Shown: in pieces, positions 1 through 47,170 of the stretch
How the letters are laid out: every line of letters starts with the position of its first letter
Position numbering within the stretch: the stretch's first letter is position 1
IMG/VR virus record: IMGVR_UViG_3300018046_000002
Location: 1-47,170 of that record
DNA length: 47,170 bases
Source of the DNA: a virus
Direction: 5' to 3' (one strand)
Made by a program: the position numbers and the translations under genes
Notes under the pieces: model-generated
The model's database searches: none
Told to the model about the DNA's origin: nothing
The model's input: only the letters and a program-made list of their open reading frames with translations

Positions 1-77
1 CCCTGAAAATCGATGCTGATGGATCTGTCGAAATCCGGCCTGATGGTCCCTGTGTGTTTGTCACCAACTACGCGCAT
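1..77 (-). CDS. IS1380-family transposase, N-terminal fragment (runs off left edge)
   Basis: Reading leftward, an ATG at 77 opens 25 codons that run off the window. It follows a very purine-rich ribosome site (GGAGGGAGGGG, 7 nt before the ATG). The peptide contains HTGTIRPDF followed by DRSISIDFQ. From memory this is the conserved start of IS1380-group DDE transposases (IRPDFNRS..IDFQGAKITSDTG). The opposite strand also has an open frame to a stop at 113, but that peptide resembles nothing I know and lacks a visible start. So the left edge lies inside an insertion sequence whose terminal repeat should be somewhere between 78 and about 150. I could not identify it. The call rests on about 25 residues. 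Confidence 0.65.
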   Translation of the reverse strand, partial: MRVVGDKHTGTIRPDFDRSISIDFQ

Positions 78-115
78 GCAGATTCCCCTCCCTCCAACGG
101 ATTTGTGACATAATA

Positions 116-259
116 TCAGATGGTTGAGATGAATGCAGCATAATTTTCACGCATGCTCACGCATGATCCAGGTTTATCAATGATTTCAGGGGGTGTTCCG
201 GCGTCAATCGCCTGGCGCAATTGGTCATACCACGCGGTGCCCTTTGCAGCTAGAGCACC
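116..259 (-). pseudogene. Out-of-frame C-terminal continuation of the 225-467 gene
   Basis: Downstream of the stop of the 225-467 gene, another minus-strand frame is open from 259 to a TGA at 116-118. It reads as plausible protein (GTAWYDQLRQAIDAGTPPE, then IIDKP and MRENYAAF) but has no start codon or ribosome site of its own. The simplest reading is that this is the true C-terminus of the upstream gene, separated by a frameshift near 230-260. The frameshift could be real, or a sequencing or assembly error. The frame stops about 40 nt before the presumed IS1380 transposase start, so an IS insertion may also have cut it. Confidence 0.35.
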
Positions 260-467
260 TCAGTTTGGTTTTTCGCCAGCCTGTAGCCATGCATCTCACG
301 TCACAGGTGGGTTCCTGGAGCTTGTCTTGCTCTGCGAGGTGCAGGTGTTGCCAACGGTTCCAGGCGGCATCGAAGAGGTCTTGTTCTTGTTTGCGGGTGA
401 GGCACTGATGCACGGAGGATGTGTTTGATTTTCTTGATCTTTTCACTGGTTTTCCCTTACAAAACAC
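225..467 (-). CDS. Small cysteine-containing protein of unknown function, probably frameshifted
   Basis: 80-residue minus-strand reading frame with a basic N-terminus, a middle helix (QEQDLFDAAWNRWQHLHLAE) and a C-terminal cysteine cluster (CDVRC, then CSSCKG) that could bind zinc. It lies downstream of the winged-helix gene on the same strand, separated by about 30 nt, so they may be co-transcribed. The frame ends abruptly after the cysteine cluster, and protein-like sequence continues in another frame down to 116. The original gene was therefore probably longer, ending with the WYDQLRQ segment. No family recognised. Confidence 0.45.
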   Translation of the reverse strand: MFCKGKPVKRSRKSNTSSVHQCLTRKQEQDLFDAAWNRWQHLHLAEQDKLQEPTCDVRCMATGWRKTKLRCSSCKGHRVV

Positions 468-500
468 GCAGAAGAGACTATAAGTACTTACTGCATCATT

Positions 501-947
501 TTAATCAAAATTACTGTGCGAAGCCGCTTGTAGTAACGATTTAGTCCGTGCATCATTTTCCCGTTTTATCAGATGATTGAGGCGGTAGGTGATGCACGAT
601 AAACTATCTTCGGCTCTCTTGCGCTTGAAACCTGGGGGCCACATTGCGAGTTCCTGCCGGACGGTTTCGAGATCAAAAAGGAACCAATATTCATGCACGA
701 TAAATTTTGAGTTGACTTCCCGGAATGGGATGTCTGCAAGGATTTTCCGTTTCCGCATTCGACCAATAAAGCATTGAAGCCAGAAACGGCTTTTACCGAC
801 TTTCGCGCAGATTTGTTTTTGGGTCGGGCGACACCAGAAAGTTTCCCGGTTTCGTTGAGAGGCGATGAAGGTGATGGCTAGAAGTTCGTGAGGGGTTAAA
901 TTGTCGAGCGTAAAAAGGTGTTTGGTGAGTCTATCGTTATCGAGCAT
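501..947 (-). CDS. Winged-helix DNA-binding protein (regulator or replication-type)
   Basis: 148 residues from the second in-frame ATG, chosen because GGAG lies 6 nt upstream of it; the first ATG (953) directly abuts the GGAG. Residues about 15-75 look like a winged helix: LTPHELLAITFIA, then PTQKQICAKVGKSRFWLQCF as a helix-turn-helix and a hydrophobic wing. The C-terminal half is basic and rich in R, K and N. Such proteins are common in phages and plasmids as replication organisers or regulators. The role here is unknown. A perfect interrupted palindrome lies about 30 nt upstream in the divergent promoter region, suggesting autoregulation. Confidence 0.6.
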   Translation of the reverse strand: MLDNDRLTKHLFTLDNLTPHELLAITFIASQRNRETFWCRPTQKQICAKVGKSRFWLQCFIGRMRKRKILADIPFREVNSKFIVHEYWFLFDLETVRQELAMWPPGFKRKRAEDSLSCITYRLNHLIKRENDARTKSLLQAASHSNFD

Positions 948-974
948 CCTCATCTCCGATCTGAGGTTTGCCGG

Positions 975-992
975 ACTCCGATCAATCGGAGT
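975..992. promoter_or_regulatory. Palindromic operator candidate between divergent genes
   Basis: ACTCCGATCAATCGGAGT is two perfect 8-bp arms around a 2-nt centre. It is nested inside a wider inverted pair GGACTCC (973-979) and GGAGTCC (997-1003). It lies between the leftward winged-helix gene and the rightward gene at 1142, the expected place for a dimeric repressor site. A second small inverted repeat, TCCTGG/CCAGGA, is at 1017-1037. Function is inferred from position and symmetry only. Confidence 0.45.
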
Positions 993-1141
993 GACCGGAG
1001 TCCAGCGGGTTAATGCTCCTGGGTAGCTATTCCAGGAACGCAGCGAAGAGGGGTTAATCTTCCACCTCCCTTTTACATTTTCCTTTGCGTCGTGTCAAAC
1101 GTGGTGATATTCTGGATGTGTCCCGAACCCAGGAGGCTGAT

Positions 1142-1327
1142 ATGATCCCGAATTGTGCTGATTGTAAATGGTTGAGCGAGTCGGATTATTGTCGGAAACC
1201 AGAATCTAATTTTTACGACCACCGGCAGCGGACTAGTTGGCAATCTCGGACTTCGCCGTACCATTGCAGGACAGATGGTAAGTTTTTTGAGGCTCGGTTC
1301 ACCCATGCCGCTATTTCAGTAAAATAA
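1142..1327 (+). CDS. Small cysteine-rich (zinc-finger-like) phage protein
   Basis: 61 residues from an ATG preceded by AGGAGG (7 nt). An upstream in-frame ATG lacks a ribosome site and was rejected. The N-terminus reads MIPNCADCKWL, followed by YCRKPESNF and YHCRTDGKFFEA. This gives a C-x2-C pair plus two more cysteines spaced like a small zinc-binding domain. Proteins of this size and pattern are frequent unknowns in phage genomes. It is the first rightward gene before the endolysin. Function unknown. Confidence 0.6.
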   Translation: MIPNCADCKWLSESDYCRKPESNFYDHRQRTSWQSRTSPYHCRTDGKFFEARFTHAAISVK

Positions 1328-1341
1328 CGAAATAAAAAGTA

Positions 1342-1370
1342 TTGACGCGTTCCTTTTTCTATGAAATGAT
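1342..1370 (+). promoter_or_regulatory. Sigma-70-like promoter before the endolysin
   Basis: TTGACG (-35, 5 of 6 consensus) and AATGAT (-10, 4 of 6) are separated by exactly 17 nt, about 100 nt upstream of the endolysin start, in an A+T-rich gap. It would transcribe the lysis and following late genes. Predicted from sequence only. Confidence 0.45.
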
Positions 1371-1404
1371 TATCTCGTTCTTCATCTACCCTCCTTTCTG
1401 GACA

Positions 1405-1434
1405 GCCCGCTCGGGCAATTGGGCCTGAGCGGGT
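1405..1434 (+). other. 12-bp leader hairpin upstream of the endolysin
   Basis: An inverted repeat with arms around GCCCGCTCGGGC and GCCTGAGCGGGT pairs over 12 positions (two G-U) around a 6-nt AATTGG loop. It lies between the predicted promoter and the endolysin. No T-run follows, so it is not a standard intrinsic terminator. It may be a stabilising or regulatory leader structure. Confidence 0.4.
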
Positions 1435-1475
1435 AAAGTTCCTGTCTCACGAGTATAAAGTGAGAGGAGTATCTG

Positions 1476-1937
1476 ATGGACCTTGTGGCTTTAAAATCGG
1501 AGATTACGAGAGACGAGGGCCGAAGGAATTATCCGTACAAAGACACGGCGGGCATTTGGACAGGTGGTATCGGCGAAAACCTCGTAGCTCACGGCTGCTC
1601 GCAAGAGCAAATCGACATCTGGCGGTCTACCGGCATCCCTGACGATACGATAGATTATTGGTATGATAAGGCAGTGGCGGAGGCCATCGCGTGCTGCCAG
1701 TCCGTTTTCCCTTCCTTTGATACTCTGAGCGATAATTGCCAAAGAGCTTTGACAAACCTCGCGTTTGATCTGATGTACGAATTGCGGGACTGGCCGCGCT
1801 TGCGGGCTGCTATTGCTGCTCAGGACTGGCCTGCTGCCGCTATGTCGATAATGGATTCCAAGTTTGCGGCGCAGGCGCCGAACAGGAGCAAGAGGCTTGC
1901 GGATATGATTGATGTACCAGCATCGGAGCACTCTTAA
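1476..1937 (+). CDS. Endolysin, GH24 lysozyme (muramidase)
   Basis: 153 residues. The N-terminus carries the T4-lysozyme-type catalytic signature TRDEGRRNYPYKDTAGIWTG followed by GIGEN. The general acid would be E14, with D23 and T29 completing the E-D-T triad by analogy with T4 lysozyme (E11, D20, T26). The family cleaves the MurNAc-GlcNAc bond of peptidoglycan to free progeny. Length is normal for the family. No signal peptide or membrane segment is visible, so release would depend on a holin, probably one of the small membrane proteins encoded just downstream. Start supported by GAGAGGAG 7 nt upstream. Confidence 0.9.
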   Translation: MDLVALKSEITRDEGRRNYPYKDTAGIWTGGIGENLVAHGCSQEQIDIWRSTGIPDDTIDYWYDKAVAEAIACCQSVFPSFDTLSDNCQRALTNLAFDLMYELRDWPRLRAAIAAQDWPAAAMSIMDSKFAAQAPNRSKRLADMIDVPASEHS

Positions 1938-2006
1938 TGGCGGCTCCTCCTGAGTGTGTAGACGTAGTAAACTGGGGCCTGATAATCTCCGGCGGAGGGC
2001 GTTAGC

Positions 2007-2285
2007 ATGAATCCGGATCACGCCGGCTGGGCAATAGCAGGAAGCCTTATCTGCATCGTCATCGGGGCCATTATCCAAAAGTTCGTCCTGAGCAGCAACT
2101 GTTCTACATGCGGAATGTCCGGCCTCAAGGAAGAGATCGAAAGGCTCAAACAGGAACTGATCGACCAGATGAAAGAGCATCAGGCCACCGTGACGGGACT
2201 TTGCAATCTCGTCCGGGCGTTGGCTGAAAAGGCCGGCATGACGGTTAAGGAACAGCTTGAATTGGAACGGCTGGAGAAAGGATAA
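2007..2285 (+). CDS. Membrane-anchored coiled-coil protein (spanin/holin-type candidate)
   Basis: 92 residues. A single N-terminal membrane segment (AGSLICIVIGAIIQKFVL) is followed by a CSTC pair and a long charged coiled coil (GLKEEIERLKQELIDQMKEH and on to the C-terminus). The position directly after the endolysin and the topology of one membrane anchor plus helix resemble an inner-membrane spanin or another lysis accessory protein. No family is recognised. The lipoprotein at 3979 could be its outer-membrane partner, but the genes are not adjacent. Confidence 0.6.
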   Translation: MNPDHAGWAIAGSLICIVIGAIIQKFVLSSNCSTCGMSGLKEEIERLKQELIDQMKEHQATVTGLCNLVRALAEKAGMTVKEQLELERLEKG

Positions 2286-2287
2286 AT

Positions 2288-2406
2288 CTTTCACCGCAGA
2301 GGCGCAGAGAGCGCAGAGGGAAGAACATTGCTTTGCAAAAATCTTTATTCTTTAAAGATCAAGATTTGTGTTTTTCTCTGTGAACTCTGCGGCTCTGCGG
2401 TGAAAG
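2288..2406. repeat. 119-bp dispersed bacterial inverted repeat (CACCGCAGAG type)
   Basis: The left arm (2288-2320) starts CTTTCACCGCAGAG and continues with two further CGCAGAG copies. The right arm (2371-2406) is its imperfect reverse complement: 14 outer bases match perfectly, then most of the next 15. The A+T-rich centre contains TTCTTTAAAGA. From memory, CACCGCAGAG/CGCAGAG arms of this kind are a widespread dispersed palindromic repeat in many environmental bacteria, where copies sit between genes. Here it lies neatly between two phage genes without disrupting either, as expected for a REP/MITE-like element acquired from a host chromosome. Confidence 0.75.
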
Positions 2407-2426
2407 TTTTTTGAAAGGAGTAGACC

Positions 2427-2519
2427 GTGGCGAAACGATACTTGGACATGGGAGACCGGATCGAACTTGCGAAGGCAGGCAAAAGCGAAGCAAACCCTGA
2501 AGAAGGAAAACAATCATGA
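2427..2519 (+). CDS. 30-residue peptide, unknown function
   Basis: GTG-started frame preceded by GAAAGGAG (6 nt spacing). It encodes MAKRYLDMGDRIELAKAGKS plus ten more polar residues and overlaps the next gene through ATGA. It starts only about 20 nt after the inverted-repeat element. Too short to classify. Accepted because of its ribosome site and translational coupling. Confidence 0.35.
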   Translation: MAKRYLDMGDRIELAKAGKSEANPEEGKQS

Positions 2520-2884
2520 GCACAGCATCGACGTTAGTAACTGACATCAAAACCGACATCACGAAGATCGAAAACTGGTTCAAAGGCGTGAACTGGAGTG
2601 CGGTCCAAAACGACTTTGATACCGCTATCAAGGACCTTGAGACAGTGGTTGAGCCGATCCTAGAGGTCTTGTTTCCCGGAACTGCCAGCACGATCAACGC
2701 GGTTGTGAATCCGGTTCTCGCGCAGGTCGGGGTTGCGTCAAAAGCCCTGACCGATACCGCCGAACAGTACGCGGCAGGGAATATGACCACAGATCAGTTA
2801 ACATCGGCTCTGGCGGCAACCAAGGCGGCGGTAGTGGCGGCTACGACACTGGTGAGCGCGGCGGTTGGGAAGCCGGTAAGCTGA
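2516..2884 (+). CDS. Alanine/threonine-rich helical protein, unknown function
   Basis: 122 residues coupled to the preceding short frame by ATGA. The N-terminal half is amphipathic helix (TDIKTDITKIENWFKGVNWS). The C-terminal half is A/V/T-rich (ALAATKAAVVAATTLVSAAV) and could be a weak membrane or packing helix. No signal peptide or known domain. It sits between lysis and packaging genes among other small membrane-type proteins. Confidence 0.6.
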   Translation: MSTASTLVTDIKTDITKIENWFKGVNWSAVQNDFDTAIKDLETVVEPILEVLFPGTASTINAVVNPVLAQVGVASKALTDTAEQYAAGNMTTDQLTSALAATKAAVVAATTLVSAAVGKPVS

Positions 2885-2907
2885 CGGAAGAAGCAACTCT
2901 TTCCAAA

Positions 2908-3003
2908 ATGGAAACAGTTCAAACCGAGGGCAACCGCCAATCCATCGGTGCGGTTGTGATTGCGTTTATTTTCTTGTGGGCCATCAAGAGGGCCTTCATT
3001 TGA
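2908..3003 (+). CDS. 31-residue single-span membrane peptide
   Basis: METVQTEGNRQ followed by a hydrophobic stretch (SIGAVVIAFIFLWAIKRAFI) forms one transmembrane helix. No strong ribosome site is visible, and it begins 23 nt after the preceding gene. Other tiny single-span proteins in this region (4515) make it credible. It could be a holin-like or accessory lysis peptide, but nothing beyond hydrophobicity supports that. Confidence 0.35.
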   Translation: METVQTEGNRQSIGAVVIAFIFLWAIKRAFI

Positions 3004-3041
3004 AGAGGGCTATACCAAAAAGGGACCGAGCCAATGACCTG

Positions 3042-3065
3042 TCGGCTTGCAGGAGGTGAGTGGTG
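3042..3065 (+). repeat. 24-nt leader repeat, copy 1
   Basis: The 24 nt TCGGCTTGCAGGAGG plus TGAGTGGTG are identical at 3042-3065 and 3680-3703. Each ends in the GTG start codon of a gene (3063 and 3701) and contains the AGGAGG ribosome site 6 nt before it. A whole translation-initiation cassette has therefore been duplicated or shuffled. Confidence 0.8.
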
Positions 3066-3266
3066 TCTGAAGAATATACCGGCGCAGAATTAGAATACCT
3101 CACACGAATGGCTAAGATAGCATACGAAGCATATTGCGAAACGACAGGCTGGAAAAGTGCTATCAGTGGAGCAGACCTGCCCCCATTTGAAAAGACTCCA
3201 CAAGCTGTTCAAACGGGATGGATCGCTGCCGCTAAGGCGGTGCTTGACCAAGCGTGGGAACATTAA
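3063..3266 (+). CDS. Small acidic protein, unknown function
   Basis: 67 residues from the second of two adjacent GTG codons, chosen because AGGAGG is then 6 nt away, as in the duplicated leader at 3701. Helical sequence with YLTRMAKIAYEAYCETTGW and KTPQAVQTGWIAAAKAVLD. The second half (Q..W..AA.A.L) resembles short phage proteins of unknown role. No membrane segment. Function unknown. Confidence 0.6.
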   Translation: MSEEYTGAELEYLTRMAKIAYEAYCETTGWKSAISGADLPPFEKTPQAVQTGWIAAAKAVLDQAWEH

Positions 3267-3279
3267 GGGAGGGCTAGCG

Positions 3280-3675
3280 ATGAAAGGTGTCTACTGGTGG
3301 CTGTATATCGTAAGGCTGTCGTTTCGGTGGATATTTTCTTTAAACATCGGGGATGAAGTCTGGTTCGAGGGTGAAAAGTGGATGGCGGTTCAGGGTGTTT
3401 GTGATCCGTCATGGAATATCCAGCGGGGTGGTGAGCGCAGGGAATATATCGACCGCTCCCGGTTTAAGAAAGTGAAATCTCTACGGAACTATACCAGCAG
3501 CTTTCTAAGAGGCTATCATTTCTATATGGTGAACTGGTACGACATTTGGAGAAATGAAGGTATAAAGCAGTGGATGAGGGGTTGCAATATTTGGAAGAGG
3601 CCCGTGGTTCGGTTGCTGATTGTAGGGTTGGTGCTCGCGGCAATAGGCGGCTGTATCCCGATTGGAATGCACTAG
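3280..3675 (+). CDS. Conserved phage membrane protein, unknown function
   Basis: 131 residues from ATG 3280 (GGGAGG 7 nt upstream); a longer frame from 3157 overlaps the previous gene and lacks a ribosome site. The N-terminus KGVYWWLYIVRLSFRWIFS, the middle (SLNIGDEVWFEGEKWMAVQG), a W/Y-rich part (GYHFYMVNWYDIW, GCNIW) and a C-terminal hydrophobic helix (VVRLLIVGLVLAAIGGC) are visible. I recall similar W/Y-rich proteins annotated as hypothetical in other phages. Probably membrane-anchored. Confidence 0.7.
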   Translation: MKGVYWWLYIVRLSFRWIFSLNIGDEVWFEGEKWMAVQGVCDPSWNIQRGGERREYIDRSRFKKVKSLRNYTSSFLRGYHFYMVNWYDIWRNEGIKQWMRGCNIWKRPVVRLLIVGLVLAAIGGCIPIGMH

Positions 3676-3679
3676 CCCT

Positions 3680-3703
3680 TCGGCTTGCAGGAGGTGAGTG
3701 GTG
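3680..3703 (+). repeat. 24-nt leader repeat, copy 2
   Basis: Second exact copy of the initiation cassette described at 3042-3065. It overlaps the GTG start of the 3701 gene, fixing that start by analogy. Confidence 0.8.
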
Positions 3704-3982
3704 AGTAAGTATCGCAAGAAACCTGTAGTGGTTGATGCAGAGAAATGGATGGCCAACGGAGACCATCCGAAAGTTCGGGCATGGGATAGTGTTGTTGGAT
3801 TGGCCGAAACTTGTCCGCAGTGCAACCATGACTTTCTGAATCACGGCAAGATTGATACCCTTGAAGGAAGCCATATTGTATGTCCCGGCGATTGGATTAT
3901 TAGGGGAGTGAAGGGAGAATACTATCCCTGCAAGCCTGATATTTTCACGGCAACTTATGAAAAAGTGGAGGCTGCGACATGA
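3701..3982 (+). CDS. Conserved phage protein with PGDW...GEYYPCKPDIF motif
   Basis: 93 residues. The N-terminus SKYRKKPVVVDAEKW and the C-terminus CPGDWIIRGVKGEYYPCKPD followed by IFTATYE match a very common phage protein family of unknown function, typically 70-110 residues. A central CPQCNHDF pair is inserted relative to the short versions. The GTG at 3701 is chosen because the duplicated leader places its ribosome site 6 nt away. It overlaps the lipoprotein gene by 4 nt (ATGA), so the two are translationally coupled. Confidence 0.8.
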   Translation: MSKYRKKPVVVDAEKWMANGDHPKVRAWDSVVGLAETCPQCNHDFLNHGKIDTLEGSHIVCPGDWIIRGVKGEYYPCKPDIFTATYEKVEAAT

Positions 3983-4299
3983 CCCGTCTTCTCCCCATCT
4001 TGATTGCGTGCGCGGTGCTGGCAGGGTGCGGTGGAACAGCAGGTCCCCAGATGAGCTTCGGGCAACCGCAGCCGGTCCAGATCAAAGACAGCGCTGGGAC
4101 TAGTCACCTTTTCAATTTTATGCCGTTCACTCTAGGCAACGGCTGGACCAACCACACGGTAGGTTTCAGTGTTTTTAACGAGCGAGCCGAGCATGTCGGA
4201 ACGAACGTGACTCCGGTAACGGGTCTGGTGGATAGTGCGGCATCATTGGCTGGGCAAGGCTTAGTGCCTGTTGCTTCCGGTTTAGGCTTGGTAAAATAA
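3979..4299 (+). CDS. Small lipoprotein
   Basis: 106 residues beginning MTRLLPILIACAVLAGCGG, a lipoprotein signal peptide with lipobox L-A-G-C; the mature protein would start at the cysteine at residue 17. The rest is rich in G, N, T and V with no known domain. Position in the lysis/accessory cluster allows an outer-membrane spanin role, but it is long for that and not rich in proline. A role in surface exclusion is equally possible. Confidence 0.65.
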   Translation: MTRLLPILIACAVLAGCGGTAGPQMSFGQPQPVQIKDSAGTSHLFNFMPFTLGNGWTNHTVGFSVFNERAEHVGTNVTPVTGLVDSAASLAGQGLVPVASGLGLVK

Positions 4300-4311
4300 G
4301 GAGGGTATGAA

Positions 4312-4503
4312 ATGTCAGATGGAGTAGAAGCAAAAGAAACTGTAGCAGTTCCCAAAGACATACTTCAAAAAATCCACGATCATTTCAAAAGTATGGTGGA
4401 TGGAGTTGAGCACGGCGCGATGGAAGTCGGTGACGCAGCCATGATGGTCCCGCTTCTTGCCTTGCTGCTTATCACTGGAGATGGGCCACGGATCAGTGGC
4501 TAA
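4312..4503 (+). CDS. Small protein with C-terminal hydrophobic segment
   Basis: 63 residues: a charged helical N-terminal half (VPKDILQKIHDHFKSMVDGV) and a hydrophobic segment near the C-terminus (AAMMVPLLALLLITG). AGGAGG lies 6 nt upstream. It could be a small membrane protein of the lysis cluster. No family recognised. Confidence 0.6.
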   Translation: MSDGVEAKETVAVPKDILQKIHDHFKSMVDGVEHGAMEVGDAAMMVPLLALLLITGDGPRISG

Positions 4504-4514
4504 GTGAGGGTATG

Positions 4515-4619
4515 ATGCGAGTGCTATCCTGCATAGCTTGCACCGTCATAGGGGCAGCCCTCATGGGCGCTTACATTTGGCTCTTCGGCTTCCCAAGTTG
4601 CGTGTGCAAACTGCCGTAG
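4515..4619 (+). CDS. 34-residue single-span membrane peptide with CxC tail
   Basis: MRVLSCIACTVIGAALMGAY then IWLFGFP and SCVCKLP: almost entirely a transmembrane helix with cysteines at both ends. A second ATG (4515) fits GAGGG better than the one at 4512. The hydrophobic, cysteine-rich makeup could suit a lysis accessory or a lipidated peptide. Function unknown. Confidence 0.4.
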   Translation: MRVLSCIACTVIGAALMGAYIWLFGFPSCVCKLP

Positions 4620-4652
4620 TTGTGAAATGCTTGAGTATATGAGGAGGTAGCC

Positions 4653-4955
4653 ATGTGGGACTTGCTTGTGAAGGGTTTCGACCTGATTATCTACTATAAA
4701 AAGGATCAGGCGGTCGGCCGGCCGTACTGGGAGGACACGAAGCTCGTGGGCCTCGTAGTGGGTATGGTGGCGACTGAGATTACAAAGTTATTCGGTGTGG
4801 AAATTTCAGCCGACCTCCAAATAAAGATTGTGGCTGCTGCTGTAGGCATTGGAGCCCTGTTCGACGTGAAGACTGGAATCGCGCAGGAGCCGGTTGAGAA
4901 GGCCGTAAATGCAGCCAAGCCAGTGCAGGAAACGAACTTAACCCAAATAGGTTAA
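4653..4955 (+). CDS. Putative membrane protein, holin-like candidate
   Basis: 100 residues with AGGAGG 5 nt upstream. Two hydrophobic stretches (KLVGLVVGMVATEITKLFG and QIKIVAAAVGIGALFDV) could span the membrane, separated by a short polar turn. The C-terminus is charged. Two spans in about 100 residues is compatible with a class II holin or a small phage membrane protein. There is no recognisable family match, so the lysis role is an inference from position. Confidence 0.5.
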   Translation: MWDLLVKGFDLIIYYKKDQAVGRPYWEDTKLVGLVVGMVATEITKLFGVEISADLQIKIVAAAVGIGALFDVKTGIAQEPVEKAVNAAKPVQETNLTQIG

Positions 4956-4970
4956 AGGAAAGGGGAACAC

Positions 4971-5150
4971 ATGAAAGCATTTTTCGATGCAGAAGGCAAA
5001 CTGGAAGGTTTCATAGCGGATGTAGAGACCGCCGTTGCTGCACTCAAGGCGCATGTCTATGGTGATCCGAAGGCGGCTCAGACAACGGTGAAGACTGAAG
5101 TCATTCCGAGCCAGCAAGTCACTACCATTTCCCCGGCGCCGGATGCGTAA
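4971..5150 (+). CDS. 59-residue protein, unknown function
   Basis: AAAGGAAAGGGG precedes the ATG by 5 nt. The first part is helical (FFDAEGKLEGFIADVETAVA) and the C-terminus is polar and proline-containing. It ends with TAA directly followed by the ATG of the terminase small subunit, so the two genes are contiguous. No domain recognised. Confidence 0.5.
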   Translation: MKAFFDAEGKLEGFIADVETAVAALKAHVYGDPKAAQTTVKTEVIPSQQVTTISPAPDA

Positions 5151-5849
5151 ATGGACGAGGTGCAACCAATCTCCAAAAAGCTAAATTCGTGGAGACCTTG
5201 CAGGTCTACCAAAGAAGCCAAGGCTCTGCGAGCTACGCTATCGGAAAATGCAAAACGCAGGCTGCACAGAATCGCGGCTCACGCGTTATTCACGGCGGGA
5301 AGCGTCAGGAAGGCTGCTCGAAAGCTGCAAGAGGAAACGGGCGAAAACTGGACGCCTAACCGCCTGTGGATAATGACGAAGCACGATGATTTTCAACAAG
5401 AACTCGCTCGGCTTCACAAGCAGGAGCAGCGGATTCTGATGCACAATGCGGCAAATCTTGTTGAGAATCTTATAATCGCCTCAAATTTCGATAGGACTCA
5501 GCTTTACGAATCCGGCACTTTCCAACTCAAGCCTTTTAGCGAGTGGCCCGAAGAGGCAAAAGTTATTCTTGACGGGGTAGATTTTAAGATCGGTAAAGAT
5601 CAGGTCGCGGTCCCGGTAGCGAAGCTCGTAAGTAAAATGGACGCATGGGAGAAACTTGGAAAAGAACTCGGCGCGTGGAAAGAAAGGCGAGAGGTAACCG
5701 GGAAAGATGGTGGACCAATTCAACTTGAAGCAATTAGCTCTGCAAAAGAACTGCTCGCAAGCAGAATTGCTCGCCTCGTTACCGAAAACGGAGCGGGAGG
5801 CTTACCTCAACTCCCTGAGCCCGGAACAGGCGTATGCGATCAACTATGA
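5151..5849 (+). CDS. terS: Terminase small subunit
   Basis: 232 residues directly before and overlapping the large terminase. The N-terminal part (residues about 35-75) contains helix-turn-helix-like sequence (HALFTAGSVRKAARKLQEE). The C-terminal part, EAKVILDGVDFKIGKDQ and SKMDAWEKLGKELGAWKERR, then KELLASRI, matches phage terminase small subunits of this class. Its role is to recognise the packaging site and load the large subunit. It starts on the nucleotide after the previous stop. Its last 143 nt also encode the N-terminus of the large subunit in another frame. Confidence 0.75.
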   Translation: MDEVQPISKKLNSWRPCRSTKEAKALRATLSENAKRRLHRIAAHALFTAGSVRKAARKLQEETGENWTPNRLWIMTKHDDFQQELARLHKQEQRILMHNAANLVENLIIASNFDRTQLYESGTFQLKPFSEWPEEAKVILDGVDFKIGKDQVAVPVAKLVSKMDAWEKLGKELGAWKERREVTGKDGGPIQLEAISSAKELLASRIARLVTENGAGGLPQLPEPGTGVCDQL

Positions 5850-7041
5850 CTGGGATTTTTGGGCCAGACCTAAACAGCAATTCCCGGAAGGAGATTGGAT
5901 TTCTTGGCTTATACTCGCTGGACGCGGTTTTGGCAAAACGAGGGTCGGGGCCGAATGGGTAAGGAACAAGGCAGAGGGAAAACTGGTAGCTCGAATCGCT
6001 CTTGTAGGAGAAACCGTAGCGGATTGCAGGAAAACCATGATTGAAGGTGACGCCGGCATATTGGCCGTATCGAGGCCCGACTTCATGCCGAAGTACACTC
6101 CGTCCACACGGGAAGTGAAGTGGCCCAATGGCGTTATCGCTACTACCTACAGCGGGGAAGAACCTGACCAGTTGCGCGGTCCTTCACACGATGCAGCTTG
6201 GGTTGACGAGCTTGCAAAACATAAGTACGGAGCAGATATGTGGGATAACCTCATGTTCGGGTTAAGGCTCGGCCAAAACCCTCAAGCCATCGTGACCACC
6301 ACGCCCCGACCGATCAAAATAATCAAAGACCTAGTTAAAGACCCTACCTCCCATGTGACGAGAGGCACCACTTACGAAAACCTGAAAAACCTTGCTGCGG
6401 CCTTCGCTAAAAAGATTCTTGCTAAGTACGAGGGCACCCGGCTTGGTCGGCAGGAGTTAAATGCAGAAATCCTTGACGATAACCCCGATGCTCTTTGGAC
6501 TCATGCTCTTCTTGATAGGCATAGAGTCAAGGTTGCCCCGGACCTTATAAGAATCGTCGTTGCCATAGACCCTGCCGTTAGTTCGGGAGGAGATGCAGCA
6601 GATACGGGAATCGTAGTTGCCGGTCTTGGAGTTGACCGGCACGGCTATATTCTCGAAGATGCGACCTGCCACGAGACCCCGGCAGGGTGGGCGAAACAGG
6701 CCATCGCTATGTACGATAAGTGGCGGGCCGATAGAATCATTGGTGAGGTGAATAACGGCGGCGAGATGATCGAGTACACGGTTCGGTCGATAGAGCCGCG
6801 AGTAAGTTACAAGTCCGTTCACGCTTCACGAGGAAAGATGGTCCGAGCCGAGCCTGTTTCCGCACTGGATGAGCAGGGCAGGATTCATCATGTGGGTGTC
6901 TTTGCCGATCTGGAAGACCAGATGTGCGACTTCACCCGTGACTCGACAGACAAAAAAGACCGGATGGATGCCCGCGTGTGGGCCATAACCGAACTTATGC
7001 TTGGCGCTGACGCTGACGATGACGACGAGGACTGGTCATGA
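5707..7041 (+). CDS. terL: Terminase large subunit (packaging ATPase/nuclease)
   Basis: 444 residues. The Walker A motif is AGRGFGKT (71-78), Walker B with catalytic acid is AAWVDELA (D167-E168), and the adenine/Q-like region is near WDFWARP. The RNase H-like nuclease domain shows IDPAVSSGGDAADTG (D288), E347 in RIIGEVNNGG and D421 in DRMDARVWA. Length and motif order are standard. The protein pumps DNA into the prohead through the portal and cleaves the concatemer. No other in-frame ATG occurs before residue 111, and LASLPKTER...LSPEQA resembles the conserved N-terminus, so the long overlap with terS looks genuine. Confidence 0.93.
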   Translation: MVDQFNLKQLALQKNCSQAELLASLPKTEREAYLNSLSPEQAYAINYDWDFWARPKQQFPEGDWISWLILAGRGFGKTRVGAEWVRNKAEGKLVARIALVGETVADCRKTMIEGDAGILAVSRPDFMPKYTPSTREVKWPNGVIATTYSGEEPDQLRGPSHDAAWVDELAKHKYGADMWDNLMFGLRLGQNPQAIVTTTPRPIKIIKDLVKDPTSHVTRGTTYENLKNLAAAFAKKILAKYEGTRLGRQELNAEILDDNPDALWTHALLDRHRVKVAPDLIRIVVAIDPAVSSGGDAADTGIVVAGLGVDRHGYILEDATCHETPAGWAKQAIAMYDKWRADRIIGEVNNGGEMIEYTVRSIEPRVSYKSVHASRGKMVRAEPVSALDEQGRIHHVGVFADLEDQMCDFTRDSTDKKDRMDARVWAITELMLGADADDDDEDWS

Positions 7042-7697
7042 CCACCTTCAAAACCATCGGAGCTATTTCGTGGCCTTCTCAAAAGACATCAATCGGAGCT
7101 AGGCCTTCTCAAAAGACATCAAAACGAGGATGGGCTTTGAGCCTTGATCTGAAAGCGAACGGCGACGATTCGGACACAATTACCTTTCATCTGAAGGAGA
7201 GTATTTCGGATTCCGATGTTTTGGCTCTAGTTGGGTGGGCGAAGGAACAAAAGTTAGAAGACTGGTATTCGGATATGGACAAACGCTCAGTGAACATTAT
7301 GGCCTATCATCATTTCAACATTCCTCTTTCTCCGGCTCCGCATATTGATGCTTCCGGTGTTTTGGCCCTCTACCTTCAAATTCTTCACCAGTGCGTATTG
7401 AAAACGAAGAAGTTGCTCTACATGGGAGGCAACGACCTGCAAAAAGAAGTGAAGGAGCAATTAATCGACCTGAAAAGAGAAGCCAGCCCACAAATTCAGG
7501 ACTATCCCGCTATTGCCGCTTTGTGCTATGCTGTCAGCGCGGCGTATCTATGGTATCGTGCTCCGCAAAAAGAGCAGATTCCGACTCACGCGGAGCATAT
7601 AATCAACTCGGTTGAGGGCAAGAAGGATTACGAATCTTGGGTCGAGCGATTCCTGAACAAAGAGAACGAGGTGTACAGTGACAATGAACTCTGGTAA
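7038..7697 (+). CDS. Unknown protein with duplicated N-terminal segment
   Basis: 219 residues, ATGA-coupled to terL. The N-terminus contains an imperfect tandem duplication (ISWPSQKTS then ARPSQKTS, from DNA repeats 7056-7091 and 7092-7121). The remainder is helical (DVLALVGWAKEQKLEDWYSD; GVLALYLQILHQCVLKTKKL; AIAALCYAVSAAYLWYRAPQ), the last being markedly hydrophobic. Position after terL and before small genes suggests a packaging or regulatory accessory. No family recognised. Confidence 0.6.
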   Translation: MTTFKTIGAISWPSQKTSIGARPSQKTSKRGWALSLDLKANGDDSDTITFHLKESISDSDVLALVGWAKEQKLEDWYSDMDKRSVNIMAYHHFNIPLSPAPHIDASGVLALYLQILHQCVLKTKKLLYMGGNDLQKEVKEQLIDLKREASPQIQDYPAIAALCYAVSAAYLWYRAPQKEQIPTHAEHIINSVEGKKDYESWVERFLNKENEVYSDNELW

Positions 7698-8091
7698 TGT
7701 GCTGCTTGATGAGCCCGTTGACCCGACCGCCTTTGTCCCGAAGGTCGTGAGGCCAAGAGAACCTTCGGACGTGCCGGTAGTGAAGGTGAAGAGGGCCAAG
7801 CCGAAGCCGGTCTCGCGAAGCGATCTTTTCTACCGGCTGCAAGGTGAAATTTTAAGACTGAGGCCGGATTTCTCCTGCGATTGGGATACAACCAGTGAAG
7901 CTCTTCTGAGCCAAATCCTTTCAATCGAGCAGGACAAGGAGCGTAAGCATTACCCGGTCAAAGAGCAGGTCACCGTTGCAAATAAGCAACAGGACGATAC
8001 CAACATGCAAATTCTCGCCGGTATCCAAGCATTGAATAAGGCTTTCGTGAAACTGGCGGGCAGAGTTGGGAAACTGGAGAAACGAAAATGA
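7678..8091 (+). CDS. Unknown protein, proline/lysine-rich N-terminus with coiled coil
   Basis: 137 residues from GTG 7678 (GAGG 5 nt upstream) or ATG 7684; it overlaps the previous gene by 20 nt. The N-terminus is rich in P, V and K. The middle reads DLFYRLQGEILRLRPDF. The C-terminus is a short coiled coil (MQILAGIQALNKAFVKLAGR) ending in a basic KLEKRK tail. It overlaps the next gene by ATGA. Function unknown. Confidence 0.55.
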   Translation: MTMNSGNVLLDEPVDPTAFVPKVVRPREPSDVPVVKVKRAKPKPVSRSDLFYRLQGEILRLRPDFSCDWDTTSEALLSQILSIEQDKERKHYPVKEQVTVANKQQDDTNMQILAGIQALNKAFVKLAGRVGKLEKRK

Positions 8092-8378
8092 AATGGATTA
8101 CCATGCAGGTTTCGCCGAGTGAATTTGCAAAACTCAAAGCAGCATACGCTAGATCAATGTGGTCTCTTGTTGAATTAGAGGAAAACCCACTGCCGGAGCG
8201 TGTCCCGTTCCACGGAGAGTTCATGGCCGTACCCTGCTATGAAGCTGTCCCCACCTATGAAGAATTTGGAGACGGTTCCGATGCACTTACTGAACAAAGC
8301 GAGGGGAACCGTTTGTGTAGAGCGCGTAAATTTCTTAATGAATGGCTGGAGAGAGATGCTAACTATTATCCCTCTTAG
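8088..8378 (+). CDS. Unknown 96-residue protein
   Basis: Begins MKWITMQVSPSEFAKLKAAY; the middle is acidic and proline-containing (EEFGDGSDAL) and the C-terminus is helical (RARKFLNEWLERDANYYPS). ATGA-coupled to the preceding gene. No domain recognised, no membrane segment. Confidence 0.55.
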   Translation: MKWITMQVSPSEFAKLKAAYARSMWSLVELEENPLPERVPFHGEFMAVPCYEAVPTYEEFGDGSDALTEQSEGNRLCRARKFLNEWLERDANYYPS

Positions 8379-8390
8379 GGAGAAACGGAA

Positions 8391-8612
8391 ATGATAAAGT
8401 ACGAATACGATGCGGTTGCGGTTGGATCATGGCGTCAAAAGGGTTCTGGCATTGCAACTTTTTTGGAAGAACTCAACTCTCGTGGCGCTGATGGCTGGAA
8501 GCTCAAAACTATTTTCTTGCACGAATCGGATTCCTATGTAATGCTTGAGCGTGAGTTGGCCGATAAGCCTGATCCAAAAGCAGAAGAGGTTGCAGATGCA
8601 CCGACTTCTTGA
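8391..8612 (+). CDS. DUF4177-like small protein
   Basis: 73 residues: KYEYDAVAV, then FLEELNSRGADGWKLKTIFL and SYVMLERELA. The pattern KYEYKVV...LN..G.EGWEL....YVLLKRE is typical of the DUF4177 family, short beta-alpha-beta proteins found in many bacteria and phages with no known activity. Start preceded by GGGAGAAACGGAA. Overlaps the next gene by 17 nt. Confidence 0.7.
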   Translation: MIKYEYDAVAVGSWRQKGSGIATFLEELNSRGADGWKLKTIFLHESDSYVMLERELADKPDPKAEEVADAPTS

Positions 8613-9003
8613 TTTCTACTCCGAAGCCCTCAAGACCGTATCTAGCGCAAGTCCCGAGCATGTCCAGGCCCTCGACCGGATAATGTCGCAAGCGAACTTC
8701 CAGCTTTCCCAGGACCGCCTTATTACGCTCATTGAGAGACTTGTTGCCCCGCAGAGTGCGGTTTCAGGAAATCCAACAACCCAAACCGCCGCCGAATTGG
8801 TTGACCTCCTTGAGAAGATGCAGGGTGAAGAGGCCCCCGAAAAAGCCGTTCATCCGTCTATCTTTTCCGATATCGACCTGGGCTTGGATGAACCGCAGCT
8901 TACACCCGAAGAAGCGGAAGCCGACCAGCAGTTACGCGAAGAGATTAAACAGGCAACGGAAGCATCACTTCAGACTATTTTGAGTAAGAGGAAGGGTAAA
9001 TAA
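8596..9003 (+). CDS. Unknown acidic helical protein
   Basis: 135 residues from ATG 8596, which has AGAGG 6 nt upstream; a longer frame from 8545 would overlap the DUF4177-like gene by more and lacks a site. Helices include HRLLDFYSEALKTVSSASPE and TAAELVDLLEKMQ. The C-terminal half is strongly acidic (LTPEEAEADQQLREEIKQA) before a basic KRKGK end. No family recognised. Confidence 0.55.
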   Translation: MHRLLDFYSEALKTVSSASPEHVQALDRIMSQANFQLSQDRLITLIERLVAPQSAVSGNPTTQTAAELVDLLEKMQGEEAPEKAVHPSIFSDIDLGLDEPQLTPEEAEADQQLREEIKQATEASLQTILSKRKGK

Positions 9004-9004
9004 C

Positions 9005-9256
9005 ATGAGACAGCGAGATCCCATTGTGTTTATTCCATGCGATGAAAAGAAATGTCATTACTTTCGGGAATACCGGATGAGGTTCGACCAGAAGGGACAA
9101 CCATACGGAATCGGTATGGACGGCCCGGCTGATGCAATCGCTCTTTGCAATTTCTGCAAGAGGAGAGTCCAGAAGGATTTCTATTGGGATCAGGCGGCAG
9201 AAGCTAAGAAACGAGAAGAGGAAATAGCCAAGGCTGAAGCAGAGGCGAAACGATGA
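9005..9256 (+). CDS. Small four-cysteine protein with charged helical tail
   Basis: 83 residues. CDEKKC near residue 13 and CNFCKRR near residue 48 could together bind one zinc ion. The C-terminus is a charged alanine/glutamate/lysine helix (AAEAKKREEEIAKAEAEAKR). ATGA-coupled to the next small gene. Function unknown; one of several putative zinc proteins in this module. Confidence 0.55.
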   Translation: MRQRDPIVFIPCDEKKCHYFREYRMRFDQKGQPYGIGMDGPADAIALCNFCKRRVQKDFYWDQAAEAKKREEEIAKAEAEAKR

Positions 9257-9426
9257 TTGATGAAATCATGGGGTTTAAAATTGTCTCAAATAGCATAGTT
9301 GCAAAGGAGAATATTTATTGCCTTCTTGAGACGAAAACTATAGTAAAACACCCTGATGTCAAAGTCGAAGATCATTATTTCGACATTATTGGCCTTATTG
9401 TAAGGACTCAGGAGCAATCATGGTAA
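9253..9426 (+). CDS. 57-residue protein, unknown function
   Basis: MIDEIMGFKIVSNSIVAKEN followed by a polar middle (KTIVKHPDVKVEDHYF) and IIGLIVRTQEQSW. It is joined to the previous gene by ATGA and overlaps the next start by 7 nt, so it lies in the coupled series. No domain recognised. Confidence 0.5.
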   Translation: MIDEIMGFKIVSNSIVAKENIYCLLETKTIVKHPDVKVEDHYFDIIGLIVRTQEQSW

Positions 9427-9929
9427 TTCCCATTTTCTGCGATAAATGTGAAGGCAACGAGTTCAATGTGGATACTGATAAACTAGCCTGGCCCTTCACT
9501 TCCGATATGTTCCCGGTCGGCGTGGACTGTATTCATTCCCGCACCTGGACCTTCCCTCCCGGCCCGGTCAACATGGAACTCACTTGCCCCGGTTGCGGCG
9601 GCTTCCCGTTCGAGTTTCGGGACGGCATACCTACCGGGAAATTGAAGGTACGAGACAGCGCAGACTCACGTTTTTTGAAACTGGTGGATTGGGAAGAAAT
9701 CAAGCGAACGTATAGCCCGGAAGGATTAGAAAGACTTGAAGTTATCGAGCGCCTCGAGGCCTCCGAGTTTAAGCCCGTATTGTCTATGTCCAAACGGTTC
9801 AGATTTGCAAAACCAAACGACCCTTGGACTGGAACGAAATGCGGATGCACGAAAAAACGGAAGGATTTCTTTGATGCCGACATGGGTTGGTGTAAACCGT
9901 GCCGGCGCGAAAAACTAAAGAAAAGGTAG
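9420..9929 (+). CDS. Zinc-ribbon protein, unknown function
   Basis: 169 residues with three cysteine clusters: CDKCEGNEF at residue 7, CPGCGGFPFEFRDG near residue 56, and CGCTKK with CKPCRREKLKK at the C-terminus. This suggests two zinc sites, one built from the N-terminal and middle knuckles and one at the C-terminus. The family is unknown. It lies among other cysteine-rich genes between terminase and portal. Confidence 0.55.
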   Translation: MVIPIFCDKCEGNEFNVDTDKLAWPFTSDMFPVGVDCIHSRTWTFPPGPVNMELTCPGCGGFPFEFRDGIPTGKLKVRDSADSRFLKLVDWEEIKRTYSPEGLERLEVIERLEASEFKPVLSMSKRFRFAKPNDPWTGTKCGCTKKRKDFFDADMGWCKPCRREKLKKR

Positions 9930-9934
9930 CTGCC

Positions 9935-10123
9935 ATGAATGACAAGGTGAAGCTGAAGGATTTGGAAAAAGGCGACTCGCAAGAGGGGAAAATGAAACAA
10001 GACGTTGAGCAAAAGAACTGGCGGCAGGCGGGCGCACCAGGAAGCGGAGTGAAGGTGCATAAACGGAAGAAAAAGATTCGATTGATGTATGCCGACAAAG
10101 ACAAGTTCCAAAAGAAGATTTAG
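9935..10123 (+). CDS. Highly basic 62-residue protein
   Basis: Start at ATG 9935 with AAAAGGTAG 5-6 nt upstream. The sequence is lysine-rich (VKVHKRKKKIRLMYADKDKF) with a Gly/Ala linker (RQAGAPGSG). Predicted disordered and nucleic-acid binding by composition only. No family recognised. Confidence 0.5.
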   Translation: MNDKVKLKDLEKGDSQEGKMKQDVEQKNWRQAGAPGSGVKVHKRKKKIRLMYADKDKFQKKI

Positions 10124-10125
10124 CC

Positions 10126-10305
10126 ATGCCTTACGAAGTGGAGAAGCGCGGGAATAAATACGTTGTGACCTCGCCAAACGGGGTTAAGGGTACGCACAGC
10201 ACTAAGGCTGAAGCTCAAGCGCAACAACGCGCCCTATACGCCAACACTGGTGAAGAAGCGAAACCCAAACGTCGCAAGCGCAAGCCGGGGAGAGAGAAAC
10301 GGTAA
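10126..10305 (+). CDS. Conserved small basic phage protein (MPYEVEKRG... family)
   Basis: 59 residues: PYEVEKRGNKYVVTSPNGVK, then GTHSTKAEAQAQQRALYAN, then a lysine/arginine-rich tail. The core matches a small family seen next to portal or terminase genes in many phages (YKVEKRGDKWVVV..G...GTHDTKAKAEAQQRALYAN). Function unknown. Confidence 0.65.
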   Translation: MPYEVEKRGNKYVVTSPNGVKGTHSTKAEAQAQQRALYANTGEEAKPKRRKRKPGREKR

Positions 10306-10428
10306 ATGTCTTTTCTATATTGTTCCGTGCATTTGCCTGACGATATGAAATTTGTTAAGTTGAAGCCAACTCTACGCGGAAAAGAAAGGCAGAGTTTCTT
10401 GAAAACCAAGCAAAATCATAGCTGCTAA
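10306..10428 (+). CDS. Possible 40-residue peptide
   Basis: ATG begins one base after the previous stop. It encodes MSFLYCSVHLPDDMKFVKLK followed by a basic tail ending in NHSC. The ribosome site would be AGAGAGAAACGG inside the previous gene. Weakly supported; the space otherwise holds only the upstream region of the portal gene. Confidence 0.3.
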   Translation: MSFLYCSVHLPDDMKFVKLKPTLRGKERQSFLKTKQNHSC

Positions 10429-10477
10429 CCAACCTCAAGTAGACTGGAACGAGCATCCGCCTTCACACGATGAAGAC

Positions 10478-12679
10478 GTGCCTGCCGGTGCCGTTACTGA
10501 TAAAGATTGGGAATCCTGGCGACTTTCGCCCCCACCTGAAGGCCATGCCGGTGTAGGCCGGTGGGTGTATTCGATGATGAGATTCGCCCATAAATACCGC
10601 GAAAACATAGGAATTACAGAGGTATGGCGTCACAATCACGAACTTTACCGCAATCGTTTCTTTAAAAATCCTCGCCCGAAGATTACTCAAGTCCCCGTAA
10701 ATCTCGTTTTTAAAACTATAAACCGCCTAAAGGCCGAACTTACGGACAATGAGCCGCAAGCGAGCATCGAGCCTCGGGGTGAAGCCGGGGATGCCGCTGC
10801 AAATGCATGGGGTGCATCCTATGAGGAATGGTGGGAAGCAACAAAACAACAGGACATATTTCAAGAATCAGTCGGCCTATCCGAGCTGTACGGTTGTCAA
10901 GTCGATGAAGTGCGGTTCAATCCCGAGTTGGCCGGCGGGCTAGGCGAAGTTGAAACGGTTCTTGGCGATAACTTCGGGTTTATTTCGTGGCCAGGATATG
11001 TGGACCTGCAAAAAGCACCGATGCACTTCAAACTCGAAGCTATCGAACTTGATACGATCTACCGTCAGTTGCCCGATATAGAAGGTGAGGTTAAATCCGA
11101 TTCTCAGTTTTCGACTTTCTTGGGAGAAGACCGGCGAGAGACGCGCGGCAACGTAAGCCAGAGAATCATCCGCCCCTACATGCAATCGGGCTATCCTCAA
11201 TCGTCACAGGCAGGCATAGGCAGCTTCAAGCCGGTCGATAAGCAGATAGGTCAGACTGAGGATTACGGTGTTCAGAAGGCTCTTGTAGTCACTTGCTGGG
11301 TGAAAGACTACACTGAGGTCTGGGTGAACCCGATCACGGGCAAAAGATCGGCAGGGAAGCCGAAGAAAGAAGATTTGCAGCAAGTTATTCAACAGCCGGT
11401 AATGGACCCCATGACTCAGCAACCTATCCTCGACATGATGGGCCAGCCGGTCATGCAGCAAGTCATTCATTACGTTGAGCCTCATAAAGAGCAAAAGTAC
11501 CCCGGCTTCCTTCGCCGGATACGGGTTACGAACAAGGGGGCGCTCGTCTTAGACGACCTGCCGAATCCTTCAATCAATCCGATGATCCCGCGTGAGCTTG
11601 CTGCCGATTCGTACCTGTGGGATAAGTTCCCGTTCATTAAGCGGTTGTCTTACTCAGATGGCCTTTCGGAGTATGGGCTTTCCATTATTGAGCAAATCGA
11701 ACCGCTTGTTATGGAGATAGCTCAAATCCTGACCAAAGTATCATCGCACCTGAAGGGAGCTTGCGATCCGTTCTTTGTCAATCCAAAAGGCTCAGGGGTT
11801 GAGAAGCGGGATATCAACAATCTTCCAAACCGGATTTTGAACCCAACGATCACTACTTCGCCCCTTTTGCGATACATGGAAGTCCCGAACCTTCCGGGAG
11901 ATTACCTCCAGCACATAAAAATTTGTATGCTCCTGATCGACCTCATCACGGGGCTTACCGATGTAACTGAGGGTCGAGGGTCAACGGGCGTTACGGCTTT
12001 TGCAGCGATAGCGGCTCTTCAAGAAAAGGCTCAGGCGATACTGCGTGAGAAAATCAGGCATGTAGATACCGGTCTTGAAGAGCATGGCCGTATGTATATC
12101 TCTTTGGGCCAGAACTGGTACACCTTCGAGCGTAAGGTAAAATACTCAGGTGGCCAGGGCGAACAGGCGATTGAGTTTAAGGGTGTTGCGCAACAGTTCC
12201 AGGGGCAATTCGCCTTCAGGGTAGAGGCTGGAAGCACTTTGCCTCAAAGCAAATGGGCGCTTCGAGAGATGTATCTTAAACTTGCCGAGGCAAGAATGGT
12301 TGACCAGCAGGCCGTTTTAGAGGTATTTAACATTCCGAAGTATCAGGAAATTTTGCAAAGGATGCAACGAGGCCCACTCATGATGGCCGCTCAAAGGCTA
12401 CAGAAGACGGGGCTTTTCAATACCGGAGTTCAGGTGCAGATGACACCGCAACTATTGGATGCTCTGATGAAAATCATTGCAATGCCTGAGAAAGACTTTA
12501 TAAAGTTGTTTCCGCAGGCTAAACCCGAAAGTATTGCTTTAGGAGCCATGATGCAGGCGGGACTTCCGAGCGAAGTGAGCCAAAGTGCAGACAAGATTTT
12601 CAAAGCGGCAGGACCGATGATTATGGCGAACCAGGGACAACCGCAACAAGGACAACCGATGCCGGGGATGCAGCAATGA
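10478..12679 (+). CDS. Portal protein, P22-like
   Basis: 733 residues, the usual size of P22-type portals. The N-terminal part has WRHNHELYRNRFFKNPRPK and NLVFKTINRLKAELTDNEP, then WWEATKQQDIFQESVGLSEL, all typical of this family. A Q/M/P-rich loop (residues about 305-345, QQVIQQPVMDPMTQQP) interrupts the middle. RGSTGVTAFAAIAALQEKAQ lies in the crown-proximal stem region. The C-terminus is Q/G/P-rich. The portal forms the dodecameric DNA channel. The GTG start lacks a strong ribosome site. The frame is open about 25 codons further upstream without any standard start. Confidence 0.85.
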   Translation: MPAGAVTDKDWESWRLSPPPEGHAGVGRWVYSMMRFAHKYRENIGITEVWRHNHELYRNRFFKNPRPKITQVPVNLVFKTINRLKAELTDNEPQASIEPRGEAGDAAANAWGASYEEWWEATKQQDIFQESVGLSELYGCQVDEVRFNPELAGGLGEVETVLGDNFGFISWPGYVDLQKAPMHFKLEAIELDTIYRQLPDIEGEVKSDSQFSTFLGEDRRETRGNVSQRIIRPYMQSGYPQSSQAGIGSFKPVDKQIGQTEDYGVQKALVVTCWVKDYTEVWVNPITGKRSAGKPKKEDLQQVIQQPVMDPMTQQPILDMMGQPVMQQVIHYVEPHKEQKYPGFLRRIRVTNKGALVLDDLPNPSINPMIPRELAADSYLWDKFPFIKRLSYSDGLSEYGLSIIEQIEPLVMEIAQILTKVSSHLKGACDPFFVNPKGSGVEKRDINNLPNRILNPTITTSPLLRYMEVPNLPGDYLQHIKICMLLIDLITGLTDVTEGRGSTGVTAFAAIAALQEKAQAILREKIRHVDTGLEEHGRMYISLGQNWYTFERKVKYSGGQGEQAIEFKGVAQQFQGQFAFRVEAGSTLPQSKWALREMYLKLAEARMVDQQAVLEVFNIPKYQEILQRMQRGPLMMAAQRLQKTGLFNTGVQVQMTPQLLDALMKIIAMPEKDFIKLFPQAKPESIALGAMMQAGLPSEVSQSADKIFKAAGPMIMANQGQPQQGQPMPGMQQ

Positions 12680-13332
12680 ACGGCTTTGCCCAACTAAGAC
12701 GGATATTGACCGCTGAGAATTGCGCGTCCTATTCGAGCATCAAATATCAGGACGATGTGCTGAGGTTCATCGTAGAGAACGCGGATAAAGGCGGGGACAT
12801 TATCGAAGTCGGTTGCTACAAAGGAGGCATGACGGCCCAGTTGGCGGTTATGGCAAATAAGTTCCATCGTCGTTTTTATGTTGTTGATACATCAATGGCT
12901 TGGCGGGATCATACAGAAAAATTACTGGAGAGGCTTGGCGTCCTTGGCCCAACCATATTCTTTCATATTGGGAGGCTTATAAGCCTTGTGACATCGCCAA
13001 CCTTTTTAATCATTCTCGACGCCGACCACCGCTACGATGCGGTTATGGCCGATATCGCCGCCATAAAGAAGATTCAGCCTTACGCCGTAGCTTTCCACGA
13101 TTTCAGCCTCCGGCATGTGAGCGATGTGTACGGAGTTGACCGGGCAATCTATGATAGTTTCGGGCCGGAAGTTGAACTGGTAAAGATTGGAGATACAACG
13201 GATAAATTGAACTCGCCTAAAGTACCTTATCGCCCGTCTGAGCAGGAGCCGCATCCCGACAATGGCTGGTACTGGGAAGAGAACGGAGTTGAGGGAGTGA
13301 TTTTAACGATGCCGGAAGGAGCACGAGGATGA
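12676..13332 (+). CDS. Class I SAM-dependent methyltransferase-like protein
   Basis: 218 residues, ATGA-coupled to the portal. The SAM-binding glycine loop is IIEVGCYKGGMTAQLA (about 42-57), followed by the acidic end of strand 2 (RFYVVDTS), the metal/acid motif FLIILDADHRYDAV and FHDFS. This order matches Methyltransf_24-like enzymes that modify sugars, antibiotics or proteins. Its presence inside the head-gene operon is unusual. Virion protein or glycan modification is an inference. It pairs conceptually with the glycosyltransferase at 17358. Confidence 0.7.
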   Translation: MNGFAQLRRILTAENCASYSSIKYQDDVLRFIVENADKGGDIIEVGCYKGGMTAQLAVMANKFHRRFYVVDTSMAWRDHTEKLLERLGVLGPTIFFHIGRLISLVTSPTFLIILDADHRYDAVMADIAAIKKIQPYAVAFHDFSLRHVSDVYGVDRAIYDSFGPEVELVKIGDTTDKLNSPKVPYRPSEQEPHPDNGWYWEENGVEGVILTMPEGARG

Positions 13333-13652
13333 AGGGATTAACCAGAAGAGGATTTTTGAAGTTTTTGGGTTTGGGAACGGTTGCCATTCCTTTAGCTACT
13401 CAGATAGATTTGCCATCGGTTCCCGAAGCTAATCCTGCGTTAGCCGAAATGTTGAGCATACCAAAACCAGAAGAAATAAGAGCAAGGATAAAGTCGAGCC
13501 AATACTATAAAGGCAATTCCATTTATTATAAACCCATCACGATTTCCGATATAACTCCAGAGCAGATTGAATTGCTCAATAAGAAAATGGTCGCAACACA
13601 GAGGCGGCTTCGAAAAGAGATGGTGCGATATTTATGGGGAGAAATCGCATGA
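13329..13652 (+). CDS. Tat-signal protein of unknown function
   Basis: 107 residues, ATGA-coupled to the methyltransferase gene. The N-terminus MKGLTRRGFLKFLGLGTVAI is a textbook twin-arginine signal (T-R-R-x-F-L-K plus hydrophobic core). The remaining 80 residues are polar and helical (EEIRARIKSSQYYKG; ITPEQIELLNKKMVATQRRL). A Tat signal predicts export of a folded protein to the periplasm, which is odd for a gene between portal and scaffold. The motif could instead be a basic-hydrophobic membrane anchor. Confidence 0.6.
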   Translation: MKGLTRRGFLKFLGLGTVAIPLATQIDLPSVPEANPALAEMLSIPKPEEIRARIKSSQYYKGNSIYYKPITISDITPEQIELLNKKMVATQRRLRKEMVRYLWGEIA

Positions 13653-13891
13653 GCAATAAACCGAACATTACAGCGCCTACAGTAAAAGCTCAAATCATAG
13701 TCCAGGGAATGAGTAATGGCGGCCTGAACATCACCGGAACGGGCAGTATCGACCTCGATATCGACCTGCTTCTTGCGGCAATGCACGGGCTTCAGCAACG
13801 GCGCAAACAGAAGACAAAGGGACCGCCGTTGATTCAACCCGCTAACCTTGGCCCTGTGGCGCTAGATTTAGTGAACGGGGGGAAACGGTAA
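13649..13891 (+). CDS. 80-residue protein, unknown function
   Basis: ATG 13649 overlaps the previous stop (ATGA). Valine/isoleucine/glycine-rich first half (TAPTVKAQIIVQGMSNGGLN, ITGTGSIDLDIDLLLAAMHG) then a basic linker QQRRKQKTKG. It looks like a small beta-type protein and could be a minor virion component. No family recognised. Confidence 0.5.
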   Translation: MSNKPNITAPTVKAQIIVQGMSNGGLNITGTGSIDLDIDLLLAAMHGLQQRRKQKTKGPPLIQPANLGPVALDLVNGGKR

Positions 13892-14235
13892 TGGGTCTGT
13901 TCGTGTTTAAGTGCGAATCTTGCGGTAACGAGACTGAGCATGTCTACACCGAATGGAGTTCTCGCCCGGCTACCCTCCCTTGCGAATGTGGCGGTGAGAA
14001 GCGGTATATCATCGTTTCGGGCAACTTCGACAATCATCCGATACGCGGTCTTCTCGAAGAATGCACGTGGCTGGACGGTCACGCACAGACCGTTTCACAG
14101 GAGCACTATGAGGGCATGAAGGGCAACAAACGATACCAAGGCAGTATCATAAGAACGCGCAAGGAGTTCAACGATTGCCTTGCAGCAAAAGGCATACGAG
14201 AGAAGCCGGGGCTCAACAACAGGACCGAAGTGTGA
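13891..14235 (+). CDS. Zinc-ribbon protein (FmdB-like start)
   Basis: 114 residues. The N-terminus GLFVFKCESCGNETEHV followed by LPCECGGEKRYIIVSGNF resembles FmdB-type regulatory zinc ribbons (YEF.C..CG.......CP.CG). The C-terminal half carries no known domain. The gene shares one nucleotide with the previous stop and overlaps the next start (TGATG). Function unknown. Confidence 0.6.
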   Translation: MGLFVFKCESCGNETEHVYTEWSSRPATLPCECGGEKRYIIVSGNFDNHPIRGLLEECTWLDGHAQTVSQEHYEGMKGNKRYQGSIIRTRKEFNDCLAAKGIREKPGLNNRTEV

Positions 14236-14444
14236 TGTTTGTTCTTGATAGAGACCATATTCCAGTAAAAAACGGGCATTCGGTCAAATTTGGGAAAAGG
14301 CATTGCCTGGACGAAATCCCGCAAGTAGAATGCCGATGCTCCGACCCTAAGTGCAATAGGCTTTTTTTTATAGGCAACCCCGATGGCCCGGTTGTTATAA
14401 AATGTGTTAATTGTAAAACTGTAAATTACTTCACAAAGGAGTGA
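14235..14444 (+). CDS. Com-like zinc-finger protein (Mu Com family pattern)
   Basis: 69 residues. The C-terminal half, VECRCSDPKCNRLFFIG then VVIKCVNCKTVNYFTKE, follows the pattern of phage Mu Com and relatives (RC.C.KLL.......IKCPRCKT.N). Com is a zinc-binding translational activator that binds the mom leader RNA. Here the finger would end the small-gene series just before the scaffold gene, and the repeated leader element (14463) begins 19 nt later. That it regulates scaffold or capsid translation is speculation. Start from the TGATG overlap. Confidence 0.6.
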   Translation: MFVLDRDHIPVKNGHSVKFGKRHCLDEIPQVECRCSDPKCNRLFFIGNPDGPVVIKCVNCKTVNYFTKE

Positions 14445-14462
14445 TGGAAGAATATCGTTGCA

Positions 14463-14488
14463 CAAATTGGAGAGTCCGTTTGAGACCG
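14463..14488 (+). repeat. 26-nt upstream element of scaffold gene (copy 1)
   Basis: CAAATTGGAGAGTCCG then TTTGAGACCG at 14463-14488 matches 15399-15424 at 24 of 26 positions. One copy precedes the scaffold gene and the other the major capsid gene. Its 3' end overlaps the hairpin at 14485. Likely a promoter, RNA-processing or translation-control element; see findings. Confidence 0.75.
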
Positions 14489-14520
14489 GCATAGAGAAAT
14501 CTTAGCCGGTTTTGCGTTTT
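14485..14520 (+). terminator. Terminator-like hairpin before the scaffold gene
   Basis: ACCGGC (14485-14490) pairs with GCCGGT (14505-14510) around a 14-nt loop and is followed by TTTTGCGTTTTT. It could end the portal-to-Com transcript or attenuate read-through into the scaffold gene. The stem is short and the T-run is interrupted. Confidence 0.4.
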
Positions 14521-14545
14521 TCACACTACTTAAAAGGGAGCGACA

Positions 14546-15394
14546 ATGGATATCGAAACAGTAGTTCAAGACGATTTCACGAAAGATGACGGCATTGTTG
14601 AAGATGAGCCCGGAGGCCAGGAAGAGGCCGAACTCGATTTGTCTCAACCTTACCTTGCTATGACCGGTGATGATGGCAAAGAAGTTCAGTTGACCGGCCA
14701 GGAAGTGCTTGACCGGGTTCAGCAGAACATCGAACTGCAAAGGCAGATTGCCGAACTGACCGCCAAGGCGAGCCAGCCGGTTATCCAGCAGCCGGTTCAG
14801 CAACAACCTTTCGTGCAACAGCAAACTCAGCAACAGCAAGACCCTGCTTTGGCGATTCGTGCTCAGGCACAGGACGCCATGACCCATTTTGCGAATGGCG
14901 ACCTTGATGCTATTCCGCAGATTCTCGATGCAATCGGGCAGTTTGCGCAGTTACAGGCGCAGGGGGCAGCAGGGATAAGCATCCAGCAGCAGGCGGCAGA
15001 ACAAGCGTTTCTTGCAACTCATGGCGATTTTAAGGACGCAGCGGTCAGCGGAGAAATCAGGAACTACCTGGGTCGGCATCCTGAATACGGCCCGATTGAA
15101 GGTTTTCTGGCGATGAAGCTGGAAAAACAGGAAGCTGCTCACAAAGCGGAAATCGCCAATCTCCAAGCTCGGTTGGCCCAGGCTGGCGATAAGGGCAAGA
15201 AAGCGGGCGAGAAAGAAACCATACGGGCCGCGAAGGCAATGGGCGGCTTGCGTTTTCTCGTCCCTGGTGCTGGCGGCGTCGCTCGTCAACCGGCAAGCAA
15301 CAATCAGGTAGGCAAATTTCAATCGTTGGAAGATGCTAGCGAGGCTATGAAGTCCGGTCTTGCGAAACTTCGGGGGGTAGCAAGCCTCGATTAA
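14546..15394 (+). CDS. Scaffold-like head assembly protein
   Basis: 282 residues, immediately upstream of the capsid gene. Acidic N-terminus (DDGIVEDEPGGQEEAELD), coiled-coil stretches (VLDRVQQNIELQRQIAELTA), a glutamine-rich linker, a helical middle, and a basic segment (GDKGKKAGEKETIRAAKA). This composition (acidic, helical, Q-rich, no fold) and position are typical of phage scaffolding proteins that template the prohead and then leave. No protease is visible nearby. AAAGGGAG precedes the start. Confidence 0.7.
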   Translation: MDIETVVQDDFTKDDGIVEDEPGGQEEAELDLSQPYLAMTGDDGKEVQLTGQEVLDRVQQNIELQRQIAELTAKASQPVIQQPVQQQPFVQQQTQQQQDPALAIRAQAQDAMTHFANGDLDAIPQILDAIGQFAQLQAQGAAGISIQQQAAEQAFLATHGDFKDAAVSGEIRNYLGRHPEYGPIEGFLAMKLEKQEAAHKAEIANLQARLAQAGDKGKKAGEKETIRAAKAMGGLRFLVPGAGGVARQPASNNQVGKFQSLEDASEAMKSGLAKLRGVASLD

Positions 15395-15398
15395 TAGG

Positions 15399-15424
15399 CA
15401 AATTGCAGAGTCCTTTTGAGACCG
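15399..15424 (+). repeat. 26-nt upstream element of capsid gene (copy 2)
   Basis: CAAATTGCAGAGTCCT then TTTGAGACCG, differing from the copy at 14463 at two positions. It lies 37 nt before the capsid ATG and 5 nt after the scaffold stop. No terminator-like hairpin follows this copy. Confidence 0.75.
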
Positions 15425-15460
15425 AACATGAACAACCCTAACTACTGAAAGGATTCTGAA

Positions 15461-16399
15461 ATGGCCCTGACGCTCAGTGAAATCAACGCAGTCACCCAGG
15501 ATTATTGGGACCCCGGTGCTCACGACCAATACTTTAAGGGCAACGCCCTTATGTATCGGGTCTTGAAAAAAGGCCGTAAATGGGACGGGGGCGACTATCT
15601 CCGTGTCGTGATTCAATACGGTCAGCCGGTCGGAGGCGCGTTTAACTCTCAGTCAACCTTCGATACGACCAAGCGCGAGGAATTGAACGCGGCTCGATTC
15701 GCCCCGGCCTACTACTACGAGCCGGTCACTTTCGACATTGACGATAAGGTCCGAAACGCAGGGACCGCCGCTCAGGTCGATATCGTTGCAGCCAAACTCA
15801 ACAACGCCCAGAAGAAAATCCGTCAGAGCATGGCGATTGACTTCTACAACAACTCCACTCAGGGCGCTACCGGGCGCGGCATTCTCGGACTTCCCGCAAT
15901 GATGGCGTATCAGTCGGCAACTTCATACGGACAGATTTCCTACTCAGACATCGCTGAATGGACCTCCGGTGTTGCGAACACAACCGGCGGGCCTCTGTCT
16001 TACGCGGTAATCCGCGCCGGAAGAACCGCCTGCCAGGTTGGGGACGGGACCGAAGATAAGCCGACCATCCTTGTCACCACCCGGACCCTGTTCGATGTGG
16101 TTGAAGGCCAGACTCAGGTAAATCAGAGATACGAAGAGGCCGAACTTGCCGAGGTAGGTTTTCAGAACCTCATCATAAACGGCATCCCGATGGTTTCCGA
16201 TTACCTGTGTCCCTCCGGCTATCTCTACTTCATTAACGAGCACCTGGTGGATATGAAGTCTCATAAAGATTTCTTTTTCATCAGAGAACCGTGGATGAGG
16301 CCGGTGGACCAATATGTTTATACGACACAACTAATCTGGGTCGGTCAGTGGTTGACGAAACGACGTAATGCCCATGGGTTTTATTCTTCGCTCTATTAG
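15461..16399 (+). CDS. Major capsid protein
   Basis: 312 residues following the scaffold gene. Features shared with phage coat proteins of this type: FKGNALMYRVLKKGRKWDGG near the N-terminus, DYLRVVIQYGQPVGGAFNSQ, FDIDDKVRNAG, then GRGILGLPAMM, and the C-terminal NAHGFYSSLY. The family adopts the HK97 fold. Strong start (AAAGGATTCTGAA before the ATG). The preceding 26-nt element probably supports high expression. No close experimental homologue can be named from sequence alone. Confidence 0.8.
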   Translation: MALTLSEINAVTQDYWDPGAHDQYFKGNALMYRVLKKGRKWDGGDYLRVVIQYGQPVGGAFNSQSTFDTTKREELNAARFAPAYYYEPVTFDIDDKVRNAGTAAQVDIVAAKLNNAQKKIRQSMAIDFYNNSTQGATGRGILGLPAMMAYQSATSYGQISYSDIAEWTSGVANTTGGPLSYAVIRAGRTACQVGDGTEDKPTILVTTRTLFDVVEGQTQVNQRYEEAELAEVGFQNLIINGIPMVSDYLCPSGYLYFINEHLVDMKSHKDFFFIREPWMRPVDQYVYTTQLIWVGQWLTKRRNAHGFYSSLY

Positions 16400-16401
16400 T
16401 G

Positions 16402-16421
16402 CGAAATCATTGGGGATTTCG
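16402..16421 (+). terminator. Small hairpin after the capsid gene
   Basis: CGAAATC and GATTTCG form a perfect 7-bp stem with a 6-nt loop 2 nt after the capsid stop. No T-run follows, so it is more likely a 3'-end stabiliser or processing structure than a terminator. Confidence 0.3.
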
Positions 16422-16466
16422 GTTATGCCGATGCAATGAACATCTGGGAACGAAAGGAATAAAAAA

Positions 16467-17036
16467 ATGACGATAGGTCCGCCTATTAACAGAACGGACA
16501 GTTGGCAATGGGAATGCCTGGAAATGACTTACGCCAATGGGACAAGTGAAACCGATTTCACTGGCGAGTCTGCGGTTTCAGGCAACGGGTACGTTCTTGA
16601 ACAGAACGAACTCATCAAGTGGGACTCCATAATGGTCTACGTTCAGACTGCCGAAGTATCAAGCAACCAGCTTTTGAACGTAGGTCTCATGTACGCTGAA
16701 AACAGCAACGGCGGGAACGCTGCCGGCTTTCTCTACCATGTTTCAATCGCCAGCACAGGGTATGTGCGGCCTACCTGGACACTGACCTCCATAAGCTCTG
16801 TCGGCTATTACGTTTCGGCAAGCACTCTCGGAGCGTATTTCCTTAAAGGCAACGCTGGGAACTCCGCTCAGGCCGGTGAGCCGATCTACCAGGATTACAT
16901 GGGCGGCGGCGTTCAGAAGACGCTTACCTATACCGTCAATCCGAGCGGGGCTACCGGGACAACCTTTGTCGGCTGGCTGCTGTTCCAAAGGATGAAGATG
17001 CCCAACCTGAGTCGTTACATGGTTGGCACTTATTAG
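16467..17036 (+). CDS. Probable virion protein after the capsid gene
   Basis: 189 residues, beta-rich and low in charge: YANGTSETDFTGESAVSGNG, YVQTAEVSSNQLLNVGLMYA, TGYVRPTWTLTSISSVGYYV, then FVGWLLFQRMKMPNLSRYM. Position right after the capsid gene and the composition fit a capsid decoration or minor head protein. No family recognised. Confidence 0.55.
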   Translation: MTIGPPINRTDSWQWECLEMTYANGTSETDFTGESAVSGNGYVLEQNELIKWDSIMVYVQTAEVSSNQLLNVGLMYAENSNGGNAAGFLYHVSIASTGYVRPTWTLTSISSVGYYVSASTLGAYFLKGNAGNSAQAGEPIYQDYMGGGVQKTLTYTVNPSGATGTTFVGWLLFQRMKMPNLSRYMVGTY

Positions 17037-17050
17037 GAAAGGGGTGAATT

Positions 17051-17347
17051 ATGGGCAACATTGCTTCATCAAGCCTTGCGACCCCTTGGGCATTTGCCAC
17101 TTGGGGGAACAAGCGAGTTGTAAGGATTGTTGTTACGGGAGACGGTTCAAACACGATTGTTCCCGTTCCGATTCGTCCTTCTCACGCATGGATAGTGTGG
17201 GACCAGGGGACGAACACGGATACAGTTCTTTATGCTGCGAATCCTTATTTCACGGTGAATAATTCATCGCAGCCGTATACAGTCACGTATTCATCGACGC
17301 CGCAGAGTAATAAGAAACACACTCTGTTCATTCTCGGTGACGACTAG
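17051..17347 (+). CDS. Small beta-rich probable virion protein
   Basis: 98 residues with alternating hydrophobic strands (KRVVRIVVTGDGSNTIVPVP, SHAWIVWDQGTNTDTVLYAA, PYTVTYSSTP). GAAAGGGG upstream of the ATG. Likely a second minor head or decoration protein. No homology recognised. Confidence 0.5.
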   Translation: MGNIASSSLATPWAFATWGNKRVVRIVVTGDGSNTIVPVPIRPSHAWIVWDQGTNTDTVLYAANPYFTVNNSSQPYTVTYSSTPQSNKKHTLFILGDD

Positions 17348-17357
17348 GGGGAGCCGC

Positions 17358-18014
17358 ATGGAGAAACCGCTTTTCGTAGCGTTCCATACTCCAGATGATT
17401 TTTACTCAAATATGGCCGAGCGGTTGAGGCAGAGCCTTGTCCGTTTCGGCCTGGACCATCACATCGAACAACACGAAAATGCCGGTTCGTGGGCTAAGTG
17501 CTGCTGGCATAAGGCGTATTTCATTCTCGGTATGCTTTCTCGGTTTTATAATCGAGACATTGTATATCTGGATGCAGATGCGGAAATGAAGGCTTACCCC
17601 GACCGGCTGTTTAACCTCGCTGCCGATATTGCCTTTGTCGAAAACGAACAACGGCAACCGATTTCCTCAATGGTCTATTTTAAGAATAACGATGCTTCGA
17701 GACTCTTTGTCTGCGACTGGATAAAGATGAACAAGAAATTTCCCGATTTCCCGTGTGCAGACCAAGAAAACTTCGGCTCCCTTGTACGAGTTCGGGAGAT
17801 GGAAGGTATGACGGTAACCTATCTCCCGATCACTTACAACTTCGAGCGGAACATTACAAGACGGATTGGCGAGCCGGTCGTCATTTATCAGCACATTGCG
17901 AGCAGGCTTGGAATCGTGCCGGATTTTGAAACGATTCACGGTATTCTGGCGCAACGGATTGGTTATGCGCCTGAGTTCGGCGAGGGTAGCCACCAGGAAA
18001 TTGCGAGGGCTTGA
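17358..18014 (+). CDS. Glycosyltransferase-like protein (GT-A type)
   Basis: 218 residues from ATG 17358 (GGGGGAG 5 nt upstream). It begins PLFVAFHTPDDFYSNMAERL; IVYLDADAEMKAYP (about residues 71-84) contains the DxD-type metal/nucleotide-sugar motif; DQENFGSLV and LPITYNFERN occur where acceptor-side motifs lie in GT-A enzymes. Phages use such enzymes on DNA, virions or host glycans. Placed between capsid and connector genes, with a methyltransferase earlier in the same operon, virion or surface glycan modification is the best guess. The next gene overlaps by one base (TGATG). Confidence 0.65.
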   Translation: MEKPLFVAFHTPDDFYSNMAERLRQSLVRFGLDHHIEQHENAGSWAKCCWHKAYFILGMLSRFYNRDIVYLDADAEMKAYPDRLFNLAADIAFVENEQRQPISSMVYFKNNDASRLFVCDWIKMNKKFPDFPCADQENFGSLVRVREMEGMTVTYLPITYNFERNITRRIGEPVVIYQHIASRLGIVPDFETIHGILAQRIGYAPEFGEGSHQEIARA

Positions 18015-19339
18015 TGTCCTATTCGTTTTTCAGATCGGATTCGCTTAATTGGACCGTGCAGGATCTTGTCAACGCAACGCAAGATTGGCTCTCGGTCACT
18101 CGCGGAGATTTTAACCGCTACCCTGCTGACGCGATCTACAAGGCCCTCAATAACGGTGCCGCTCGGTTCACGCTATTGACCGAGTGCTTGACAATGCCGG
18201 TCCTGATTGTTGCGCAAGCCTACCAGCAAAATTACCGGCTCCCCGATTGCGTTCAGAAGATTCAATCCGCCCGATACTACTACGGCTCAGACCGCTATTC
18301 CTATCAGGAACTCACGATAAAATCTTCGATGCGCGAGCTTCAAGATGAGGTGCTGGATTTCCGGGGGGCTTTCGGAAGTCCCGCCTATTATCTTTTCCCG
18401 TCCTACAAAACAGGGCAGGTAGTTCAATTCGGCATAGCCATGTATCCGTCTAACCCCGGCACGCCCTTTAACGCTCAAAACTCAAGGGTGCTCTCATTCC
18501 CTTCAGGGACCACCTGGCCGGGAATGGCAACGGGTTCAAATAAGACCGCCGGGGCTTCCTACATCGACGGTGCTGGAAGAAACATGGCTTCGCTCGGCAT
18601 AACGGTCGGGCTTCCCATTTTCAATGTGACGAACACCGCGTACCCTTCAGGCATTATCACCAGTATTACCACGACGACCTCGCTGAACGATACTCTCGTC
18701 GCGTCAATGGGTATAAATTGGGCCGTCAGTGATCAGGCAGTTATCCCCCTGCCCGAATGGGGCCTTGCGATAGATTCAGCTATTGCAGGGACCGCTCTTA
18801 CCGCAAGTGCAAACTACATCGACAGCGCGGGCCGGAACTTAACGACTCTCGGCGCCGTAACCGGAATGCAGGTCACAAACGGCACTCAAAAACTTGTCGG
18901 GTATATCACTGCGATTCAGACCACGAATTCAACGAATGACACGCTTGTGGCGTCAATGGGCGGTAATTGGGCGGTAGGCGATAATATGTTCATCCAAATC
19001 CCGACAGGCGGCGTAAACACGGTTGTATCGCCTTCAGGAACCGTAGGAGACATGCAGCCCTACCTTGACAATATAGTTCTTGATTGCGTGAGAAAACCGT
19101 TTCCTATGCTGGCGACAATGCCCTCGTTTGTACCGGAACTTCCAGCCGATTATGTTGAGGCGGCGGTTGCGTATGCGGTGTATCAGATTGGCAGGGCGGC
19201 ATTTAAGGGACTCATCCAGAAGGAGAAATCCGAGGAAGGCAAACAGCGGTTCAGTGAACTTATAGAGCAATACCGTGAGTTGAGTCCCTTCGCAGACCAG
19301 TCAGAAATGGCGACCGGATATTTCGATTATTTCAGTTAA
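18014..19339 (+). CDS. Head-tail connector protein with duplicated inserted domain
   Basis: 441 residues. The N-terminal helical part (TVQDLVNATQDWLSVTRGDF; ADAIYKALNNGAARFTLLTE) and the C-terminal helices (PADYVEAAVAYAVYQIGRAA; GKQRFSELIEQYRELSPFAD) resemble P22 gp4-type connectors. Residues about 177-247 and 261-331 are two copies of one beta-rich module: S/A-YIDGAGRN, SLNDTLVASMGINWAVSD versus STNDTLVASMGGNWAVGD. The connector would thus carry two surface domains. A TTG at 18011 was rejected in favour of ATG 18014. Confidence 0.65.
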   Translation: MSYSFFRSDSLNWTVQDLVNATQDWLSVTRGDFNRYPADAIYKALNNGAARFTLLTECLTMPVLIVAQAYQQNYRLPDCVQKIQSARYYYGSDRYSYQELTIKSSMRELQDEVLDFRGAFGSPAYYLFPSYKTGQVVQFGIAMYPSNPGTPFNAQNSRVLSFPSGTTWPGMATGSNKTAGASYIDGAGRNMASLGITVGLPIFNVTNTAYPSGIITSITTTTSLNDTLVASMGINWAVSDQAVIPLPEWGLAIDSAIAGTALTASANYIDSAGRNLTTLGAVTGMQVTNGTQKLVGYITAIQTTNSTNDTLVASMGGNWAVGDNMFIQIPTGGVNTVVSPSGTVGDMQPYLDNIVLDCVRKPFPMLATMPSFVPELPADYVEAAVAYAVYQIGRAAFKGLIQKEKSEEGKQRFSELIEQYRELSPFADQSEMATGYFDYFS

Positions 19340-19359
19340 TTCGAGGACTAACAACGTAA

Positions 19360-21702
19360 ATGAGCCGTATCATCATATCGGACCTTTCAAAAGGTATGGA
19401 TCTCAAAAGCGCAGCCGAAGATATCGGCCCCGGCTTCACGGGCGAACAAATCGGCCTCGACTGGTCCGATCCCGGCGTAATCCAGCCTGCGAGAGCGGAT
19501 GTCCTCGTGCAGACGATGAGCGACAACATCATACATAGCCATATTGTTTATATCCAGTTGGTGAAATATCAATTCACGACTCATTCCGACGGTCTTCGGG
19601 TAACAACCGGGGGAGTAGTCACCCTTATCGACCCTAACTTCACCGGCGTGTTCAAGTGCCTTGGCATAAACGACCAATACGTGGTTTTCTCAAATGCCAC
19701 AATGGTCAAAAAATGGTTTCCGGGTGGAAGCCTGCTCAACCTGATAACGGGGCAATACGTCGATGCTCCCGCTTGGCCTGCTACCGATCAATGGGGCGTA
19801 AATACTCCGCCAACTCCCGTGCTTGCCCTTGTGCCTCTAACTTCTCAGGTCATAGACAACTGTCAATCTCTTACGAACTGGGTGGCGTCCGAAGGGTCTA
19901 TAGCTCTTGATACAACCGATTTTGCCGGGACAAGCAACGCTTCGATCAAAATGACATCACTTGCCAATTCATCAGCCATAATGGCGAAAACCGGGTCCTG
20001 GAATCTCAAATACTTCGTCAATCCCGGCGATCTCGGGACTGGCTTCATAAGCCTTTGGGTTCTGGCCCCAAATCTCACGGTCGTAACAGCAATTCACCTT
20101 CTTTTCGACTGCTCGGCCTCGGCCGACTTCACAACCGATTGGTACGAGTGCGATATCGAAATCAATAATGTGGCGTCAACGGACATCACCTTTACGCCCA
20201 ATGCGGCCTATCCTGGCGATATACAAGTGGGGGACACAACACTATCCAGCACCCAGCCGACCACCACAACGGTCTGCACTTCCGGGGTCTGGATGAATTT
20301 TCAGATTCCCATTTCCACATTCTTTAGAATCGGATATAACGCGAACTACGACTGGTCAACGATCACGGCAATCCAGATCAAATGGGACTGCGGGTCTACT
20401 GCCGGGTCGATTGATGTCACATCCCTAAACCTTCTGGGCGGCGGTTATCCTTTCGGTAATTACTGGTTCGCGGTAGCTTATGAAGATGTCTTTGGCAATT
20501 ACGGACCCTACAGCGAATACGCAGGGCCGGTAAATGCTAACGGCCAACAGATCACTCTTTCAGGATTAACGCCCGATACCGATCCCTACACCACGCAGAG
20601 GCGTCTTGTCGTAATCGGTGGCTCTCTCACAAGTCCGATGGTTTTCTACCTCTCTGATAACGTGAGCACGAACTATACCTACAACTTGCAGGATACGGCT
20701 CTTAGCACGATTGAGACTCAGTTTTACGAGGACCCGCCTCAGCCCTGTACAGATATGATTCTTGCGTTCGACCGGGTTTTCATGGTATCGGGCGACCAAC
20801 TACTCTACAGTGACCCTGAAATGTATGAGGGCTTCCCGGCTGCAAACTATATCTCGCTCGCCGGTGAAACTCTGATGCAGATTGCTCTTTATCAGAATCA
20901 GTACATCGCCGTTCGGGGCGTGAAGGAAACTCTTATCCAGATTCTATCATCCGACCCTGCTACGTGGGCAATTACCCCAGGGGCGCGGGAGGGTTCTGTA
21001 AGTTCTCGGTTTATGATTGACCTTGGAAGCGGCCAGCATGTGTGGGCGAGTAAAACAGCTTTCTGGCAAACAGCCGACAGCGAATATCTCCCCCAAATCG
21101 GCTTTGCGGTAAAGGACTTCTCTCAAATCTTCGGAGACCAGATAAGCAATCTGGCATACCTTTTCTACATTGACACCGACAATATTCCAAGGATTTTGAG
21201 GATTGATTACCGACCGGGATACCCCTTACCTCACTATATTGAGAATATAGAGCCTTCGTGTATTTTCGCAGATCAGATCGTAAAACAGGTTTTCTACGCT
21301 CTTGGCAATAACATCTATCAGTTCAACGCCGGCGCGGGGCCAATGCCAACCCTTTTGACTATTCCTGAGCAATTCGACAAAAGCGCGAAGATAAAAACTT
21401 TTGCGGCGATCAATTACGATTTGCAAAACGGTCCGCTCGCCATGCAGCTTGTTTGTGAAAGAGTGCCGGTCCTGAGCGGATACAGCAATGTAGGATACGG
21501 ACAGGGCGGTTACGGGCAGGGAGGATACGGGGGACAAGGAACAATAGGAACCTACACTCTGCCGAACTCGACCATAGATGGAGACTCGGTAAGCCTGCCG
21601 CCGAATGCTAAAATCTCAATGGGGTTTAACCTGTCATCGACAACTCAGGATTTTGTTCTGACATTGCCGATCAAAGTAGAATACGTAGAAATTGGAGCCT
21701 AG
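19360..21702 (+). CDS. Tail hub / stabilisation protein (P22 gp10-like) with inserted beta domain
   Basis: 780 residues. The start MSRIIISDLSKGMDLKSAAE and the later beta-repeat region (FDRVFMVSGDQLLYSDPEMY, YQNQYIAVRGVKETLIQILS, SKTAFWQTADSEY) fit podovirus tail-stabilisation/hub proteins with a propeller-like body. Residues about 164-358 look like an extra jelly-roll, carbohydrate-binding-type insertion (VIDNCQSLTNWVASEGSIAL and GFISLWVLAPNLT). A glycine/tyrosine loop (YGQGGYGQGGYGGQG, near residue 710) follows. Assignment is by position and general resemblance. Confidence 0.6.
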   Translation: MSRIIISDLSKGMDLKSAAEDIGPGFTGEQIGLDWSDPGVIQPARADVLVQTMSDNIIHSHIVYIQLVKYQFTTHSDGLRVTTGGVVTLIDPNFTGVFKCLGINDQYVVFSNATMVKKWFPGGSLLNLITGQYVDAPAWPATDQWGVNTPPTPVLALVPLTSQVIDNCQSLTNWVASEGSIALDTTDFAGTSNASIKMTSLANSSAIMAKTGSWNLKYFVNPGDLGTGFISLWVLAPNLTVVTAIHLLFDCSASADFTTDWYECDIEINNVASTDITFTPNAAYPGDIQVGDTTLSSTQPTTTTVCTSGVWMNFQIPISTFFRIGYNANYDWSTITAIQIKWDCGSTAGSIDVTSLNLLGGGYPFGNYWFAVAYEDVFGNYGPYSEYAGPVNANGQQITLSGLTPDTDPYTTQRRLVVIGGSLTSPMVFYLSDNVSTNYTYNLQDTALSTIETQFYEDPPQPCTDMILAFDRVFMVSGDQLLYSDPEMYEGFPAANYISLAGETLMQIALYQNQYIAVRGVKETLIQILSSDPATWAITPGAREGSVSSRFMIDLGSGQHVWASKTAFWQTADSEYLPQIGFAVKDFSQIFGDQISNLAYLFYIDTDNIPRILRIDYRPGYPLPHYIENIEPSCIFADQIVKQVFYALGNNIYQFNAGAGPMPTLLTIPEQFDKSAKIKTFAAINYDLQNGPLAMQLVCERVPVLSGYSNVGYGQGGYGQGGYGGQGTIGTYTLPNSTIDGDSVSLPPNAKISMGFNLSSTTQDFVLTLPIKVEYVEIGA

Positions 21703-21705
21703 GCC

Positions 21706-22320
21706 GTGAAAAAGATATTCGTTTCAATCCCCATAATTGCAATGCTTTTGCTGTTTGCCACGATTGCGCTTACCACCGATCCGGTAACGCCCAATCTTGG
21801 CCTGACCTTGATGGTAGCAAACGAAGAGAATTGGAGCGTACCGCTCAACAGTAACTTCAGCCTGATAGATACGGCTTTCGGGAATCTTCCAGCCTCGTAT
21901 CAACCTACTTACCCATCGGGGGCAAAGAATCTGGTTGTCGCAACTCCTGCCGCTACTTCGGGCGTCCCTTCCGAACGGGCATTGGTCCAGACGGATTTGC
22001 CTTCGACTTCGACTCAGACCATAGCATATGGGACCGCAACGATAGCAGCATCAAGCATATCTTCAGGGGCATGTACGGCGGCAACAATCTCGACCGTTGG
22101 CGGTACGGCGGCGAATATAGCCACAACCGATGTGATTACCGCCTGCTTCCAGGGCGACCCAACATCGAACACGGGATTTGCGCCAACCACGTCCGGGATG
22201 CTCTCTGTCATTCCGTACACTATATCGGGGAGCCCTTACATTGGAATCAAAACGTGCAATAACACCGGAGCCAGCGTGACTCCGACTGCTACGACTCTTA
22301 ATTGGCGAGCAATAAGGTGA
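21706..22320 (+). CDS. Exported fibre-like protein
   Basis: 204 residues from GTG 21706. Residues 1-23 (KKIFVSIPIIAMLLLFATIA) form a Sec signal peptide. Then NLGLTLMVANEENWSVPLNS and NFSLIDTAFG, a start seen in phage tail-fibre proteins, then alanine/threonine/serine-rich beta sequence with four cysteines. A signal peptide on a fibre-like protein is unusual; see findings. The stop overlaps the next start (TGATG). Confidence 0.55.
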   Translation: MKKIFVSIPIIAMLLLFATIALTTDPVTPNLGLTLMVANEENWSVPLNSNFSLIDTAFGNLPASYQPTYPSGAKNLVVATPAATSGVPSERALVQTDLPSTSTQTIAYGTATIAASSISSGACTAATISTVGGTAANIATTDVITACFQGDPTSNTGFAPTTSGMLSVIPYTISGSPYIGIKTCNNTGASVTPTATTLNWRAIR

Positions 22321-23039
22321 TGAAGAGAGTCCTGCTTCTTATCTGGTTTCTTCTTATCGGGGTTACGGCTTCCGCCCAGATGCTCCCGTTCCCTTCGGCG
22401 GGACCTTATCTCATCCACGCCTCAGTTATAATCAATACTCCCGCTACGACTTTTTGGGTTTCTCCCGTCACGGCTACGGCAACTATAAAATGCTGGGGCG
22501 CCGGCGGCGGTGGTGGAGGAGCAGCGGGGTCCGGTTTTACAGCCGTTGGCGGTGCAGGTGGCGGCGGCGGTGCGTATTCTTCGGGGAGCGCAAGCATCGT
22601 TCAAGGTACAAGCTATACTCTAACGATTGGAACCGGGGGCTATGGTGGGGCAACCTACGACAACGGAGGTGCAGGGACGGCTACTCAATTTAATAGCAAC
22701 GCGGTAGAAGCCCTCGGAGGGGGTGGCGGTGCAGGAAATGGCGGTTCGGCAGGGGTAGGTGGCGCGTCTTCGGGGGGTGTCGGGACTACTAAATACAGTG
22801 GCGGAGCAGGAGCCGTAGGTGGGCCATTGGGTGTATACGGCGGTGGCGGAGGTTCTTCGGCAGGGACCGCAGCGAATGGCAACAATGCCTCCACGTCCAC
22901 TGGCGGGACAGCTCCAACCGGCGGTGCGGCTGGCGGCAATTCAAATAATACGGGCGGTGCTCCGGGCGGTGGCGGTGGCGGCGGTGCGACTCAGCGCGGT
23001 ATGGCCGGCGGCAACGGCCAAATCATTATAAGCTGGTAG
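22320..23039 (+). CDS. Exported glycine-rich tail/adhesin-type protein
   Basis: 239 residues from ATG 22320. A signal peptide (MKRVLLLIWFLLIGVTASAQ) precedes a domain dominated by glycine: IKCWGAGGGGGGAAGSGF, GGAYSSGSASIVQGTSYTLT, IGTGGYGGA, and C-terminal PGGGGGGGATQRGMAG ending IIISW. Glycine-rich tail proteins with W-GAGGGGGG and TLTIGTGG motifs are common among phages. By analogy with T-even gp38 adhesins, such regions can form polyglycine-II packing that displays variable loops. Length and order are those of a tip adhesin. Confidence 0.65.
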   Translation: MKRVLLLIWFLLIGVTASAQMLPFPSAGPYLIHASVIINTPATTFWVSPVTATATIKCWGAGGGGGGAAGSGFTAVGGAGGGGGAYSSGSASIVQGTSYTLTIGTGGYGGATYDNGGAGTATQFNSNAVEALGGGGGAGNGGSAGVGGASSGGVGTTKYSGGAGAVGGPLGVYGGGGGSSAGTAANGNNASTSTGGTAPTGGAAGGNSNNTGGAPGGGGGGGATQRGMAGGNGQIIISW

Positions 23040-23044
23040 GTGAA

Positions 23045-23554
23045 ATGATAAGGCAAGCTCAAACCAAAGACCTTTTAGCGGTGGCCGGAATCTTCAAAGA
23101 GTTGATTTCACAAGCTCAAAAGTTGGGGACTGAACTGTTTTCAGAAGACCCGGGCACGCTCCTGACCGGTGTTCTAGAGTCAATCATTCTGATGATGAAC
23201 GATCTGAACGGGATCATCCTTATAGACGAAAACGAACGGGGCGAAATCACCGGCATGATCGCGGGAGCGATAAGAAGCTATCCTCGTTTCTACCGGCATA
23301 CGCTCGTGGGTGAAATCGTGGCGGCTCATCCAGTTTCTTTCGCATCGGCAAGGTTGTACGAGGCTTTCGACACTTGGCGCGAAGGGAAAGGCGCTACAAT
23401 CACAACTGGCTATGTTTTCCCCGGCAATGCGGTTGTTCTTAAAGCCTTCGAGAGACACGGCATGACAATTTGTCAACATTGGATTACGGGCTCCTTCAAG
23501 GAGAAGAAATGCACTATGATGAATTTGGAAACAGCAGGATCATCCGTGGCGTAA
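23045..23554 (+). CDS. GNAT-like acetyltransferase
   Basis: 169 residues. MIRQAQTKDLLAVAGIFKEL is the usual first beta-alpha of GNAT folds. IILIDENERGEITGMIAGAI forms the central strands. The C-terminal part (LYEAFDTWREGKGATITTGY, NAVVLKAFERHGM) corresponds to the acetyl-CoA end with an ageing R/Q-x-x-G loop that is not clearly conserved. GNAT genes among tail genes are common, and substrates are unknown. Its last 46 nt overlap the start of the next gene. Confidence 0.65.
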   Translation: MIRQAQTKDLLAVAGIFKELISQAQKLGTELFSEDPGTLLTGVLESIILMMNDLNGIILIDENERGEITGMIAGAIRSYPRFYRHTLVGEIVAAHPVSFASARLYEAFDTWREGKGATITTGYVFPGNAVVLKAFERHGMTICQHWITGSFKEKKCTMMNLETAGSSVA

Positions 23555-24048
23555 CTCACTGCTTTACCGGCAGTTCGGGCACGTCGAACACTCAGCAACA
23601 GAATACTTATCTGAATAGCCAACTAGGTGCTGCTTCAACGGCTGGCACTGAGGCTGAAGGTTTTTTGCCTCAGCTTGCGAGCCAAGCCAACCAGGGGTTG
23701 ACCCCGCTTGATCAATCTTATTACGGCGGGCAGATACAGCAAGGGGTGGCTCAAAACACGGCTTCCGCACAGAAGAACTATTCCGACCAGATGGCAAGGC
23801 AGGGTAACATGGCCGGGCGCGGAGCTGTAACTGAAGGAGAGTCAAATATCGCTCGCGGCGGCGTCCAGGCAACGGCAGGGGGTCTGTCGAGCCTTCAGGG
23901 AATGGATATCGCCAAGCAGCAGCAGAACGTTAAAAACTTGCTTGCAACGATGGGATTGTCGTATTCTCCAAGCGCGATAGGGCAGAATACGCAACAACAA
24001 ATGACATCGACGCCGAGCCTTCTTTCAGCTATAGCTCAGATTATCTAA
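23509..24048 (+). CDS. Ejection-type internal virion protein with YDEFGNS N-terminus
   Basis: 179 residues from ATG 23509 (AAGGAG 5 nt upstream). Q/A/G/S-rich helical sequence (GLTPLDQSYYGGQIQQGVAQ; MDIAKQQQNVKNLLATMGLS), low complexity, as in P22 gp7/gp20-type ejected proteins. The N-terminus MHYDEFGNSRIIRGVTHC is nearly shared with the next gene. The function of that tag is unknown. It precedes two large proteins of the ejection module. Confidence 0.6.
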   Translation: MHYDEFGNSRIIRGVTHCFTGSSGTSNTQQQNTYLNSQLGAASTAGTEAEGFLPQLASQANQGLTPLDQSYYGGQIQQGVAQNTASAQKNYSDQMARQGNMAGRGAVTEGESNIARGGVQATAGGLSSLQGMDIAKQQQNVKNLLATMGLSYSPSAIGQNTQQQMTSTPSLLSAIAQII

Positions 24049-24060
24049 GGAGAGCTAACC

Positions 24061-24486
24061 ATGTATGACGAATTTGGAAATAGCAAACTAGTTCGCGGCG
24101 TGACCCATTGCGGGTTTGGTGGGGGCGGGCAACAACCGGCGGCTCAAGCTACCCAAAGCCCTTTTAACATTGGGCAGCTTGCAGCCGTTAATGCCATGAA
24201 TAGCCAGCCAGTAAATCAGACACCGGCTGACCAGGCAATGTCCGGCGCACCAATGCAGGGAGTCCCTGCGTCAACGCCTACTCCGACACATCCGGCGTCT
24301 TCATCGTTCAACTCGCCTGCATCTTTGGCGCAAATGTATCAGAGGATGCAGCAGGGGCAGCAACCTCAAGGGGGCGGTGGAATCCTTGGAGGCGCGATGA
24401 ACCTGCCGTTCGGTACAAATGCTGCGGGGGGGGTCCAAAGCCTTGGCCAGATTCTCGGGCCAGCCGCACTGGCCCTTTTCGCTTAG
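24061..24486 (+). CDS. Ejection-type internal virion protein, second YDEFGNS protein
   Basis: 141 residues. MYDEFGNSKLVRGVTHCGFG repeats the N-terminus of the previous protein, while the rest diverges: Q/P/A-rich (QPAAQATQSP, QMYQRMQQGQQPQGG) ending in a hydrophobic ILGPAALALFA. AAGGAGAG before the start. Probably a small ejection protein. The shared tag may direct packaging or maturation. Confidence 0.6.
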   Translation: MYDEFGNSKLVRGVTHCGFGGGGQQPAAQATQSPFNIGQLAAVNAMNSQPVNQTPADQAMSGAPMQGVPASTPTPTHPASSSFNSPASLAQMYQRMQQGQQPQGGGGILGGAMNLPFGTNAAGGVQSLGQILGPAALALFA

Positions 24487-24495
24487 GAGATCAAA

Positions 24496-26364
24496 ATGGG
24501 CATATTGGATAATGCCGCAGATATCGTAGGCAAAGGGTTTAGCATCTGGGAAGGCTACAAGAAAGAAATGGACCGGCAGCAAGAGTCCAAGCTGAATCTT
24601 TGGGGTAAGAAAGCAGCCCTGTGGAAATCGACTAATCAAGGCCAGCCCATGCCCGATAGTATGCTCAAGGATTTGTATGCGGCTACAGGTGTTCCGATGC
24701 CGCAAGCAAACCAAGGGCCGCAACAGGGGCAAAACGGCCAACCGGCACAGCAGGGAGGAATCCCCGGCTATCCTTCGGCTCCAGGGCAACAGACACAGTT
24801 ATCTTCGTCTAATCTTGGACAACAGGCCGGGGGGCAAGCGCAGCAAGGACAACCACAAGCACAGGGTCGGCAATCCGGCCCAATTGAAATACCGCTTTAC
24901 GAAAAACAATATCCAGAACCTCCCATTGAATTAGAGATGACACCAGAAAGGCAAGCCAAACTGGAGGGCCTGCGCCAGCAAGCTGAACGTGCAAACATAG
25001 GTAAACAACCGCAACAATCTCCTTTAGCGGCTGGACTCGGCCAACAGGCTATAGCACAACCAGGACAGCAGCAAGATGTACAGCCCGGGACTCTTGGCAG
25101 GCCGCAAGCACAACGCCCGAGGTGGCCGGAAAAGGGTTACGCAGTATTAAATGAACAGACGGGGGAGCAGTCACCGATAAGATATATTCCGACCGATGTT
25201 GAATTAGTTAAAGCTCACGCGACGCCGAAGGGGATAACTTGGATGGTTGACCCGACAGGCAAAAATAAGCCCGTTCAAACCTTTGAGGGCGATCCCCGCG
25301 CACAACAGCTTGCCGATGCTGGCTATATCCCGATGCAGTATGACGTACAGAAAACCAAGCAGGCACAGGAGGAAAAGAAGGAATCTAATCTAGATGCATA
25401 CCATCAGGCGAAGTTGGCGAAGGGAGAGAACAAACCTGAAAAGCCGCCCAAGACAGAGTTTGACACCTTTGCACATGGCGTAAGGGCGAGACTTGAGAAA
25501 GAGGGCATAACGGACGAAGGGACAGTTGACAGAACTATTTCTGATGAATGGGCCGCTAGAACCGGTCAAAAACTGAATTTGGCTCAAGATGCGAAAATGA
25601 AGGGGATAAACCTCGAAGCGACAGCGAATACCGTATACGAGGGCAGAGATTCACTGGATGATGTTCGGAACGCATTTGGAGTGCCTATTACTGAAAAAGT
25701 TAGGGCTATGGTCGAAGAAAATCATCCTGGTTTTAACTACGCCATGAACGACGCGAATGTGAAATGGTACAAAAGTGCTCCTGCGATGAACTCTATTGCT
25801 CAGGTAAAAACAGTTCAAGGTCGGTTAAACACTTTGTATACACAGGTTGACGCCTTGCAGAATCTTGATTACCCTGCACTGAATAAAATTTCAGCATTTG
25901 TCTCGAAGCAACTTGGTCATCCAGAATATACCAACTACGAATCTCTTCGTAACGCCATGGTTCAAGAAATCAATACCGCTCTTACCGGCTCGGTGGCTTC
26001 GACTGATACTAGAATCCATCTTGAATTACAGAACTTGCAAGCTGCGGAAAGCCCTCAACAAATAAAAGGTGCGCTGCGCAATCTCAACGAAGCTATGGTA
26101 GCTCGCATATCCAATATATACGATGGTCCATACCCTCAAGAAGTAGTTCAGGGCAAGAAAAGCATTCAGGAATACTATAATGAAATGAACGATAAGTATT
26201 TGGGGAATTATAAAAAAGTTCAAGGCGGTGGGCAGGGAGCAGCGGGAGCAGGAACCTCGCAAGGGATTTCTGACGCTGGGAAAATGGCTGTCGGTACTAT
26301 TAAAACCGTTAACGGAGTCCAATACAGAAAAGTTGAGGGTGGATGGCAGAAAATCCAACAATAA
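24496..26364 (+). CDS. Large internal virion / ejection protein
   Basis: 622 residues. The N-terminal helix GILDNAADIVGKGFSIWEGY precedes a long Q/G/P-rich disordered stretch (about 50-230). A helical C-terminal domain includes FAHGVRARLEKEGITDEGTV, RAMVEENHPGFNYAMNDANV and LNEAMVARISNIYDGPYPQE, ending VQYRKVEGGWQKIQQ. The VNG.QYRKVEGGW ending is common on phage virion proteins. The arrangement and neighbours suggest a P22 gp20/gp16-like protein ejected into the cell. It overlaps the next gene by 22 nt. Confidence 0.6.
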   Translation: MGILDNAADIVGKGFSIWEGYKKEMDRQQESKLNLWGKKAALWKSTNQGQPMPDSMLKDLYAATGVPMPQANQGPQQGQNGQPAQQGGIPGYPSAPGQQTQLSSSNLGQQAGGQAQQGQPQAQGRQSGPIEIPLYEKQYPEPPIELEMTPERQAKLEGLRQQAERANIGKQPQQSPLAAGLGQQAIAQPGQQQDVQPGTLGRPQAQRPRWPEKGYAVLNEQTGEQSPIRYIPTDVELVKAHATPKGITWMVDPTGKNKPVQTFEGDPRAQQLADAGYIPMQYDVQKTKQAQEEKKESNLDAYHQAKLAKGENKPEKPPKTEFDTFAHGVRARLEKEGITDEGTVDRTISDEWAARTGQKLNLAQDAKMKGINLEATANTVYEGRDSLDDVRNAFGVPITEKVRAMVEENHPGFNYAMNDANVKWYKSAPAMNSIAQVKTVQGRLNTLYTQVDALQNLDYPALNKISAFVSKQLGHPEYTNYESLRNAMVQEINTALTGSVASTDTRIHLELQNLQAAESPQQIKGALRNLNEAMVARISNIYDGPYPQEVVQGKKSIQEYYNEMNDKYLGNYKKVQGGGQGAAGAGTSQGISDAGKMAVGTIKTVNGVQYRKVEGGWQKIQQ

Positions 26365-28349
26365 TATCCGATGCCGAAATGAACCGGATGCTTTCATCAC
26401 AAAACACTTCGGCTGCTCCCGACATGCTTACCGATGAACAAATGACGGTCAAGTTGGGCCATAACGACAAAACGGGCATGAGCACCTTTGGCTTGGGTAA
26501 CCGCAAGGTTACTGTTGCCCCTGACTTTGGTGAAAAACTCATGCTCGCCAATGCCGACATGGTGAAGGCCACTGGTTACCCTATTGTTGTCAATTCAAGC
26601 TACAGAACTAAAGAGAAGCAACAGGAACTCTACGATGAACTAAAACCCAAGGGAGCGAAGGTGGCTACCCCTGGAACTTCAAGGCACGAAAAGGGTCTTG
26701 CCGTCGATATAGGCAACTGGCGGGAAGCTGCGTCTTTTCTTAAAAAATATGGGATTGAAAATCCATTCCCTGATGACCGCAATCATTTTCAGTTTGCGGC
26801 AGGGATTAAGGCACCGGGAGAACAGCAGGGGCAACCTGCCAAAATGGGTGATACTACTTTCCCGGCAGGGGTTCGCCAAGCAAGGCCAGAAGAGATAAAA
26901 CCTTTGAGCCGTGAAAAGATTGGTGAAGACATCCGGCCATATTCAAAGGGCGGCGGTGCCCTCGCCGGAGGATTCCTGGGGGGCATTGCAGGAGGCACAG
27001 CAGGGGCGGCAGCTTCCGCACCAACCGTAGGCATGGCCTCGCCGCTTACAGTACCCGCAGGGGCTTTCATTGGCCGCACGATAGGCAGTGGCCTTGGAGA
27101 TGAAGCTGGAGACTGGATAGCCGATAAGATAGCCGGGAAGCCGCATGGGTGGAAAGATGCATCAAAGAATGTCCAAGAGGGCATGGGGTGGAATATCGTG
27201 GGGGAGGGGGCCGGAGCAGGCATTTCCGCTATTGCCAAGGCATCAGGGAAAGTCCTCAAGCCGATTATTGGCAGGCTTACCGGTAAAGGAACGGAATCAG
27301 TCGAACAAGCATTAGAGAGCGGAACCTCAACTGGGTTGTTAAAGTCCAACCCGCTTAAATCGAATACTGATTTCGACAAGGCACTTCGGGGCGATATCTC
27401 CGGAGAAGAAATTGTCAATAACGCCCACGGTGCGCTCAAAAACATCCGGGACAAGCGCGGTGCGGAATATCTTGCCAAGTTAAACCAGATCAAGGCCGAT
27501 CCGGCTGCATTGAGCCAAGTCAGAGCCGGGTTAGATCAGGAATTAGCAAGAGCAATGGGGCCGGATAGGTTTCAAATCGGGATGAACCAAACACCGAGGG
27601 GCATCCAAATTGATTTCTCCCAAAGCCCTCTTGTTATAAACAAAGAGGTTCTCAAAAAGGCCATAAAAGATGTTGTGACTTGGCAGGACAACAGTGCGGC
27701 AGGTCTTGATATTCTCAAAAGAAGATTGGGGACTTACGCAGACCAGGTTGAAAGAGGAAGCCCACCGCAGGCTTTCTTGACTCGATTGAAAAACAATGTC
27801 AGTGATGGCCTGAAGGCCAATGTTCCAGAATATGCCGAGATGGCCAAGGGTTATAGCGAGGCCACGGATTTAATAAAAGATATCGAATCCGATCTTATGA
27901 TGAGAAAGCAGGGCATGAGCGGAAGAATCACGGCGGATCAAACTCTGAGGCGGCTAACATCCGCGATGAAAGACAACTTTGAATTGCGGAAGGATCTCGT
28001 AGAAGAACTCGGCAAGGGATCGAGCATGAACTTATCTGGGCAGATAGCCGGTCATGCCATGTCCCCGATTCTTCCGAGTGGGTTAGTGGGGTCAGGTGTC
28101 GGCTTCGGTGGAGGGATGTTGATGTTGGGCCACTATCTCAATCCGCATTATTGGCCTCTGATCGCGGCGAGTTCTCCCCGTGCAATGGGGGAATTTCTAC
28201 GAATATTTGGCAAGGGAATGGCTGAGGCTCAGAAAGCTAAACCAGCCCTGAAATTAATAGGTCCGGTGGGAGTTGCGGCTACGACCAAGAAAAAGCCTGA
28301 AGCCCCAAAAGAGGAACTCTGGCGGGAAATTGGCGGGGAACAAGATTGA
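26343..28349 (+). CDS. Ejection protein with N-terminal D,D-carboxypeptidase (M15/VanY-like) domain
   Basis: 668 residues. Residues about 60-155 carry VVNSSYRTKEKQQELYDELK, then GTSRHEKGLAVDIG (zinc ligands H115 and D122) and NHFQF (H148), the M15/VanY peptidase pattern that cuts D-Ala-D-Ala or stem peptides. After a linker come glycine-rich hydrophobic helices (GGGALAGGFLGGIAGGTAG), long coiled-coil helices and a C-terminal hydrophobic part (GSGVGFGGGMLMLGHYLNPH). An injected protein that both opens peptidoglycan and spans the membrane fits a podovirus trans-envelope channel. Confidence 0.75.
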   Translation: MAENPTIISDAEMNRMLSSQNTSAAPDMLTDEQMTVKLGHNDKTGMSTFGLGNRKVTVAPDFGEKLMLANADMVKATGYPIVVNSSYRTKEKQQELYDELKPKGAKVATPGTSRHEKGLAVDIGNWREAASFLKKYGIENPFPDDRNHFQFAAGIKAPGEQQGQPAKMGDTTFPAGVRQARPEEIKPLSREKIGEDIRPYSKGGGALAGGFLGGIAGGTAGAAASAPTVGMASPLTVPAGAFIGRTIGSGLGDEAGDWIADKIAGKPHGWKDASKNVQEGMGWNIVGEGAGAGISAIAKASGKVLKPIIGRLTGKGTESVEQALESGTSTGLLKSNPLKSNTDFDKALRGDISGEEIVNNAHGALKNIRDKRGAEYLAKLNQIKADPAALSQVRAGLDQELARAMGPDRFQIGMNQTPRGIQIDFSQSPLVINKEVLKKAIKDVVTWQDNSAAGLDILKRRLGTYADQVERGSPPQAFLTRLKNNVSDGLKANVPEYAEMAKGYSEATDLIKDIESDLMMRKQGMSGRITADQTLRRLTSAMKDNFELRKDLVEELGKGSSMNLSGQIAGHAMSPILPSGLVGSGVGFGGGMLMLGHYLNPHYWPLIAASSPRAMGEFLRIFGKGMAEAQKAKPALKLIGPVGVAATTKKKPEAPKEELWREIGGEQD

Positions 28350-28374
28350 AAGCTATTTATCCCAAGGGAACTCA

Positions 28375-28455
28375 ATGAAAAAGAGAACCGCTAGGAAAAG
28401 AACGAACAGTAGTTCCATAATTATTCTCCCTGTGGGAATAGGATACATCACATAA
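28375..28455 (+). CDS. 26-residue basic/hydrophobic peptide
   Basis: KKRTARKRTNSSS followed by IIILPVGIGYIT. AAGGGA lies 5-6 nt before the ATG. Its TAA overlaps the ATG of the ATP-grasp gene (TAATG). A short peptide translated just ahead of an ATP-grasp ligase could be that enzyme's substrate, a membrane peptide, or a translation-coupling leader. Only the arrangement supports any of these. Confidence 0.4.
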   Translation: MKKRTARKRTNSSSIIILPVGIGYIT

Positions 28456-29786
28456 TGACGCGAATCAAGCTCATTGACCGCAAGCCAAAGAAGACGCCTG
28501 AAGCCGACCTGTCAAAGGAAAAGCTCTTAATTATTGATAATGGGCTCTACTGCAACATCGCACAGCATTGTGCTAAATACTTCGGCCATGTCTGGTATGC
28601 AAAACCTCTCGCGGCAGCTTTTCTCGAATCATCGCAACACGTTATAGGCAAGGGCATTCCGGGTGTCGAGTGGGTGGCAGACTTTGAACCGTACCTGAAC
28701 CAGGCTACGGTGATTTGCTTCCCGGATATAAACTACGGGCCGCTACAGGTATACTTGAAGGGGAAAGGCCACCACGTTTGCGGGGCATTGGGCGGCGAGA
28801 AAATGGAGTTGGATAAATACTATTTTCTTACTGAACTCCATGATGCAGGACTACCCGTTCCTAAAACGTGGTATTTTGAAGGTCTCGACGATGCGTGGGC
28901 TTTCTTAAAGGATAAACACGAGAAGCTCTGGATAAAGGCAGTTGAACGATTTCGGGCAGATTGGGAAACAGACTATCACGAAGACCCCCTGCAAACTGAG
29001 GTGATTCTGAATGAGAAACGCGCAGAACTCGGTGTGCATCGTTCCAACGCCATTAAGTTGCTTGTCCAACGCGACATACCCGATGCTATTGAAATAGGCA
29101 GGGACGGACCATTCATGCTGAATGGTGTTATGCCTGAATATGGGGTTATCGGGATTGAGGAAAAGGCGCAGCTTTATATTGGCAGGGTTTTCAAAGACCC
29201 GCCACCGGTTCTTGCCAATATCACCAAAAAGCTCGAACCAGTTTATAAAAAGTTGGGCTACGCCGGAATTTTTAGCAACGAGGTCCGAGTAACGAAAACG
29301 GGCAAGGCATATCCTCTTGACGATTGTTGCCGGGCTCCGAACCCCCCAACGTCCATGTTGATCGAGATGTATGGCCAAAGTTACGCCAAGGCAATCTATG
29401 ATCTTGCTCACGGCATAATGCCTGTGCTTAAACCTGAGTTCCCTTATGGAGCTGAGATAATCCTTTCCTCCTCATGGCACGAAAAACATGAGATCCATGT
29501 TCCTATTCCTAAACATCTAAAACAGTGGGTAAAGTTGAGAAACGCAACATGCCGGGATAATAAAGAATACTATTGCATCGAAAATAAATGTGGAGGTCAT
29601 TTTGCGTCCGTTGTGGCTGTTGGCGAATCTGGCGATGAAGTTTGTAATCTTGCCGAAGAAAGAGTAAAAGAACTAAAAATATACCGAATGGAATATCTCA
29701 AAAACTTTATGAAAGAAATGAAACCAAAGATCGAGAAAGCCCGTGCCTACGCGAACATCGACCTGACCGGGAAGGGGATTGGCTGA
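28455..29786 (+). CDS. ATP-grasp ligase-like enzyme
   Basis: 443 residues. The N-terminal pre-ATP-grasp part (KLLIIDNGLYCNIAQHCAKY) is followed by DKYYFLTELHDAGLPVPKTW, a typical ATP-grasp entry. KLWIKAVERFRAD carries a candidate nucleotide-binding lysine, and YAGIFSNEVRVTKTGKAYPL followed by DDCCRAPNPPT is the metal-binding E/D-N region. Layout resembles GARS-type carboxylate-amine ligases, which activate a carboxylate as acyl phosphate and join it to an amine. The substrate is unknown. It lies between ejection and fibre genes, just after a 26-residue peptide gene. Confidence 0.7.
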   Translation: MTRIKLIDRKPKKTPEADLSKEKLLIIDNGLYCNIAQHCAKYFGHVWYAKPLAAAFLESSQHVIGKGIPGVEWVADFEPYLNQATVICFPDINYGPLQVYLKGKGHHVCGALGGEKMELDKYYFLTELHDAGLPVPKTWYFEGLDDAWAFLKDKHEKLWIKAVERFRADWETDYHEDPLQTEVILNEKRAELGVHRSNAIKLLVQRDIPDAIEIGRDGPFMLNGVMPEYGVIGIEEKAQLYIGRVFKDPPPVLANITKKLEPVYKKLGYAGIFSNEVRVTKTGKAYPLDDCCRAPNPPTSMLIEMYGQSYAKAIYDLAHGIMPVLKPEFPYGAEIILSSSWHEKHEIHVPIPKHLKQWVKLRNATCRDNKEYYCIENKCGGHFASVVAVGESGDEVCNLAEERVKELKIYRMEYLKNFMKEMKPKIEKARAYANIDLTGKGIG

Positions 29787-30373
29787 TGCCTACGCCGAAT
29801 CTTGCCGAATTTCAGCGAAGAATCCAGGCCCTGGAAGCTCAGGTGAACAAGCTGAAGGCCGCTCCTGTTTCTTCAGCCAAGGAGACCGCCGCTCCTGTTT
29901 CTTCAGCCAAGGAGACCGCCGCACAAGGAGTAAATCCTTTTGAAACTATCCCTACCATTATCAAGGCTAGGGCTTACCGCGAGGCTGCTTATTCGTTTGC
30001 GGCCAGCAATATTACAGCAGTTGTGTTTGACACTATCAGCTTCGACCCTTTCAATATAGTCAGTACAGTCACTGGCAACATCACCCCACCACTGCCGGGG
30101 TATTACCAAGTGTCTGCGGCCGTGGCAGGTCTACCTTCTGTGACAGCGTATTTTGCTGCATCACTTTACAAAAACGGAGGTGAGGCTACTCGTGGAAATC
30201 AGCTTTATCTGTCCGCTTCAATATATTTTGTATCCAATGTATCCGACCTTATCTATTTCAACGGAACAACAGATTACCTTCAACTCTATGTCTATACCAG
30301 TGTGAACTCGGCTGGAAGCGGAGTGGTGGGAAACGCGATTTTAAACTTTCTAAGCATCGTAGGACCGTTTTGA
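29786..30373 (+). CDS. Trimeric fibre protein with C1q/TNF-like head
   Basis: 195 residues. An N-terminal coiled coil (EFQRRIQALEAQVNKLKAAP) is followed by an exact ten-residue tandem repeat (APVSSAKETA twice, encoded by identical 30-bp units at 29861 and 29891). The C-terminal domain YSFAASNITAVVFDTISFDP ... GYYQVSAAVAG ... ASLYKNGG ... FLSIVG has the strand pattern of C1q-like jelly rolls, a common trimeric receptor-binding head. No signal peptide, unlike neighbouring fibres. TGATG overlap with the ATP-grasp gene. Confidence 0.65.
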   Translation: MPTPNLAEFQRRIQALEAQVNKLKAAPVSSAKETAAPVSSAKETAAQGVNPFETIPTIIKARAYREAAYSFAASNITAVVFDTISFDPFNIVSTVTGNITPPLPGYYQVSAAVAGLPSVTAYFAASLYKNGGEATRGNQLYLSASIYFVSNVSDLIYFNGTTDYLQLYVYTSVNSAGSGVVGNAILNFLSIVGPF

Positions 30374-30397
30374 ATTTAACTTTACAGGGAGCCTTCA

Positions 30398-30760
30398 ATG
30401 AAAAAACGAATCATGCTCTTAACCTTGTTTTTAACCCTCGTGGCCGCGACGTGTTTCGCCGTTGAGGGGTTCGTACGAAGTAGCGGCCTCTTATCTTCAA
30501 GCGGGGTTGTCGGAACATCGGGCGGGTCTTATGCCCTCGTATCGCTTGAGGCAATTACAGATGGAACTAACGATGCCACGGTTGTAGCTTACAACGGCAC
30601 ATCGGCGGGGGGGCTGGCCCTTGTTTCATTTTACTGTCAGGCTGCTTCCCGGTTCTGCGGAGCAACATTCCCGTACCCCATAATCGCCAATAACGGGATA
30701 TACGTTTCAATCACCGGCTCGGGTGCTCCAGGGGCTATAGCGACTTATATGCCGCGCTGA
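30398..30760 (+). CDS. Small exported protein
   Basis: 120 residues beginning with a Sec signal peptide (MKKRIMLLTLFLTLVAATCF-A). The mature part is S/G/V-rich beta sequence with two cysteines (FYCQAASRFCGATF) and a GAIATYMPR end. It is probably a small beta sandwich, exported or fibre-associated. CAGGGAG precedes the start. No family recognised. Confidence 0.55.
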   Translation: MKKRIMLLTLFLTLVAATCFAVEGFVRSSGLLSSSGVVGTSGGSYALVSLEAITDGTNDATVVAYNGTSAGGLALVSFYCQAASRFCGATFPYPIIANNGIYVSITGSGAPGAIATYMPR

Positions 30761-30770
30761 GGGAGGTCAT

Positions 30771-33431
30771 ATGAAGAAAGCTCGCAATATCATTTTAGGC
30801 ACAATCCTTGTTCTGACCCTATGCGTCGGCGGATTGGCCCTGGCTGATTTCTACGGGGGGTTCCCCAACGCCGGTGTCACTGCTGCCAACATCATCGCCG
30901 CCCTCACCGGCAACCCGCTTCCCATCCTCCAAGGCGGCTCCGGTGCAACCACGGCTGCTGGTGCTCTTAGCAACTTGGGGGGCGCCCATAACGGTGCGAA
31001 CTCGGACATTACATCGCTGACAGGGTTGACCACACCGTTGAGTGTAGGCCAAGGCGGCACCAACGCAACCACGGCTGCTGGCGCTCTTAGCAGCTTGGGT
31101 GGCTTGCCCTCTACCAGCCCGCAAATCACCGGTCTTTTAACTGTTCAAGGCGTTGCCGCTAACGACAATCCCGTTGTAGGTTCCTCATATTTCACCACAG
31201 GTTCTTGGACTTCTACTGGTTGGACAGGTTCGGGTAATGGTCCTTGGACTAACGTTTCTACTAATACTGCGGCTCTTTCTTTCTCTGCGACGTGTTCAAA
31301 CGCAACAGTCTATAGAGTTAATTTAGTCACTTCGGGCACTTACGGTTCAGGGACAGTGACCGTGACTTTTGGCGGCAAGACACAGAACATAACTGCTCTG
31401 GGTACTATTGACTGGTATCCTTTGACTTCGGCAACAACCAACTTGGTAGTAACGCCGCCGGGGACATTCACAGGCACGATTGCGTTTACAATAACGCCAT
31501 TAACAGCATCCACTCCAACGGTGCAGCTTAATACTTCTGGTGCGGTAGACGCTGTAGAGGTACGTGAAAACTCATCGCTTGGCAATACTTTCTTTGGTCT
31601 AAATAGCGGTGAGTATAATACTACAGGGACGAGTAATACTTCGTATGGGGCGAATGCTTTAAAGTTCAACACTACCGGCAACTACAATACCGCCAGTGGT
31701 TATTACGCCCTCACCAGCAACACCACCGGAAGCAGCAACACTGCCAATGGCTATAACGCCCTCCAGAACAACACCACCGGCAACTACAATACCGCCAGTG
31801 GTTATTACGCCCTCTACAACAACACTACCGGCAACTACAACACTGCCAATGGCATGCAGGCCCTCACCAGCAACACCACCGGAAGCAGCAACACTGCAAA
31901 TGGTTATAACGCCCTCTACAGCAACACCACCGGCACCAACAACACCGCTAATGGTTATAACGCCCTCAGCAACACCACCACCGGTAGCAACAACACCGCC
32001 AATGGCATGCAGGCCCTCAGCAGCAACACCACCGGTAGCAACAACACCGCCAATGGCATGCAGGCCCTCAGCAACACCACCGGTAGCAGCAACACCGCAA
32101 ATGGTTATAACGCCCTCTACTACAACACCACCGGCAACAGCAACACCGCTAATGGTTATAACGCCCTCAGCAACACCACCACCAACGTCGCCACGCTCGG
32201 CTCGATTACTGGCGGCTCCCTATACACAACAGGAACGTACACAGGCGTTGTAATGACCCATTCAAGTGGGTCATCTGCAACTACATATCCTACAGCAACG
32301 ATAGTAGTAAATGTTGGCGGTGCGGTTTCATCCGTAACGATAACTTCTCCAGGCGTAGGTTTTCAGGACACAACAACTGTACTCACTGCCCCTGCCGCTT
32401 CGATAGGCGGCACTGGTTCAGGGTTCTCCGTACCCGTTGCAACACTTAACACTGCCGCAAACAATACTGCTCTTGGCTATCAAGCAGGACGATATATTTC
32501 AGGCGGTTCAACAGTTAATTCATGGTCCACGAACTCAACGTACCTCGGAATGAACACTTACGGATTAGCTGATGGCGACATCAATGAAACTGTAATTGGA
32601 TATGGTGCGGTTGGGAATGGAAGCAATACGGTTACGCTAGGTGGGTCAGGAACGACAGGGACGATAGTTCCTTACGGCAACGTCGGCATCGGGACGACTG
32701 CTCCATCCAATAAACTCTCCGTCCAAGACTCAACGGCACTCGGTACTGAGTCTTGCGCATACCCTACTACTTTCTCCAACGCAGTTTGGACCCTGGCTGG
32801 TGACTTCTCAATAAACGGCAGTGCGGCCACGTTTACTGAGTCTGGCGGATCGGGGACAATCACTCAGACTGCCGCTAATCAGGCTCAGGTTTCAGCGGGA
32901 AATCGCTGGTATCAGATACAGTACATTGTTTCAGCTACGCCAACCGTTGTCGGAGCTACGATGACGCTGACAACGGGATTCGCTTCTTCCTCGACCACTT
33001 TACCGATAGTGGCTGGAACAAATACAATACTATTCAGGTCGGCAGCGGCACCGGCAAACATTGTACTGAGCGTTAGCGGTGCTACCTCCGGGGCATTCAC
33101 TCTTACTTCGGTATCTGTTAAAGAGGTTCAGGGCGGCTCTATCGCTCTTGGCGCCGATATTAAGCTCGGTCCGACCCTTATGCCTGCGGGCACGACCGGC
33201 AATCAGACGATCAACAAGTCAAGTGGTCAGGTGAGGATTGCTGCGGCAGGGACAGCAGTGACTGTGACCGACAGCCTTGTGACGGCCAAAAGTATCATTA
33301 TGGCTATGGTGGCTTCGAACGATACAACTGCTCAGGTAAAGAACGTAGTGCCAACGGCAGGGAGCTTCACGATCAATATGGTGGCTGGCGTAACAGCAGA
33401 GACACCAATCAGCTTTGTAATTTTCAATTAG
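30771..33431 (+). CDS. Long repetitive tail-fibre-like protein with signal peptide
   Basis: 886 residues. Residues 1-26 (KKARNIILGTILVLTLCVGG) are a signal peptide. Next come two copies of the fibre motif Q-GG-T/S-ATTAAGAL-S-LGG (about 53-115), a beta domain, then eleven 17-residue units of type TGSSNTANGYNALYSNT (about 285-470), as in trimeric beta-helical fibre and adhesin shafts. The C-terminus (LGPTLMPAGTTGNQTINKSS ... TPISFVIFN) resembles fibre ends. No S74 chaperone motif was recognised. Likely receptor-binding. The export signal is anomalous for a virion fibre. Confidence 0.7.
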   Translation: MKKARNIILGTILVLTLCVGGLALADFYGGFPNAGVTAANIIAALTGNPLPILQGGSGATTAAGALSNLGGAHNGANSDITSLTGLTTPLSVGQGGTNATTAAGALSSLGGLPSTSPQITGLLTVQGVAANDNPVVGSSYFTTGSWTSTGWTGSGNGPWTNVSTNTAALSFSATCSNATVYRVNLVTSGTYGSGTVTVTFGGKTQNITALGTIDWYPLTSATTNLVVTPPGTFTGTIAFTITPLTASTPTVQLNTSGAVDAVEVRENSSLGNTFFGLNSGEYNTTGTSNTSYGANALKFNTTGNYNTASGYYALTSNTTGSSNTANGYNALQNNTTGNYNTASGYYALYNNTTGNYNTANGMQALTSNTTGSSNTANGYNALYSNTTGTNNTANGYNALSNTTTGSNNTANGMQALSSNTTGSNNTANGMQALSNTTGSSNTANGYNALYYNTTGNSNTANGYNALSNTTTNVATLGSITGGSLYTTGTYTGVVMTHSSGSSATTYPTATIVVNVGGAVSSVTITSPGVGFQDTTTVLTAPAASIGGTGSGFSVPVATLNTAANNTALGYQAGRYISGGSTVNSWSTNSTYLGMNTYGLADGDINETVIGYGAVGNGSNTVTLGGSGTTGTIVPYGNVGIGTTAPSNKLSVQDSTALGTESCAYPTTFSNAVWTLAGDFSINGSAATFTESGGSGTITQTAANQAQVSAGNRWYQIQYIVSATPTVVGATMTLTTGFASSSTTLPIVAGTNTILFRSAAAPANIVLSVSGATSGAFTLTSVSVKEVQGGSIALGADIKLGPTLMPAGTTGNQTINKSSGQVRIAAAGTAVTVTDSLVTAKSIIMAMVASNDTTAQVKNVVPTAGSFTINMVAGVTAETPISFVIFN
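31623..32181 (+). repeat. Eleven 51-bp coding repeats in the fibre gene
   Basis: Eleven tandem units of 51 bp (one is 48 bp) encode T-G-x-x-N-T-A-N-G-x-x-A-L-x-x-N-T. Units fall into classes ending YNAL, YYAL or MQAL that recur in mixed order, as expected from unequal recombination. Spacerless, coding and in-frame, so not a CRISPR array. Confidence 0.85.
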
Positions 33432-33439
33432 GAGGATGT

Positions 33440-33640
33440 CAATTACCCCTGACTGAAGTCAGAGGCTTGCAGTTCCAGATTTCGGCTGGCAGGTCGCTCT
33501 TTCGAGTTCGGACTGCGATTGGCGGATTGACAAAACGCCAGAACATGCTGCCACAACGGGATTAAGTATATTTTAAACCAAGCGGCAAGTCAAGCCGCAA
33601 TTCCTCCCCTGACTAAAGTCAGAGGTTTCCTTGCGGAGGT
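33440..33640 (+). mobile_element. Relic resembling the 3' end of an IS200/IS605 tnpB element (omega-RNA-like)
   Basis: No phage gene fits here. Two near-identical hairpin cores, CCCCTGACTGAAGTCAGAGG (33446-33465) and CCCCTGACTAAAGTCAGAGG (33607-33626), flank the segment. Between them one frame is open for 38 codons from 33449 (LTEVRGLQFQISAGRSLF and on to MLPQRD, stop 33563-33565), like a truncated protein C-terminus. Non-coding sequence follows with a GCGGC...GCCGC stem. From memory this resembles the right end of tnpB elements, where the last codons overlap the omega (reRNA) scaffold. No tnpB or tnpA body remains. Confidence 0.5.
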
Positions 33641-33646
33641 TTTGTG

Positions 33647-33910
33647 ATGAGAACCCTACTTGCAATCATCCTTGTGCTTATGGCAACTGCGGCCTTCGCC
33701 CAAACTCCTGCGCCTACGCCTCCTGTCTGGACACCTACGACAGATTGTAGTGCGTGTACTCAATCAGCACCGTGCTCAAACAGCTATGTGACGCCGGATG
33801 GTCTGACGACCTGCACGGGCACAACATACTGCATCAGCACGGGTGAGACTCCAAATTGGTACACCACATGGTCAAGCTGCGGGCCGACGCCAGCCCCGGC
33901 AGGACCATGA
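33647..33910 (+). CDS. Small secreted cysteine-rich protein
   Basis: 87 residues from ATG 33647. The signal peptide MRTLLAIILVLMATAAFAQ is followed by a P/T/C-rich mature part with eight cysteines (TDCSACTQSAPCSNSY; CTGTTYCISTGETP; SCGPTPAPAGP), suggesting a compact disulphide-bonded protein. Its ribosome site GCGGAGG lies in the right flank of the tnpB-like relic, so the insertion may have supplied the translation signal. Function unknown. Confidence 0.55.
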   Translation: MRTLLAIILVLMATAAFAQTPAPTPPVWTPTTDCSACTQSAPCSNSYVTPDGLTTCTGTTYCISTGETPNWYTTWSSCGPTPAPAGP

Positions 33911-33911
33911 C

Positions 33912-34055
33912 ATGAAGAAATACCTAATCATTATCCCGTTGCTCTTGATAGGCTCTCTGCTCATCGCGTGGCTGGTGTGCGGACGGTGCTATTGGGGAGC
34001 AGTGGATGACAGCTGGCGGCAATTAAAGTGGGGAGAGTGGCACACTGCCCGTTAG
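33912..34055 (+). CDS. 47-residue single-span membrane protein
   Basis: MKKYLIIIPLLLIGSLLIAW then VCGRCYW and a polar, tryptophan-containing tail (DDSWRQLKWGEWHTAR). ATG 33912 with AGGACC upstream; a longer frame from 33843 overlaps the previous gene. It is the last rightward late gene, and its end overlaps the leftward gene ending at 34052. Confidence 0.45.
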   Translation: MKKYLIIIPLLLIGSLLIAWLVCGRCYWGAVDDSWRQLKWGEWHTAR

Positions 34056-34079
34056 CGGCTACGCGGGCGGTGCTCTCCC
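34031..34079. terminator. Long imperfect hairpin at the convergent gene junction
   Basis: Arms GGGAGA, GCAC and GCCCG pair with CGGGC, GTGC and TCTCCC, with small bulges. The structure covers the ends of both converging genes (34055 plus, 34052 minus). No T-run on either side, so a classical intrinsic terminator is not proven, but the location suits a bidirectional transcription barrier. Confidence 0.35.
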
Positions 34080-34426
34080 TCGTCCATTTCGCCGGTCAGT
34101 TTCTTCCATCTCCGGTCCAGGCACATTGTGAACAGCCGGTCTGATTCGGCCGGCTCCTTTGTAGGCCCGACCGATTCGTGGATGCAGTCGAGACAATCCC
34201 TGATACCCTTATCCCATGAGACACGGACGGTGAATCGTACTCGGCTTGCCTCGGCGGGCGCTTGTCCTCGATCCAGATCATTATAACCCTCGCCGGTGAG
34301 ATAGGCTGCGGCGGCGGAGGCGGGAGGTACGGGCCTGGACCTTTGCTCGTACATAAAGCCGAACGCCACGAGCATTCCAAGGATAAAAATGATTAGCACC
34401 ATGGTTGTAATGCCGTGTCTGGTCAT
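34052..34426 (-). CDS. Membrane-anchored protein, unknown function
   Basis: 124 residues. N-terminal membrane segment (TTMVLIIFILGMLVAFGFMY), then a proline/alanine linker and a soluble part with three cysteines (IRDCLDCIHESVG; LFTMCLDRRWKKL). AAAGGAG 5 nt before the ATG. The last gene of the leftward operon. A periplasmic or cytoplasmic orientation cannot be decided. No family recognised. Confidence 0.55.
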   Translation of the reverse strand: MTRHGITTMVLIIFILGMLVAFGFMYEQRSRPVPPASAAAAYLTGEGYNDLDRGQAPAEASRVRFTVRVSWDKGIRDCLDCIHESVGPTKEPAESDRLFTMCLDRRWKKLTGEMDEGEHRPRSR

Positions 34427-34442
34427 GGGGCTCCTTTGTGAA

Positions 34443-35339
34443 TTATGCGAAACTGCGCTCTGCCAACTTCTCTTTGTAGTATTCGGGGAAACCGGCGATT
34501 GATTTTCTCAGAACTTCATTGCCGAACTCTCTGAACAGAAATTCCATGATCGTTTGTTTCTCTTCCTCAGTTATGTCACGCTGAATTTCCTTAATGAGTT
34601 TCCCGATGTCTCGGGGTGAGTTCTCAAGCTCTCCGATGTCAGCAAGATGTTGAATTGCCTTGTTCCATCTTGCCGGGGTTCGATATGCCTCACAGAAAAG
34701 CTCCCACTTCCCCTTGCCTGTATGCTCGCCCTTCCAAGTTTTTTGATTCACTTCCTTGAAGTTTTCAGAAACGAATTTACCCATCATAAGCGGCATCGGT
34801 TGACCTCCGAGCAAGAACTGTTTTGCGTAGTTCTTAACAACGACGCCCTCGACCTTGCAGCCACCCAAAATGCTGTCAGTTTCCAGCATGGCCGCAAGCT
34901 CTTCCATATTGCCAATGTGCCCGTAGTAAATCAGGGGTACATGGTCGATTTGAAGCATTTCGGAATATTCAGCCGTACCCATATTGAACTTGCTCCCGTA
35001 GGCGTCTGAGACACCAAAAAGCATCAAATGATTGAGCGGCACGCGTTCATATTTGAGAGTATTGTGCTTCGGTGTTTTTAGGTATTCGGCATAGAACACA
35101 GTGTTGTCTGGGATGATCGCCTCGATGGATTGAACGTAATCAATGGCCTGTAGAAACATCTTTTCGGGAGCAGCAGCAAAGATGATCTTGCCCTTACTCC
35201 GCATAAAAAGCTCACCATTGATCTTGCCCCAATCGAATTGAGAACCATCAATCTTCTCGGTGACTTCAACGGGGCCATCAAAGATGTCCCGAATGTAATC
35301 TTGCCCGAGGGTAAACACCTTGGGAAAAGCTTTAATCAT
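34443..35339 (-). CDS. RNA ligase (T4 Rnl2-type)
   Basis: 298 residues. The nucleotidyltransferase signature KIDGS lies in VTEKIDGSQFDWG, with K29 as the adenylated lysine. VFYAEYL fits motif III, VEGVVVKNYAKQF motif IV, and MGKFVSENFKE motif V. This is the order and spacing of Rnl2-like ligases, which seal RNA nicks with 5'-phosphate and 3'-OH ends. The C-terminal helical part (YRTPARWNKAIQHLADIGEL; EEEKQTIMEFLFREFGNEVL) could position the substrate. In T4 such enzymes repair cleaved tRNA after host defence nucleases act. No polynucleotide kinase is seen nearby. Confidence 0.85.
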   Translation of the reverse strand: MIKAFPKVFTLGQDYIRDIFDGPVEVTEKIDGSQFDWGKINGELFMRSKGKIIFAAAPEKMFLQAIDYVQSIEAIIPDNTVFYAEYLKTPKHNTLKYERVPLNHLMLFGVSDAYGSKFNMGTAEYSEMLQIDHVPLIYYGHIGNMEELAAMLETDSILGGCKVEGVVVKNYAKQFLLGGQPMPLMMGKFVSENFKEVNQKTWKGEHTGKGKWELFCEAYRTPARWNKAIQHLADIGELENSPRDIGKLIKEIQRDITEEEKQTIMEFLFREFGNEVLRKSIAGFPEYYKEKLAERSFA

Positions 35340-35557
35340 CCTCTCTCTCCTTTCATCGCTTCTTTCATTTTAGAAACGTGTGAATTGCGGGTTTTTTGCC
35401 CCGCTCCGACCAACGCTGAATATGAGGCCACAACCGAGGCAATAAACATACGATTTGCGATAATGGAATCTGGTGTTCCATATCGCAATTCACGCTCAAC
35501 TTCTTCACATGCTCTTGGGTCCGGCCAAGTCATGCCATCAAACATTAAATATCTCAT
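35336..35557 (-). CDS. Small protein upstream of the RNA ligase, unknown function
   Basis: 73 residues from an internal ATG with GGAGAGAGGGG upstream. MRYLMFDGMTWPDPRACEEV, then ERELRYGTPDSIIANRMFIA and SVVASYSALVGA, ending basic. ATGA-coupled to the RNA ligase. The sequence DG.TWPDP..CEEVE..LRYG resembles short phage proteins from recombination/early operons. Function unknown. Confidence 0.55.
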   Translation of the reverse strand: MRYLMFDGMTWPDPRACEEVERELRYGTPDSIIANRMFIASVVASYSALVGAGQKTRNSHVSKMKEAMKGERG

Positions 35558-35579
35558 CCCCTCTCTCCTGCGGTGTGGG

Positions 35580-35801
35580 TTATCGTTTTCGCCGATTCCG
35601 GTTCCGGTCTTCCTCTGGTTCTGCCCTGCCGCCAAAGCGAGTACGGAAAGCTAGTTCCTTGCCAATGGCTTCAGCGCCATCTTTGAATTTAGTCAGAAAC
35701 CATTCTTCCTCTGTGAGCCATTCGAGGTAGCTTGTCTCCAAGTCCTCGATAGGTTCGCCTTTGTGCTTGCCGAACGGAACTATCCAGAGCGATTCAGCCA
35801 T
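35580..35801 (-). CDS. DUF3820-family protein
   Basis: 73 residues. SLWIVPFGKHKGEPIEDLET followed by SYLEWLTEEEWFLTKF matches the DUF3820 core (MPFGKYKG.PL.DLP..YL.WL...). The family is widespread in phages and bacteria and has an RNase H/exonuclease neighbourhood in some genomes; its activity is unknown. The C-terminus is basic (DRNRNRRKR). Start after an unusual run of eight Gs acting as ribosome site. Confidence 0.75.
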   Translation of the reverse strand: MAESLWIVPFGKHKGEPIEDLETSYLEWLTEEEWFLTKFKDGAEAIGKELAFRTRFGGRAEPEEDRNRNRRKR

Positions 35802-35815
35802 ACGCCCCCCCCTTG

Positions 35816-35965
35816 TTACGGTGTAGGTTGCGCCTTTGGAAACTCCCTGATAATCTCGACCCTTTTGAGATGCCAGCAATTTGCGCAGCCTTCAGACACC
35901 GGCGTACAGCGCATGGCCAAGGGATTCCAGGTGTAATCAAGATATTCAATCTTCGTTCTCTGCAC
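35816..35965 (-). CDS. Truncated Gp37/Gp68-like (DUF5131) fragment
   Basis: 49 residues from a GTG with AAGGAGAG 5-6 nt upstream. QRTKIEYLDYTWNPLAMRCT followed by PVSEGCANCWHL is the N-terminal signature of the phage Gp37/Gp68 (DUF5131) family, normally about 250 residues (TKIEW.DYTWNP..GC..VS.GC..CYA). Here the frame ends 19 residues after the C-x2-C pair. The gene is therefore a truncation, or the cysteine knuckle survives as an independent small protein. Confidence 0.6.
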   Translation of the reverse strand: MQRTKIEYLDYTWNPLAMRCTPVSEGCANCWHLKRVEIIREFPKAQPTP

Positions 35966-36017
35966 ATCTCTCTCCTTCCCTGCCATAGGTAATTTCAATT
36001 CCTACTCGGTGGGCGGG

Positions 36018-36206
36018 TCACCAGACTTTCCACCAGGGACGGCGGCGAAGGACGGTGACGTGTATGCTGCCCGAATCGTCAGTTCCGTCGAATACTGTAG
36101 TGCCGGATCTCTGGCGCAAAAATTCTTGCAATTCTGAGCGGACCTGCTTCTGATTTCGCTTCCCGATCAGAATGGAAACCCTGAAATCAATTCTCCTGTT
36201 GTGCAT
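36018..36206 (-). CDS. 62-residue protein ending PWWKVW
   Basis: Basic first half (NRRIDFRVSILIGKRNQKQV), then ELQEFLRQRSGTTVF and SIHVTVLRRRPWWKVW. GGGAGG 8 nt before the ATG. TGATG coupling to the coiled-coil protein upstream. The C-terminal RRPWWKVW resembles the end of the unrelated-looking rightward protein at 45404 (LTPWWKFWE). Function unknown. Confidence 0.5.
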   Translation of the reverse strand: MHNRRIDFRVSILIGKRNQKQVRSELQEFLRQRSGTTVFDGTDDSGSIHVTVLRRRPWWKVW

Positions 36207-36913
36207 CAGCTTCGCCTCCCTGCCGCAATATTGCCTTCTGCCCAGGTATCGACACCGGGAATTTTAGCGGCTTCTTTCATGGATCGGACATATCCGCCGA
36301 TCTTAACCAAGTCCGGCGCTAGAAACTCCCTTGGTATTTTTGAGGCGTCATTAATACGGAATTTCCAGTTGGTTTTCATCGCGATTCCCCCGCCCGTCTC
36401 AACCGTCCGGGCGACAATCGGCGGCGGGATGAAAGCCGGTTCCTCATCCAGAATGGCCTGGGCCTCTTCTGTATCGCCCTCGGCCTCCGCGGCGAGTGCA
36501 TCCGCTAATCTGCGCTCCTCCGCTTCAGCCTCTGCGATTTTCCTTAATCGGGCTTCTTTAAGTTTCCGGAGGCGCTCTTCCTCGATGAGAAACGTACTTA
36601 TGCGGGCCTTGATAAGTTCCTCTGCCCGGATAAGCGGATTTTCCACCTTTTTCTGTTGTGCGATTGCCTCACGGTGGGCGGCGAACGCTTTCTCGATGAT
36701 GGGCTTAAAGGTATCTGCGATTTGCTTGCGCAAGTCCTTAACAGTTAATAGAAGTTCCCGGCCGCGCTCGTAGGTGGGCTTGTCGCTGATGGTGAGAGCA
36801 TCGGCTTGCTGGGAAACTGTGAGGGCCTTTAGTGCTTCCTGCGCACCGGACGGATGTCTCTCTTCCACCGGATTTATTACTTCTACCCCATACCCATTAG
36901 CTTGTGATTCCAT
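36206..36913 (-). CDS. Coiled-coil recombination-cassette protein
   Basis: 235 residues. DALTISDKPTYERGRELLLT and VKDLRKQIADTFKPIIEKAF, then a long coiled coil (AREAIAQQKKVENPLIRAEE; EEERLRKLKEARLRKIAEAE), PPPIVARTVETGG, and a C-terminal domain TNWKFRINDASKIPREFLAP ... AAKIPGVDTWAEGNIAA. This order matches a family encoded beside single-strand annealing proteins and exonucleases in many phages. Role unknown, probably structural or regulatory in recombination. Exonuclease and annealing protein are the next genes upstream. Confidence 0.75.
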   Translation of the reverse strand: MESQANGYGVEVINPVEERHPSGAQEALKALTVSQQADALTISDKPTYERGRELLLTVKDLRKQIADTFKPIIEKAFAAHREAIAQQKKVENPLIRAEELIKARISTFLIEEERLRKLKEARLRKIAEAEAEERRLADALAAEAEGDTEEAQAILDEEPAFIPPPIVARTVETGGGIAMKTNWKFRINDASKIPREFLAPDLVKIGGYVRSMKEAAKIPGVDTWAEGNIAAGRRS

Positions 36914-36934
36914 TAAGTTCTCCCGGTTTTAGCG

Positions 36935-37180
36935 TTACGGGCAATCCACGAAATTTTGCCCATCGTTCATTTCAATGTCGTAGCCAGTTTCTTGCTTTTT
37001 CCTTTGCGGTCCTACCCGGACTCCATCAAGAACGTATGATTGCTCGTACCATTCTGAATATTCTGAATCGGTCATGTCTTCGGGCAACTCATCCTCGTAC
37101 ATCAACGGATTTTCTACGAAATGTTTACAGTTCTTTTCGTGGTACGGATAAGAAGCTCGGCAACACCACCAGTCACCCAT
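36935..37180 (-). CDS. Small acidic four-cysteine protein, unknown function
   Basis: 81 residues. GDWWCCRASYPYHEKNCKHF has C5, C6 and C17, with acidic sequence after (YEDELPEDMTDSEYSEWYEQ). TAATG coupling to the exonuclease gene. Histidine and cysteine positions could bind metal. No family recognised. Confidence 0.5.
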   Translation of the reverse strand: MGDWWCCRASYPYHEKNCKHFVENPLMYEDELPEDMTDSEYSEWYEQSYVLDGVRVGPQRKKQETGYDIEMNDGQNFVDCP

Positions 37181-37737
37181 TAAATCAGTCCCTTCTCTTT
37201 ACGGTAATGGAAAACCGAGACTGCCGATAGGAACACCCCAAGCAGCCTCCGGTCGAATTTGTGAGCCTCCAGCTTGTACGTGCCATCTTCTTTCAGGTGC
37301 AGCATGTAGCCTGTGCGTCCGGGGTTAAACCCATTTGCTCGGAGCAATTCAGCATAGCTTTCGATCTGGATTGCATAGCCCTGGACCCCTTTAATGTCGA
37401 GCAGATATTCGTCGTTCCAACGATCCGGGCAACCGCAAAATCTATACGTTGGGTGCGCTAACGGCTCTTCGATATGCTCCCAATAGGTCATAAAGGTTTC
37501 TTCCTTGAACTTCATGTAGGCGTCAAGAAAGCCCGTAATTCGGGAGTCAACAGAACCCCAATCGAGCGTTCCGTTGTCGATCATGGCCGTTGCTGAATGA
37601 ATCGCCGTACCCCTTTCGAGAAACCAAGGGTCAGCGTTGAAATACCGGACAAGGCCGGTAGCGGCCAAAATCTCCGTAACCCCTGGAAACCGTTGACCAT
37701 CGACAGTGTATTCGTGGGATGCACTTAGTTCGATCAT
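37180..37737 (-). CDS. PD-(D/E)XK exonuclease (RecB/Cas4-like fold)
   Basis: 185 residues. H47 in GTAIHSATAMIDNG, then the catalytic acid in GCPDRW (D105), D114-I-K116 in YLLDIKG, and Q124/Y128 in YAIQIESYAELL form the typical H, D, D-x-K, Q-x3-Y order of RecB-family nucleases. In phage recombination cassettes these 5'-3' exonucleases resect ends for the annealing protein. Its start overlaps the stop of the upstream annealing gene by 4 nt, supporting coordinated expression. Confidence 0.8.
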   Translation of the reverse strand: MIELSASHEYTVDGQRFPGVTEILAATGLVRYFNADPWFLERGTAIHSATAMIDNGTLDWGSVDSRITGFLDAYMKFKEETFMTYWEHIEEPLAHPTYRFCGCPDRWNDEYLLDIKGVQGYAIQIESYAELLRANGFNPGRTGYMLHLKEDGTYKLEAHKFDRRLLGVFLSAVSVFHYRKEKGLI

Positions 37738-38684
37738 TCCGCCCTCTTGACCGGGACAAGTTCAACGATGGTGCTGTATCTACCATCGCTTGTGTAACTC
37801 ACAACAACATCGTTGCCCTTCTCGAACTGAGCGAGTTCGCCGATTTTGGAATCAAATGAACCGTAAACCTGACCGGCTATCTTCACCCCGTATTTTGTCC
37901 ACGCTCCCTTCGGGCCAGTCCCGGTATTAACCGTGACATCTTCGATATTGCCTCGGACGGTCAACGGTCCGGGCTTGCCGTTTGTTTTTGCCTGGGGCTG
38001 CTGGATAGGAGGCTTCGGGTCACCATTCTTGCCGGTAACTGCCGCAATATCATCGTCGTCGAGGTCTTGGCTGAAAATGTCAGAGGCGGCAGTAACGGTC
38101 AAACAAGCATCAACTAGGGCGCGCTTCTTTGCCATCTTAAGGGCCGTGTTGTAAAAGTCGGCCGGATTATCGTGTTCAACCTTTTCGCCTTGGATAGCGA
38201 TCGCCCAAGTGCCCGAGTCATCTTTTTTAGGAACATAGCCCTTGCCGCCAATAAGACTCTGCGCCTTCCCTGGATTTTCTTTTCGAATATCCCAGTATTC
38301 CTTCGGGACTGGCTTGTTGGTCAGCTCGGATGGTCCGGTTCGGAATCTGTACTTCCCTTCCATTGTCGTGCAGGAACCGACACCTGCACCGAGAAACATG
38401 CCATTAGGGGCAGAAAGACGGACCTTTACCCGATATTCACGATGTTCATTTGGCAAGTCGATAACCTCGACATCAGGGTCCGGCACGAGTCGAAAGGTCA
38501 TAATGATTTTTTCAGCACCAGGTTTAAGCAAGGACGGCTTGCCGCTAGTCCCTGGGATAACGCCATAATGCTCGTTAAGGTGCATGACCTCGCGCATGAT
38601 ATTCTGGATCAAGTTCACTTGCGCCTTTACCGCACTCAAATCCATCGGCGGCGGGACACCTTCATAAACCTGGACTTCATTCAT
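37734..38684 (-). CDS. Single-strand annealing-type protein with C-terminal OB-like domain
   Basis: 316 residues from ATG 38684 (AAAGGAGG 5-6 nt upstream). PGAEKIIMTFRLVPDPDVEV, GMFLGAGVGSCTTMEGKYRF, NPADFYNTALKMAKKRALVD followed by ACLTVTAASDIFSQDLDDDD are the core motifs of a phage family found beside exonucleases and proposed to be Rad52-like annealing proteins. After a disordered linker (about 225-245), residues 246-316 (LTVRGNIEDVTVNTGTG; GVKIAGQVYGSF; VVVSYTSDGRYSTIVEL) look like an OB fold. The annealing role is inferred from cassette context. Confidence 0.65.
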   Translation of the reverse strand: MNEVQVYEGVPPPMDLSAVKAQVNLIQNIMREVMHLNEHYGVIPGTSGKPSLLKPGAEKIIMTFRLVPDPDVEVIDLPNEHREYRVKVRLSAPNGMFLGAGVGSCTTMEGKYRFRTGPSELTNKPVPKEYWDIRKENPGKAQSLIGGKGYVPKKDDSGTWAIAIQGEKVEHDNPADFYNTALKMAKKRALVDACLTVTAASDIFSQDLDDDDIAAVTGKNGDPKPPIQQPQAKTNGKPGPLTVRGNIEDVTVNTGTGPKGAWTKYGVKIAGQVYGSFDSKIGELAQFEKGNDVVVSYTSDGRYSTIVELVPVKRAE

Positions 38685-38940
38685 CTGCGTCCTCCTTTGA
38701 TGGTGAGAACTTGGCTTCTGTAGCCAAGGCAATCGCTATTATCTTTTCGTCGGGGATAGGCTCGGTGAACGGCTCGGGCTCCAGTTCGTAATCCACAATC
38801 AGGCTTACCTCTTTCTTGCCGTTCAGAATGGTCACAAGGGTTCTCAGGCAACTCATAAGCTGCTCGGTGTCTATATTGGGCGGCACAACATACTTGTCAC
38901 CGTAATATCCGCCCATGCTCAAAACGCGCTTTTCGATCAT
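38677..38940 (-). CDS. 87-residue protein, unknown function
   Basis: The ATG at 38940 was chosen because AAGGAG lies 6-7 nt away; the one at 38946 abuts it. MIEKRVLSMGGYYGDKYVVP, then TEQLMSCLRTLVTILNGKKE and an acidic C-terminus (DYELEPEPFTEPIPDE). Overlaps the annealing gene by 8 nt. No family recognised. Confidence 0.5.
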   Translation of the reverse strand: MIEKRVLSMGGYYGDKYVVPPNIDTEQLMSCLRTLVTILNGKKEVSLIVDYELEPEPFTEPIPDEKIIAIALATEAKFSPSKEDADE

Positions 38941-38958
38941 CCCCATCTCCTTTTCGAG

Positions 38959-39207
38959 TCAAACGATAAATCCCTTGCCCTGGCAGTTCGAGCAGTGATC
39001 ATTATTACCACCGCCTTGGCCCTTGCAAATATCACATGGTATTTTGTCCGGGAAATAGTGGTGAGCTTCAATCCAATTTTTGTATCCCTTATCTGCTGCT
39101 TTCCTTTCGGCGTAATGCTCCAACTCGAAATGATCCTCATCGGAAGCAGGCCACGGATCGCTGCACATCATAAGATTCAGAAAGGCTCGATATTGTTTAT
39201 CGTTCAT
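38959..39207 (-). CDS. Small protein with DnaJ-type zinc finger
   Basis: 82 residues from ATG 39207 (GAGGAAAG upstream). A helical N-terminal part (DKQYRAFLNLMMCSDPW; HFELEHYAERKAADKGYKNW) is followed by CDICKGQGGGN and CSNCQGKG, the paired CxxCxGxG knuckles of DnaJ central domains. Single-module versions occur in many phage early genes. Partner unknown. Confidence 0.65.
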   Translation of the reverse strand: MNDKQYRAFLNLMMCSDPWPASDEDHFELEHYAERKAADKGYKNWIEAHHYFPDKIPCDICKGQGGGNNDHCSNCQGKGFIV

Positions 39208-39208
39208 T

Positions 39209-39442
39209 TTAACTTTCCTCTGCCGTGAAGAGATGATCGTCAACATTATTCCCTGGAATGGGCTTTACCGTATCCCATTTAAATCCAAGTTCTCGCCCTA
39301 ACTCGCGCCAGGCTGCGTTAGCATTTTCTTGTGGAGTGCCACCCATCGGTATACCACCCGACAGATACATGCACGGCGTTGGCTTCCCGGCGTCAACGAG
39401 TTTCTGGTATTGTTTCTCAGACATTTTGAAAGTTCTCCGCAT
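39209..39442 (-). CDS. Conserved small phage protein (MRRTFKMSEKQ... family)
   Basis: 77 residues. MRRTFKMSEKQYQKLVDAGK, PTPCMYLSGGIPMGGTPQEN, AAWRELGRELGF and FTAEE form a pattern seen repeatedly in phage genomes (M.EAQL.KLM.ACKPVPCM......PQENANRAW..LG.ELGF). Function unknown. AAGGAG precedes the start. Confidence 0.75.
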   Translation of the reverse strand: MRRTFKMSEKQYQKLVDAGKPTPCMYLSGGIPMGGTPQENANAAWRELGRELGFKWDTVKPIPGNNVDDHLFTAEES

Positions 39443-39466
39443 ACATCACTCCTTCCCTCATGCTAA

Positions 39467-39568
39467 TTAGAATAAAATCAAAGCTATCACCGTCACCGGC
39501 AGGACGAGCGCGATGAGCAGCCACGGATTTTCAAAGTCGATCCTTTGCCAGAGTGGTTTAATCTTCAT
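39467..39568 (-). CDS. 33-residue single-span membrane peptide
   Basis: MKIKPLWQRIDFENPW then LLIALVLPVTVIALILF. AAGGGGAG 6-7 nt before the ATG and ATGA overlap with the gene upstream (39565) support translation. One transmembrane helix at the C-terminus. Function unknown. Confidence 0.5.
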   Translation of the reverse strand: MKIKPLWQRIDFENPWLLIALVLPVTVIALILF

Positions 39569-39894
39569 GCCTTCTCCCCTTCAATGCGGACGAGAGCCAC
39601 GGTGAAAACATCGTAAGAATCTAATCGTAGCGGCTCACCCATAATGGATTCGACAAACACGATATTGCCATCATCATCATAAAAGACTTTCTGTTTCGGC
39701 GCCTCGCTAATCCGCTTCTGGAGGGCGGAGAGTTCATCTCGACAGATGGATAATTGATTGCTGAGTTTATCGACTTCATTGAGGGCCGATGTGCGGCCTG
39801 AATCAAAAACCTCTAAGGCGTGCCCGCAATGGCCAGAGTAGTTCGTCAACTTGCCGTAGCATTCATGGCAAATTAAAGGTTTCTGGGTGTCCAT
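39565..39894 (-). CDS. Small protein with CHEC/C-x-H zinc knuckle and coiled coil
   Basis: 109 residues from the internal ATG 39894 (GGGAGGGGG upstream). CHECYGKLTNYSGHCGH near the N-terminus could bind zinc. SALNEVDKLSNQLSICRDEL and SALQKRISEA form a coiled coil; the end is YDDDGNIVFVESIMGEPLRL. Function unknown. The start overlaps the stop of the 39894-40082 gene. Confidence 0.55.
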   Translation of the reverse strand: MDTQKPLICHECYGKLTNYSGHCGHALEVFDSGRTSALNEVDKLSNQLSICRDELSALQKRISEAPKQKVFYDDDGNIVFVESIMGEPLRLDSYDVFTVALVRIEGEKA

Positions 39895-40082
39895 CACTCC
39901 CCCTCCCCGCATCGCCGGTCGGCGGCTACGTCAATCCCCATGCCGCGAAGGAAATCACGGCGCACATTGCCCTGCTCGGCCATGCGGCGCTTAAAGTGTT
40001 CAACAGCACTTATGAGCGGAATAGGAATCCCCTCAATGCGGTGCTCTTTATCTTCCCGGCCCTGTTTGCTCAGGTACAACAT
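39894..40082 (-). CDS. 62-residue basic protein, unknown function
   Basis: MLYLSKQGREDKEHRIEGIP, then ISAVEHFKRRMAEQGNVRRD and FLRGMGIDVAADRRCGEGE. GGGAGG 6-7 nt before the ATG. Coupled on both sides by overlapping stop and start codons. No family recognised. Confidence 0.5.
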   Translation of the reverse strand: MLYLSKQGREDKEHRIEGIPIPLISAVEHFKRRMAEQGNVRRDFLRGMGIDVAADRRCGEGE

Positions 40083-40273
40083 TACTCACCTCCCATTATC
40101 ATCATGTAAGCACTGTGAAGGGCACAAACGGCGATGATGATATAGGTGGCAATTATAGATCCACTGAATATCGCATTAACAATCGGGAGGCCGGGCAAAA
40201 ATCTATCAATGGTAAGCATGCCAACCCACGCGCTCACCATTACAACGATAAACCAGAAAATAAGCATCAACAT
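40082..40273 (-). CDS. Two-span membrane protein, unknown function
   Basis: 63 residues, hydrophobic throughout: MLMLIFWFIVVMVSAWVGML as first span, a short loop (TIDRFLPGLPIVNAIF), and SGSIIATYIIIAVCALHSAY as second span. AGGAGG 7 nt before the ATG. An early membrane protein in a recombination operon could act in superinfection exclusion or host takeover. That is only a possibility. Confidence 0.5.
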   Translation of the reverse strand: MLMLIFWFIVVMVSAWVGMLTIDRFLPGLPIVNAIFSGSIIATYIIIAVCALHSAYMMIMGGE

Positions 40274-40328
40274 TTCAGGTCCTCCTATCTGTCAGATGCG
40301 CCAACTGCCATTTGCGTGTAGGTCATGG

Positions 40329-40601
40329 CTACGGCTCCTCCATCCTTTTAACGGCCTGGAGCGAGATTTCAGCCTCTTCGAGTTGCCCCCTGAGATCGTC
40401 TACCCGCTTCTGGTGCAGCCGGAACAAGTGCGCTTTCGCCTCGGCCCATGTGTCGAACCAGCCGTGGTCGTGGGCAAACTTGCGCTCTTGATGGTAAACA
40501 AGCCAACCTTTCTCATTGCGCGTGTACCAGTTGACGTATTCCGGAGTTTCAGCCACTTCCCGCCTCTCGATTGAGGCGCGGTCACAACGATACTTTATCA
40601 A
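40329..40601 (-). CDS. Helical protein of unknown function (start uncertain)
   Basis: 90 residues if started at TTG 40601, which has a GGGAAGGGGGG tract 5 nt upstream; ATG 40628 gives 99 residues with a weaker GAGGG. ASIERREVAETPEYVNWYTR, then EKGWLVYHQERKFAHDHGWF, and a C-terminal coiled coil KRVDDLRGQLEEAEISLQAV. No family recognised. Second gene of the leftward operon. Confidence 0.5.
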   Translation of the reverse strand: MIKYRCDRASIERREVAETPEYVNWYTRNEKGWLVYHQERKFAHDHGWFDTWAEAKAHLFRLHQKRVDDLRGQLEEAEISLQAVKRMEEP

Positions 40602-40706
40602 TGATCCCCCCTTCCCTTTCCTTCCCATGCCCTCACGACTGACGCTCTGGCGACTATGGCTCGTGAGAGCGGTTGACGGTTTGGCCGACATTGGGCAGTA
40701 CCAAAC

Positions 40707-40934
40707 TTACCCGTCAGCAACAGTCCCATCTAGCCATTTTAGGAAATTTTCAAACCCTTCCTCGGTAATCAGTCTCATGCCATTATCCAACTGGACCACC
40801 GGAATCTCCATATCAAGAATCTTTAAAATTCCCTCATGCGTTGCAACCGGAATCTCAGGATCGTCCGGCAGACGTTCGGCTCCTGTCGGTTTCCAATCAA
40901 CTTGGTCGAGCAATTTTTCGATTGGAACTTTCAT
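40707..40934 (-). CDS. First gene of leftward operon, unknown function
   Basis: 75 residues: MKVPIEKLLDQVDWKPTGAE, then HEGILKILDMEIPVVQLDNG and an acidic helical end. GGGAGGG 6-7 nt before the ATG; the predicted leftward promoter (-10 at 40956-40961) lies just upstream. A small acidic first-gene product would be expressed very early. It could be an inhibitor or regulator; nothing in the sequence decides. Confidence 0.55.
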   Translation of the reverse strand: MKVPIEKLLDQVDWKPTGAERLPDDPEIPVATHEGILKILDMEIPVVQLDNGMRLITEEGFENFLKWLDGTVADG

Positions 40935-40955
40935 GAATCCCTCCCTTCGGAAACC

Positions 40956-40983
40956 ATTCTACCACACTGAAAGCTGATTGCAA
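40956..40983 (-). promoter_or_regulatory. Leftward early promoter
   Basis: On the minus strand, TTGCAA (-35, 40978-40983) and TAGAAT (-10, 40956-40961; 5 of 6 consensus) are spaced by 16 nt, about 20 nt before the first leftward gene. The -35 directly abuts the A-tract operator repeat. Confidence 0.6.
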
Positions 40984-41016
40984 CAAAAAAAAGTGAGGCT
41001 CCCACAAAAAAAGTGA
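40983..41016. promoter_or_regulatory. Pair of A-tract operator repeats between divergent promoters
   Basis: ACAAAAAAAAGTGA (40983-40996) and ACAAAAAAAGTGA (41004-41016) are direct repeats whose GTGA ends are exactly 20 bp apart, two helical turns, and lie between both -35 boxes. A regulator bound on one face of the helix would control both directions. The A-tracts also bend DNA. Confidence 0.6.
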
Positions 41017-41023
41017 AAAGGGC

Positions 41024-41052
41024 TTGCAATTTTCTCTCGACGGTGCAAGAAT
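41024..41052 (+). promoter_or_regulatory. Rightward early promoter
   Basis: TTGCAA (-35, 41024-41029), 17-nt spacer, AAGAAT (-10, 41047-41052), about 35 nt before the small HTH gene. CTTGCA...TGCAAG (41023-41049) forms an inverted repeat over the promoter, a possible second operator. The same TTGCAA box is used leftward and again at 43180. Confidence 0.5.
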
Positions 41053-41085
41053 AAGAAAAACCGAAACCGGGAGAGAGAGGCAAAA

Positions 41086-41307
41086 ATGATGACAGCACCG
41101 CAATTCAAAGATTTCTGTAAGGATCACGGAGTCGAGATGGGCGAACGCATGGCCTATTATATTTTCGCCGGAAAATCGCACTTTGGGACTGACCGAGCTA
41201 TGATCTTGGCACAATCAACAGATGTGCCTCTTGCTGCATGGCTGAGACCGGAATCCGTCTTTAATAAATACTTGCAACACCTTTTTAAAACTCAGAAGGC
41301 CGGCTAA
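41086..41307 (+). CDS. Small HTH protein (Cro-like regulator candidate)
   Basis: 73 residues. TAPQFKDFCKDHGVEMGERM, AYYIFAGKSHFGTDRAMILA and QSTDVPLAAWLRPES fit a short helical DNA-binding domain of Cro/XRE type, with ILAQSTDVPLAAWL as the later helices (compare A..LAKALGVSP..WL.P). First gene rightward of the divergent promoters, the classic position for a Cro-like switch protein. GGGAGAGAGAGG precedes the start. DNA target probably the repeats at 40983-41016. Confidence 0.6.
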   Translation: MMTAPQFKDFCKDHGVEMGERMAYYIFAGKSHFGTDRAMILAQSTDVPLAAWLRPESVFNKYLQHLFKTQKAG

Positions 41308-41311
41308 CGCT

Positions 41312-41977
41312 ATGATCGAACAGGATGTCACAATACCCGAAATTTGGGAACCGGGTGAGCAGCCGAAGGATTATCTGCTTAAAATTACAATCAAGAATAA
41401 TCTACTTTATAAGGCTATGCTGGCTAAAGGGATACGGAGTGCTGACGAATTAGAAAGGGCTACCGGGATAAATTCACAGACTATAAGGAAATATCTTGCC
41501 CTGTCTGCCGCACCTTTTACTAAACGCACAAAACCCCCAACTTTGAAAAAGACTATTCTCAAGATTGCTCTTTTCTTAGACGCTAGCCCACTCGATCTTT
41601 TCCCCGAACAGCACTGGACAGAACCTCTTCCTCAAAACACCGTTGAGGCCGAAGCTTCACTAGATGAAATCCAACAATGTTTCGAGCCGCCTAAAACGCC
41701 TTATGATTTTCTGGAAATGTCTGAAACGTCTGTGGCGGTGGACAGGGCATTAAGTTTGTTGCCCCCGAAGATTGAGAAGATACTTCGCATGAGGATGGGC
41801 TTTGATGGACCGGCACAGACCCTAGAAGAAATAGGACAGCACTTCACAACCAGCGGGGAGCGCATCAGACAATTGGAAGCTAAGGGATTAAGGATATTAC
41901 GAGGTCCTGCCGTCCGAGTGAAATTAAAGGATTTTGACCCCCGGCGAAATGCCGGCAAGAAGGAAAAGGCACTTTGA
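41312..41977 (+). CDS. Fusion of XRE-type HTH and sigma-70 region 4
   Basis: 221 residues. Residues about 27-100 look like a XRE/Cro domain: NNLLYKAMLAKGIRSADELE, RATGINSQTIRKYLA, then LKKTILKIALFLDASPLDLF. Residues about 140-208 are sigma-70 region 4: VDRALSLLPPKIEKILRMRM-GFDG, then TLEEIGQHFTTSGERIRQLE-AKGLRILR and a KLKDF end as in RpoD. Sigma regions 1-3 are absent. Region 4 contacts the -35 element and the beta flap, so this protein could recruit or redirect host RNA polymerase to sites read by its own HTH. Second gene of the rightward early operon. Confidence 0.75.
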   Translation: MIEQDVTIPEIWEPGEQPKDYLLKITIKNNLLYKAMLAKGIRSADELERATGINSQTIRKYLALSAAPFTKRTKPPTLKKTILKIALFLDASPLDLFPEQHWTEPLPQNTVEAEASLDEIQQCFEPPKTPYDFLEMSETSVAVDRALSLLPPKIEKILRMRMGFDGPAQTLEEIGQHFTTSGERIRQLEAKGLRILRGPAVRVKLKDFDPRRNAGKKEKAL

Positions 41978-42522
41978 TGCTCTGCCACTGCACGAGACAA
42001 ATTAAGAAGCCAGGCGCTACCGAGTGCGCTATCTGCCGGGGGAAGCATCGCTTCCCGGTCCCCTGCCCTATTTGCGGACGGATGCGGATGCTGACAGCCA
42101 TCTACTCACAAAAAGAAGAATGCAGACAAGCGGCCTGTAATGCCTGTAGCCGACAGCCCGATTACCGAGATATGTGGAAAGCTAAACGTGCAGCCGAAGC
42201 ACAGGCAGCACACGGAAAGATTAAAACGAAGTTTCGGCCCGGATCGACTATCGAATTAAACGGCTGCGTACTCATAATGGCTGGAAGCGGGCGTTGCGCT
42301 GGGTGGAATGACTGTAAATTCGGAGCGCATTCAGCCCTGTACGTTCCAGACCGGGATCATACGCACGACTGCGGGTTCCATGTGGGTATGAAACTATGGC
42401 CGGGATTCAGAACTAACGGACCATGCCGCTCGACTATTCCAAGTCTTGCAGAACGGCGGGAAGCAGAAGCAGCGGCGCACCCAGACAGACCGTCATGCGC
42501 CGGGCTCTGCGTGGACGCATAG
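41977..42522 (+). CDS. Multi-cysteine zinc-binding protein
   Basis: 181 residues with at least 15 cysteines: CHCTRQIKKPGATECAICRG, CPICGRMRML, CRQAACNACSRQ, then CAGWNDCKFG, HDCGFHVG and CAGLCVDA. Several zinc knuckles are likely, with YVPDRDHTHDCGF near the end. TGATG coupling to the sigma4 fusion suggests a functional partner in early gene control, or an HNH-like fold. I do not recognise a family with confidence. Confidence 0.55.
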   Translation: MLCHCTRQIKKPGATECAICRGKHRFPVPCPICGRMRMLTAIYSQKEECRQAACNACSRQPDYRDMWKAKRAAEAQAAHGKIKTKFRPGSTIELNGCVLIMAGSGRCAGWNDCKFGAHSALYVPDRDHTHDCGFHVGMKLWPGFRTNGPCRSTIPSLAERREAEAAAHPDRPSCAGLCVDA

Positions 42523-42545
42523 CAGCGCGATAGGAGGGGTGAAAT

Positions 42546-43082
42546 ATGCGTGAGAGTGATAGGTGGCACGACATTAAATACTCCGAATCCGATTTAGACT
42601 TTGTAAAAGAGACCCTTTCTGAGTTCGACTACCACTACCAAGGCCATACTGGCCGCTTTTTTGGCCTGAAAGCTTGGGTTGGGAAGAACCTCGATAAGGC
42701 CAATAAACTTCTTATGGTTGCATGGAGACTCCGGAATCGCTGTATATACTTTCAGAACATGCTTGTGGAATGTCAACGCCACCTTAAGGCCACATCCGGG
42801 AGTACGATGTTGGTGGACCTCGGACACTCATCTTTTTCTAAAATTACAATCTGGCAGAAGGATAAATTTAAGGGCATACTCGTAGGAGACCAAGAGGCCG
42901 ATAAGCTGACGAAAGCAATCAACACAGCACTTAAAGACCAGTATGAAATAGGTTTTGAGGCTGGCTCCAACCTCCTCGGTCGGCTTGGTTCTGGCGATAT
43001 GTCGGTGCTCGACTTTGAGGAAAAACAGAAAAAGGCTGGCGACTTCCGAGGAACGGCTACGCCGGGAGCGCCAGCAACTTAA
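42546..43082 (+). CDS. Unknown early protein
   Basis: 178 residues: RWHDIKYSESDLDFVKETLS, KAWVGKNLDKANKLLMVAWR, LVECQRHLKATSGSTMLVDL, then KFKGILVGDQEADKLTKAIN and a polar C-terminus. The middle could be beta-rich (FSKITIWQKDKFKGILVG). GATAGGAGGGG before the start. Last gene before the regulatory gap at 43.1-43.4 kb. Confidence 0.5.
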   Translation: MRESDRWHDIKYSESDLDFVKETLSEFDYHYQGHTGRFFGLKAWVGKNLDKANKLLMVAWRLRNRCIYFQNMLVECQRHLKATSGSTMLVDLGHSSFSKITIWQKDKFKGILVGDQEADKLTKAINTALKDQYEIGFEAGSNLLGRLGSGDMSVLDFEEKQKKAGDFRGTATPGAPAT

Positions 43083-43130
43083 AATGTTAGCCTCCGCAAG
43101 TCGCGGGCGTAGATGAGGATAGCTGAGTAT

Positions 43131-43145
43131 GTAAGGATTCCTTAC
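43131..43145. promoter_or_regulatory. Perfect palindrome with downstream half-site
   Basis: GTAAGGATTCCTTAC has 7-bp arms about a single T. A half-site GTAAGGAT recurs at 43207-43214, overlapping the predicted -10 at 43203-43208. Repression by a dimer bridging both sites is a reasonable model. Confidence 0.45.
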
Positions 43146-43179
43146 TAACTGAAACTGGCCGGCACGGCGGCAACTTTTT

Positions 43180-43208
43180 TTGCAATTTGCCGGGAAGTGT
43201 GAAATAGT
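43180..43208 (+). promoter_or_regulatory. Promoter candidate for replication genes
   Basis: TTGCAA (-35, 43180-43185), 17-nt spacer and AATAGT (-10, 43203-43208). The same -35 hexamer and following TTT occur at the rightward early promoter (41024), suggesting a shared promoter class. It is followed by the short frame at 43246 and the hairpin at 43258. Confidence 0.4.
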
Positions 43209-43245
43209 AAGGATGCTCAGATTTTAAAACAAAGTGAGGATGTAG

Positions 43246-43359
43246 ATGCTAAATAGTAAAAGCGATTATGTGTGGTCGGTAGCCGTTTGGAGCGGTGGGG
43301 AGCCTCAACCCCTGAGCAGGCCGGTCACACATAATCGCTTTTTTTATTTGGAGACATGA
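43246..43359 (+). CDS. Possible 37-residue leader peptide across the hairpin
   Basis: ATG after GTGAGGATGTAG; the frame MLNSKSDYVWSVAVWSGGEP continues through the entire hairpin and ends TGA at 43357-43359, just before the next gene. Translating ribosomes would disrupt the hairpin, giving an attenuation-like arrangement. It has no protein resemblance and may be a chance frame. Confidence 0.3.
   Translation: MLNSKSDYVWSVAVWSGGEPQPLSRPVTHNRFFYLET
43258..43346 (+). ncRNA. Structured RNA closed by a perfect stem and T-run
   Basis: AGCGATTATGTGTG (43261-43274) pairs perfectly with CACACATAATCGCT (43326-43339); flanking AAA/TTT extends it, and GTCGGT/GCCGGT-type pairing with wobbles adds about 6 bp inward. 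A 40-nt apical region has GCCG/CGGT and GGGG/CCCC or CTCA/TGAG options. Seven Ts follow. This is either an intrinsic terminator with an unusually large structured head or a short RNA (about 85 nt) ending at its own terminator. Confidence 0.6.
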
Positions 43360-43361
43360 TT

Positions 43362-43862
43362 ATGGCCGACCAGCTTTTAGACCTCATTGAACGCCTCTGC
43401 AAGATCCTCGACCGTACCGAAACACGCCTTGAGAAAATCCTCGAACGGACGGAGGACCGCGTTGACATGATGCGCGTCTATTGCGACCAGGCTAAGCTGG
43501 ACGCCATGAACGCAAGGGTTCAACGCACATTTGTTGTCGATTTTATCAACTCAATGGCCGACCTTATGGTAACTCACGGCAAAGCCTTCGACTGGCAGCA
43601 ACTCAAGCGGCAAGTCCAGATTCTCAAAAACCGTGAAGGTGTCCGGCTGAGCATCGACAACTGGTTTTGGAGGCCGGAGCCGGACATATCGCTTCGGGAG
43701 CAACTTCTGCGCCGAGCAAAATACCTCAAATCTCAGAATTACAGCATCGACCAGCAATGGGATTTACTCGTTGAATACGTTGCGGCCTGGACCAAAGAAG
43801 ATGTCGATGAATCTCTCATAAAAATCGCAATGTCCGGAGCCCACAATGCCAGCGCCGAATGA
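43362..43862 (+). CDS. Coiled-coil protein upstream of the replicative ATPase
   Basis: 166 residues from ATG 43362 (GGAG 8 nt upstream; ATG 43356 is only 2 nt from it). The N-terminus is coiled coil (QLLDLIERLCKILDRTETRL; EKILERTEDRVDMM). The middle and C-terminus are helical (FDWQQLKRQVQILKNREGVR; REQLLRRAKYLKSQNYSIDQ). It overlaps the ATPase gene by 17 nt, suggesting a helicase-loading or accessory role. No family recognised. Confidence 0.55.
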   Translation: MADQLLDLIERLCKILDRTETRLEKILERTEDRVDMMRVYCDQAKLDAMNARVQRTFVVDFINSMADLMVTHGKAFDWQQLKRQVQILKNREGVRLSIDNWFWRPEPDISLREQLLRRAKYLKSQNYSIDQQWDLLVEYVAAWTKEDVDESLIKIAMSGAHNASAE

Positions 43863-44997
43863 TCTGAAAATAAAATTGACTGATAGCCGGACGAATGCGA
43901 CAAGAGCGACAACGGTTACAACAGTTACAGGAGCGACAAAAGGCGACAGAGGGTTACAGGAGGTTACAGAGGGCGACAGAGGGCGACAGAGGGCGACAGA
44001 CGATTTTGAGGCCAACTTACGAGCGACAATTCGAATCTGGGTAATGGAATATCCAGGTAAATTCACTACTTCCGACATTGACCGCGAATTAGGGTTGACA
44101 TCTCGGCTTGCAAAGCAAAACCGCTCAAAGTGTTTAGCAGTCTTAGTTTCCGAAGGAATAATCGAGCGTGATTTAAATCGGCGTGGCGTTTTCCGTAAGA
44201 AAGACAATATCTTAACCGAAATGGACATCCTGGGAGCCAAATCCGAGGAGCTTCCTTTCGACTTACCTTTTGGACTATCTAAAGAGATAGAGATAAATAA
44301 TAAAGAAATTATACTTTTTATGGGCGAGACGAACACCGGGAAAACCGCCGTTATATTCAACATGATCTGGTCCTGCCTCCGAACCCTGAAAGCTGAGGGC
44401 CTTCTTCGGGATAAAACTGCTCCTTGCAACAACGGAAATTTTGGAATCAGATATTTTTCATCAGAAATGGGGCCGACCGGAGTTCTTAAAAAACTTTTAT
44501 CTTTCGGCAAAGATTACCCGCCTGAAGAATGGGTCAAGTATGTTTTGTCAGCCGAACGCAACCGGGATTTTCAGGATGTTATCGACCCATGCGGATTTAA
44601 CTTCATCGACTACTTGGAAGTTTTCGATGGAGAGTATTTTAAGCTGTCATCTTGCATCACGGCGATTCATTCAGTTTTGGACACTGGAGTTGCGGTGATT
44701 GCTCTTCAGAAAAAACGAGGCACCGACATAGGCCGGGGCGGTGAAGCGACTCTTGAAAAACCTCGACTTGCCGTAGCTCTTTCGGAAGATAGAGAAAAGG
44801 GCAGGATGACTGCCAAAATCGTGAAAGCTAAACATTACCGGGAACGCAACCCGGCAGGGTTAGAAAAGGACTTTGTGATCCGGCGCCGGGGTACTAAGAT
44901 AATTGAGGTAAGCGATTGGGGATATGCCAAAGACCATCAGGTGCGGCGCAACACGGTTGATTACCACAAACTTTATCTGGATGAAATCTATGGCTGA
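43846..44997 (+). CDS. Replicative RecA-fold ATPase/helicase with winged-helix N-terminus
   Basis: 383 residues. Residues about 1-55 are low complexity because the DNA carries the iterons. Then comes a winged helix (RIWVMEYPGKFTTSDIDREL; LAVLVSEGIIERDLNRRGVF). The RecA/AAA_25-like core has Walker A GETNTGKT (160-167), a hydrophobic Walker B strand ending D-Y-L-E (FNFIDYLEV), and AVIALQKKRGTDIGRGG as sensor. This resembles RepA/DnaB-type hexameric helicases or initiators. With SSB downstream and an array of repeats inside its own gene, an initiator/helicase role is likely, as for lambda O with its origin. Confidence 0.75.
   Translation: MPAPNDLKIKLTDSRTNATRATTVTTVTGATKGDRGLQEVTEGDRGRQRATDDFEANLRATIRIWVMEYPGKFTTSDIDRELGLTSRLAKQNRSKCLAVLVSEGIIERDLNRRGVFRKKDNILTEMDILGAKSEELPFDLPFGLSKEIEINNKEIILFMGETNTGKTAVIFNMIWSCLRTLKAEGLLRDKTAPCNNGNFGIRYFSSEMGPTGVLKKLLSFGKDYPPEEWVKYVLSAERNRDFQDVIDPCGFNFIDYLEVFDGEYFKLSSCITAIHSVLDTGVAVIALQKKRGTDIGRGGEATLEKPRLAVALSEDREKGRMTAKIVKAKHYRERNPAGLEKDFVIRRRGTKIIEVSDWGYAKDHQVRRNTVDYHKLYLDEIYG
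43897..43998 (+). repeat. Iteron array: eleven phased GCGACA/GTTACA hexamers (candidate origin)
   Basis: Hexamers G[CT][GT]ACA begin at 43897, 43906, 43915, 43924, 43933, 43943, 43953, 43963, 43973, 43983 and 43993, i.e. 9-bp then 10-bp spacing. Types alternate in pairs: GCGACA x2, GTTACA x2, GCGACA x2, GTTACA x2, GCGACA x3. The 10-bp steps move the motif through all three reading frames of the ATPase gene, so DNA rather than protein sequence is conserved. Strongly suggests binding sites for an initiator. Confidence 0.85.
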
Positions 44998-45391
44998 TTA
45001 CTTTCTGAAAGGTTTTGTGGGAGCAATCCCGACAATAAAAGAAGTCAATGGCAATAGGCTTGCTGAGTTCATCATTTCGATCAATGTCGGCAAGGTAGAT
45101 AAAGCAGAGCGGACGTGGATTAAATGTTCTGCTTGGCGCGAAATGGCGGACCTTGTGAAGAAGCATGTCTTCCAGGGTGATTTACTTGGAATCAATGGCA
45201 GAATTATGAATATTCAGGCGTGGATAGACCCGAAGAGCAAAAAAGCGAAAGCGTCAGTCGAGATCCGGGCCGATGAGATTTTTAAAAGTACAGCGCCGGG
45301 GAAATTCGAGAACATACGAAAACTTAACGGCGGATACGAGCGTCTTTCCGGCCACGCGCAACCATCAGACGACCCTTTTAACCCGGCGTAG
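44990..45391 (+). CDS. ssb: Single-stranded DNA-binding protein
   Basis: 133 residues from ATG 44990 (overlaps the ATPase gene by 8 nt). The N-terminal OB fold MADYFLKGFVGAIPTIKEVN, LAEFIISINVGKVDKAERTW-IKCSAW, MADLVKKHVFQGDLLGINGR and ASVEIRADEIFKS follows SSB strand order. The C-terminus DDPFNPA resembles the acidic SSB tail that recruits partners but is not the exact DDDIPF. It protects single strands during theta or strand-displacement replication and recombination. Confidence 0.85.
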   Translation: MADYFLKGFVGAIPTIKEVNGNRLAEFIISINVGKVDKAERTWIKCSAWREMADLVKKHVFQGDLLGINGRIMNIQAWIDPKSKKAKASVEIRADEIFKSTAPGKFENIRKLNGGYERLSGHAQPSDDPFNPA

Positions 45392-45403
45392 GGAGGAGAA
45401 AAG

Positions 45404-45628
45404 ATGCCACGTTATTTTGTTTTCTACATGCAAGAAGTTGATATCGACACGCAACATGGGGTTGCAACGGAATGTAAGCAGGGCAATCTAAAGGTCAATC
45501 GGCCAATCCGGGGCGAGAATCAGGTGAAGCAGATAGAAGCAGGAATTAAGGCTACTGATAGCCGAATCAGGAATATTTCACTGGTAGGCTTTTCAAGATT
45601 GACGCCTTGGTGGAAGTTTTGGGAATAA
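45404..45628 (+). CDS. Small protein ending PWWKFWE, unknown function
   Basis: 74 residues. MPRYFVFYMQEVDIDTQHGV, GNLKVNRPIRGENQVKQIEA, then RIRNISLVGFSRLTPWWKFW. AGGGAGGAG 5-7 nt before the ATG. The C-terminal PWWKxW tail also ends the leftward protein at 36018. Common among unknown phage early proteins. Function unknown. Confidence 0.55.
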   Translation: MPRYFVFYMQEVDIDTQHGVATECKQGNLKVNRPIRGENQVKQIEAGIKATDSRIRNISLVGFSRLTPWWKFWE

Positions 45629-45681
45629 CCCGGCGCGATAGAGGGATCTGTGTCTAACCTATACGATGCAAAGGAGAGTTA

Positions 45682-45891
45682 ATGGAGTTGAAACCTTGCC
45701 CCTTTTGTGGAAATCCGGGTATGTTCGTTATGAAGCGGAGTCGCAAGGGAATCCGTCTGCACGGGCATATGGTTATGTGTTCAGACGCCGATGGTTTTGA
45801 TTGTCCAACGGTGCCTATAACGCGGTTATGTGACACCAAAGAGAAAGCCGCTGAACTTTGGAATGCCCGGATGGCGGAGGTGCAAAGATGA
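45682..45891 (+). CDS. Lar-like restriction alleviation protein
   Basis: 69 residues. LKPCPFCGNPGMFVM at the N-terminus, CSDADGFDCPTVP in the middle and TKEKAAELWNARM near the end give the family pattern LKPCPFCGG...C..C......A...WN.R (zinc ribbon plus helix) of Rac prophage Lar relatives. Lar reduces EcoK restriction of unmodified DNA. Many phage members have not been tested. AAAGGAG before the start. ATGA-coupled to the next short gene. Confidence 0.75.
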   Translation: MELKPCPFCGNPGMFVMKRSRKGIRLHGHMVMCSDADGFDCPTVPITRLCDTKEKAAELWNARMAEVQR

Positions 45892-45968
45892 CCGTTGAAA
45901 TCATTTTCCGAGGAATGAAACCCGGCGAGTGCGTCAAGGCCCGCATTATCTGCGAGAAAGGGGAGTGA
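45888..45968 (+). CDS. 26-residue coupled peptide
   Basis: MTVEIIFRGMKPGECVKARI followed by ICEKGE. Starts within the Lar-like stop (ATGA) and ends in a TGATG with the downstream gene. It may serve only to pass ribosomes on to the next gene. Confidence 0.35.
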   Translation: MTVEIIFRGMKPGECVKARIICEKGE

Positions 45969-45973
45969 TGCTT

Positions 45974-46222
45974 ATGAAAAAAGATGAGATCGCGACGGCC
46001 ATAATGGATACCTTACAGTCCGTGAATGAGATGGACTCAAATTTTGAATCCGCAAATATCGTAGATGCTCTTTTCGCAATATCCCGACAAATGCAGAGAA
46101 TGACGGACAGGCTAGGAGTCGGTGATGCAAACACGCGGATGGGGGCCTTGGAAAATTTAGCTAAGGAATTACGGGCCGGGCTGGAATCTATAGCGTCTGC
46201 GATAAGAGAGCATGAGGAGTGA
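45974..46222 (+). CDS. Helical protein of unknown function
   Basis: 82 residues from ATG 45974, which has GGGGAG 8 nt upstream; ATG 45968 is too close to it. MKKDEIATAIMDTLQSVNEM, NIVDALFAISRQMQRMTDRL, then LENLAKELRAGLESIASAIR. Entirely helical, likely oligomeric. Joins the VRR-NUC gene by TGATG. No family recognised. Confidence 0.5.
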   Translation: MKKDEIATAIMDTLQSVNEMDSNFESANIVDALFAISRQMQRMTDRLGVGDANTRMGALENLAKELRAGLESIASAIREHEE

Positions 46223-46620
46223 TGAGCGCTCGGTGGACGGAGGAACAACTTGCGGCGTATCGGGAGCGAATAGCAAAAGCTCCGCCTCTTTCATTTAATG
46301 TGGATAATAGCCATTGCACTATTTCGGTGGTTGAAGACCCAGATCCTGACCCTGAATCGAACCTACAAGAGAAAATAGAAAAATACTGCCGGGAACATGG
46401 ATTCCCGTTCTTTCATGATCGGAGCCGAAAGAAGAATGCGCCAGGTTTCCCCGACCTGGTGATTGCGCTGAAGGGCGGTCGGACCTTATGGCTGGAGTTG
46501 AAATCCAAAGGCGGGGTAATGTCGAAAGAACAAAAAGAATGGCGCTTGCAGCTTTTGGCACTAGGGCATGAGCATCATATTGTGAAAAGCTATCGGGGGT
46601 TCATGCAGATTATAGGCTGA
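46222..46620 (+). CDS. VRR-NUC domain nuclease
   Basis: 132 residues from ATG 46222. ESNLQEKIEKYCREHGFPFF begins the fold; PGFPDLVIALKGGRTLWLEL followed by KSKGGVMSKEQKEWRLQLLA is the VRR-NUC signature with catalytic D in PDL and E-x-K in LELK. HEHHIVKSYRGFMQII ends the domain. In phages such stand-alone enzymes act as Holliday junction resolvases or branch nucleases. The residues before about 43 are an extension. Last gene of the rightward operon. Confidence 0.85.
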   Translation: MSARWTEEQLAAYRERIAKAPPLSFNVDNSHCTISVVEDPDPDPESNLQEKIEKYCREHGFPFFHDRSRKKNAPGFPDLVIALKGGRTLWLELKSKGGVMSKEQKEWRLQLLALGHEHHIVKSYRGFMQIIG

Positions 46621-46718
46621 AAGTTATCTGAAGGGGTCCAGCATCAACGCAACCCGGAAATCCGTGCCGAACTAAGGGCACGCCCAGAAGTGCCTTAAAA
46701 CGCCTCACAGCGCATAAC

Positions 46719-46746
46719 AAAAAAGCCCCACTCCGAAGAGCGGGGC
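46719..46746 (-). terminator. Strong intrinsic terminator of the leftward genes
   Basis: On the minus strand GCCCCGCTC (46738-46746) pairs with GAGTGGGGC (46725-46733) around TTCG, followed by TTTTTT. Nine pairs (one G-U) with a stable tetraloop. It ends transcription from the gene at 46783-46977. Confidence 0.85.
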
Positions 46747-46753
46747 CGGGGGA

Positions 46754-46784
46754 GGACCGCCACGGGGGTAGCGGTCCCTTTCTC
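46754..46784 (+). terminator. Terminator-like hairpin of the rightward operon
   Basis: GGACCGC (46754-46760) and GCGGTCC (46771-46777) form a perfect 7-bp stem with a 10-nt loop followed by CTTTCT. Placed 134 nt after the VRR-NUC stop, between converging operons. Confidence 0.5.
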
Positions 46785-46977
46785 AGTGCGCGGGTTTGCG
46801 GAAATCGAGCAGCGCGGTAATCCTCGCCAGCCGATCCAGCTCCGCCGGGCTGAACGGTCTGAACTGCGTGCTCGTCCGTTTGTCCAGCACGCTCAAGAGG
46901 CGGTAGCACTCCAGAATCATCCTGTGCGCCGCCGGGCACGCGTCGATCTCGACGTGTAAGATTGCTGATTGGGTCAT
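46783..46977 (-). CDS. Small helical protein, unknown function
   Basis: 64 residues from ATG 46977 (AGGAGAC, 5 nt spacing). MTQSAILHVEIDACPAAHRM, ILECYRLLSVLDKRTSTQFR, PFSPAELDRLARITALLDFR. Its ATG overlaps the stop of the Ala/Trp-rich gene (ATGA), so the two form an operon ending at the 46719 terminator. Higher G+C than the early genes nearby. No family recognised. Confidence 0.6.
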   Translation of the reverse strand: MTQSAILHVEIDACPAAHRMILECYRLLSVLDKRTSTQFRPFSPAELDRLARITALLDFRKPAH

Positions 46978-47170
46978 GTGGTCTCCTTTCTTGTGACCAA
47001 TAATTTCAATAATGCTGCTTTTTGCCACTCTTTTTCCGCATCCCTCGCCGCATCAGCAGCACTCACAGCCGCCGCCGCCGCATCAGGAGGGGGTCACGCA
47101 TCCCACGCAGAAGCCCTCGCAGCCCTCGCAGCAACCCACGCTTTAGTAGGGAACCACGCATCCCTCGCCG
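46974..47170 (-). pseudogene. Ala/Trp/Arg heptad-repeat protein gene, partial and interrupted
   Basis: Reading leftward from the right edge: ARDAWFPTKAWVAARAARAS and AWDA, then an in-frame TGA (47094-47096), then ADAARDAEKEWQKAALLKLL and a short basic end with stop at 46974-46976. The pattern AW.AARAA.A.WDAARDAEKEW is that of repeat-rich helical proteins common in phages and bacteria. The second half has no credible start, so one continuous gene is broken by the TGA, through mutation or sequence error. The 5' part lies outside the window. Confidence 0.55.

Follow-up and report, generated by a model that had tools for sequence, protein, structure and literature searches.

PATEs themselves are already known. 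Those of Haloquadratum walsbyi are short, lack a transposase, carry near-terminal palindromes as direct repeats, have IS605-type ends and generate no target duplication, and the locus described here resembles them in each of these respects (PMC3119063). A PATE-like IS605 element of Halanaerobium hydrogeniformans comprises a left-end (LE) hairpin, the last 58 nt of tnpB and the whole right end (RE), which is nearly the anatomy of our locus (PMC7290912). Single-strand excision and insertion is the mechanism of IS608, and in IS608, ISDra2 and IS605 a second hairpin is located 3' of the main LE palindrome (PMC5934647). In ISDra2, the TnpB omega-RNA contains a known pseudoknot, its scaffold extends over the 3' end of tnpB and the RE, and the flank after the RE serves as guide (PMC10097598); our locus appears to be organised likewise. 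It lies in a viral DNA stretch of 47,170 nt (the window, by which we mean this whole stretch), between a fibre gene (30771-33431) and a secreted-protein gene. At 31696-32253 the fibre gene includes NTTGSSNTANGYNAL-type repeats, and another frame there, 185 codons long, is open on the same strand.

Full-length tnpB elements with differing flanks were compared, together with two further PATE copies, for boundary setting (Table 1). The comparison of tnpB elements across differing flanks fixes both ends, and since the window carries both, its element is complete; the segment recognised in the initial annotation is real, and its limits (33440-33640) are corrected to 33438-33643 on the minus strand, antisense to both the fibre gene and the secreted-protein gene. 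The general layout of full tnpB elements is TCAT followed directly by AAAACCTCCGCAAGGAAACC and a hairpin at the LE, and a hairpin followed by TAATTGAC as the last bases of the RE; the window minus strand has both. The window LE is 86% identical to the LE of tnpB elements (85 nt, E=2e-21), and the 40-nt RE shows 100% identity to the RE of complete tnpB elements carried by other viral contigs (E=8e-15). The near-identical hairpin pair reported in the initial annotation is confirmed, with a spacing of 160 nt and 91% identity over a 23-nt repeat; the hairpin pattern (at most 3 mismatches) occurs at these two sites only in the window, against a chance expectation of 0.01. Since the second of the two hairpins belongs to the LE, the element has both of its ends and is not the solo right end or scaffold that had been proposed. 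The other hairpin is indeed part of an IS200/IS605 RE, the segment also includes the tail of tnpB and an omega-RNA-like core, and the truncated 38-codon frame exists; similarity to an IS605-type RE was found, and conservation of the segment as part of the fibre gene in related phages was not. If the hairpins were merely repeated terminators of transcription, placed between the fibre gene and the secreted-protein gene, this would account for the terminator-like score of the 33609-33622 hairpin on the plus strand, but the T tract is weak and identical hairpins mark the ends of tnpB elements in many contexts that have nothing else in common, which leaves this explanation exceedingly improbable.

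Table 1. Features of the element and its immediate flanks (window coordinates).
Feature	Position	Strand	Remarks
Complete non-autonomous IS200/IS605 element (PATE), 206 bp	33438-33643	minus	bounds from tnpB elements and PATE copies
LE with AAAACCTCCGCAAGGAAACC and two hairpins	33559-33643	minus	
LE subterminal hairpin	33606-33625	minus	CCCCTGACTAAAGTCAGAGG; position matches LE hairpin of tnpB elements
Second LE hairpin, GCGGC...GCCGC	33582-33598	minus	
Sigma70-like promoter, TTGACT-17-TATACT	33565-33593	minus	faces omega-RNA-like core
38-codon frame (37 aa and stop)	33443-33556	minus	
Omega-RNA-like stem, TGGCG/CGCCA	33520-33540	minus	loop GTCAAT at 33526-33531
Second stem, GCAGTCC (33510-33516) with GGAACTGC (33469-33476)	33469-33516	minus	
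TnpB C-terminus, LELQASDFSQG-stop	33443-33478	minus	final 11 codons of the 38-codon frame; compared with TnpB of L013/L004
RE hairpin	33446-33465	minus	CCCCTGACTGAAGTCAGAGG
RE terminus, ATTGAC (cleavage side TTGAC)	33438-33443	minus	partner of loop GTCAAT
Putative guide: 3' end of fibre gene with stop codon and displaced native ribosome site	33418-33437	minus	predicted from TnpB biology
Native Shine-Dalgarno of downstream gene, AGGAGG	33430-33435	plus	206 bp further off after insertion
LE-derived new Shine-Dalgarno of downstream gene, GGAGG	33635-33639	plus	in all subfamily copies
GTGA, complement of target motif TCAC	33644-33647	plus	overlaps start of 87/88-aa secreted-protein gene

The near-terminal palindromes match those of the IS605-type element, and TTGAC is invariant at the ends of the subfamily tnpB elements and PATE copies, with a variable base following. 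By inspection, the hairpin feet could pair as GAA with TTC(AT) at the LE and as CAA with TTG(AC) at the RE, the window target ATCAC having one mismatch. There is no inverted-repeat pair within 33200-33900, hence no terminal inverted repeats, and no target-site duplication: the window flanks AGGAGGAT and GTGATGAG are unlike, and the same applies to both further copies. No match to Y1 transposase TnpA (PF01797) occurs anywhere in the window, nor any to TnpB (PF07282), of which only the 11 C-terminal codons persist. The element is too small for a transposase and is present as three full copies and one partial copy. By every class feature tested, 33438-33643 is a PATE.

Relatives were identified in IMG/VR, where the hairpin scan yielded 12 stretches. 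In four of them (L004, L007, L011, and L013) the hairpin is preceded by a TnpB of 379 aa that scores as guided_TnpB above the curated cut-off and matches PF07282 (E=2e-24) and PF01385. A scan with the omega-RNA core identified two more full-length PATEs (L090:4081-4279 and L090:5609-5807) in a single 74.9-kb viral contig, where a complete tnpB element and a gene for Y1 TnpA are present as well. Across the full 206 positions these copies share 92% identity with the window copy, and their left hairpin lacks 7 nt; their flanks are unlike those of the window, and they are sited before a C5-methyltransferase-like gene and before a short ORF with a GTG start. Full-length copies at sites with differing flanks indicate that the PATE has been mobile and does not represent an isolated relic. 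An immobile, decayed remnant of a tnpB insertion made within the lineage of the window phage would be consistent with a window devoid of transposase and nuclease and with a tnpB reduced to an 11-codon tail; however, copies of full length that agree with it internally occupy two further positions on a different viral contig, neither end is damaged, and the copies have the deletion join in common, whereas a local relic would not spread. Such a remnant is therefore improbable. The initial annotation had listed a decayed insertion, a non-autonomous element mobilised in trans and a domesticated guide RNA; the second fits best because three full-length copies with differing flanks exist.

The PATE probably arose when an IS200/IS605 element that carried tnpB lost almost the whole of that gene. 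The window phage has a relative, G008 (terminase 72%, many genes syntenic), in which the full tnpB element is present. In L003, the same LE and RE enclose a Y1 TnpA, which is a plausible mover in trans. The DNA-level search of the phage collection returned short chance matches only; among GTDB genomes, the exact LE sequence has seven matches, all without hairpins and thus chance matches; no close TnpB was found in 387 genomes of Verrucomicrobiota; and in the phylum of Kallipyga (Bacillota group), relatives occur in 17 of 398 genomes, with ends that are mostly different. Apart from these, the L003 element (7119-8530; L096) holds, in addition to Y1 TnpA, a 283-aa protein where tnpB would be, with two LAGLIDADG-like motifs (YWLGFILADGT and FWRGVIDGDGS) and a weak Pfam match (E=0.005); this element interrupts an integrase gene, and it would be unusual for a homing endonuclease to take the place of tnpB. 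A further type of tnpB element, with the hairpin core of the first type and other ends (AGTGAATACT...CTTCTAGGG), is found in L006, L010, L005, L002, L041, and L052, and shares viral contigs with the first type.

The interior of the PATE is organised around a promoter-like site and an omega-RNA-like core. The promoter-like site is unchanged across all three PATE copies, and an equivalent promoter stands ahead of tnpB at the same position in full elements (TTGACA-17-TATAAT in L013). The loop GTCAAT is complementary to the terminal 6 nt of the element and could form a pseudoknot. A stem-loop with a matching RE hexamer is present in 12/12 elements, including tnpB elements of other lineages whose stem sequences differ; five hexamer pairs are represented (GTCAAT/ATTGAC, GTCAGT/ACTGAC, GTCAAC/GTTGAC, GTCAGC/GCTGAC, and GTAAAC/GTTTAC), and L031 pairs GTCAAT with GTTGAC via G-U wobble. 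By shuffling, the chance rate of such a pseudoknot is 1-16% per element (6.5% for the window copy); as judged from sequence, a scaffold overlapping the tnpB 3' end and the RE with a pseudoknot is weakly indicated by the window copy alone and strongly across the 12 elements. The second stem is common to L004, L013, L093, and L088. The further stems mentioned in the initial annotation are present, and the free energy of the RNA fold is ordinary (z = -0.72, in a calculation that cannot model the pseudoknot); what distinguishes them is conservation and covariation. The Rfam search that had been recommended matched no family at gathering score in the whole window, Rfam not covering all omega-RNAs.

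Because the element reads on the minus strand, a putative guide would lie to the left of 33438, read leftwards from 33437, and not after 33640 as had been suggested. A domesticated guide-RNA gene retained by the phage, either TldR-like or a TnpB-partnered regulator, would explain why core and promoter are conserved, and prophage TldR-guide cassettes are known (PMC13418256). Against this, the guide would be antisense fibre coding sequence, the three copies would have three unrelated flank-derived guides, and the window has no TnpB or TldR gene, that is, no adjacent nuclease-dead TnpB homologue such as a TldR system has; domestication, the third of the options listed initially, is accordingly very improbable.

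At the gene-proximal end, the LE-derived GGAGG precedes the GTG at 33644 and the ATG at 33647, so the earlier statement that the downstream gene uses the flank of the element as its ribosome site stands. In every subfamily copy the LE supplies GGAGG-TTTT running up to the start codon. Rejoined in silico, the empty site of the window reads ...CAATTAGGAGGAT joined directly to GTGATGAGAACC, and the clean junction expected without the 206 bp is ...GGAGGAT joined to GTGATGAGA. A Shine-Dalgarno core is found in the LE leader of 7 of 27 different left ends, compared with 2.0 in shuffles (P=0.0035); it is a trait of some lineages, and most left ends are without one. The LE GGAGG may drive translation of the downstream gene. 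No empty allele was found in IMG/VR via relatives of the neighbouring RNA-ligase gene, and G008 has no recognisable fibre/secreted-gene junction, hence no natural empty site was seen. The RNA ligase itself (PF09414, phrog_548; 34443-35339, minus) is encoded on the strand opposite the structural genes and has no near relative in IMG/VR. Separately, a 46-nt form with a single hairpin, in which RE and LE are fused (L014, L015, L017 = L045), still places GGAGG-TTTT ahead of the ATG at which a 123-aa gene begins. This scar corresponds to the terminal-only 52-bp form that arises in Haloquadratum PATEs by deletion of the core between the palindromes (PMC3119063).

On the opposite strand the target motif TCAY reads RTGA (TCAT/TCAC versus ATGA/GTGA), and at most sites the element is directed away from a gene, the start codon of which begins at the first base past the LE. 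For the nine subfamily sites with both ends, flanks were joined and compared with RTGA sites in the same contigs: a Shine-Dalgarno site together with an ORF of 30 codons or more is present at 7/9, against 9.3% of background sites (P=1.8e-6), one of the seven (L003, inside the integrase gene) being a mechanical match. Under a stricter definition (ORF of 50 codons or more with an in-frame stop ahead of it) the figures are 4/9 and 11.4% (P=0.013). In a separate set of related viral tnpB elements, obtained from a family-wide TnpB scan with the LE recognised by its TCAT-N14-GGA layout, 13/23 are at gene starts, against 10.1% (P=5e-8); here the automatic LE rule retains only loci with TCAY at the expected distance, and the criterion of at least 50 codons was chosen after the first set was seen. 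The encoded N-termini in this set are often plain gene starts (e.g., MKKLLLTLAFLIGLTGLAHAQ). The two sets share no site, two loci of the separate set (L128 = L031; L141 = L030) had been looked at earlier, and these P values are guides rather than exact figures, as some loci may be near relatives. Exceptions to start-codon placement are L011, at a stop codon, and L003 and L030, within genes. By eye, the TCA/TAG of the L011 empty site (~4690-4712) becomes TCA/TAA from the first bases of the element, leaving the protein end unchanged. Also by eye, a TTCAT-type tnpB element in a Bacteroides fragilis plasmid (L040) is situated before an unannotated ORF of ~80 codons that starts at the motif, upstream of tnpB at 1507. 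The bacterial group to which Bacteroides fragilis belongs makes little use of Shine-Dalgarno sites.

The start-codon pattern could reflect survivorship, by which insertion takes place at any TCAY and only insertions at gene starts persist in gene-packed phages. TCAY is short, phage genomes are dense, and there are exceptions within genes (L003 and L030); we regard survivorship as rather probable. Alone, however, it leaves the Shine-Dalgarno excess in the LE leader unexplained. It is compatible with adaptation of the LE, since an element that restores translation would survive more often, and with the joint explanation set out below; survivorship combined with LE ribosome-site adaptation is likelier than a choice of target beyond TCAY.

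We assign a probability of roughly 0.88 to a joint explanation in which the locus is a minus-strand PATE that has lost tnpB, was inserted at a start codon by TnpA acting in trans, replaced the ribosome site and possibly encodes a guide RNA. Single-strand transposition by a Y1 TnpA in trans would have placed the PATE 3' of TCAC. The GTGA found where the secreted-protein gene starts reads TCAC on the other strand, so that the PATE landed between ribosome site and start codon. Read from the gene side, the LE gives GGAGG-TTTT, which probably takes over from the displaced ribosome site in translation. The former tnpB promoter is seen to stand immediately before the omega-RNA-like core, and the RNA, if transcribed, would carry the fibre/secreted-gene junction as its guide. 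The weakest step is the last: TnpB of a related element could use the PATE RNA to cut phage copies without the insert, an action on insert-free copies that is extrapolated from TnpB biology (PMC11870625; PMC10097598). As the window contains neither TnpA nor TnpB, mobility or guide use needs another element. A more speculative extension, which we consider doubtful, is that a phage IS605-type family targets start codons and rebuilds the ribosome site, its short derivatives acting as non-autonomous gene drives with TnpB borrowed within the phage population. Under such a drive, the tnpB promoter would be fused to the omega-RNA scaffold, the guide would be rewritten at every new site, and insertion between ribosome site and ATG would be nearly harmless.

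Compared with the Haloquadratum walsbyi PATEs as characterised in the accessible text, the window element differs in its location in a phage, its promoter before an omega-RNA-like core, its position at a start codon and its LE Shine-Dalgarno (PMC3119063). For the Halanaerobium element, the available excerpt describes a single copy of different sequence and reports no start-codon association (PMC7290912). Published transposase-less IS605 end hairpins are also fixed beside exported-protein genes, as in the window, but those are single hairpins at gene 3' ends, whereas the window has a complete element at a start codon. The tnpB elements L004, L007, L011, and L013 (IS605/IS1341-type) have the LE and RE of the window element and represent its source family, and differ in carrying the 379-aa TnpB. 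ISDra2 likewise has tnpB in cis (PMC10097598), which the window element lacks, and the guide RNA of the latter is putative. In the open-access literature, no report was found of start-codon placement of IS605 elements with supply of a ribosome site, a result that speaks weakly for novelty. A PATE whose omega-RNA core immediately follows a promoter was not found there either. Insertion sequences usually damage the genes they enter. If the proposed mechanism is correct, a start-codon target together with a ribosome site of its own would give the element a simple route to tolerance in dense phage genomes. A nuclease-less element that keeps a promoter-driven guide RNA would make the spreading of such elements by TnpB in trans testable, and a tolerated insertion at a start codon would be comparable in effect to self-splicing introns.

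Follow-up and report, generated by a model that had tools for sequence, protein, structure and literature searches.

Phages without an RNA polymerase of their own must redirect the host enzyme, and the known phage solutions rely on proteins unrelated to sigma region 4 that remodel it, displace it or mimic it. Phage λ CII acts through region 4 of its host, and regulators of the ArpU and RinA type are region 4-like phage proteins without region 2; to our knowledge, no XRE domain is present in ArpU/RinA-type or PHROG_36 proteins. In phage T4, according to the available parts of two sources, the place of region 4 is taken over by AsiA and gp33, which are unrelated to it (PMC6755090, PMC7892883), and at T4 middle promoters, where the −35 contact is lost, reliance on the −10 or extended −10 element still works (PMC6755090).

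The window studied here, i.e., the whole 47,170-nt stretch of viral DNA analysed (IMG/VR record IMGVR_UViG_3300018046_000002), contains a gene at 41312–41977 (+) that encodes a 221-aa protein, P0001, in an uninterrupted frame running from ATG to TGA. Sequence matches in Pfam, PHROG, NCBIfam and the PDB, the homologues and structure modelling identify it as a fusion of a Cro/CI-type (XRE) DNA-binding domain (residues 26–100, 41387–41611, +) with a sigma70 module comprising the C-terminal helix of region 3.2 and region 4 (residues 127–211, 41690–41944, +). The lone region 4-like domain in a small phage regulator is a likeness to the ArpU/RinA type and PHROG_36 proteins, but, unlike λ CII, the fusion protein brings its own region 4. 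The proposed replacement of host region 4 at the β flap would be analogous to AsiA/MotA sigma appropriation and to gp33, as far as these sources describe them (PMC6755090, PMC7892883), with the difference that the fusion has a true RpoD-type region 4 joined to a DNA-address domain. Both halves are of known kinds, and no description of the XRE–region 4 combination was found in the open-licence PMC literature. The union of an XRE domain, a sigma3.2 helix and an RpoD-type region 4 is an obligate, recurrent architecture, and P0001 may be an early phage transcription regulator acting as an operator-addressed sigma region 4, a reading to which we give a probability of about 0.45.

Domain architecture of P0001

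The AlphaFold2 model of full-length P0001, made with 44 family rows, has a mean pLDDT of 91.2 and a pTM of 0.59, which indicates that each domain is predicted confidently but their mutual arrangement is not. The 50 matches listed in a Foldseek search with the whole model were sigma factors in polymerase entries.

In the C-terminal half, Pfam Sigma70_r4 matched residues 146–197 (E 7.7e-10; score 38.6 bits, cut-off 24.1), the PHROG sigma factor model matched residues 130–213, and a PDB sequence search aligned residues 132–207 with residues 533–609 of the 613-aa E. coli sigma70 chain, the RpoD match running to residue 208. This alignment sets the numbering used below, where Gly182, Glu183 and Arg186 correspond to Arg584, Glu585 and Arg588 of sigma70. 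Superposition of model residues 127–211 on E. coli sigma70 529–613 gave an rmsd of 1.1–1.2 Å over 84 residues with a Z-score of about 13, and the superposed stretch takes in the helix ending sigma region 3.2 and the whole of RpoD region 4. An earlier sequence-only reading had placed RpoD region 4 at residues 140–208, with an ERIRQ-x-EAK recognition helix, and both assignments agree with these results; the motif reads ERIRQLEAK at residues 183–191 and lies in the region 4.2 recognition helix (residues 182–197, 41855–41902, +), as delimited by the alignment to E. coli sigma70 and the family columns. The reading was also correct in describing the protein as free of other sigma regions, since sigma regions 1 and 2 are absent and the Pfam search of P0001 gave neither a region 2 nor a region 3 match. 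MzaA, the best NCBIfam match, was rejected as a counterpart because the match covers the RpoD-like tail only.

Compared with RpoD, region 4 of P0001 is alike in fold, length, recognition-helix residues and C-terminal helix, but it has Gly at the Arg584 position and is one residue short between helices H2 and H3, and regions 1 to 3.1 are missing, with the XRE domain in their place. Of the parts that characterise a sigma70-family factor, P0001 has region 4 with its −35 helix and does not have region 2, which serves the −10 element and the core.

A Cro/CI-type helix-turn-helix had been claimed at residues 27–100, and structure prediction confirms an XRE fold at 26–100. In sequence searches, HTH_26 stayed under the Pfam cut-off (residues 34–97, 19 versus 22 bits), the PHROG repressor model PHROG_4 matched residues 23–100 (E 4e-6), a profile search of PDB sequences with the XRE part gave nothing significant and, within the family, HTH_3 and HTH_26 each matched 8 of 44 members at E 0.01. 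A separate model of residues 1–109 (mean pLDDT 88) aligns at 26–100 with ImmR, SinR, CylR2, C.AhdI, 434 Cro and P22 c2, with Z-scores of 7–8 over about 60–65 residues; a Foldseek search with this model placed C.AhdI and 434 Cro on top at a weak E of 0.055, with none below 0.05. Epoxidase and dioxygenase enzymes, e.g., HppE, also appeared among the structures aligned with the 1–109 model; such enzymes carry an XRE-type domain. The assignment to the XRE group is therefore one of structure, the superposition showing the five-helix fold with the helix-turn-helix in helices 2–3, in a protein whose sequence score lies below the curated cut-off. The five-helix DNA-binding fold is shared with the repressors SinR, ImmR, 434 Cro and P22 c2, whereas the fusion has an extra N-terminal strand (residues 21–26 in the full model), the family has a near-invariant Asn opening helix 1, and the chain continues with region 4, not with an oligomerisation domain.

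Genomic context

In the window, a predicted divergent promoter region separates a leftward and a rightward arm. The rightward operon consists of a 73-aa ORF (41086–41307, +) located 4 nt upstream of the fusion gene, the fusion gene itself, further ORFs, and genes for a DnaB-like ATPase and SSB. The 73-aa ORF has no Pfam match at E 0.1, and sequence searches gave no support for its candidate membership in the XRE family. The first gene leftward of the promoter region is a 75-aa ORF (40707–40934, −) related to PHROG_2384, a family of unknown function (E 2.9e-5), and two exonuclease-like genes and one conserved gene without assigned function lie further leftward at 36206–38732. The start of the 383-aa DnaB-like ATPase gene, at 43900–44000 (+), contains repeated GGCGACAGAG-type units giving a repeated GDRG.

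Two related λ/P22-like contigs, L225 and L229, have a P22-type cro gene that overlaps the fusion gene downstream of it (P22_Cro in L229, Pfam E 9.7e-19; L225 by likeness), followed by a DUF1376 gene and then others, and their leftward arm contains ERF and YqaJ recombination genes (in L229 by Pfam, in L225 by likeness). This arrangement is that of λ, with the fusion taking the place of cII, and the window appears to be laid out similarly. Like λ cII, the fusion gene of L225 and L229 comes second in the rightward early operon, behind cro, but the upstream 73-aa ORF in the window matches no recognised family, and Phage_CII is not among the Pfam matches of P0001, taken up to E 1. By analogy, an activator at the λ cII position would be natural.

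Elsewhere in the family, the fusion gene lies immediately after a family A DNA polymerase gene (e.g., in L024, L032, L047 and L055) or precedes small genes and the large terminase subunit gene (L013, L015, L016 and L042), and PD-(D/E)XK and SNF2 genes are found near some of the loci with a polymerase or terminase context. Neither a tyrosine integrase nor another HTH_3 protein was found in the window. The location ascribed to the gene, just downstream of a divergent switch, is thus right insofar as a divergent promoter region adjoins it, but the switch is not to be read as a lysogeny switch. Tyrosine integrases, the one integrase type searched for, were found in 0 of 21 records, some of which are incomplete, and on this account most members of the fusion family look like non-integrating phages. 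In the same 21 records, which may be incomplete, Sigma70_r2 had no match at E 0.1, while the control was positive in 10 of 14 genomes; T7-type RNA polymerase also gave no match in the 21 records, a search in which the control was silent too.

Promoter-like sites

Three promoter-like sites with a TTGCAA −35 box were identified in the window as consensus matches: a leftward site at 40956–40983 (−), with a 16-nt spacer and TGg-TAGAAT, a rightward site at 41024–41052 (+), with 17 nt and TGc-AAGAAT, which precedes the 73-aa ORF and the fusion gene, and a third site at 43180–43208 (+), with 17 nt and TGa-AATAGT. The boxes, at 40978–40983, 41024–41029 and 43180–43185, had been noticed in the sequence-only reading, and all three are present, each with an extended −10 element 16–17 nt beyond it. 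TTGCAA alone is common in the window (29 matches versus 18 expected), but TTGCAA combined with an extended −10 element was observed three times against a mean of 0.1 in shuffles, and at least three times in 0 of 300 shuffled windows. When any TTGNNN hexamer was allowed with an extended −10 element, three sites were reached in 1 of 300 shuffles, which is the fairer figure, since TTGCAA was picked out from the same sequence. L229 also has two divergent TTGCAA promoters before its cro and fusion genes.

In a set of 85 non-redundant loci, 11 TTGCAA boxes lie 16–18 nt from a −10 element, against 7.5 on average at six incorrect spacings, whereas TTGACA (16 versus 2.8) and TTGACT (12 versus 3.5) were clearly enriched. 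TTGCAA was therefore rejected as a family-wide box, and no special −35 box characterises the family. The suggestion that P0001 reads the TTGCAA boxes accordingly divides into two parts: the sites are suggestive in the phage of the window, and the 85 loci lend the idea no support.

Between the divergent promoters, at 40986–41016, two copies of AAAAAAAGTGA situated 20 nt apart flank an imperfect palindrome, GTGAGGCTCCCAC, which is a candidate operator. About 40 nt downstream of the 43180 promoter-like site, a very stable hairpin with a stem of about 30 bp and a T run is located at 43249–43350 (+); the folding energy for 43240–43360 is −53 kcal/mol (z −7.8; 0 of 200 shuffles as stable). No Rfam family matched there, and the hairpin looks like a small structured RNA or a strong terminator.

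Distribution of the fusion

When IMG/VR was searched with a region 4 alignment, 80 loci were kept, 53 of them full-length viral homologues with an open frame, so the survey of other phages proposed earlier revealed a recurrent family; locus L063, where the match is interrupted by a frame change or stop, was left out. Omission of ten near-identical loci reduced the 53 to 43 homologues (23–43% identity to P0001), which, together with P0001, make up alignment A3. At E 0.01, all 44 members have a Pfam region 4 match, and no region 2 model was among their Pfam matches. No PHROG model was seen to cover both domains in the 44 members; PHROG_36 matches 30 of them and, in the members inspected, corresponds to the region 4 half or little more. 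A scan of viral contigs with the XRE domain only yielded 125 relatives, and at 79 of the best 80, which were kept, region 4 was found in the same ORF, the 80th (L219) being cut mid region 4 by the contig end. This type of XRE domain is thus practically always joined to region 4.

The first scan of viral contigs, with P0001 as a single query, gave no match, and six queries (P0001 and the proteins of L027, L048, L018, L037 and L032), run at 80% cover against 50,697 phage records, detected no fusion. The matches of P0001 in those records are RpoD-like; the five inspected (L002–L006) comprise three complete RpoD proteins and two cut by the record end. Other candidates were rejected: the two matches of L027 with at least 80% cover are annotated rpoD and lie in 254-kb records named 'Acinetobacter phage MD-2021a', while gp2 of Salisaeta icosahedral phage 1 (340 aa) and a 604-aa protein of Vibrio phage 1.255.O, both annotated as sigma factors, were taken as whole sigma factors by length and annotation. 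A scan of genome contigs was dominated by RpoD, with the fusion at one of 80 kept loci (L098, a proteobacterial MAG). The best structural match in BFVD, a 200-aa 'Sigma-70 region 3 domain protein' of an uncultured marine virus, is probably a member of the fusion family under a wrong name. Seven records with related portal proteins (4.7–62.8 kb, incomplete; L097 was left out) contained no full-length homologue, so the fusion gene does not belong invariably to this phage group. The tree of 69 region 4 rows (70 columns), made to ask whether the fusion arose once or several times, gave no resolved branching; one RpoD row was excluded from it and another is 14% filled.

Other region 4 proteins were encountered. 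At L179:1474–2202, in a phage whose portal protein shows 52% identity, a region 4-like domain is fused to what appears by eye to be an HNH nuclease domain. The small region 4 proteins of L058, L059, L060, L067, L069 and L078 open with a different segment, which contains 'IPYGT' or 'TPYGA', and seem from their sequences to be a second kind of region 4-only phage protein. In L056 (4842–5429), a start resembling, by eye, a more classical HTH_3-like repressor is joined to region 4, possibly an independent XRE–region 4 fusion.

Conservation and possible mode of action

Alignment A3 was gathered with region 4 motifs, so the conservation of its recognition helix (H4) is not evidence, and the comparison was repeated on 40 non-redundant members found via the XRE domain only, with the truncated L219 left out. 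In this sample, the recognition helix is the most constant segment of region 4 (mean entropy 0.99 bits), followed by H2 (1.41), H3 (1.80), H1 (2.09) and H5 (2.25), and the XRE helix-turn-helix is variable (2.13 bits); the contrast suggests that region 4 reads something shared by many phages and hosts and the XRE domain something phage-specific. The equivalents of Glu585 (36/40), Arg586 (38/40), Arg588 (38/40) and Gln589 (39/40) are kept, as are those of Arg562 in H2 and of Leu607 (36/40 each), and Phe or Tyr stands at position 563 in 36 of the 40. Portions in or near H1, H2 and H5 of region 4 face the β flap, according to the accessible part of PMC2988021; among these flap-facing parts, H2 and the Leu607 position are well kept in the 40 members and the remainder loosely.

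The reading of P0001 as an operator-addressed region 4 builds on the two domains, their obligate linkage, the constant −35 helix, the early-operon position in three phages and the odd promoters. The XRE domain would bind a phage-specific operator beside certain promoters, region 4 would occupy the −35 element and the β flap tip, displacing the host sigma70's own region 4, and regions 2 and 3 of sigma70 in the same holoenzyme would open the promoter via the extended −10 element. Host polymerase would in this way be steered to phage promoters with poor −35 boxes, and ordinary −35/−10 promoters would be weakened; on its own early promoters, without productive polymerase contact, P0001 could also repress them. 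Since the 21 records yielded no protein with sigma region 2, the polymerase with the host sigma would be the natural partner. Tethering of polymerase or displacement of host region 4 appears compatible with the kept residues, but the constant recognition-helix residues would fit plain −35 DNA binding just as well, and it counts against this explanation that variation in the flap-facing H1 and H5 exceeds that in the DNA helix.

Plain DNA binding is the essence of the main alternative, possible if doubtful, in which the protein is a bivalent repressor, with the XRE domain and region 4 side by side on the operator and the −35 box, excluding sigma70, so that contact with polymerase is irrelevant and the protein serves as a Cro-like autoregulator of early promoters. 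The position of the gene in a PR-type operon beside a divergent promoter pair, its place after P22-type cro in L225 and L229, the −35 box shared by both promoters flanking the operon of the window and the fact that the best-kept region 4 residues are DNA contacts all suit such a repressor. However, a mere −35 binder would need no sigma3.2 helix, H2 or C-terminal helix, all three of which the model contains, the family keeps H2 and the Leu607 position well, and at many loci the gene follows DNA polymerase or precedes terminase and is not at a divergent promoter.

Host shut-off by a decoy, where region 4 on the flap of free holoenzyme weakens host −35/−10 promoters and the XRE domain only keeps some protein on phage DNA, seems improbable; the region 4 fold is complete in the model, and the available parts of PMC6755090 and PMC7892883 offer a parallel in T4 AsiA and gp33, but the recognition helix, useless to a pure decoy, is the most constant part of region 4. 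It is highly improbable that P0001, which has no region 2, is one half of a split sigma factor whose phage or host partner carries that region, like T4 gp55 with gp33, given that Sigma70_r2 was absent from the 21 possibly incomplete records, a search that a very diverged gp55-like partner would escape.

The operator-addressed reading can be taken further, to a new class of regulators in which a region 4 cut from RpoD is carried by an XRE domain to phage operators and replaces host region 4 in the holoenzyme, with the −35 preferences of the members re-tuned and, here, Gly in place of Arg584 paired with A at −31; in this full form the proposal is rather unlikely. According to the available part of PMC2613000, Arg584 of sigma70 reads −31, and the R584A variant prefers A:T there, so that Gly at this position would go with the −31 A of the three TTGCAA boxes. 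Among the base-contact positions, 584 is the one that differs between family members (Arg in 19 and Lys in 8 of the 40, other residues in the remainder), and members would accordingly have re-tuned −35 preferences. Co-variation of residue 584 with the −31 base was sought and showed no trend, and L229, with its two TTGCAA promoters, has Arg at 584. L025, the second member with a Gly584 equivalent, has one promoter-like site.

As many uncultivated phages carry this joined protein, the XRE–sigma region 4 fusion seems to represent a kind of phage transcription regulator that has gone unstudied. A true RpoD-type region 4 has seemingly been captured and fused to a repressor domain, a design repeated across these phages. 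It provides a small two-domain object for asking whether region 4 can function when separated from the other parts of sigma, and the family allows asking whether one residue, 584, sets the −35 choice in nature.

Follow-up and report, generated by a model that had tools for sequence, protein, structure and literature searches.

Within a stretch of viral DNA of 47,170 nucleotides, which was analyzed over its whole length and is hereafter called the window, we found an array of short, helically phased repeats that probably constitutes the iterons of the viral replication origin, located inside the gene for the virus's own putative initiator. This reading was derived from the sequence and from a comparison of homologous loci, in which the repeated word co-varies with the winged-helix domain (wHTH) of the ATPase that the same gene encodes. 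An iteron array inside an initiator gene, resembling that of lambda O, had been suggested in the original prediction, and in view of this covariation it appears to be the best reading of the data. The features concerned are listed in Table 1.

Table 1. Positions of the iteron array, of the gene that contains it and of associated features in the window
Feature	Position	Strand	Remarks
Iteron array, 11 copies of GCGACA/GTTACA	43897..43998	+	four steps of 9 bp, then six of 10 bp
Twelfth GCGACA	44023..44028	+	30 bp (three steps) past the eleventh; possible outlying copy of putative function
Gene for wHTH-RecA-type ATPase, 383 aa, proposed initiator/helicase	43846..44997	+	Pfam/PHROGs, AlphaFold2, Foldseek
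Array as coding sequence, residues ~18-51	43897..43998	+	mostly disordered linker before the wHTH (AlphaFold2 model)
Winged-helix domain, residues ~42-118	43969..44199	+	model, fold search
Recognition helix, residues 87-102	44104..44151	+	model; R87, Q91 and S94, with T85 just before the helix, co-vary most with the motif
RecA/KaiC/DnaB-fold ATPase core, residues ~140-355	44263..44910	+	Walker A GETNTGKT; model, fold search
SSB gene (PF00436)	44990..45391	+	downstream of the ATPase gene
Candidate unwinding element	44280..44319	.	no other 40-bp stretch of the window reaches 85% A+T; putative role

The array and the gene that contains it

The array consists of eleven hexamers, either GCGACA (C) or GTTACA (T), arranged as C C T T C C T T C C C, which start at positions 43897, 43906, 43915, 43924, 43933, 43943, 43953, 43963, 43973, 43983 and 43993. 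This corresponds exactly to the predicted pattern of phased hexamers at 9- and then 10-bp steps. Relative to the ATG at 43846 the hexamers lie in frames 0, 0, 0, 0, 0, 1, 2, 0, 1, 2 and 0, the first five thus sharing one frame and the rest running through all three, as had been noticed from the sequence. When we resampled synonymous codons for the same peptide, weighted by the virus's own codon usage, the longest chain of words at 9- or 10-bp steps in 100,000 resamplings was 6 (11 observed), and the maximum number of exact words was 5 (12 observed). On both strands of the window, clusters of at least three GCGACA/GTTACA words were confined to this array, which TRF also picked up as a tandem repeat; in the methanogen virus vir555 the array was likewise unique in the cluster scan. 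Two close relatives, L002 (81% identical in the ATPase) and L033, have kept ten or eleven words at 9-11 bp steps in spite of indels that shift the frame, and the encoded peptide differs. The resampling, the use of three frames and the homologues with changed peptides show that the repeats are conserved at the level of the DNA and not of the peptide. The claim that the protein is not what conserves the hexamers was thus borne out, including by the proposed check of aligning hexamers against codons in homologous genes. We also observed that L002 and L033 are mosaic: the array, the wHTH and the C-terminus are near-identical and a middle segment of the ATPase is divergent. That the two genes agree almost completely at their 5' and 3' ends and diverge in between points to recombination inside the gene.

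We modeled the ATPase with AlphaFold2 from an alignment of 73 homologues (mean pLDDT 86.9). The model comprises a disordered N-terminus (residues 10-37, pLDDT <50), a wHTH with helices at residues 42-68 and 75-82, a recognition helix and wing strands, and thereafter a RecA-type core. The best PDB folds retrieved by Foldseek with the whole model were KaiC, DnaB and Rad51-like RecA-fold proteins, and the wHTH alone resembled winged-helix domains with weak E-values. The sequence libraries agreed weakly with this assignment (AAA_25 below the cut-off, DnaB-like PHROGs), and a sequence search of the PDB with the ATPase gave no match. The domains suggest that the protein is an initiator, and its fold suggests that it may act as a helicase.

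Three further features were observed elsewhere in the window. The intergenic segment 43258-43345, upstream of the replication genes, can form a stem of about 23 bp (AAAAGCGATTATGTGTGGTCGG...CCGGTCACACATAATCGCTTTT) enclosing two hairpins, and a T run is also present; it has a folding z-score of −6.1 and no Rfam match, and it is a candidate terminator, priming structure or small RNA. The ORF at 41312-41977, also upstream of the replication genes, has an HTH_26-like region (below the cut-off) and a match to sigma-70 region 4, and its product is possibly a viral sigma-like regulator. About ten 51-bp tandem repeats occupy 31667-32183 within an ORF of 886 aa (30771-33431).

Arrays in homologous genes

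A single-protein query of genome contigs yielded no homologues, and an alignment profile was then used. The profile search identified about 100 homologues on viral contigs and on bacterial and archaeal MAG contigs, further homologues being present in the methanogen viruses vir555 and MetMV. Many of the homologues are PrimPol fusions, and PF09250 was found in the four that were tested. From these, 86 non-redundant loci of phages, archaeal viruses and MAGs, many of them PrimPol fusions, were surveyed for arrays. An array of exact 6-mers that was reached by at most 3 of 300 synonymous shuffles was present in 33 loci; 32 of these arrays use at least two frames and 24 use all three. Since chains of exact 6-mers overlooked arrays of mixed words, they were replaced by a search with shuffles for 7-mers on both strands with one mismatch allowed. 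With this search, a single heuristic with step limits fixed at 8-13 bp, 60 of the 86 loci were found to have a phased array, within or close to the sequence that codes for the wHTH, that exceeded every one of 40 codon-order shuffles. In the other 26 homologues no significant array was detected within the scanned region; short ORFs beginning at the wHTH are frequent among these homologues, whose sites may be elsewhere or nonexistent. Among successive copies up to 13 bp apart, a step of 10 bp was most frequent (157 cases), followed by 9 bp (67) and 11 bp (60).

The words vary considerably between loci and include GTTGAA (vir555), GACCACA (MetMV), GTCTACA, TGTAACA, GACGACA, CGTCAGC and TGAAAGC. 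An ACA core is nonetheless common to 46 of the 60 arrays, and 73% of the seed 7-mers hold ACA or TGT, versus 19% after shuffling. A position-wise mismatch profile within arrays was biased by the selection of copies and was discarded.

Two classes of loci were distinguished. Class I consists of PrimPol fusions of about 530-620 residues, in which the segment between the PrimPol and a PriCT-like domain contains approximately four copies, and a second sub-array, of up to six copies at 10-bp steps, occupies about +31 to +84 within the sequence that codes for the wHTH. Read in the wHTH frames, GTTACA is translated as V-T, C-Y, L-Q and V-T, and TCTACA as S-T, L-Y, L-Q and S-T. As the iteron word is read in successive frames, the amino acid sequence of the wHTH is in part a translation of it. 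The window is a member of class II, in which there is one array of about 9-12 copies just upstream of the wHTH, with steps mostly of 9 bp in the upstream half (24 of 33) and mostly of 10-12 bp in the downstream half (26 of 32). Such a gradient of steps is visible in the window, L002, L003, L077, L084, L127 and others, and a degenerate copy sometimes fills a 20-bp step. In L099 and L040 the two sub-arrays are reverse complements of each other, and the array of L096 begins outside the ORF. These three cases exclude a purely protein-level cause of the arrays.

Covariation of the iteron word with the recognition helix

We compared iteron similarity with protein similarity among 59 non-redundant loci, conditioned on ATPase similarity. 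The motif correlated with the recognition helix (partial r = 0.278, n = 59) in a manner reached by 0 of 2000 permutations, which leave some phylogeny in, three different controls being clean; for the 42 strongest arrays the partial r rose to 0.367. A sliding scan placed the motif signal in the wHTH only, with values near zero in the ATPase. Choosing the nearest homologue by helix, at an ATPase identity below 50%, allowed the motif to be predicted (mean percentile 0.739, p = 2e-7), whereas choosing the nearest by ATPase did not (0.485). For instance, the window (helix sequence NRSKCL) and L012 (HRSKCL) share the word GCGACA at an ATPase identity of 37%.

Separate analyses of the two classes addressed the origin of this signal. 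In class I the helix correlated with the motif at r = 0.388, and the PriCT-like domain, flanked by sub-arrays A and B, did not (r = −0.013), which makes physical linkage an unlikely cause. In class II, where the arrays are wholly upstream of the wHTH, the helix still correlated (0.266, 3 of 2000 permutations), whereas the N-terminal half of the wHTH did not (−0.016), so that overprinting is not the cause either. When motifs were derived only from copies upstream of the wHTH, the helix gave 0.256 (0 of 2000) and the ATPase blocks gave −0.12 to 0.04; the top co-varying columns were then S94, T85, Q91 and R87, of which 87, 91 and 94 are on the same side of the helix. We therefore consider it unlikely that the signal reflects co-inheritance of the wHTH and the array as one DNA segment. 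As the motif tracks the recognition helix, and neither the ATPase nor the domain between the arrays, the ATPase's own wHTH is most likely the reader of the iterons encoded in its own gene.

Proposed origin model, alternatives and related systems

A search of viral contigs for GCGACA-type arrays, blind to gene function, matched unrelated phage genes annotated as replication initiation or primosomal. The arrays, with 10-bp steps, are located in L010 (3547-3582, DnaT-like), L011 (936-971), L022 (536-571), L026 (3964-3999) and L030 (3397-3432). The occurrence of arrays in such genes provides independent support for a role in replication, and it suggests that one-turn iteron arrays occur in several initiator families. 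The GC skew around 43.9 kb, proposed as a further check, argued neither for nor against an origin: its sign follows the coding strand both in the window and in vir555, and it is uninformative for this reason.

From these data we infer the following model. A step of 9-11 bp is approximately one helix turn, and molecules of the wHTH-ATPase would therefore sit side by side on one face of the DNA, one per hexamer, the recognition helix reading the lineage-specific left half of the word beside the family-wide ACA half. The row of bound molecules would concentrate RecA/DnaB-like ATPase domains at the site and might melt nearby A+T-rich DNA. The A+T block listed in Table 1, which lies inside the ATPase gene about 280 bp downstream of the array, is a candidate for this unwinding element; a similar block is present in L002 and a weaker one in L033, and the averaged A+T profile of the family has no clear shared peak, so that this candidate is not family-wide. 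The ATPase itself would then be loaded as the helicase, the downstream SSB would cover the strands, and in relatives the PrimPol domain of the same polypeptide would make the primer.

The wHTH-ATPase might instead bind the array as an autoregulatory operator or roadblock, or as a partition (centromere-like) site. The covariation indicates only that the protein probably reads the array and not what follows from this reading, and helically phased short repeats also occur at partition sites (ParR/parC). We nevertheless consider this unlikely, since the polypeptide that would read the array also contains a RecA/DnaB-type ATPase and, in many relatives, a PrimPol, an SSB gene follows, and the arrays found by the blind search are in other replication-initiation genes. 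Moreover, the arrays lie deep inside genes of 530-740 aa with no conserved promoter-proximal placement. Among the neighboring ORFs scanned, none matched a ParM-type motor.

It is much less probable that two proteins, or two forms of one, alternate on pairs of GCGACA and GTTACA, even though the window contains only these two words, in the order CC-TT-CC-TT-CCC and with no intermediates. The original prediction had attached special weight to this paired alternation, and had left the choice between one initiator with relaxed recognition and two alternating proteins. The pairing is absent from L002 and L033, where a third word appears and the order is C-T-C-T-(GATACA)-C5 and C-T-C-T-(GATACA)-C6, respectively. 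In addition, the array of L012 mixes ACGACA, GCGACA and GGGACA, and most arrays of the family vary around one ACA-containing word. The special weight was therefore not supported, and the alternating pairs of the window are probably incidental. As the order of pairs is not conserved and both words share the family's ACA half, one initiator that tolerates variation in the left half of its site is a simpler explanation than two proteins; it is the option preferred here, and the mixture of GCGACA and GTTACA is read as tolerated degeneracy of one site.

Equally improbable is a reader other than the ATPase, such as a host factor, a viral repressor or a terminase small subunit. Initiator genes can hold sites for other factors, and binding by the ATPase is itself deduced from the comparison of loci. 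Among the tested parts of the polypeptide encoded by the gene, however, only the recognition helix co-varies with the motif, and the fact that motifs turn over among related viruses speaks against a conserved host factor. The least credible alternative is that the array is a low-complexity linker without DNA function, produced by tandem slippage or by selection on a disordered peptide: the encoded region is indeed disordered, slippage can expand tandem repeats and TRF detects the array, but peptide selection is excluded by the synonymous resampling, relatives keep the copies across frames and indels and have them again about 230-280 bp apart, inside the folded wHTH, outside the ORF or as reverse complements, and the covariation of motif and recognition helix already contradicts it.

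An origin within the gene of its initiator is known from several systems. The lambda origin consists of four 19-bp iterons inside the O gene with an adjoining A+T-rich segment (PMC4488673), and the origins of TP901-1 and Tuc2009 are described as lying inside the initiator genes for ORF13 and Rep2009, respectively (PMC8965321). The array in the window is likewise made of direct repeats inside the gene of the protein that would bind them. Its words of 6-8 bp, at steps of 9-11 bp and in about 8-12 copies, are unlike the four 19-bp iterons of lambda, and lambda has a separate helicase loader, P, whereas here one polypeptide joins the DNA-binding domain to a RecA-type ATPase and, in many cases, to a PrimPol. 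Membership in the lambda O family proper was rejected, as the protein matches RecA/DnaB-like families only and the repeats measure 6-8 bp.

Self-loading helicases that recognize short repeats, some of them with a primase, are known from P4 alpha, SaPI Rep and SCCmec Cch2; Cch2 binds three AAGTG repeats, and winged-helix recognition is described for P4 alpha (PMC4234260, PMC7581432). The ATPase in the window would similarly combine origin recognition at short repeats and helicase function in one initiator. The three helicases belong to other ATPase groups (D5-like/AAA+) than the RecA fold found here, SaPI Rep and Cch2 bind through C-terminal domains to sites downstream of the gene and not within it, and co-evolution of motif and helix does not feature in the text consulted. 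Membership in the P4 alpha or D5-like group was also rejected, the best Foldseek matches being KaiC/DnaB/Rad51 RecA-fold proteins and Pfam giving no D5 match. The hexameric helicase of plasmid RSF1010 does have a RecA fold. RSF1010 combines an iteron origin, this helicase and a dedicated primase (RepC/RepA/RepB'; PMC4234260), which are three separate proteins, whereas in the present case a single polypeptide comprises the wHTH, the ATPase and often a PrimPol, and the putative origin is inside its gene. In pRN1, ORF904 is a PrimPol-type replication protein with a winged helix, and the proposed origin is a stem-loop downstream of the gene with no iterons found, unlike the array described here (PMC4234260).

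The present system would thus work like the initiators of the lambda O and P4 types, yet it lies outside those protein families. Whereas origins inside initiator genes are known (lambda O, TP901-1), the new features here are one-turn iterons of 6-8 bp, a PrimPol/RecA-type putative initiator, the turnover of the motif in co-evolution with the helix, and the overprinting of iterons on the wHTH. In the open-licence literature we found no description of one-turn arrays of 6-8 bp in PrimPol/RecA initiator genes, nor of the overprinting of such iterons on the wHTH, nor of their co-evolution with the recognition helix.

With moderate confidence we propose that these loci represent a class of viral replicons that is widespread, apparently not described before, and represented in viruses and MAG contigs of both bacteria and archaea. 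In this class the gene of a wHTH-RecA initiator (often PrimPol-fused) would also bear the overprinted origin, which in some members falls on the winged helix itself. The word and the recognition helix would diversify together, giving rise to private origins and to a natural code of wHTH specificity. The speed at which the words turn over points to selection for private origins, which, as a conjecture, might for example avoid cross-recognition between co-infecting elements. If this view is correct, the origins of many uncultivated phages and archaeal viruses would be readable directly from the initiator gene, and the wHTH helices with their DNA words, about 60 naturally occurring pairs, would constitute a data set for decoding winged-helix specificity. 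It would also present an unusual case of one stretch of DNA being both the coding sequence of a folded domain and a protein-binding array, with reader and target residing in the same gene and evolving together.
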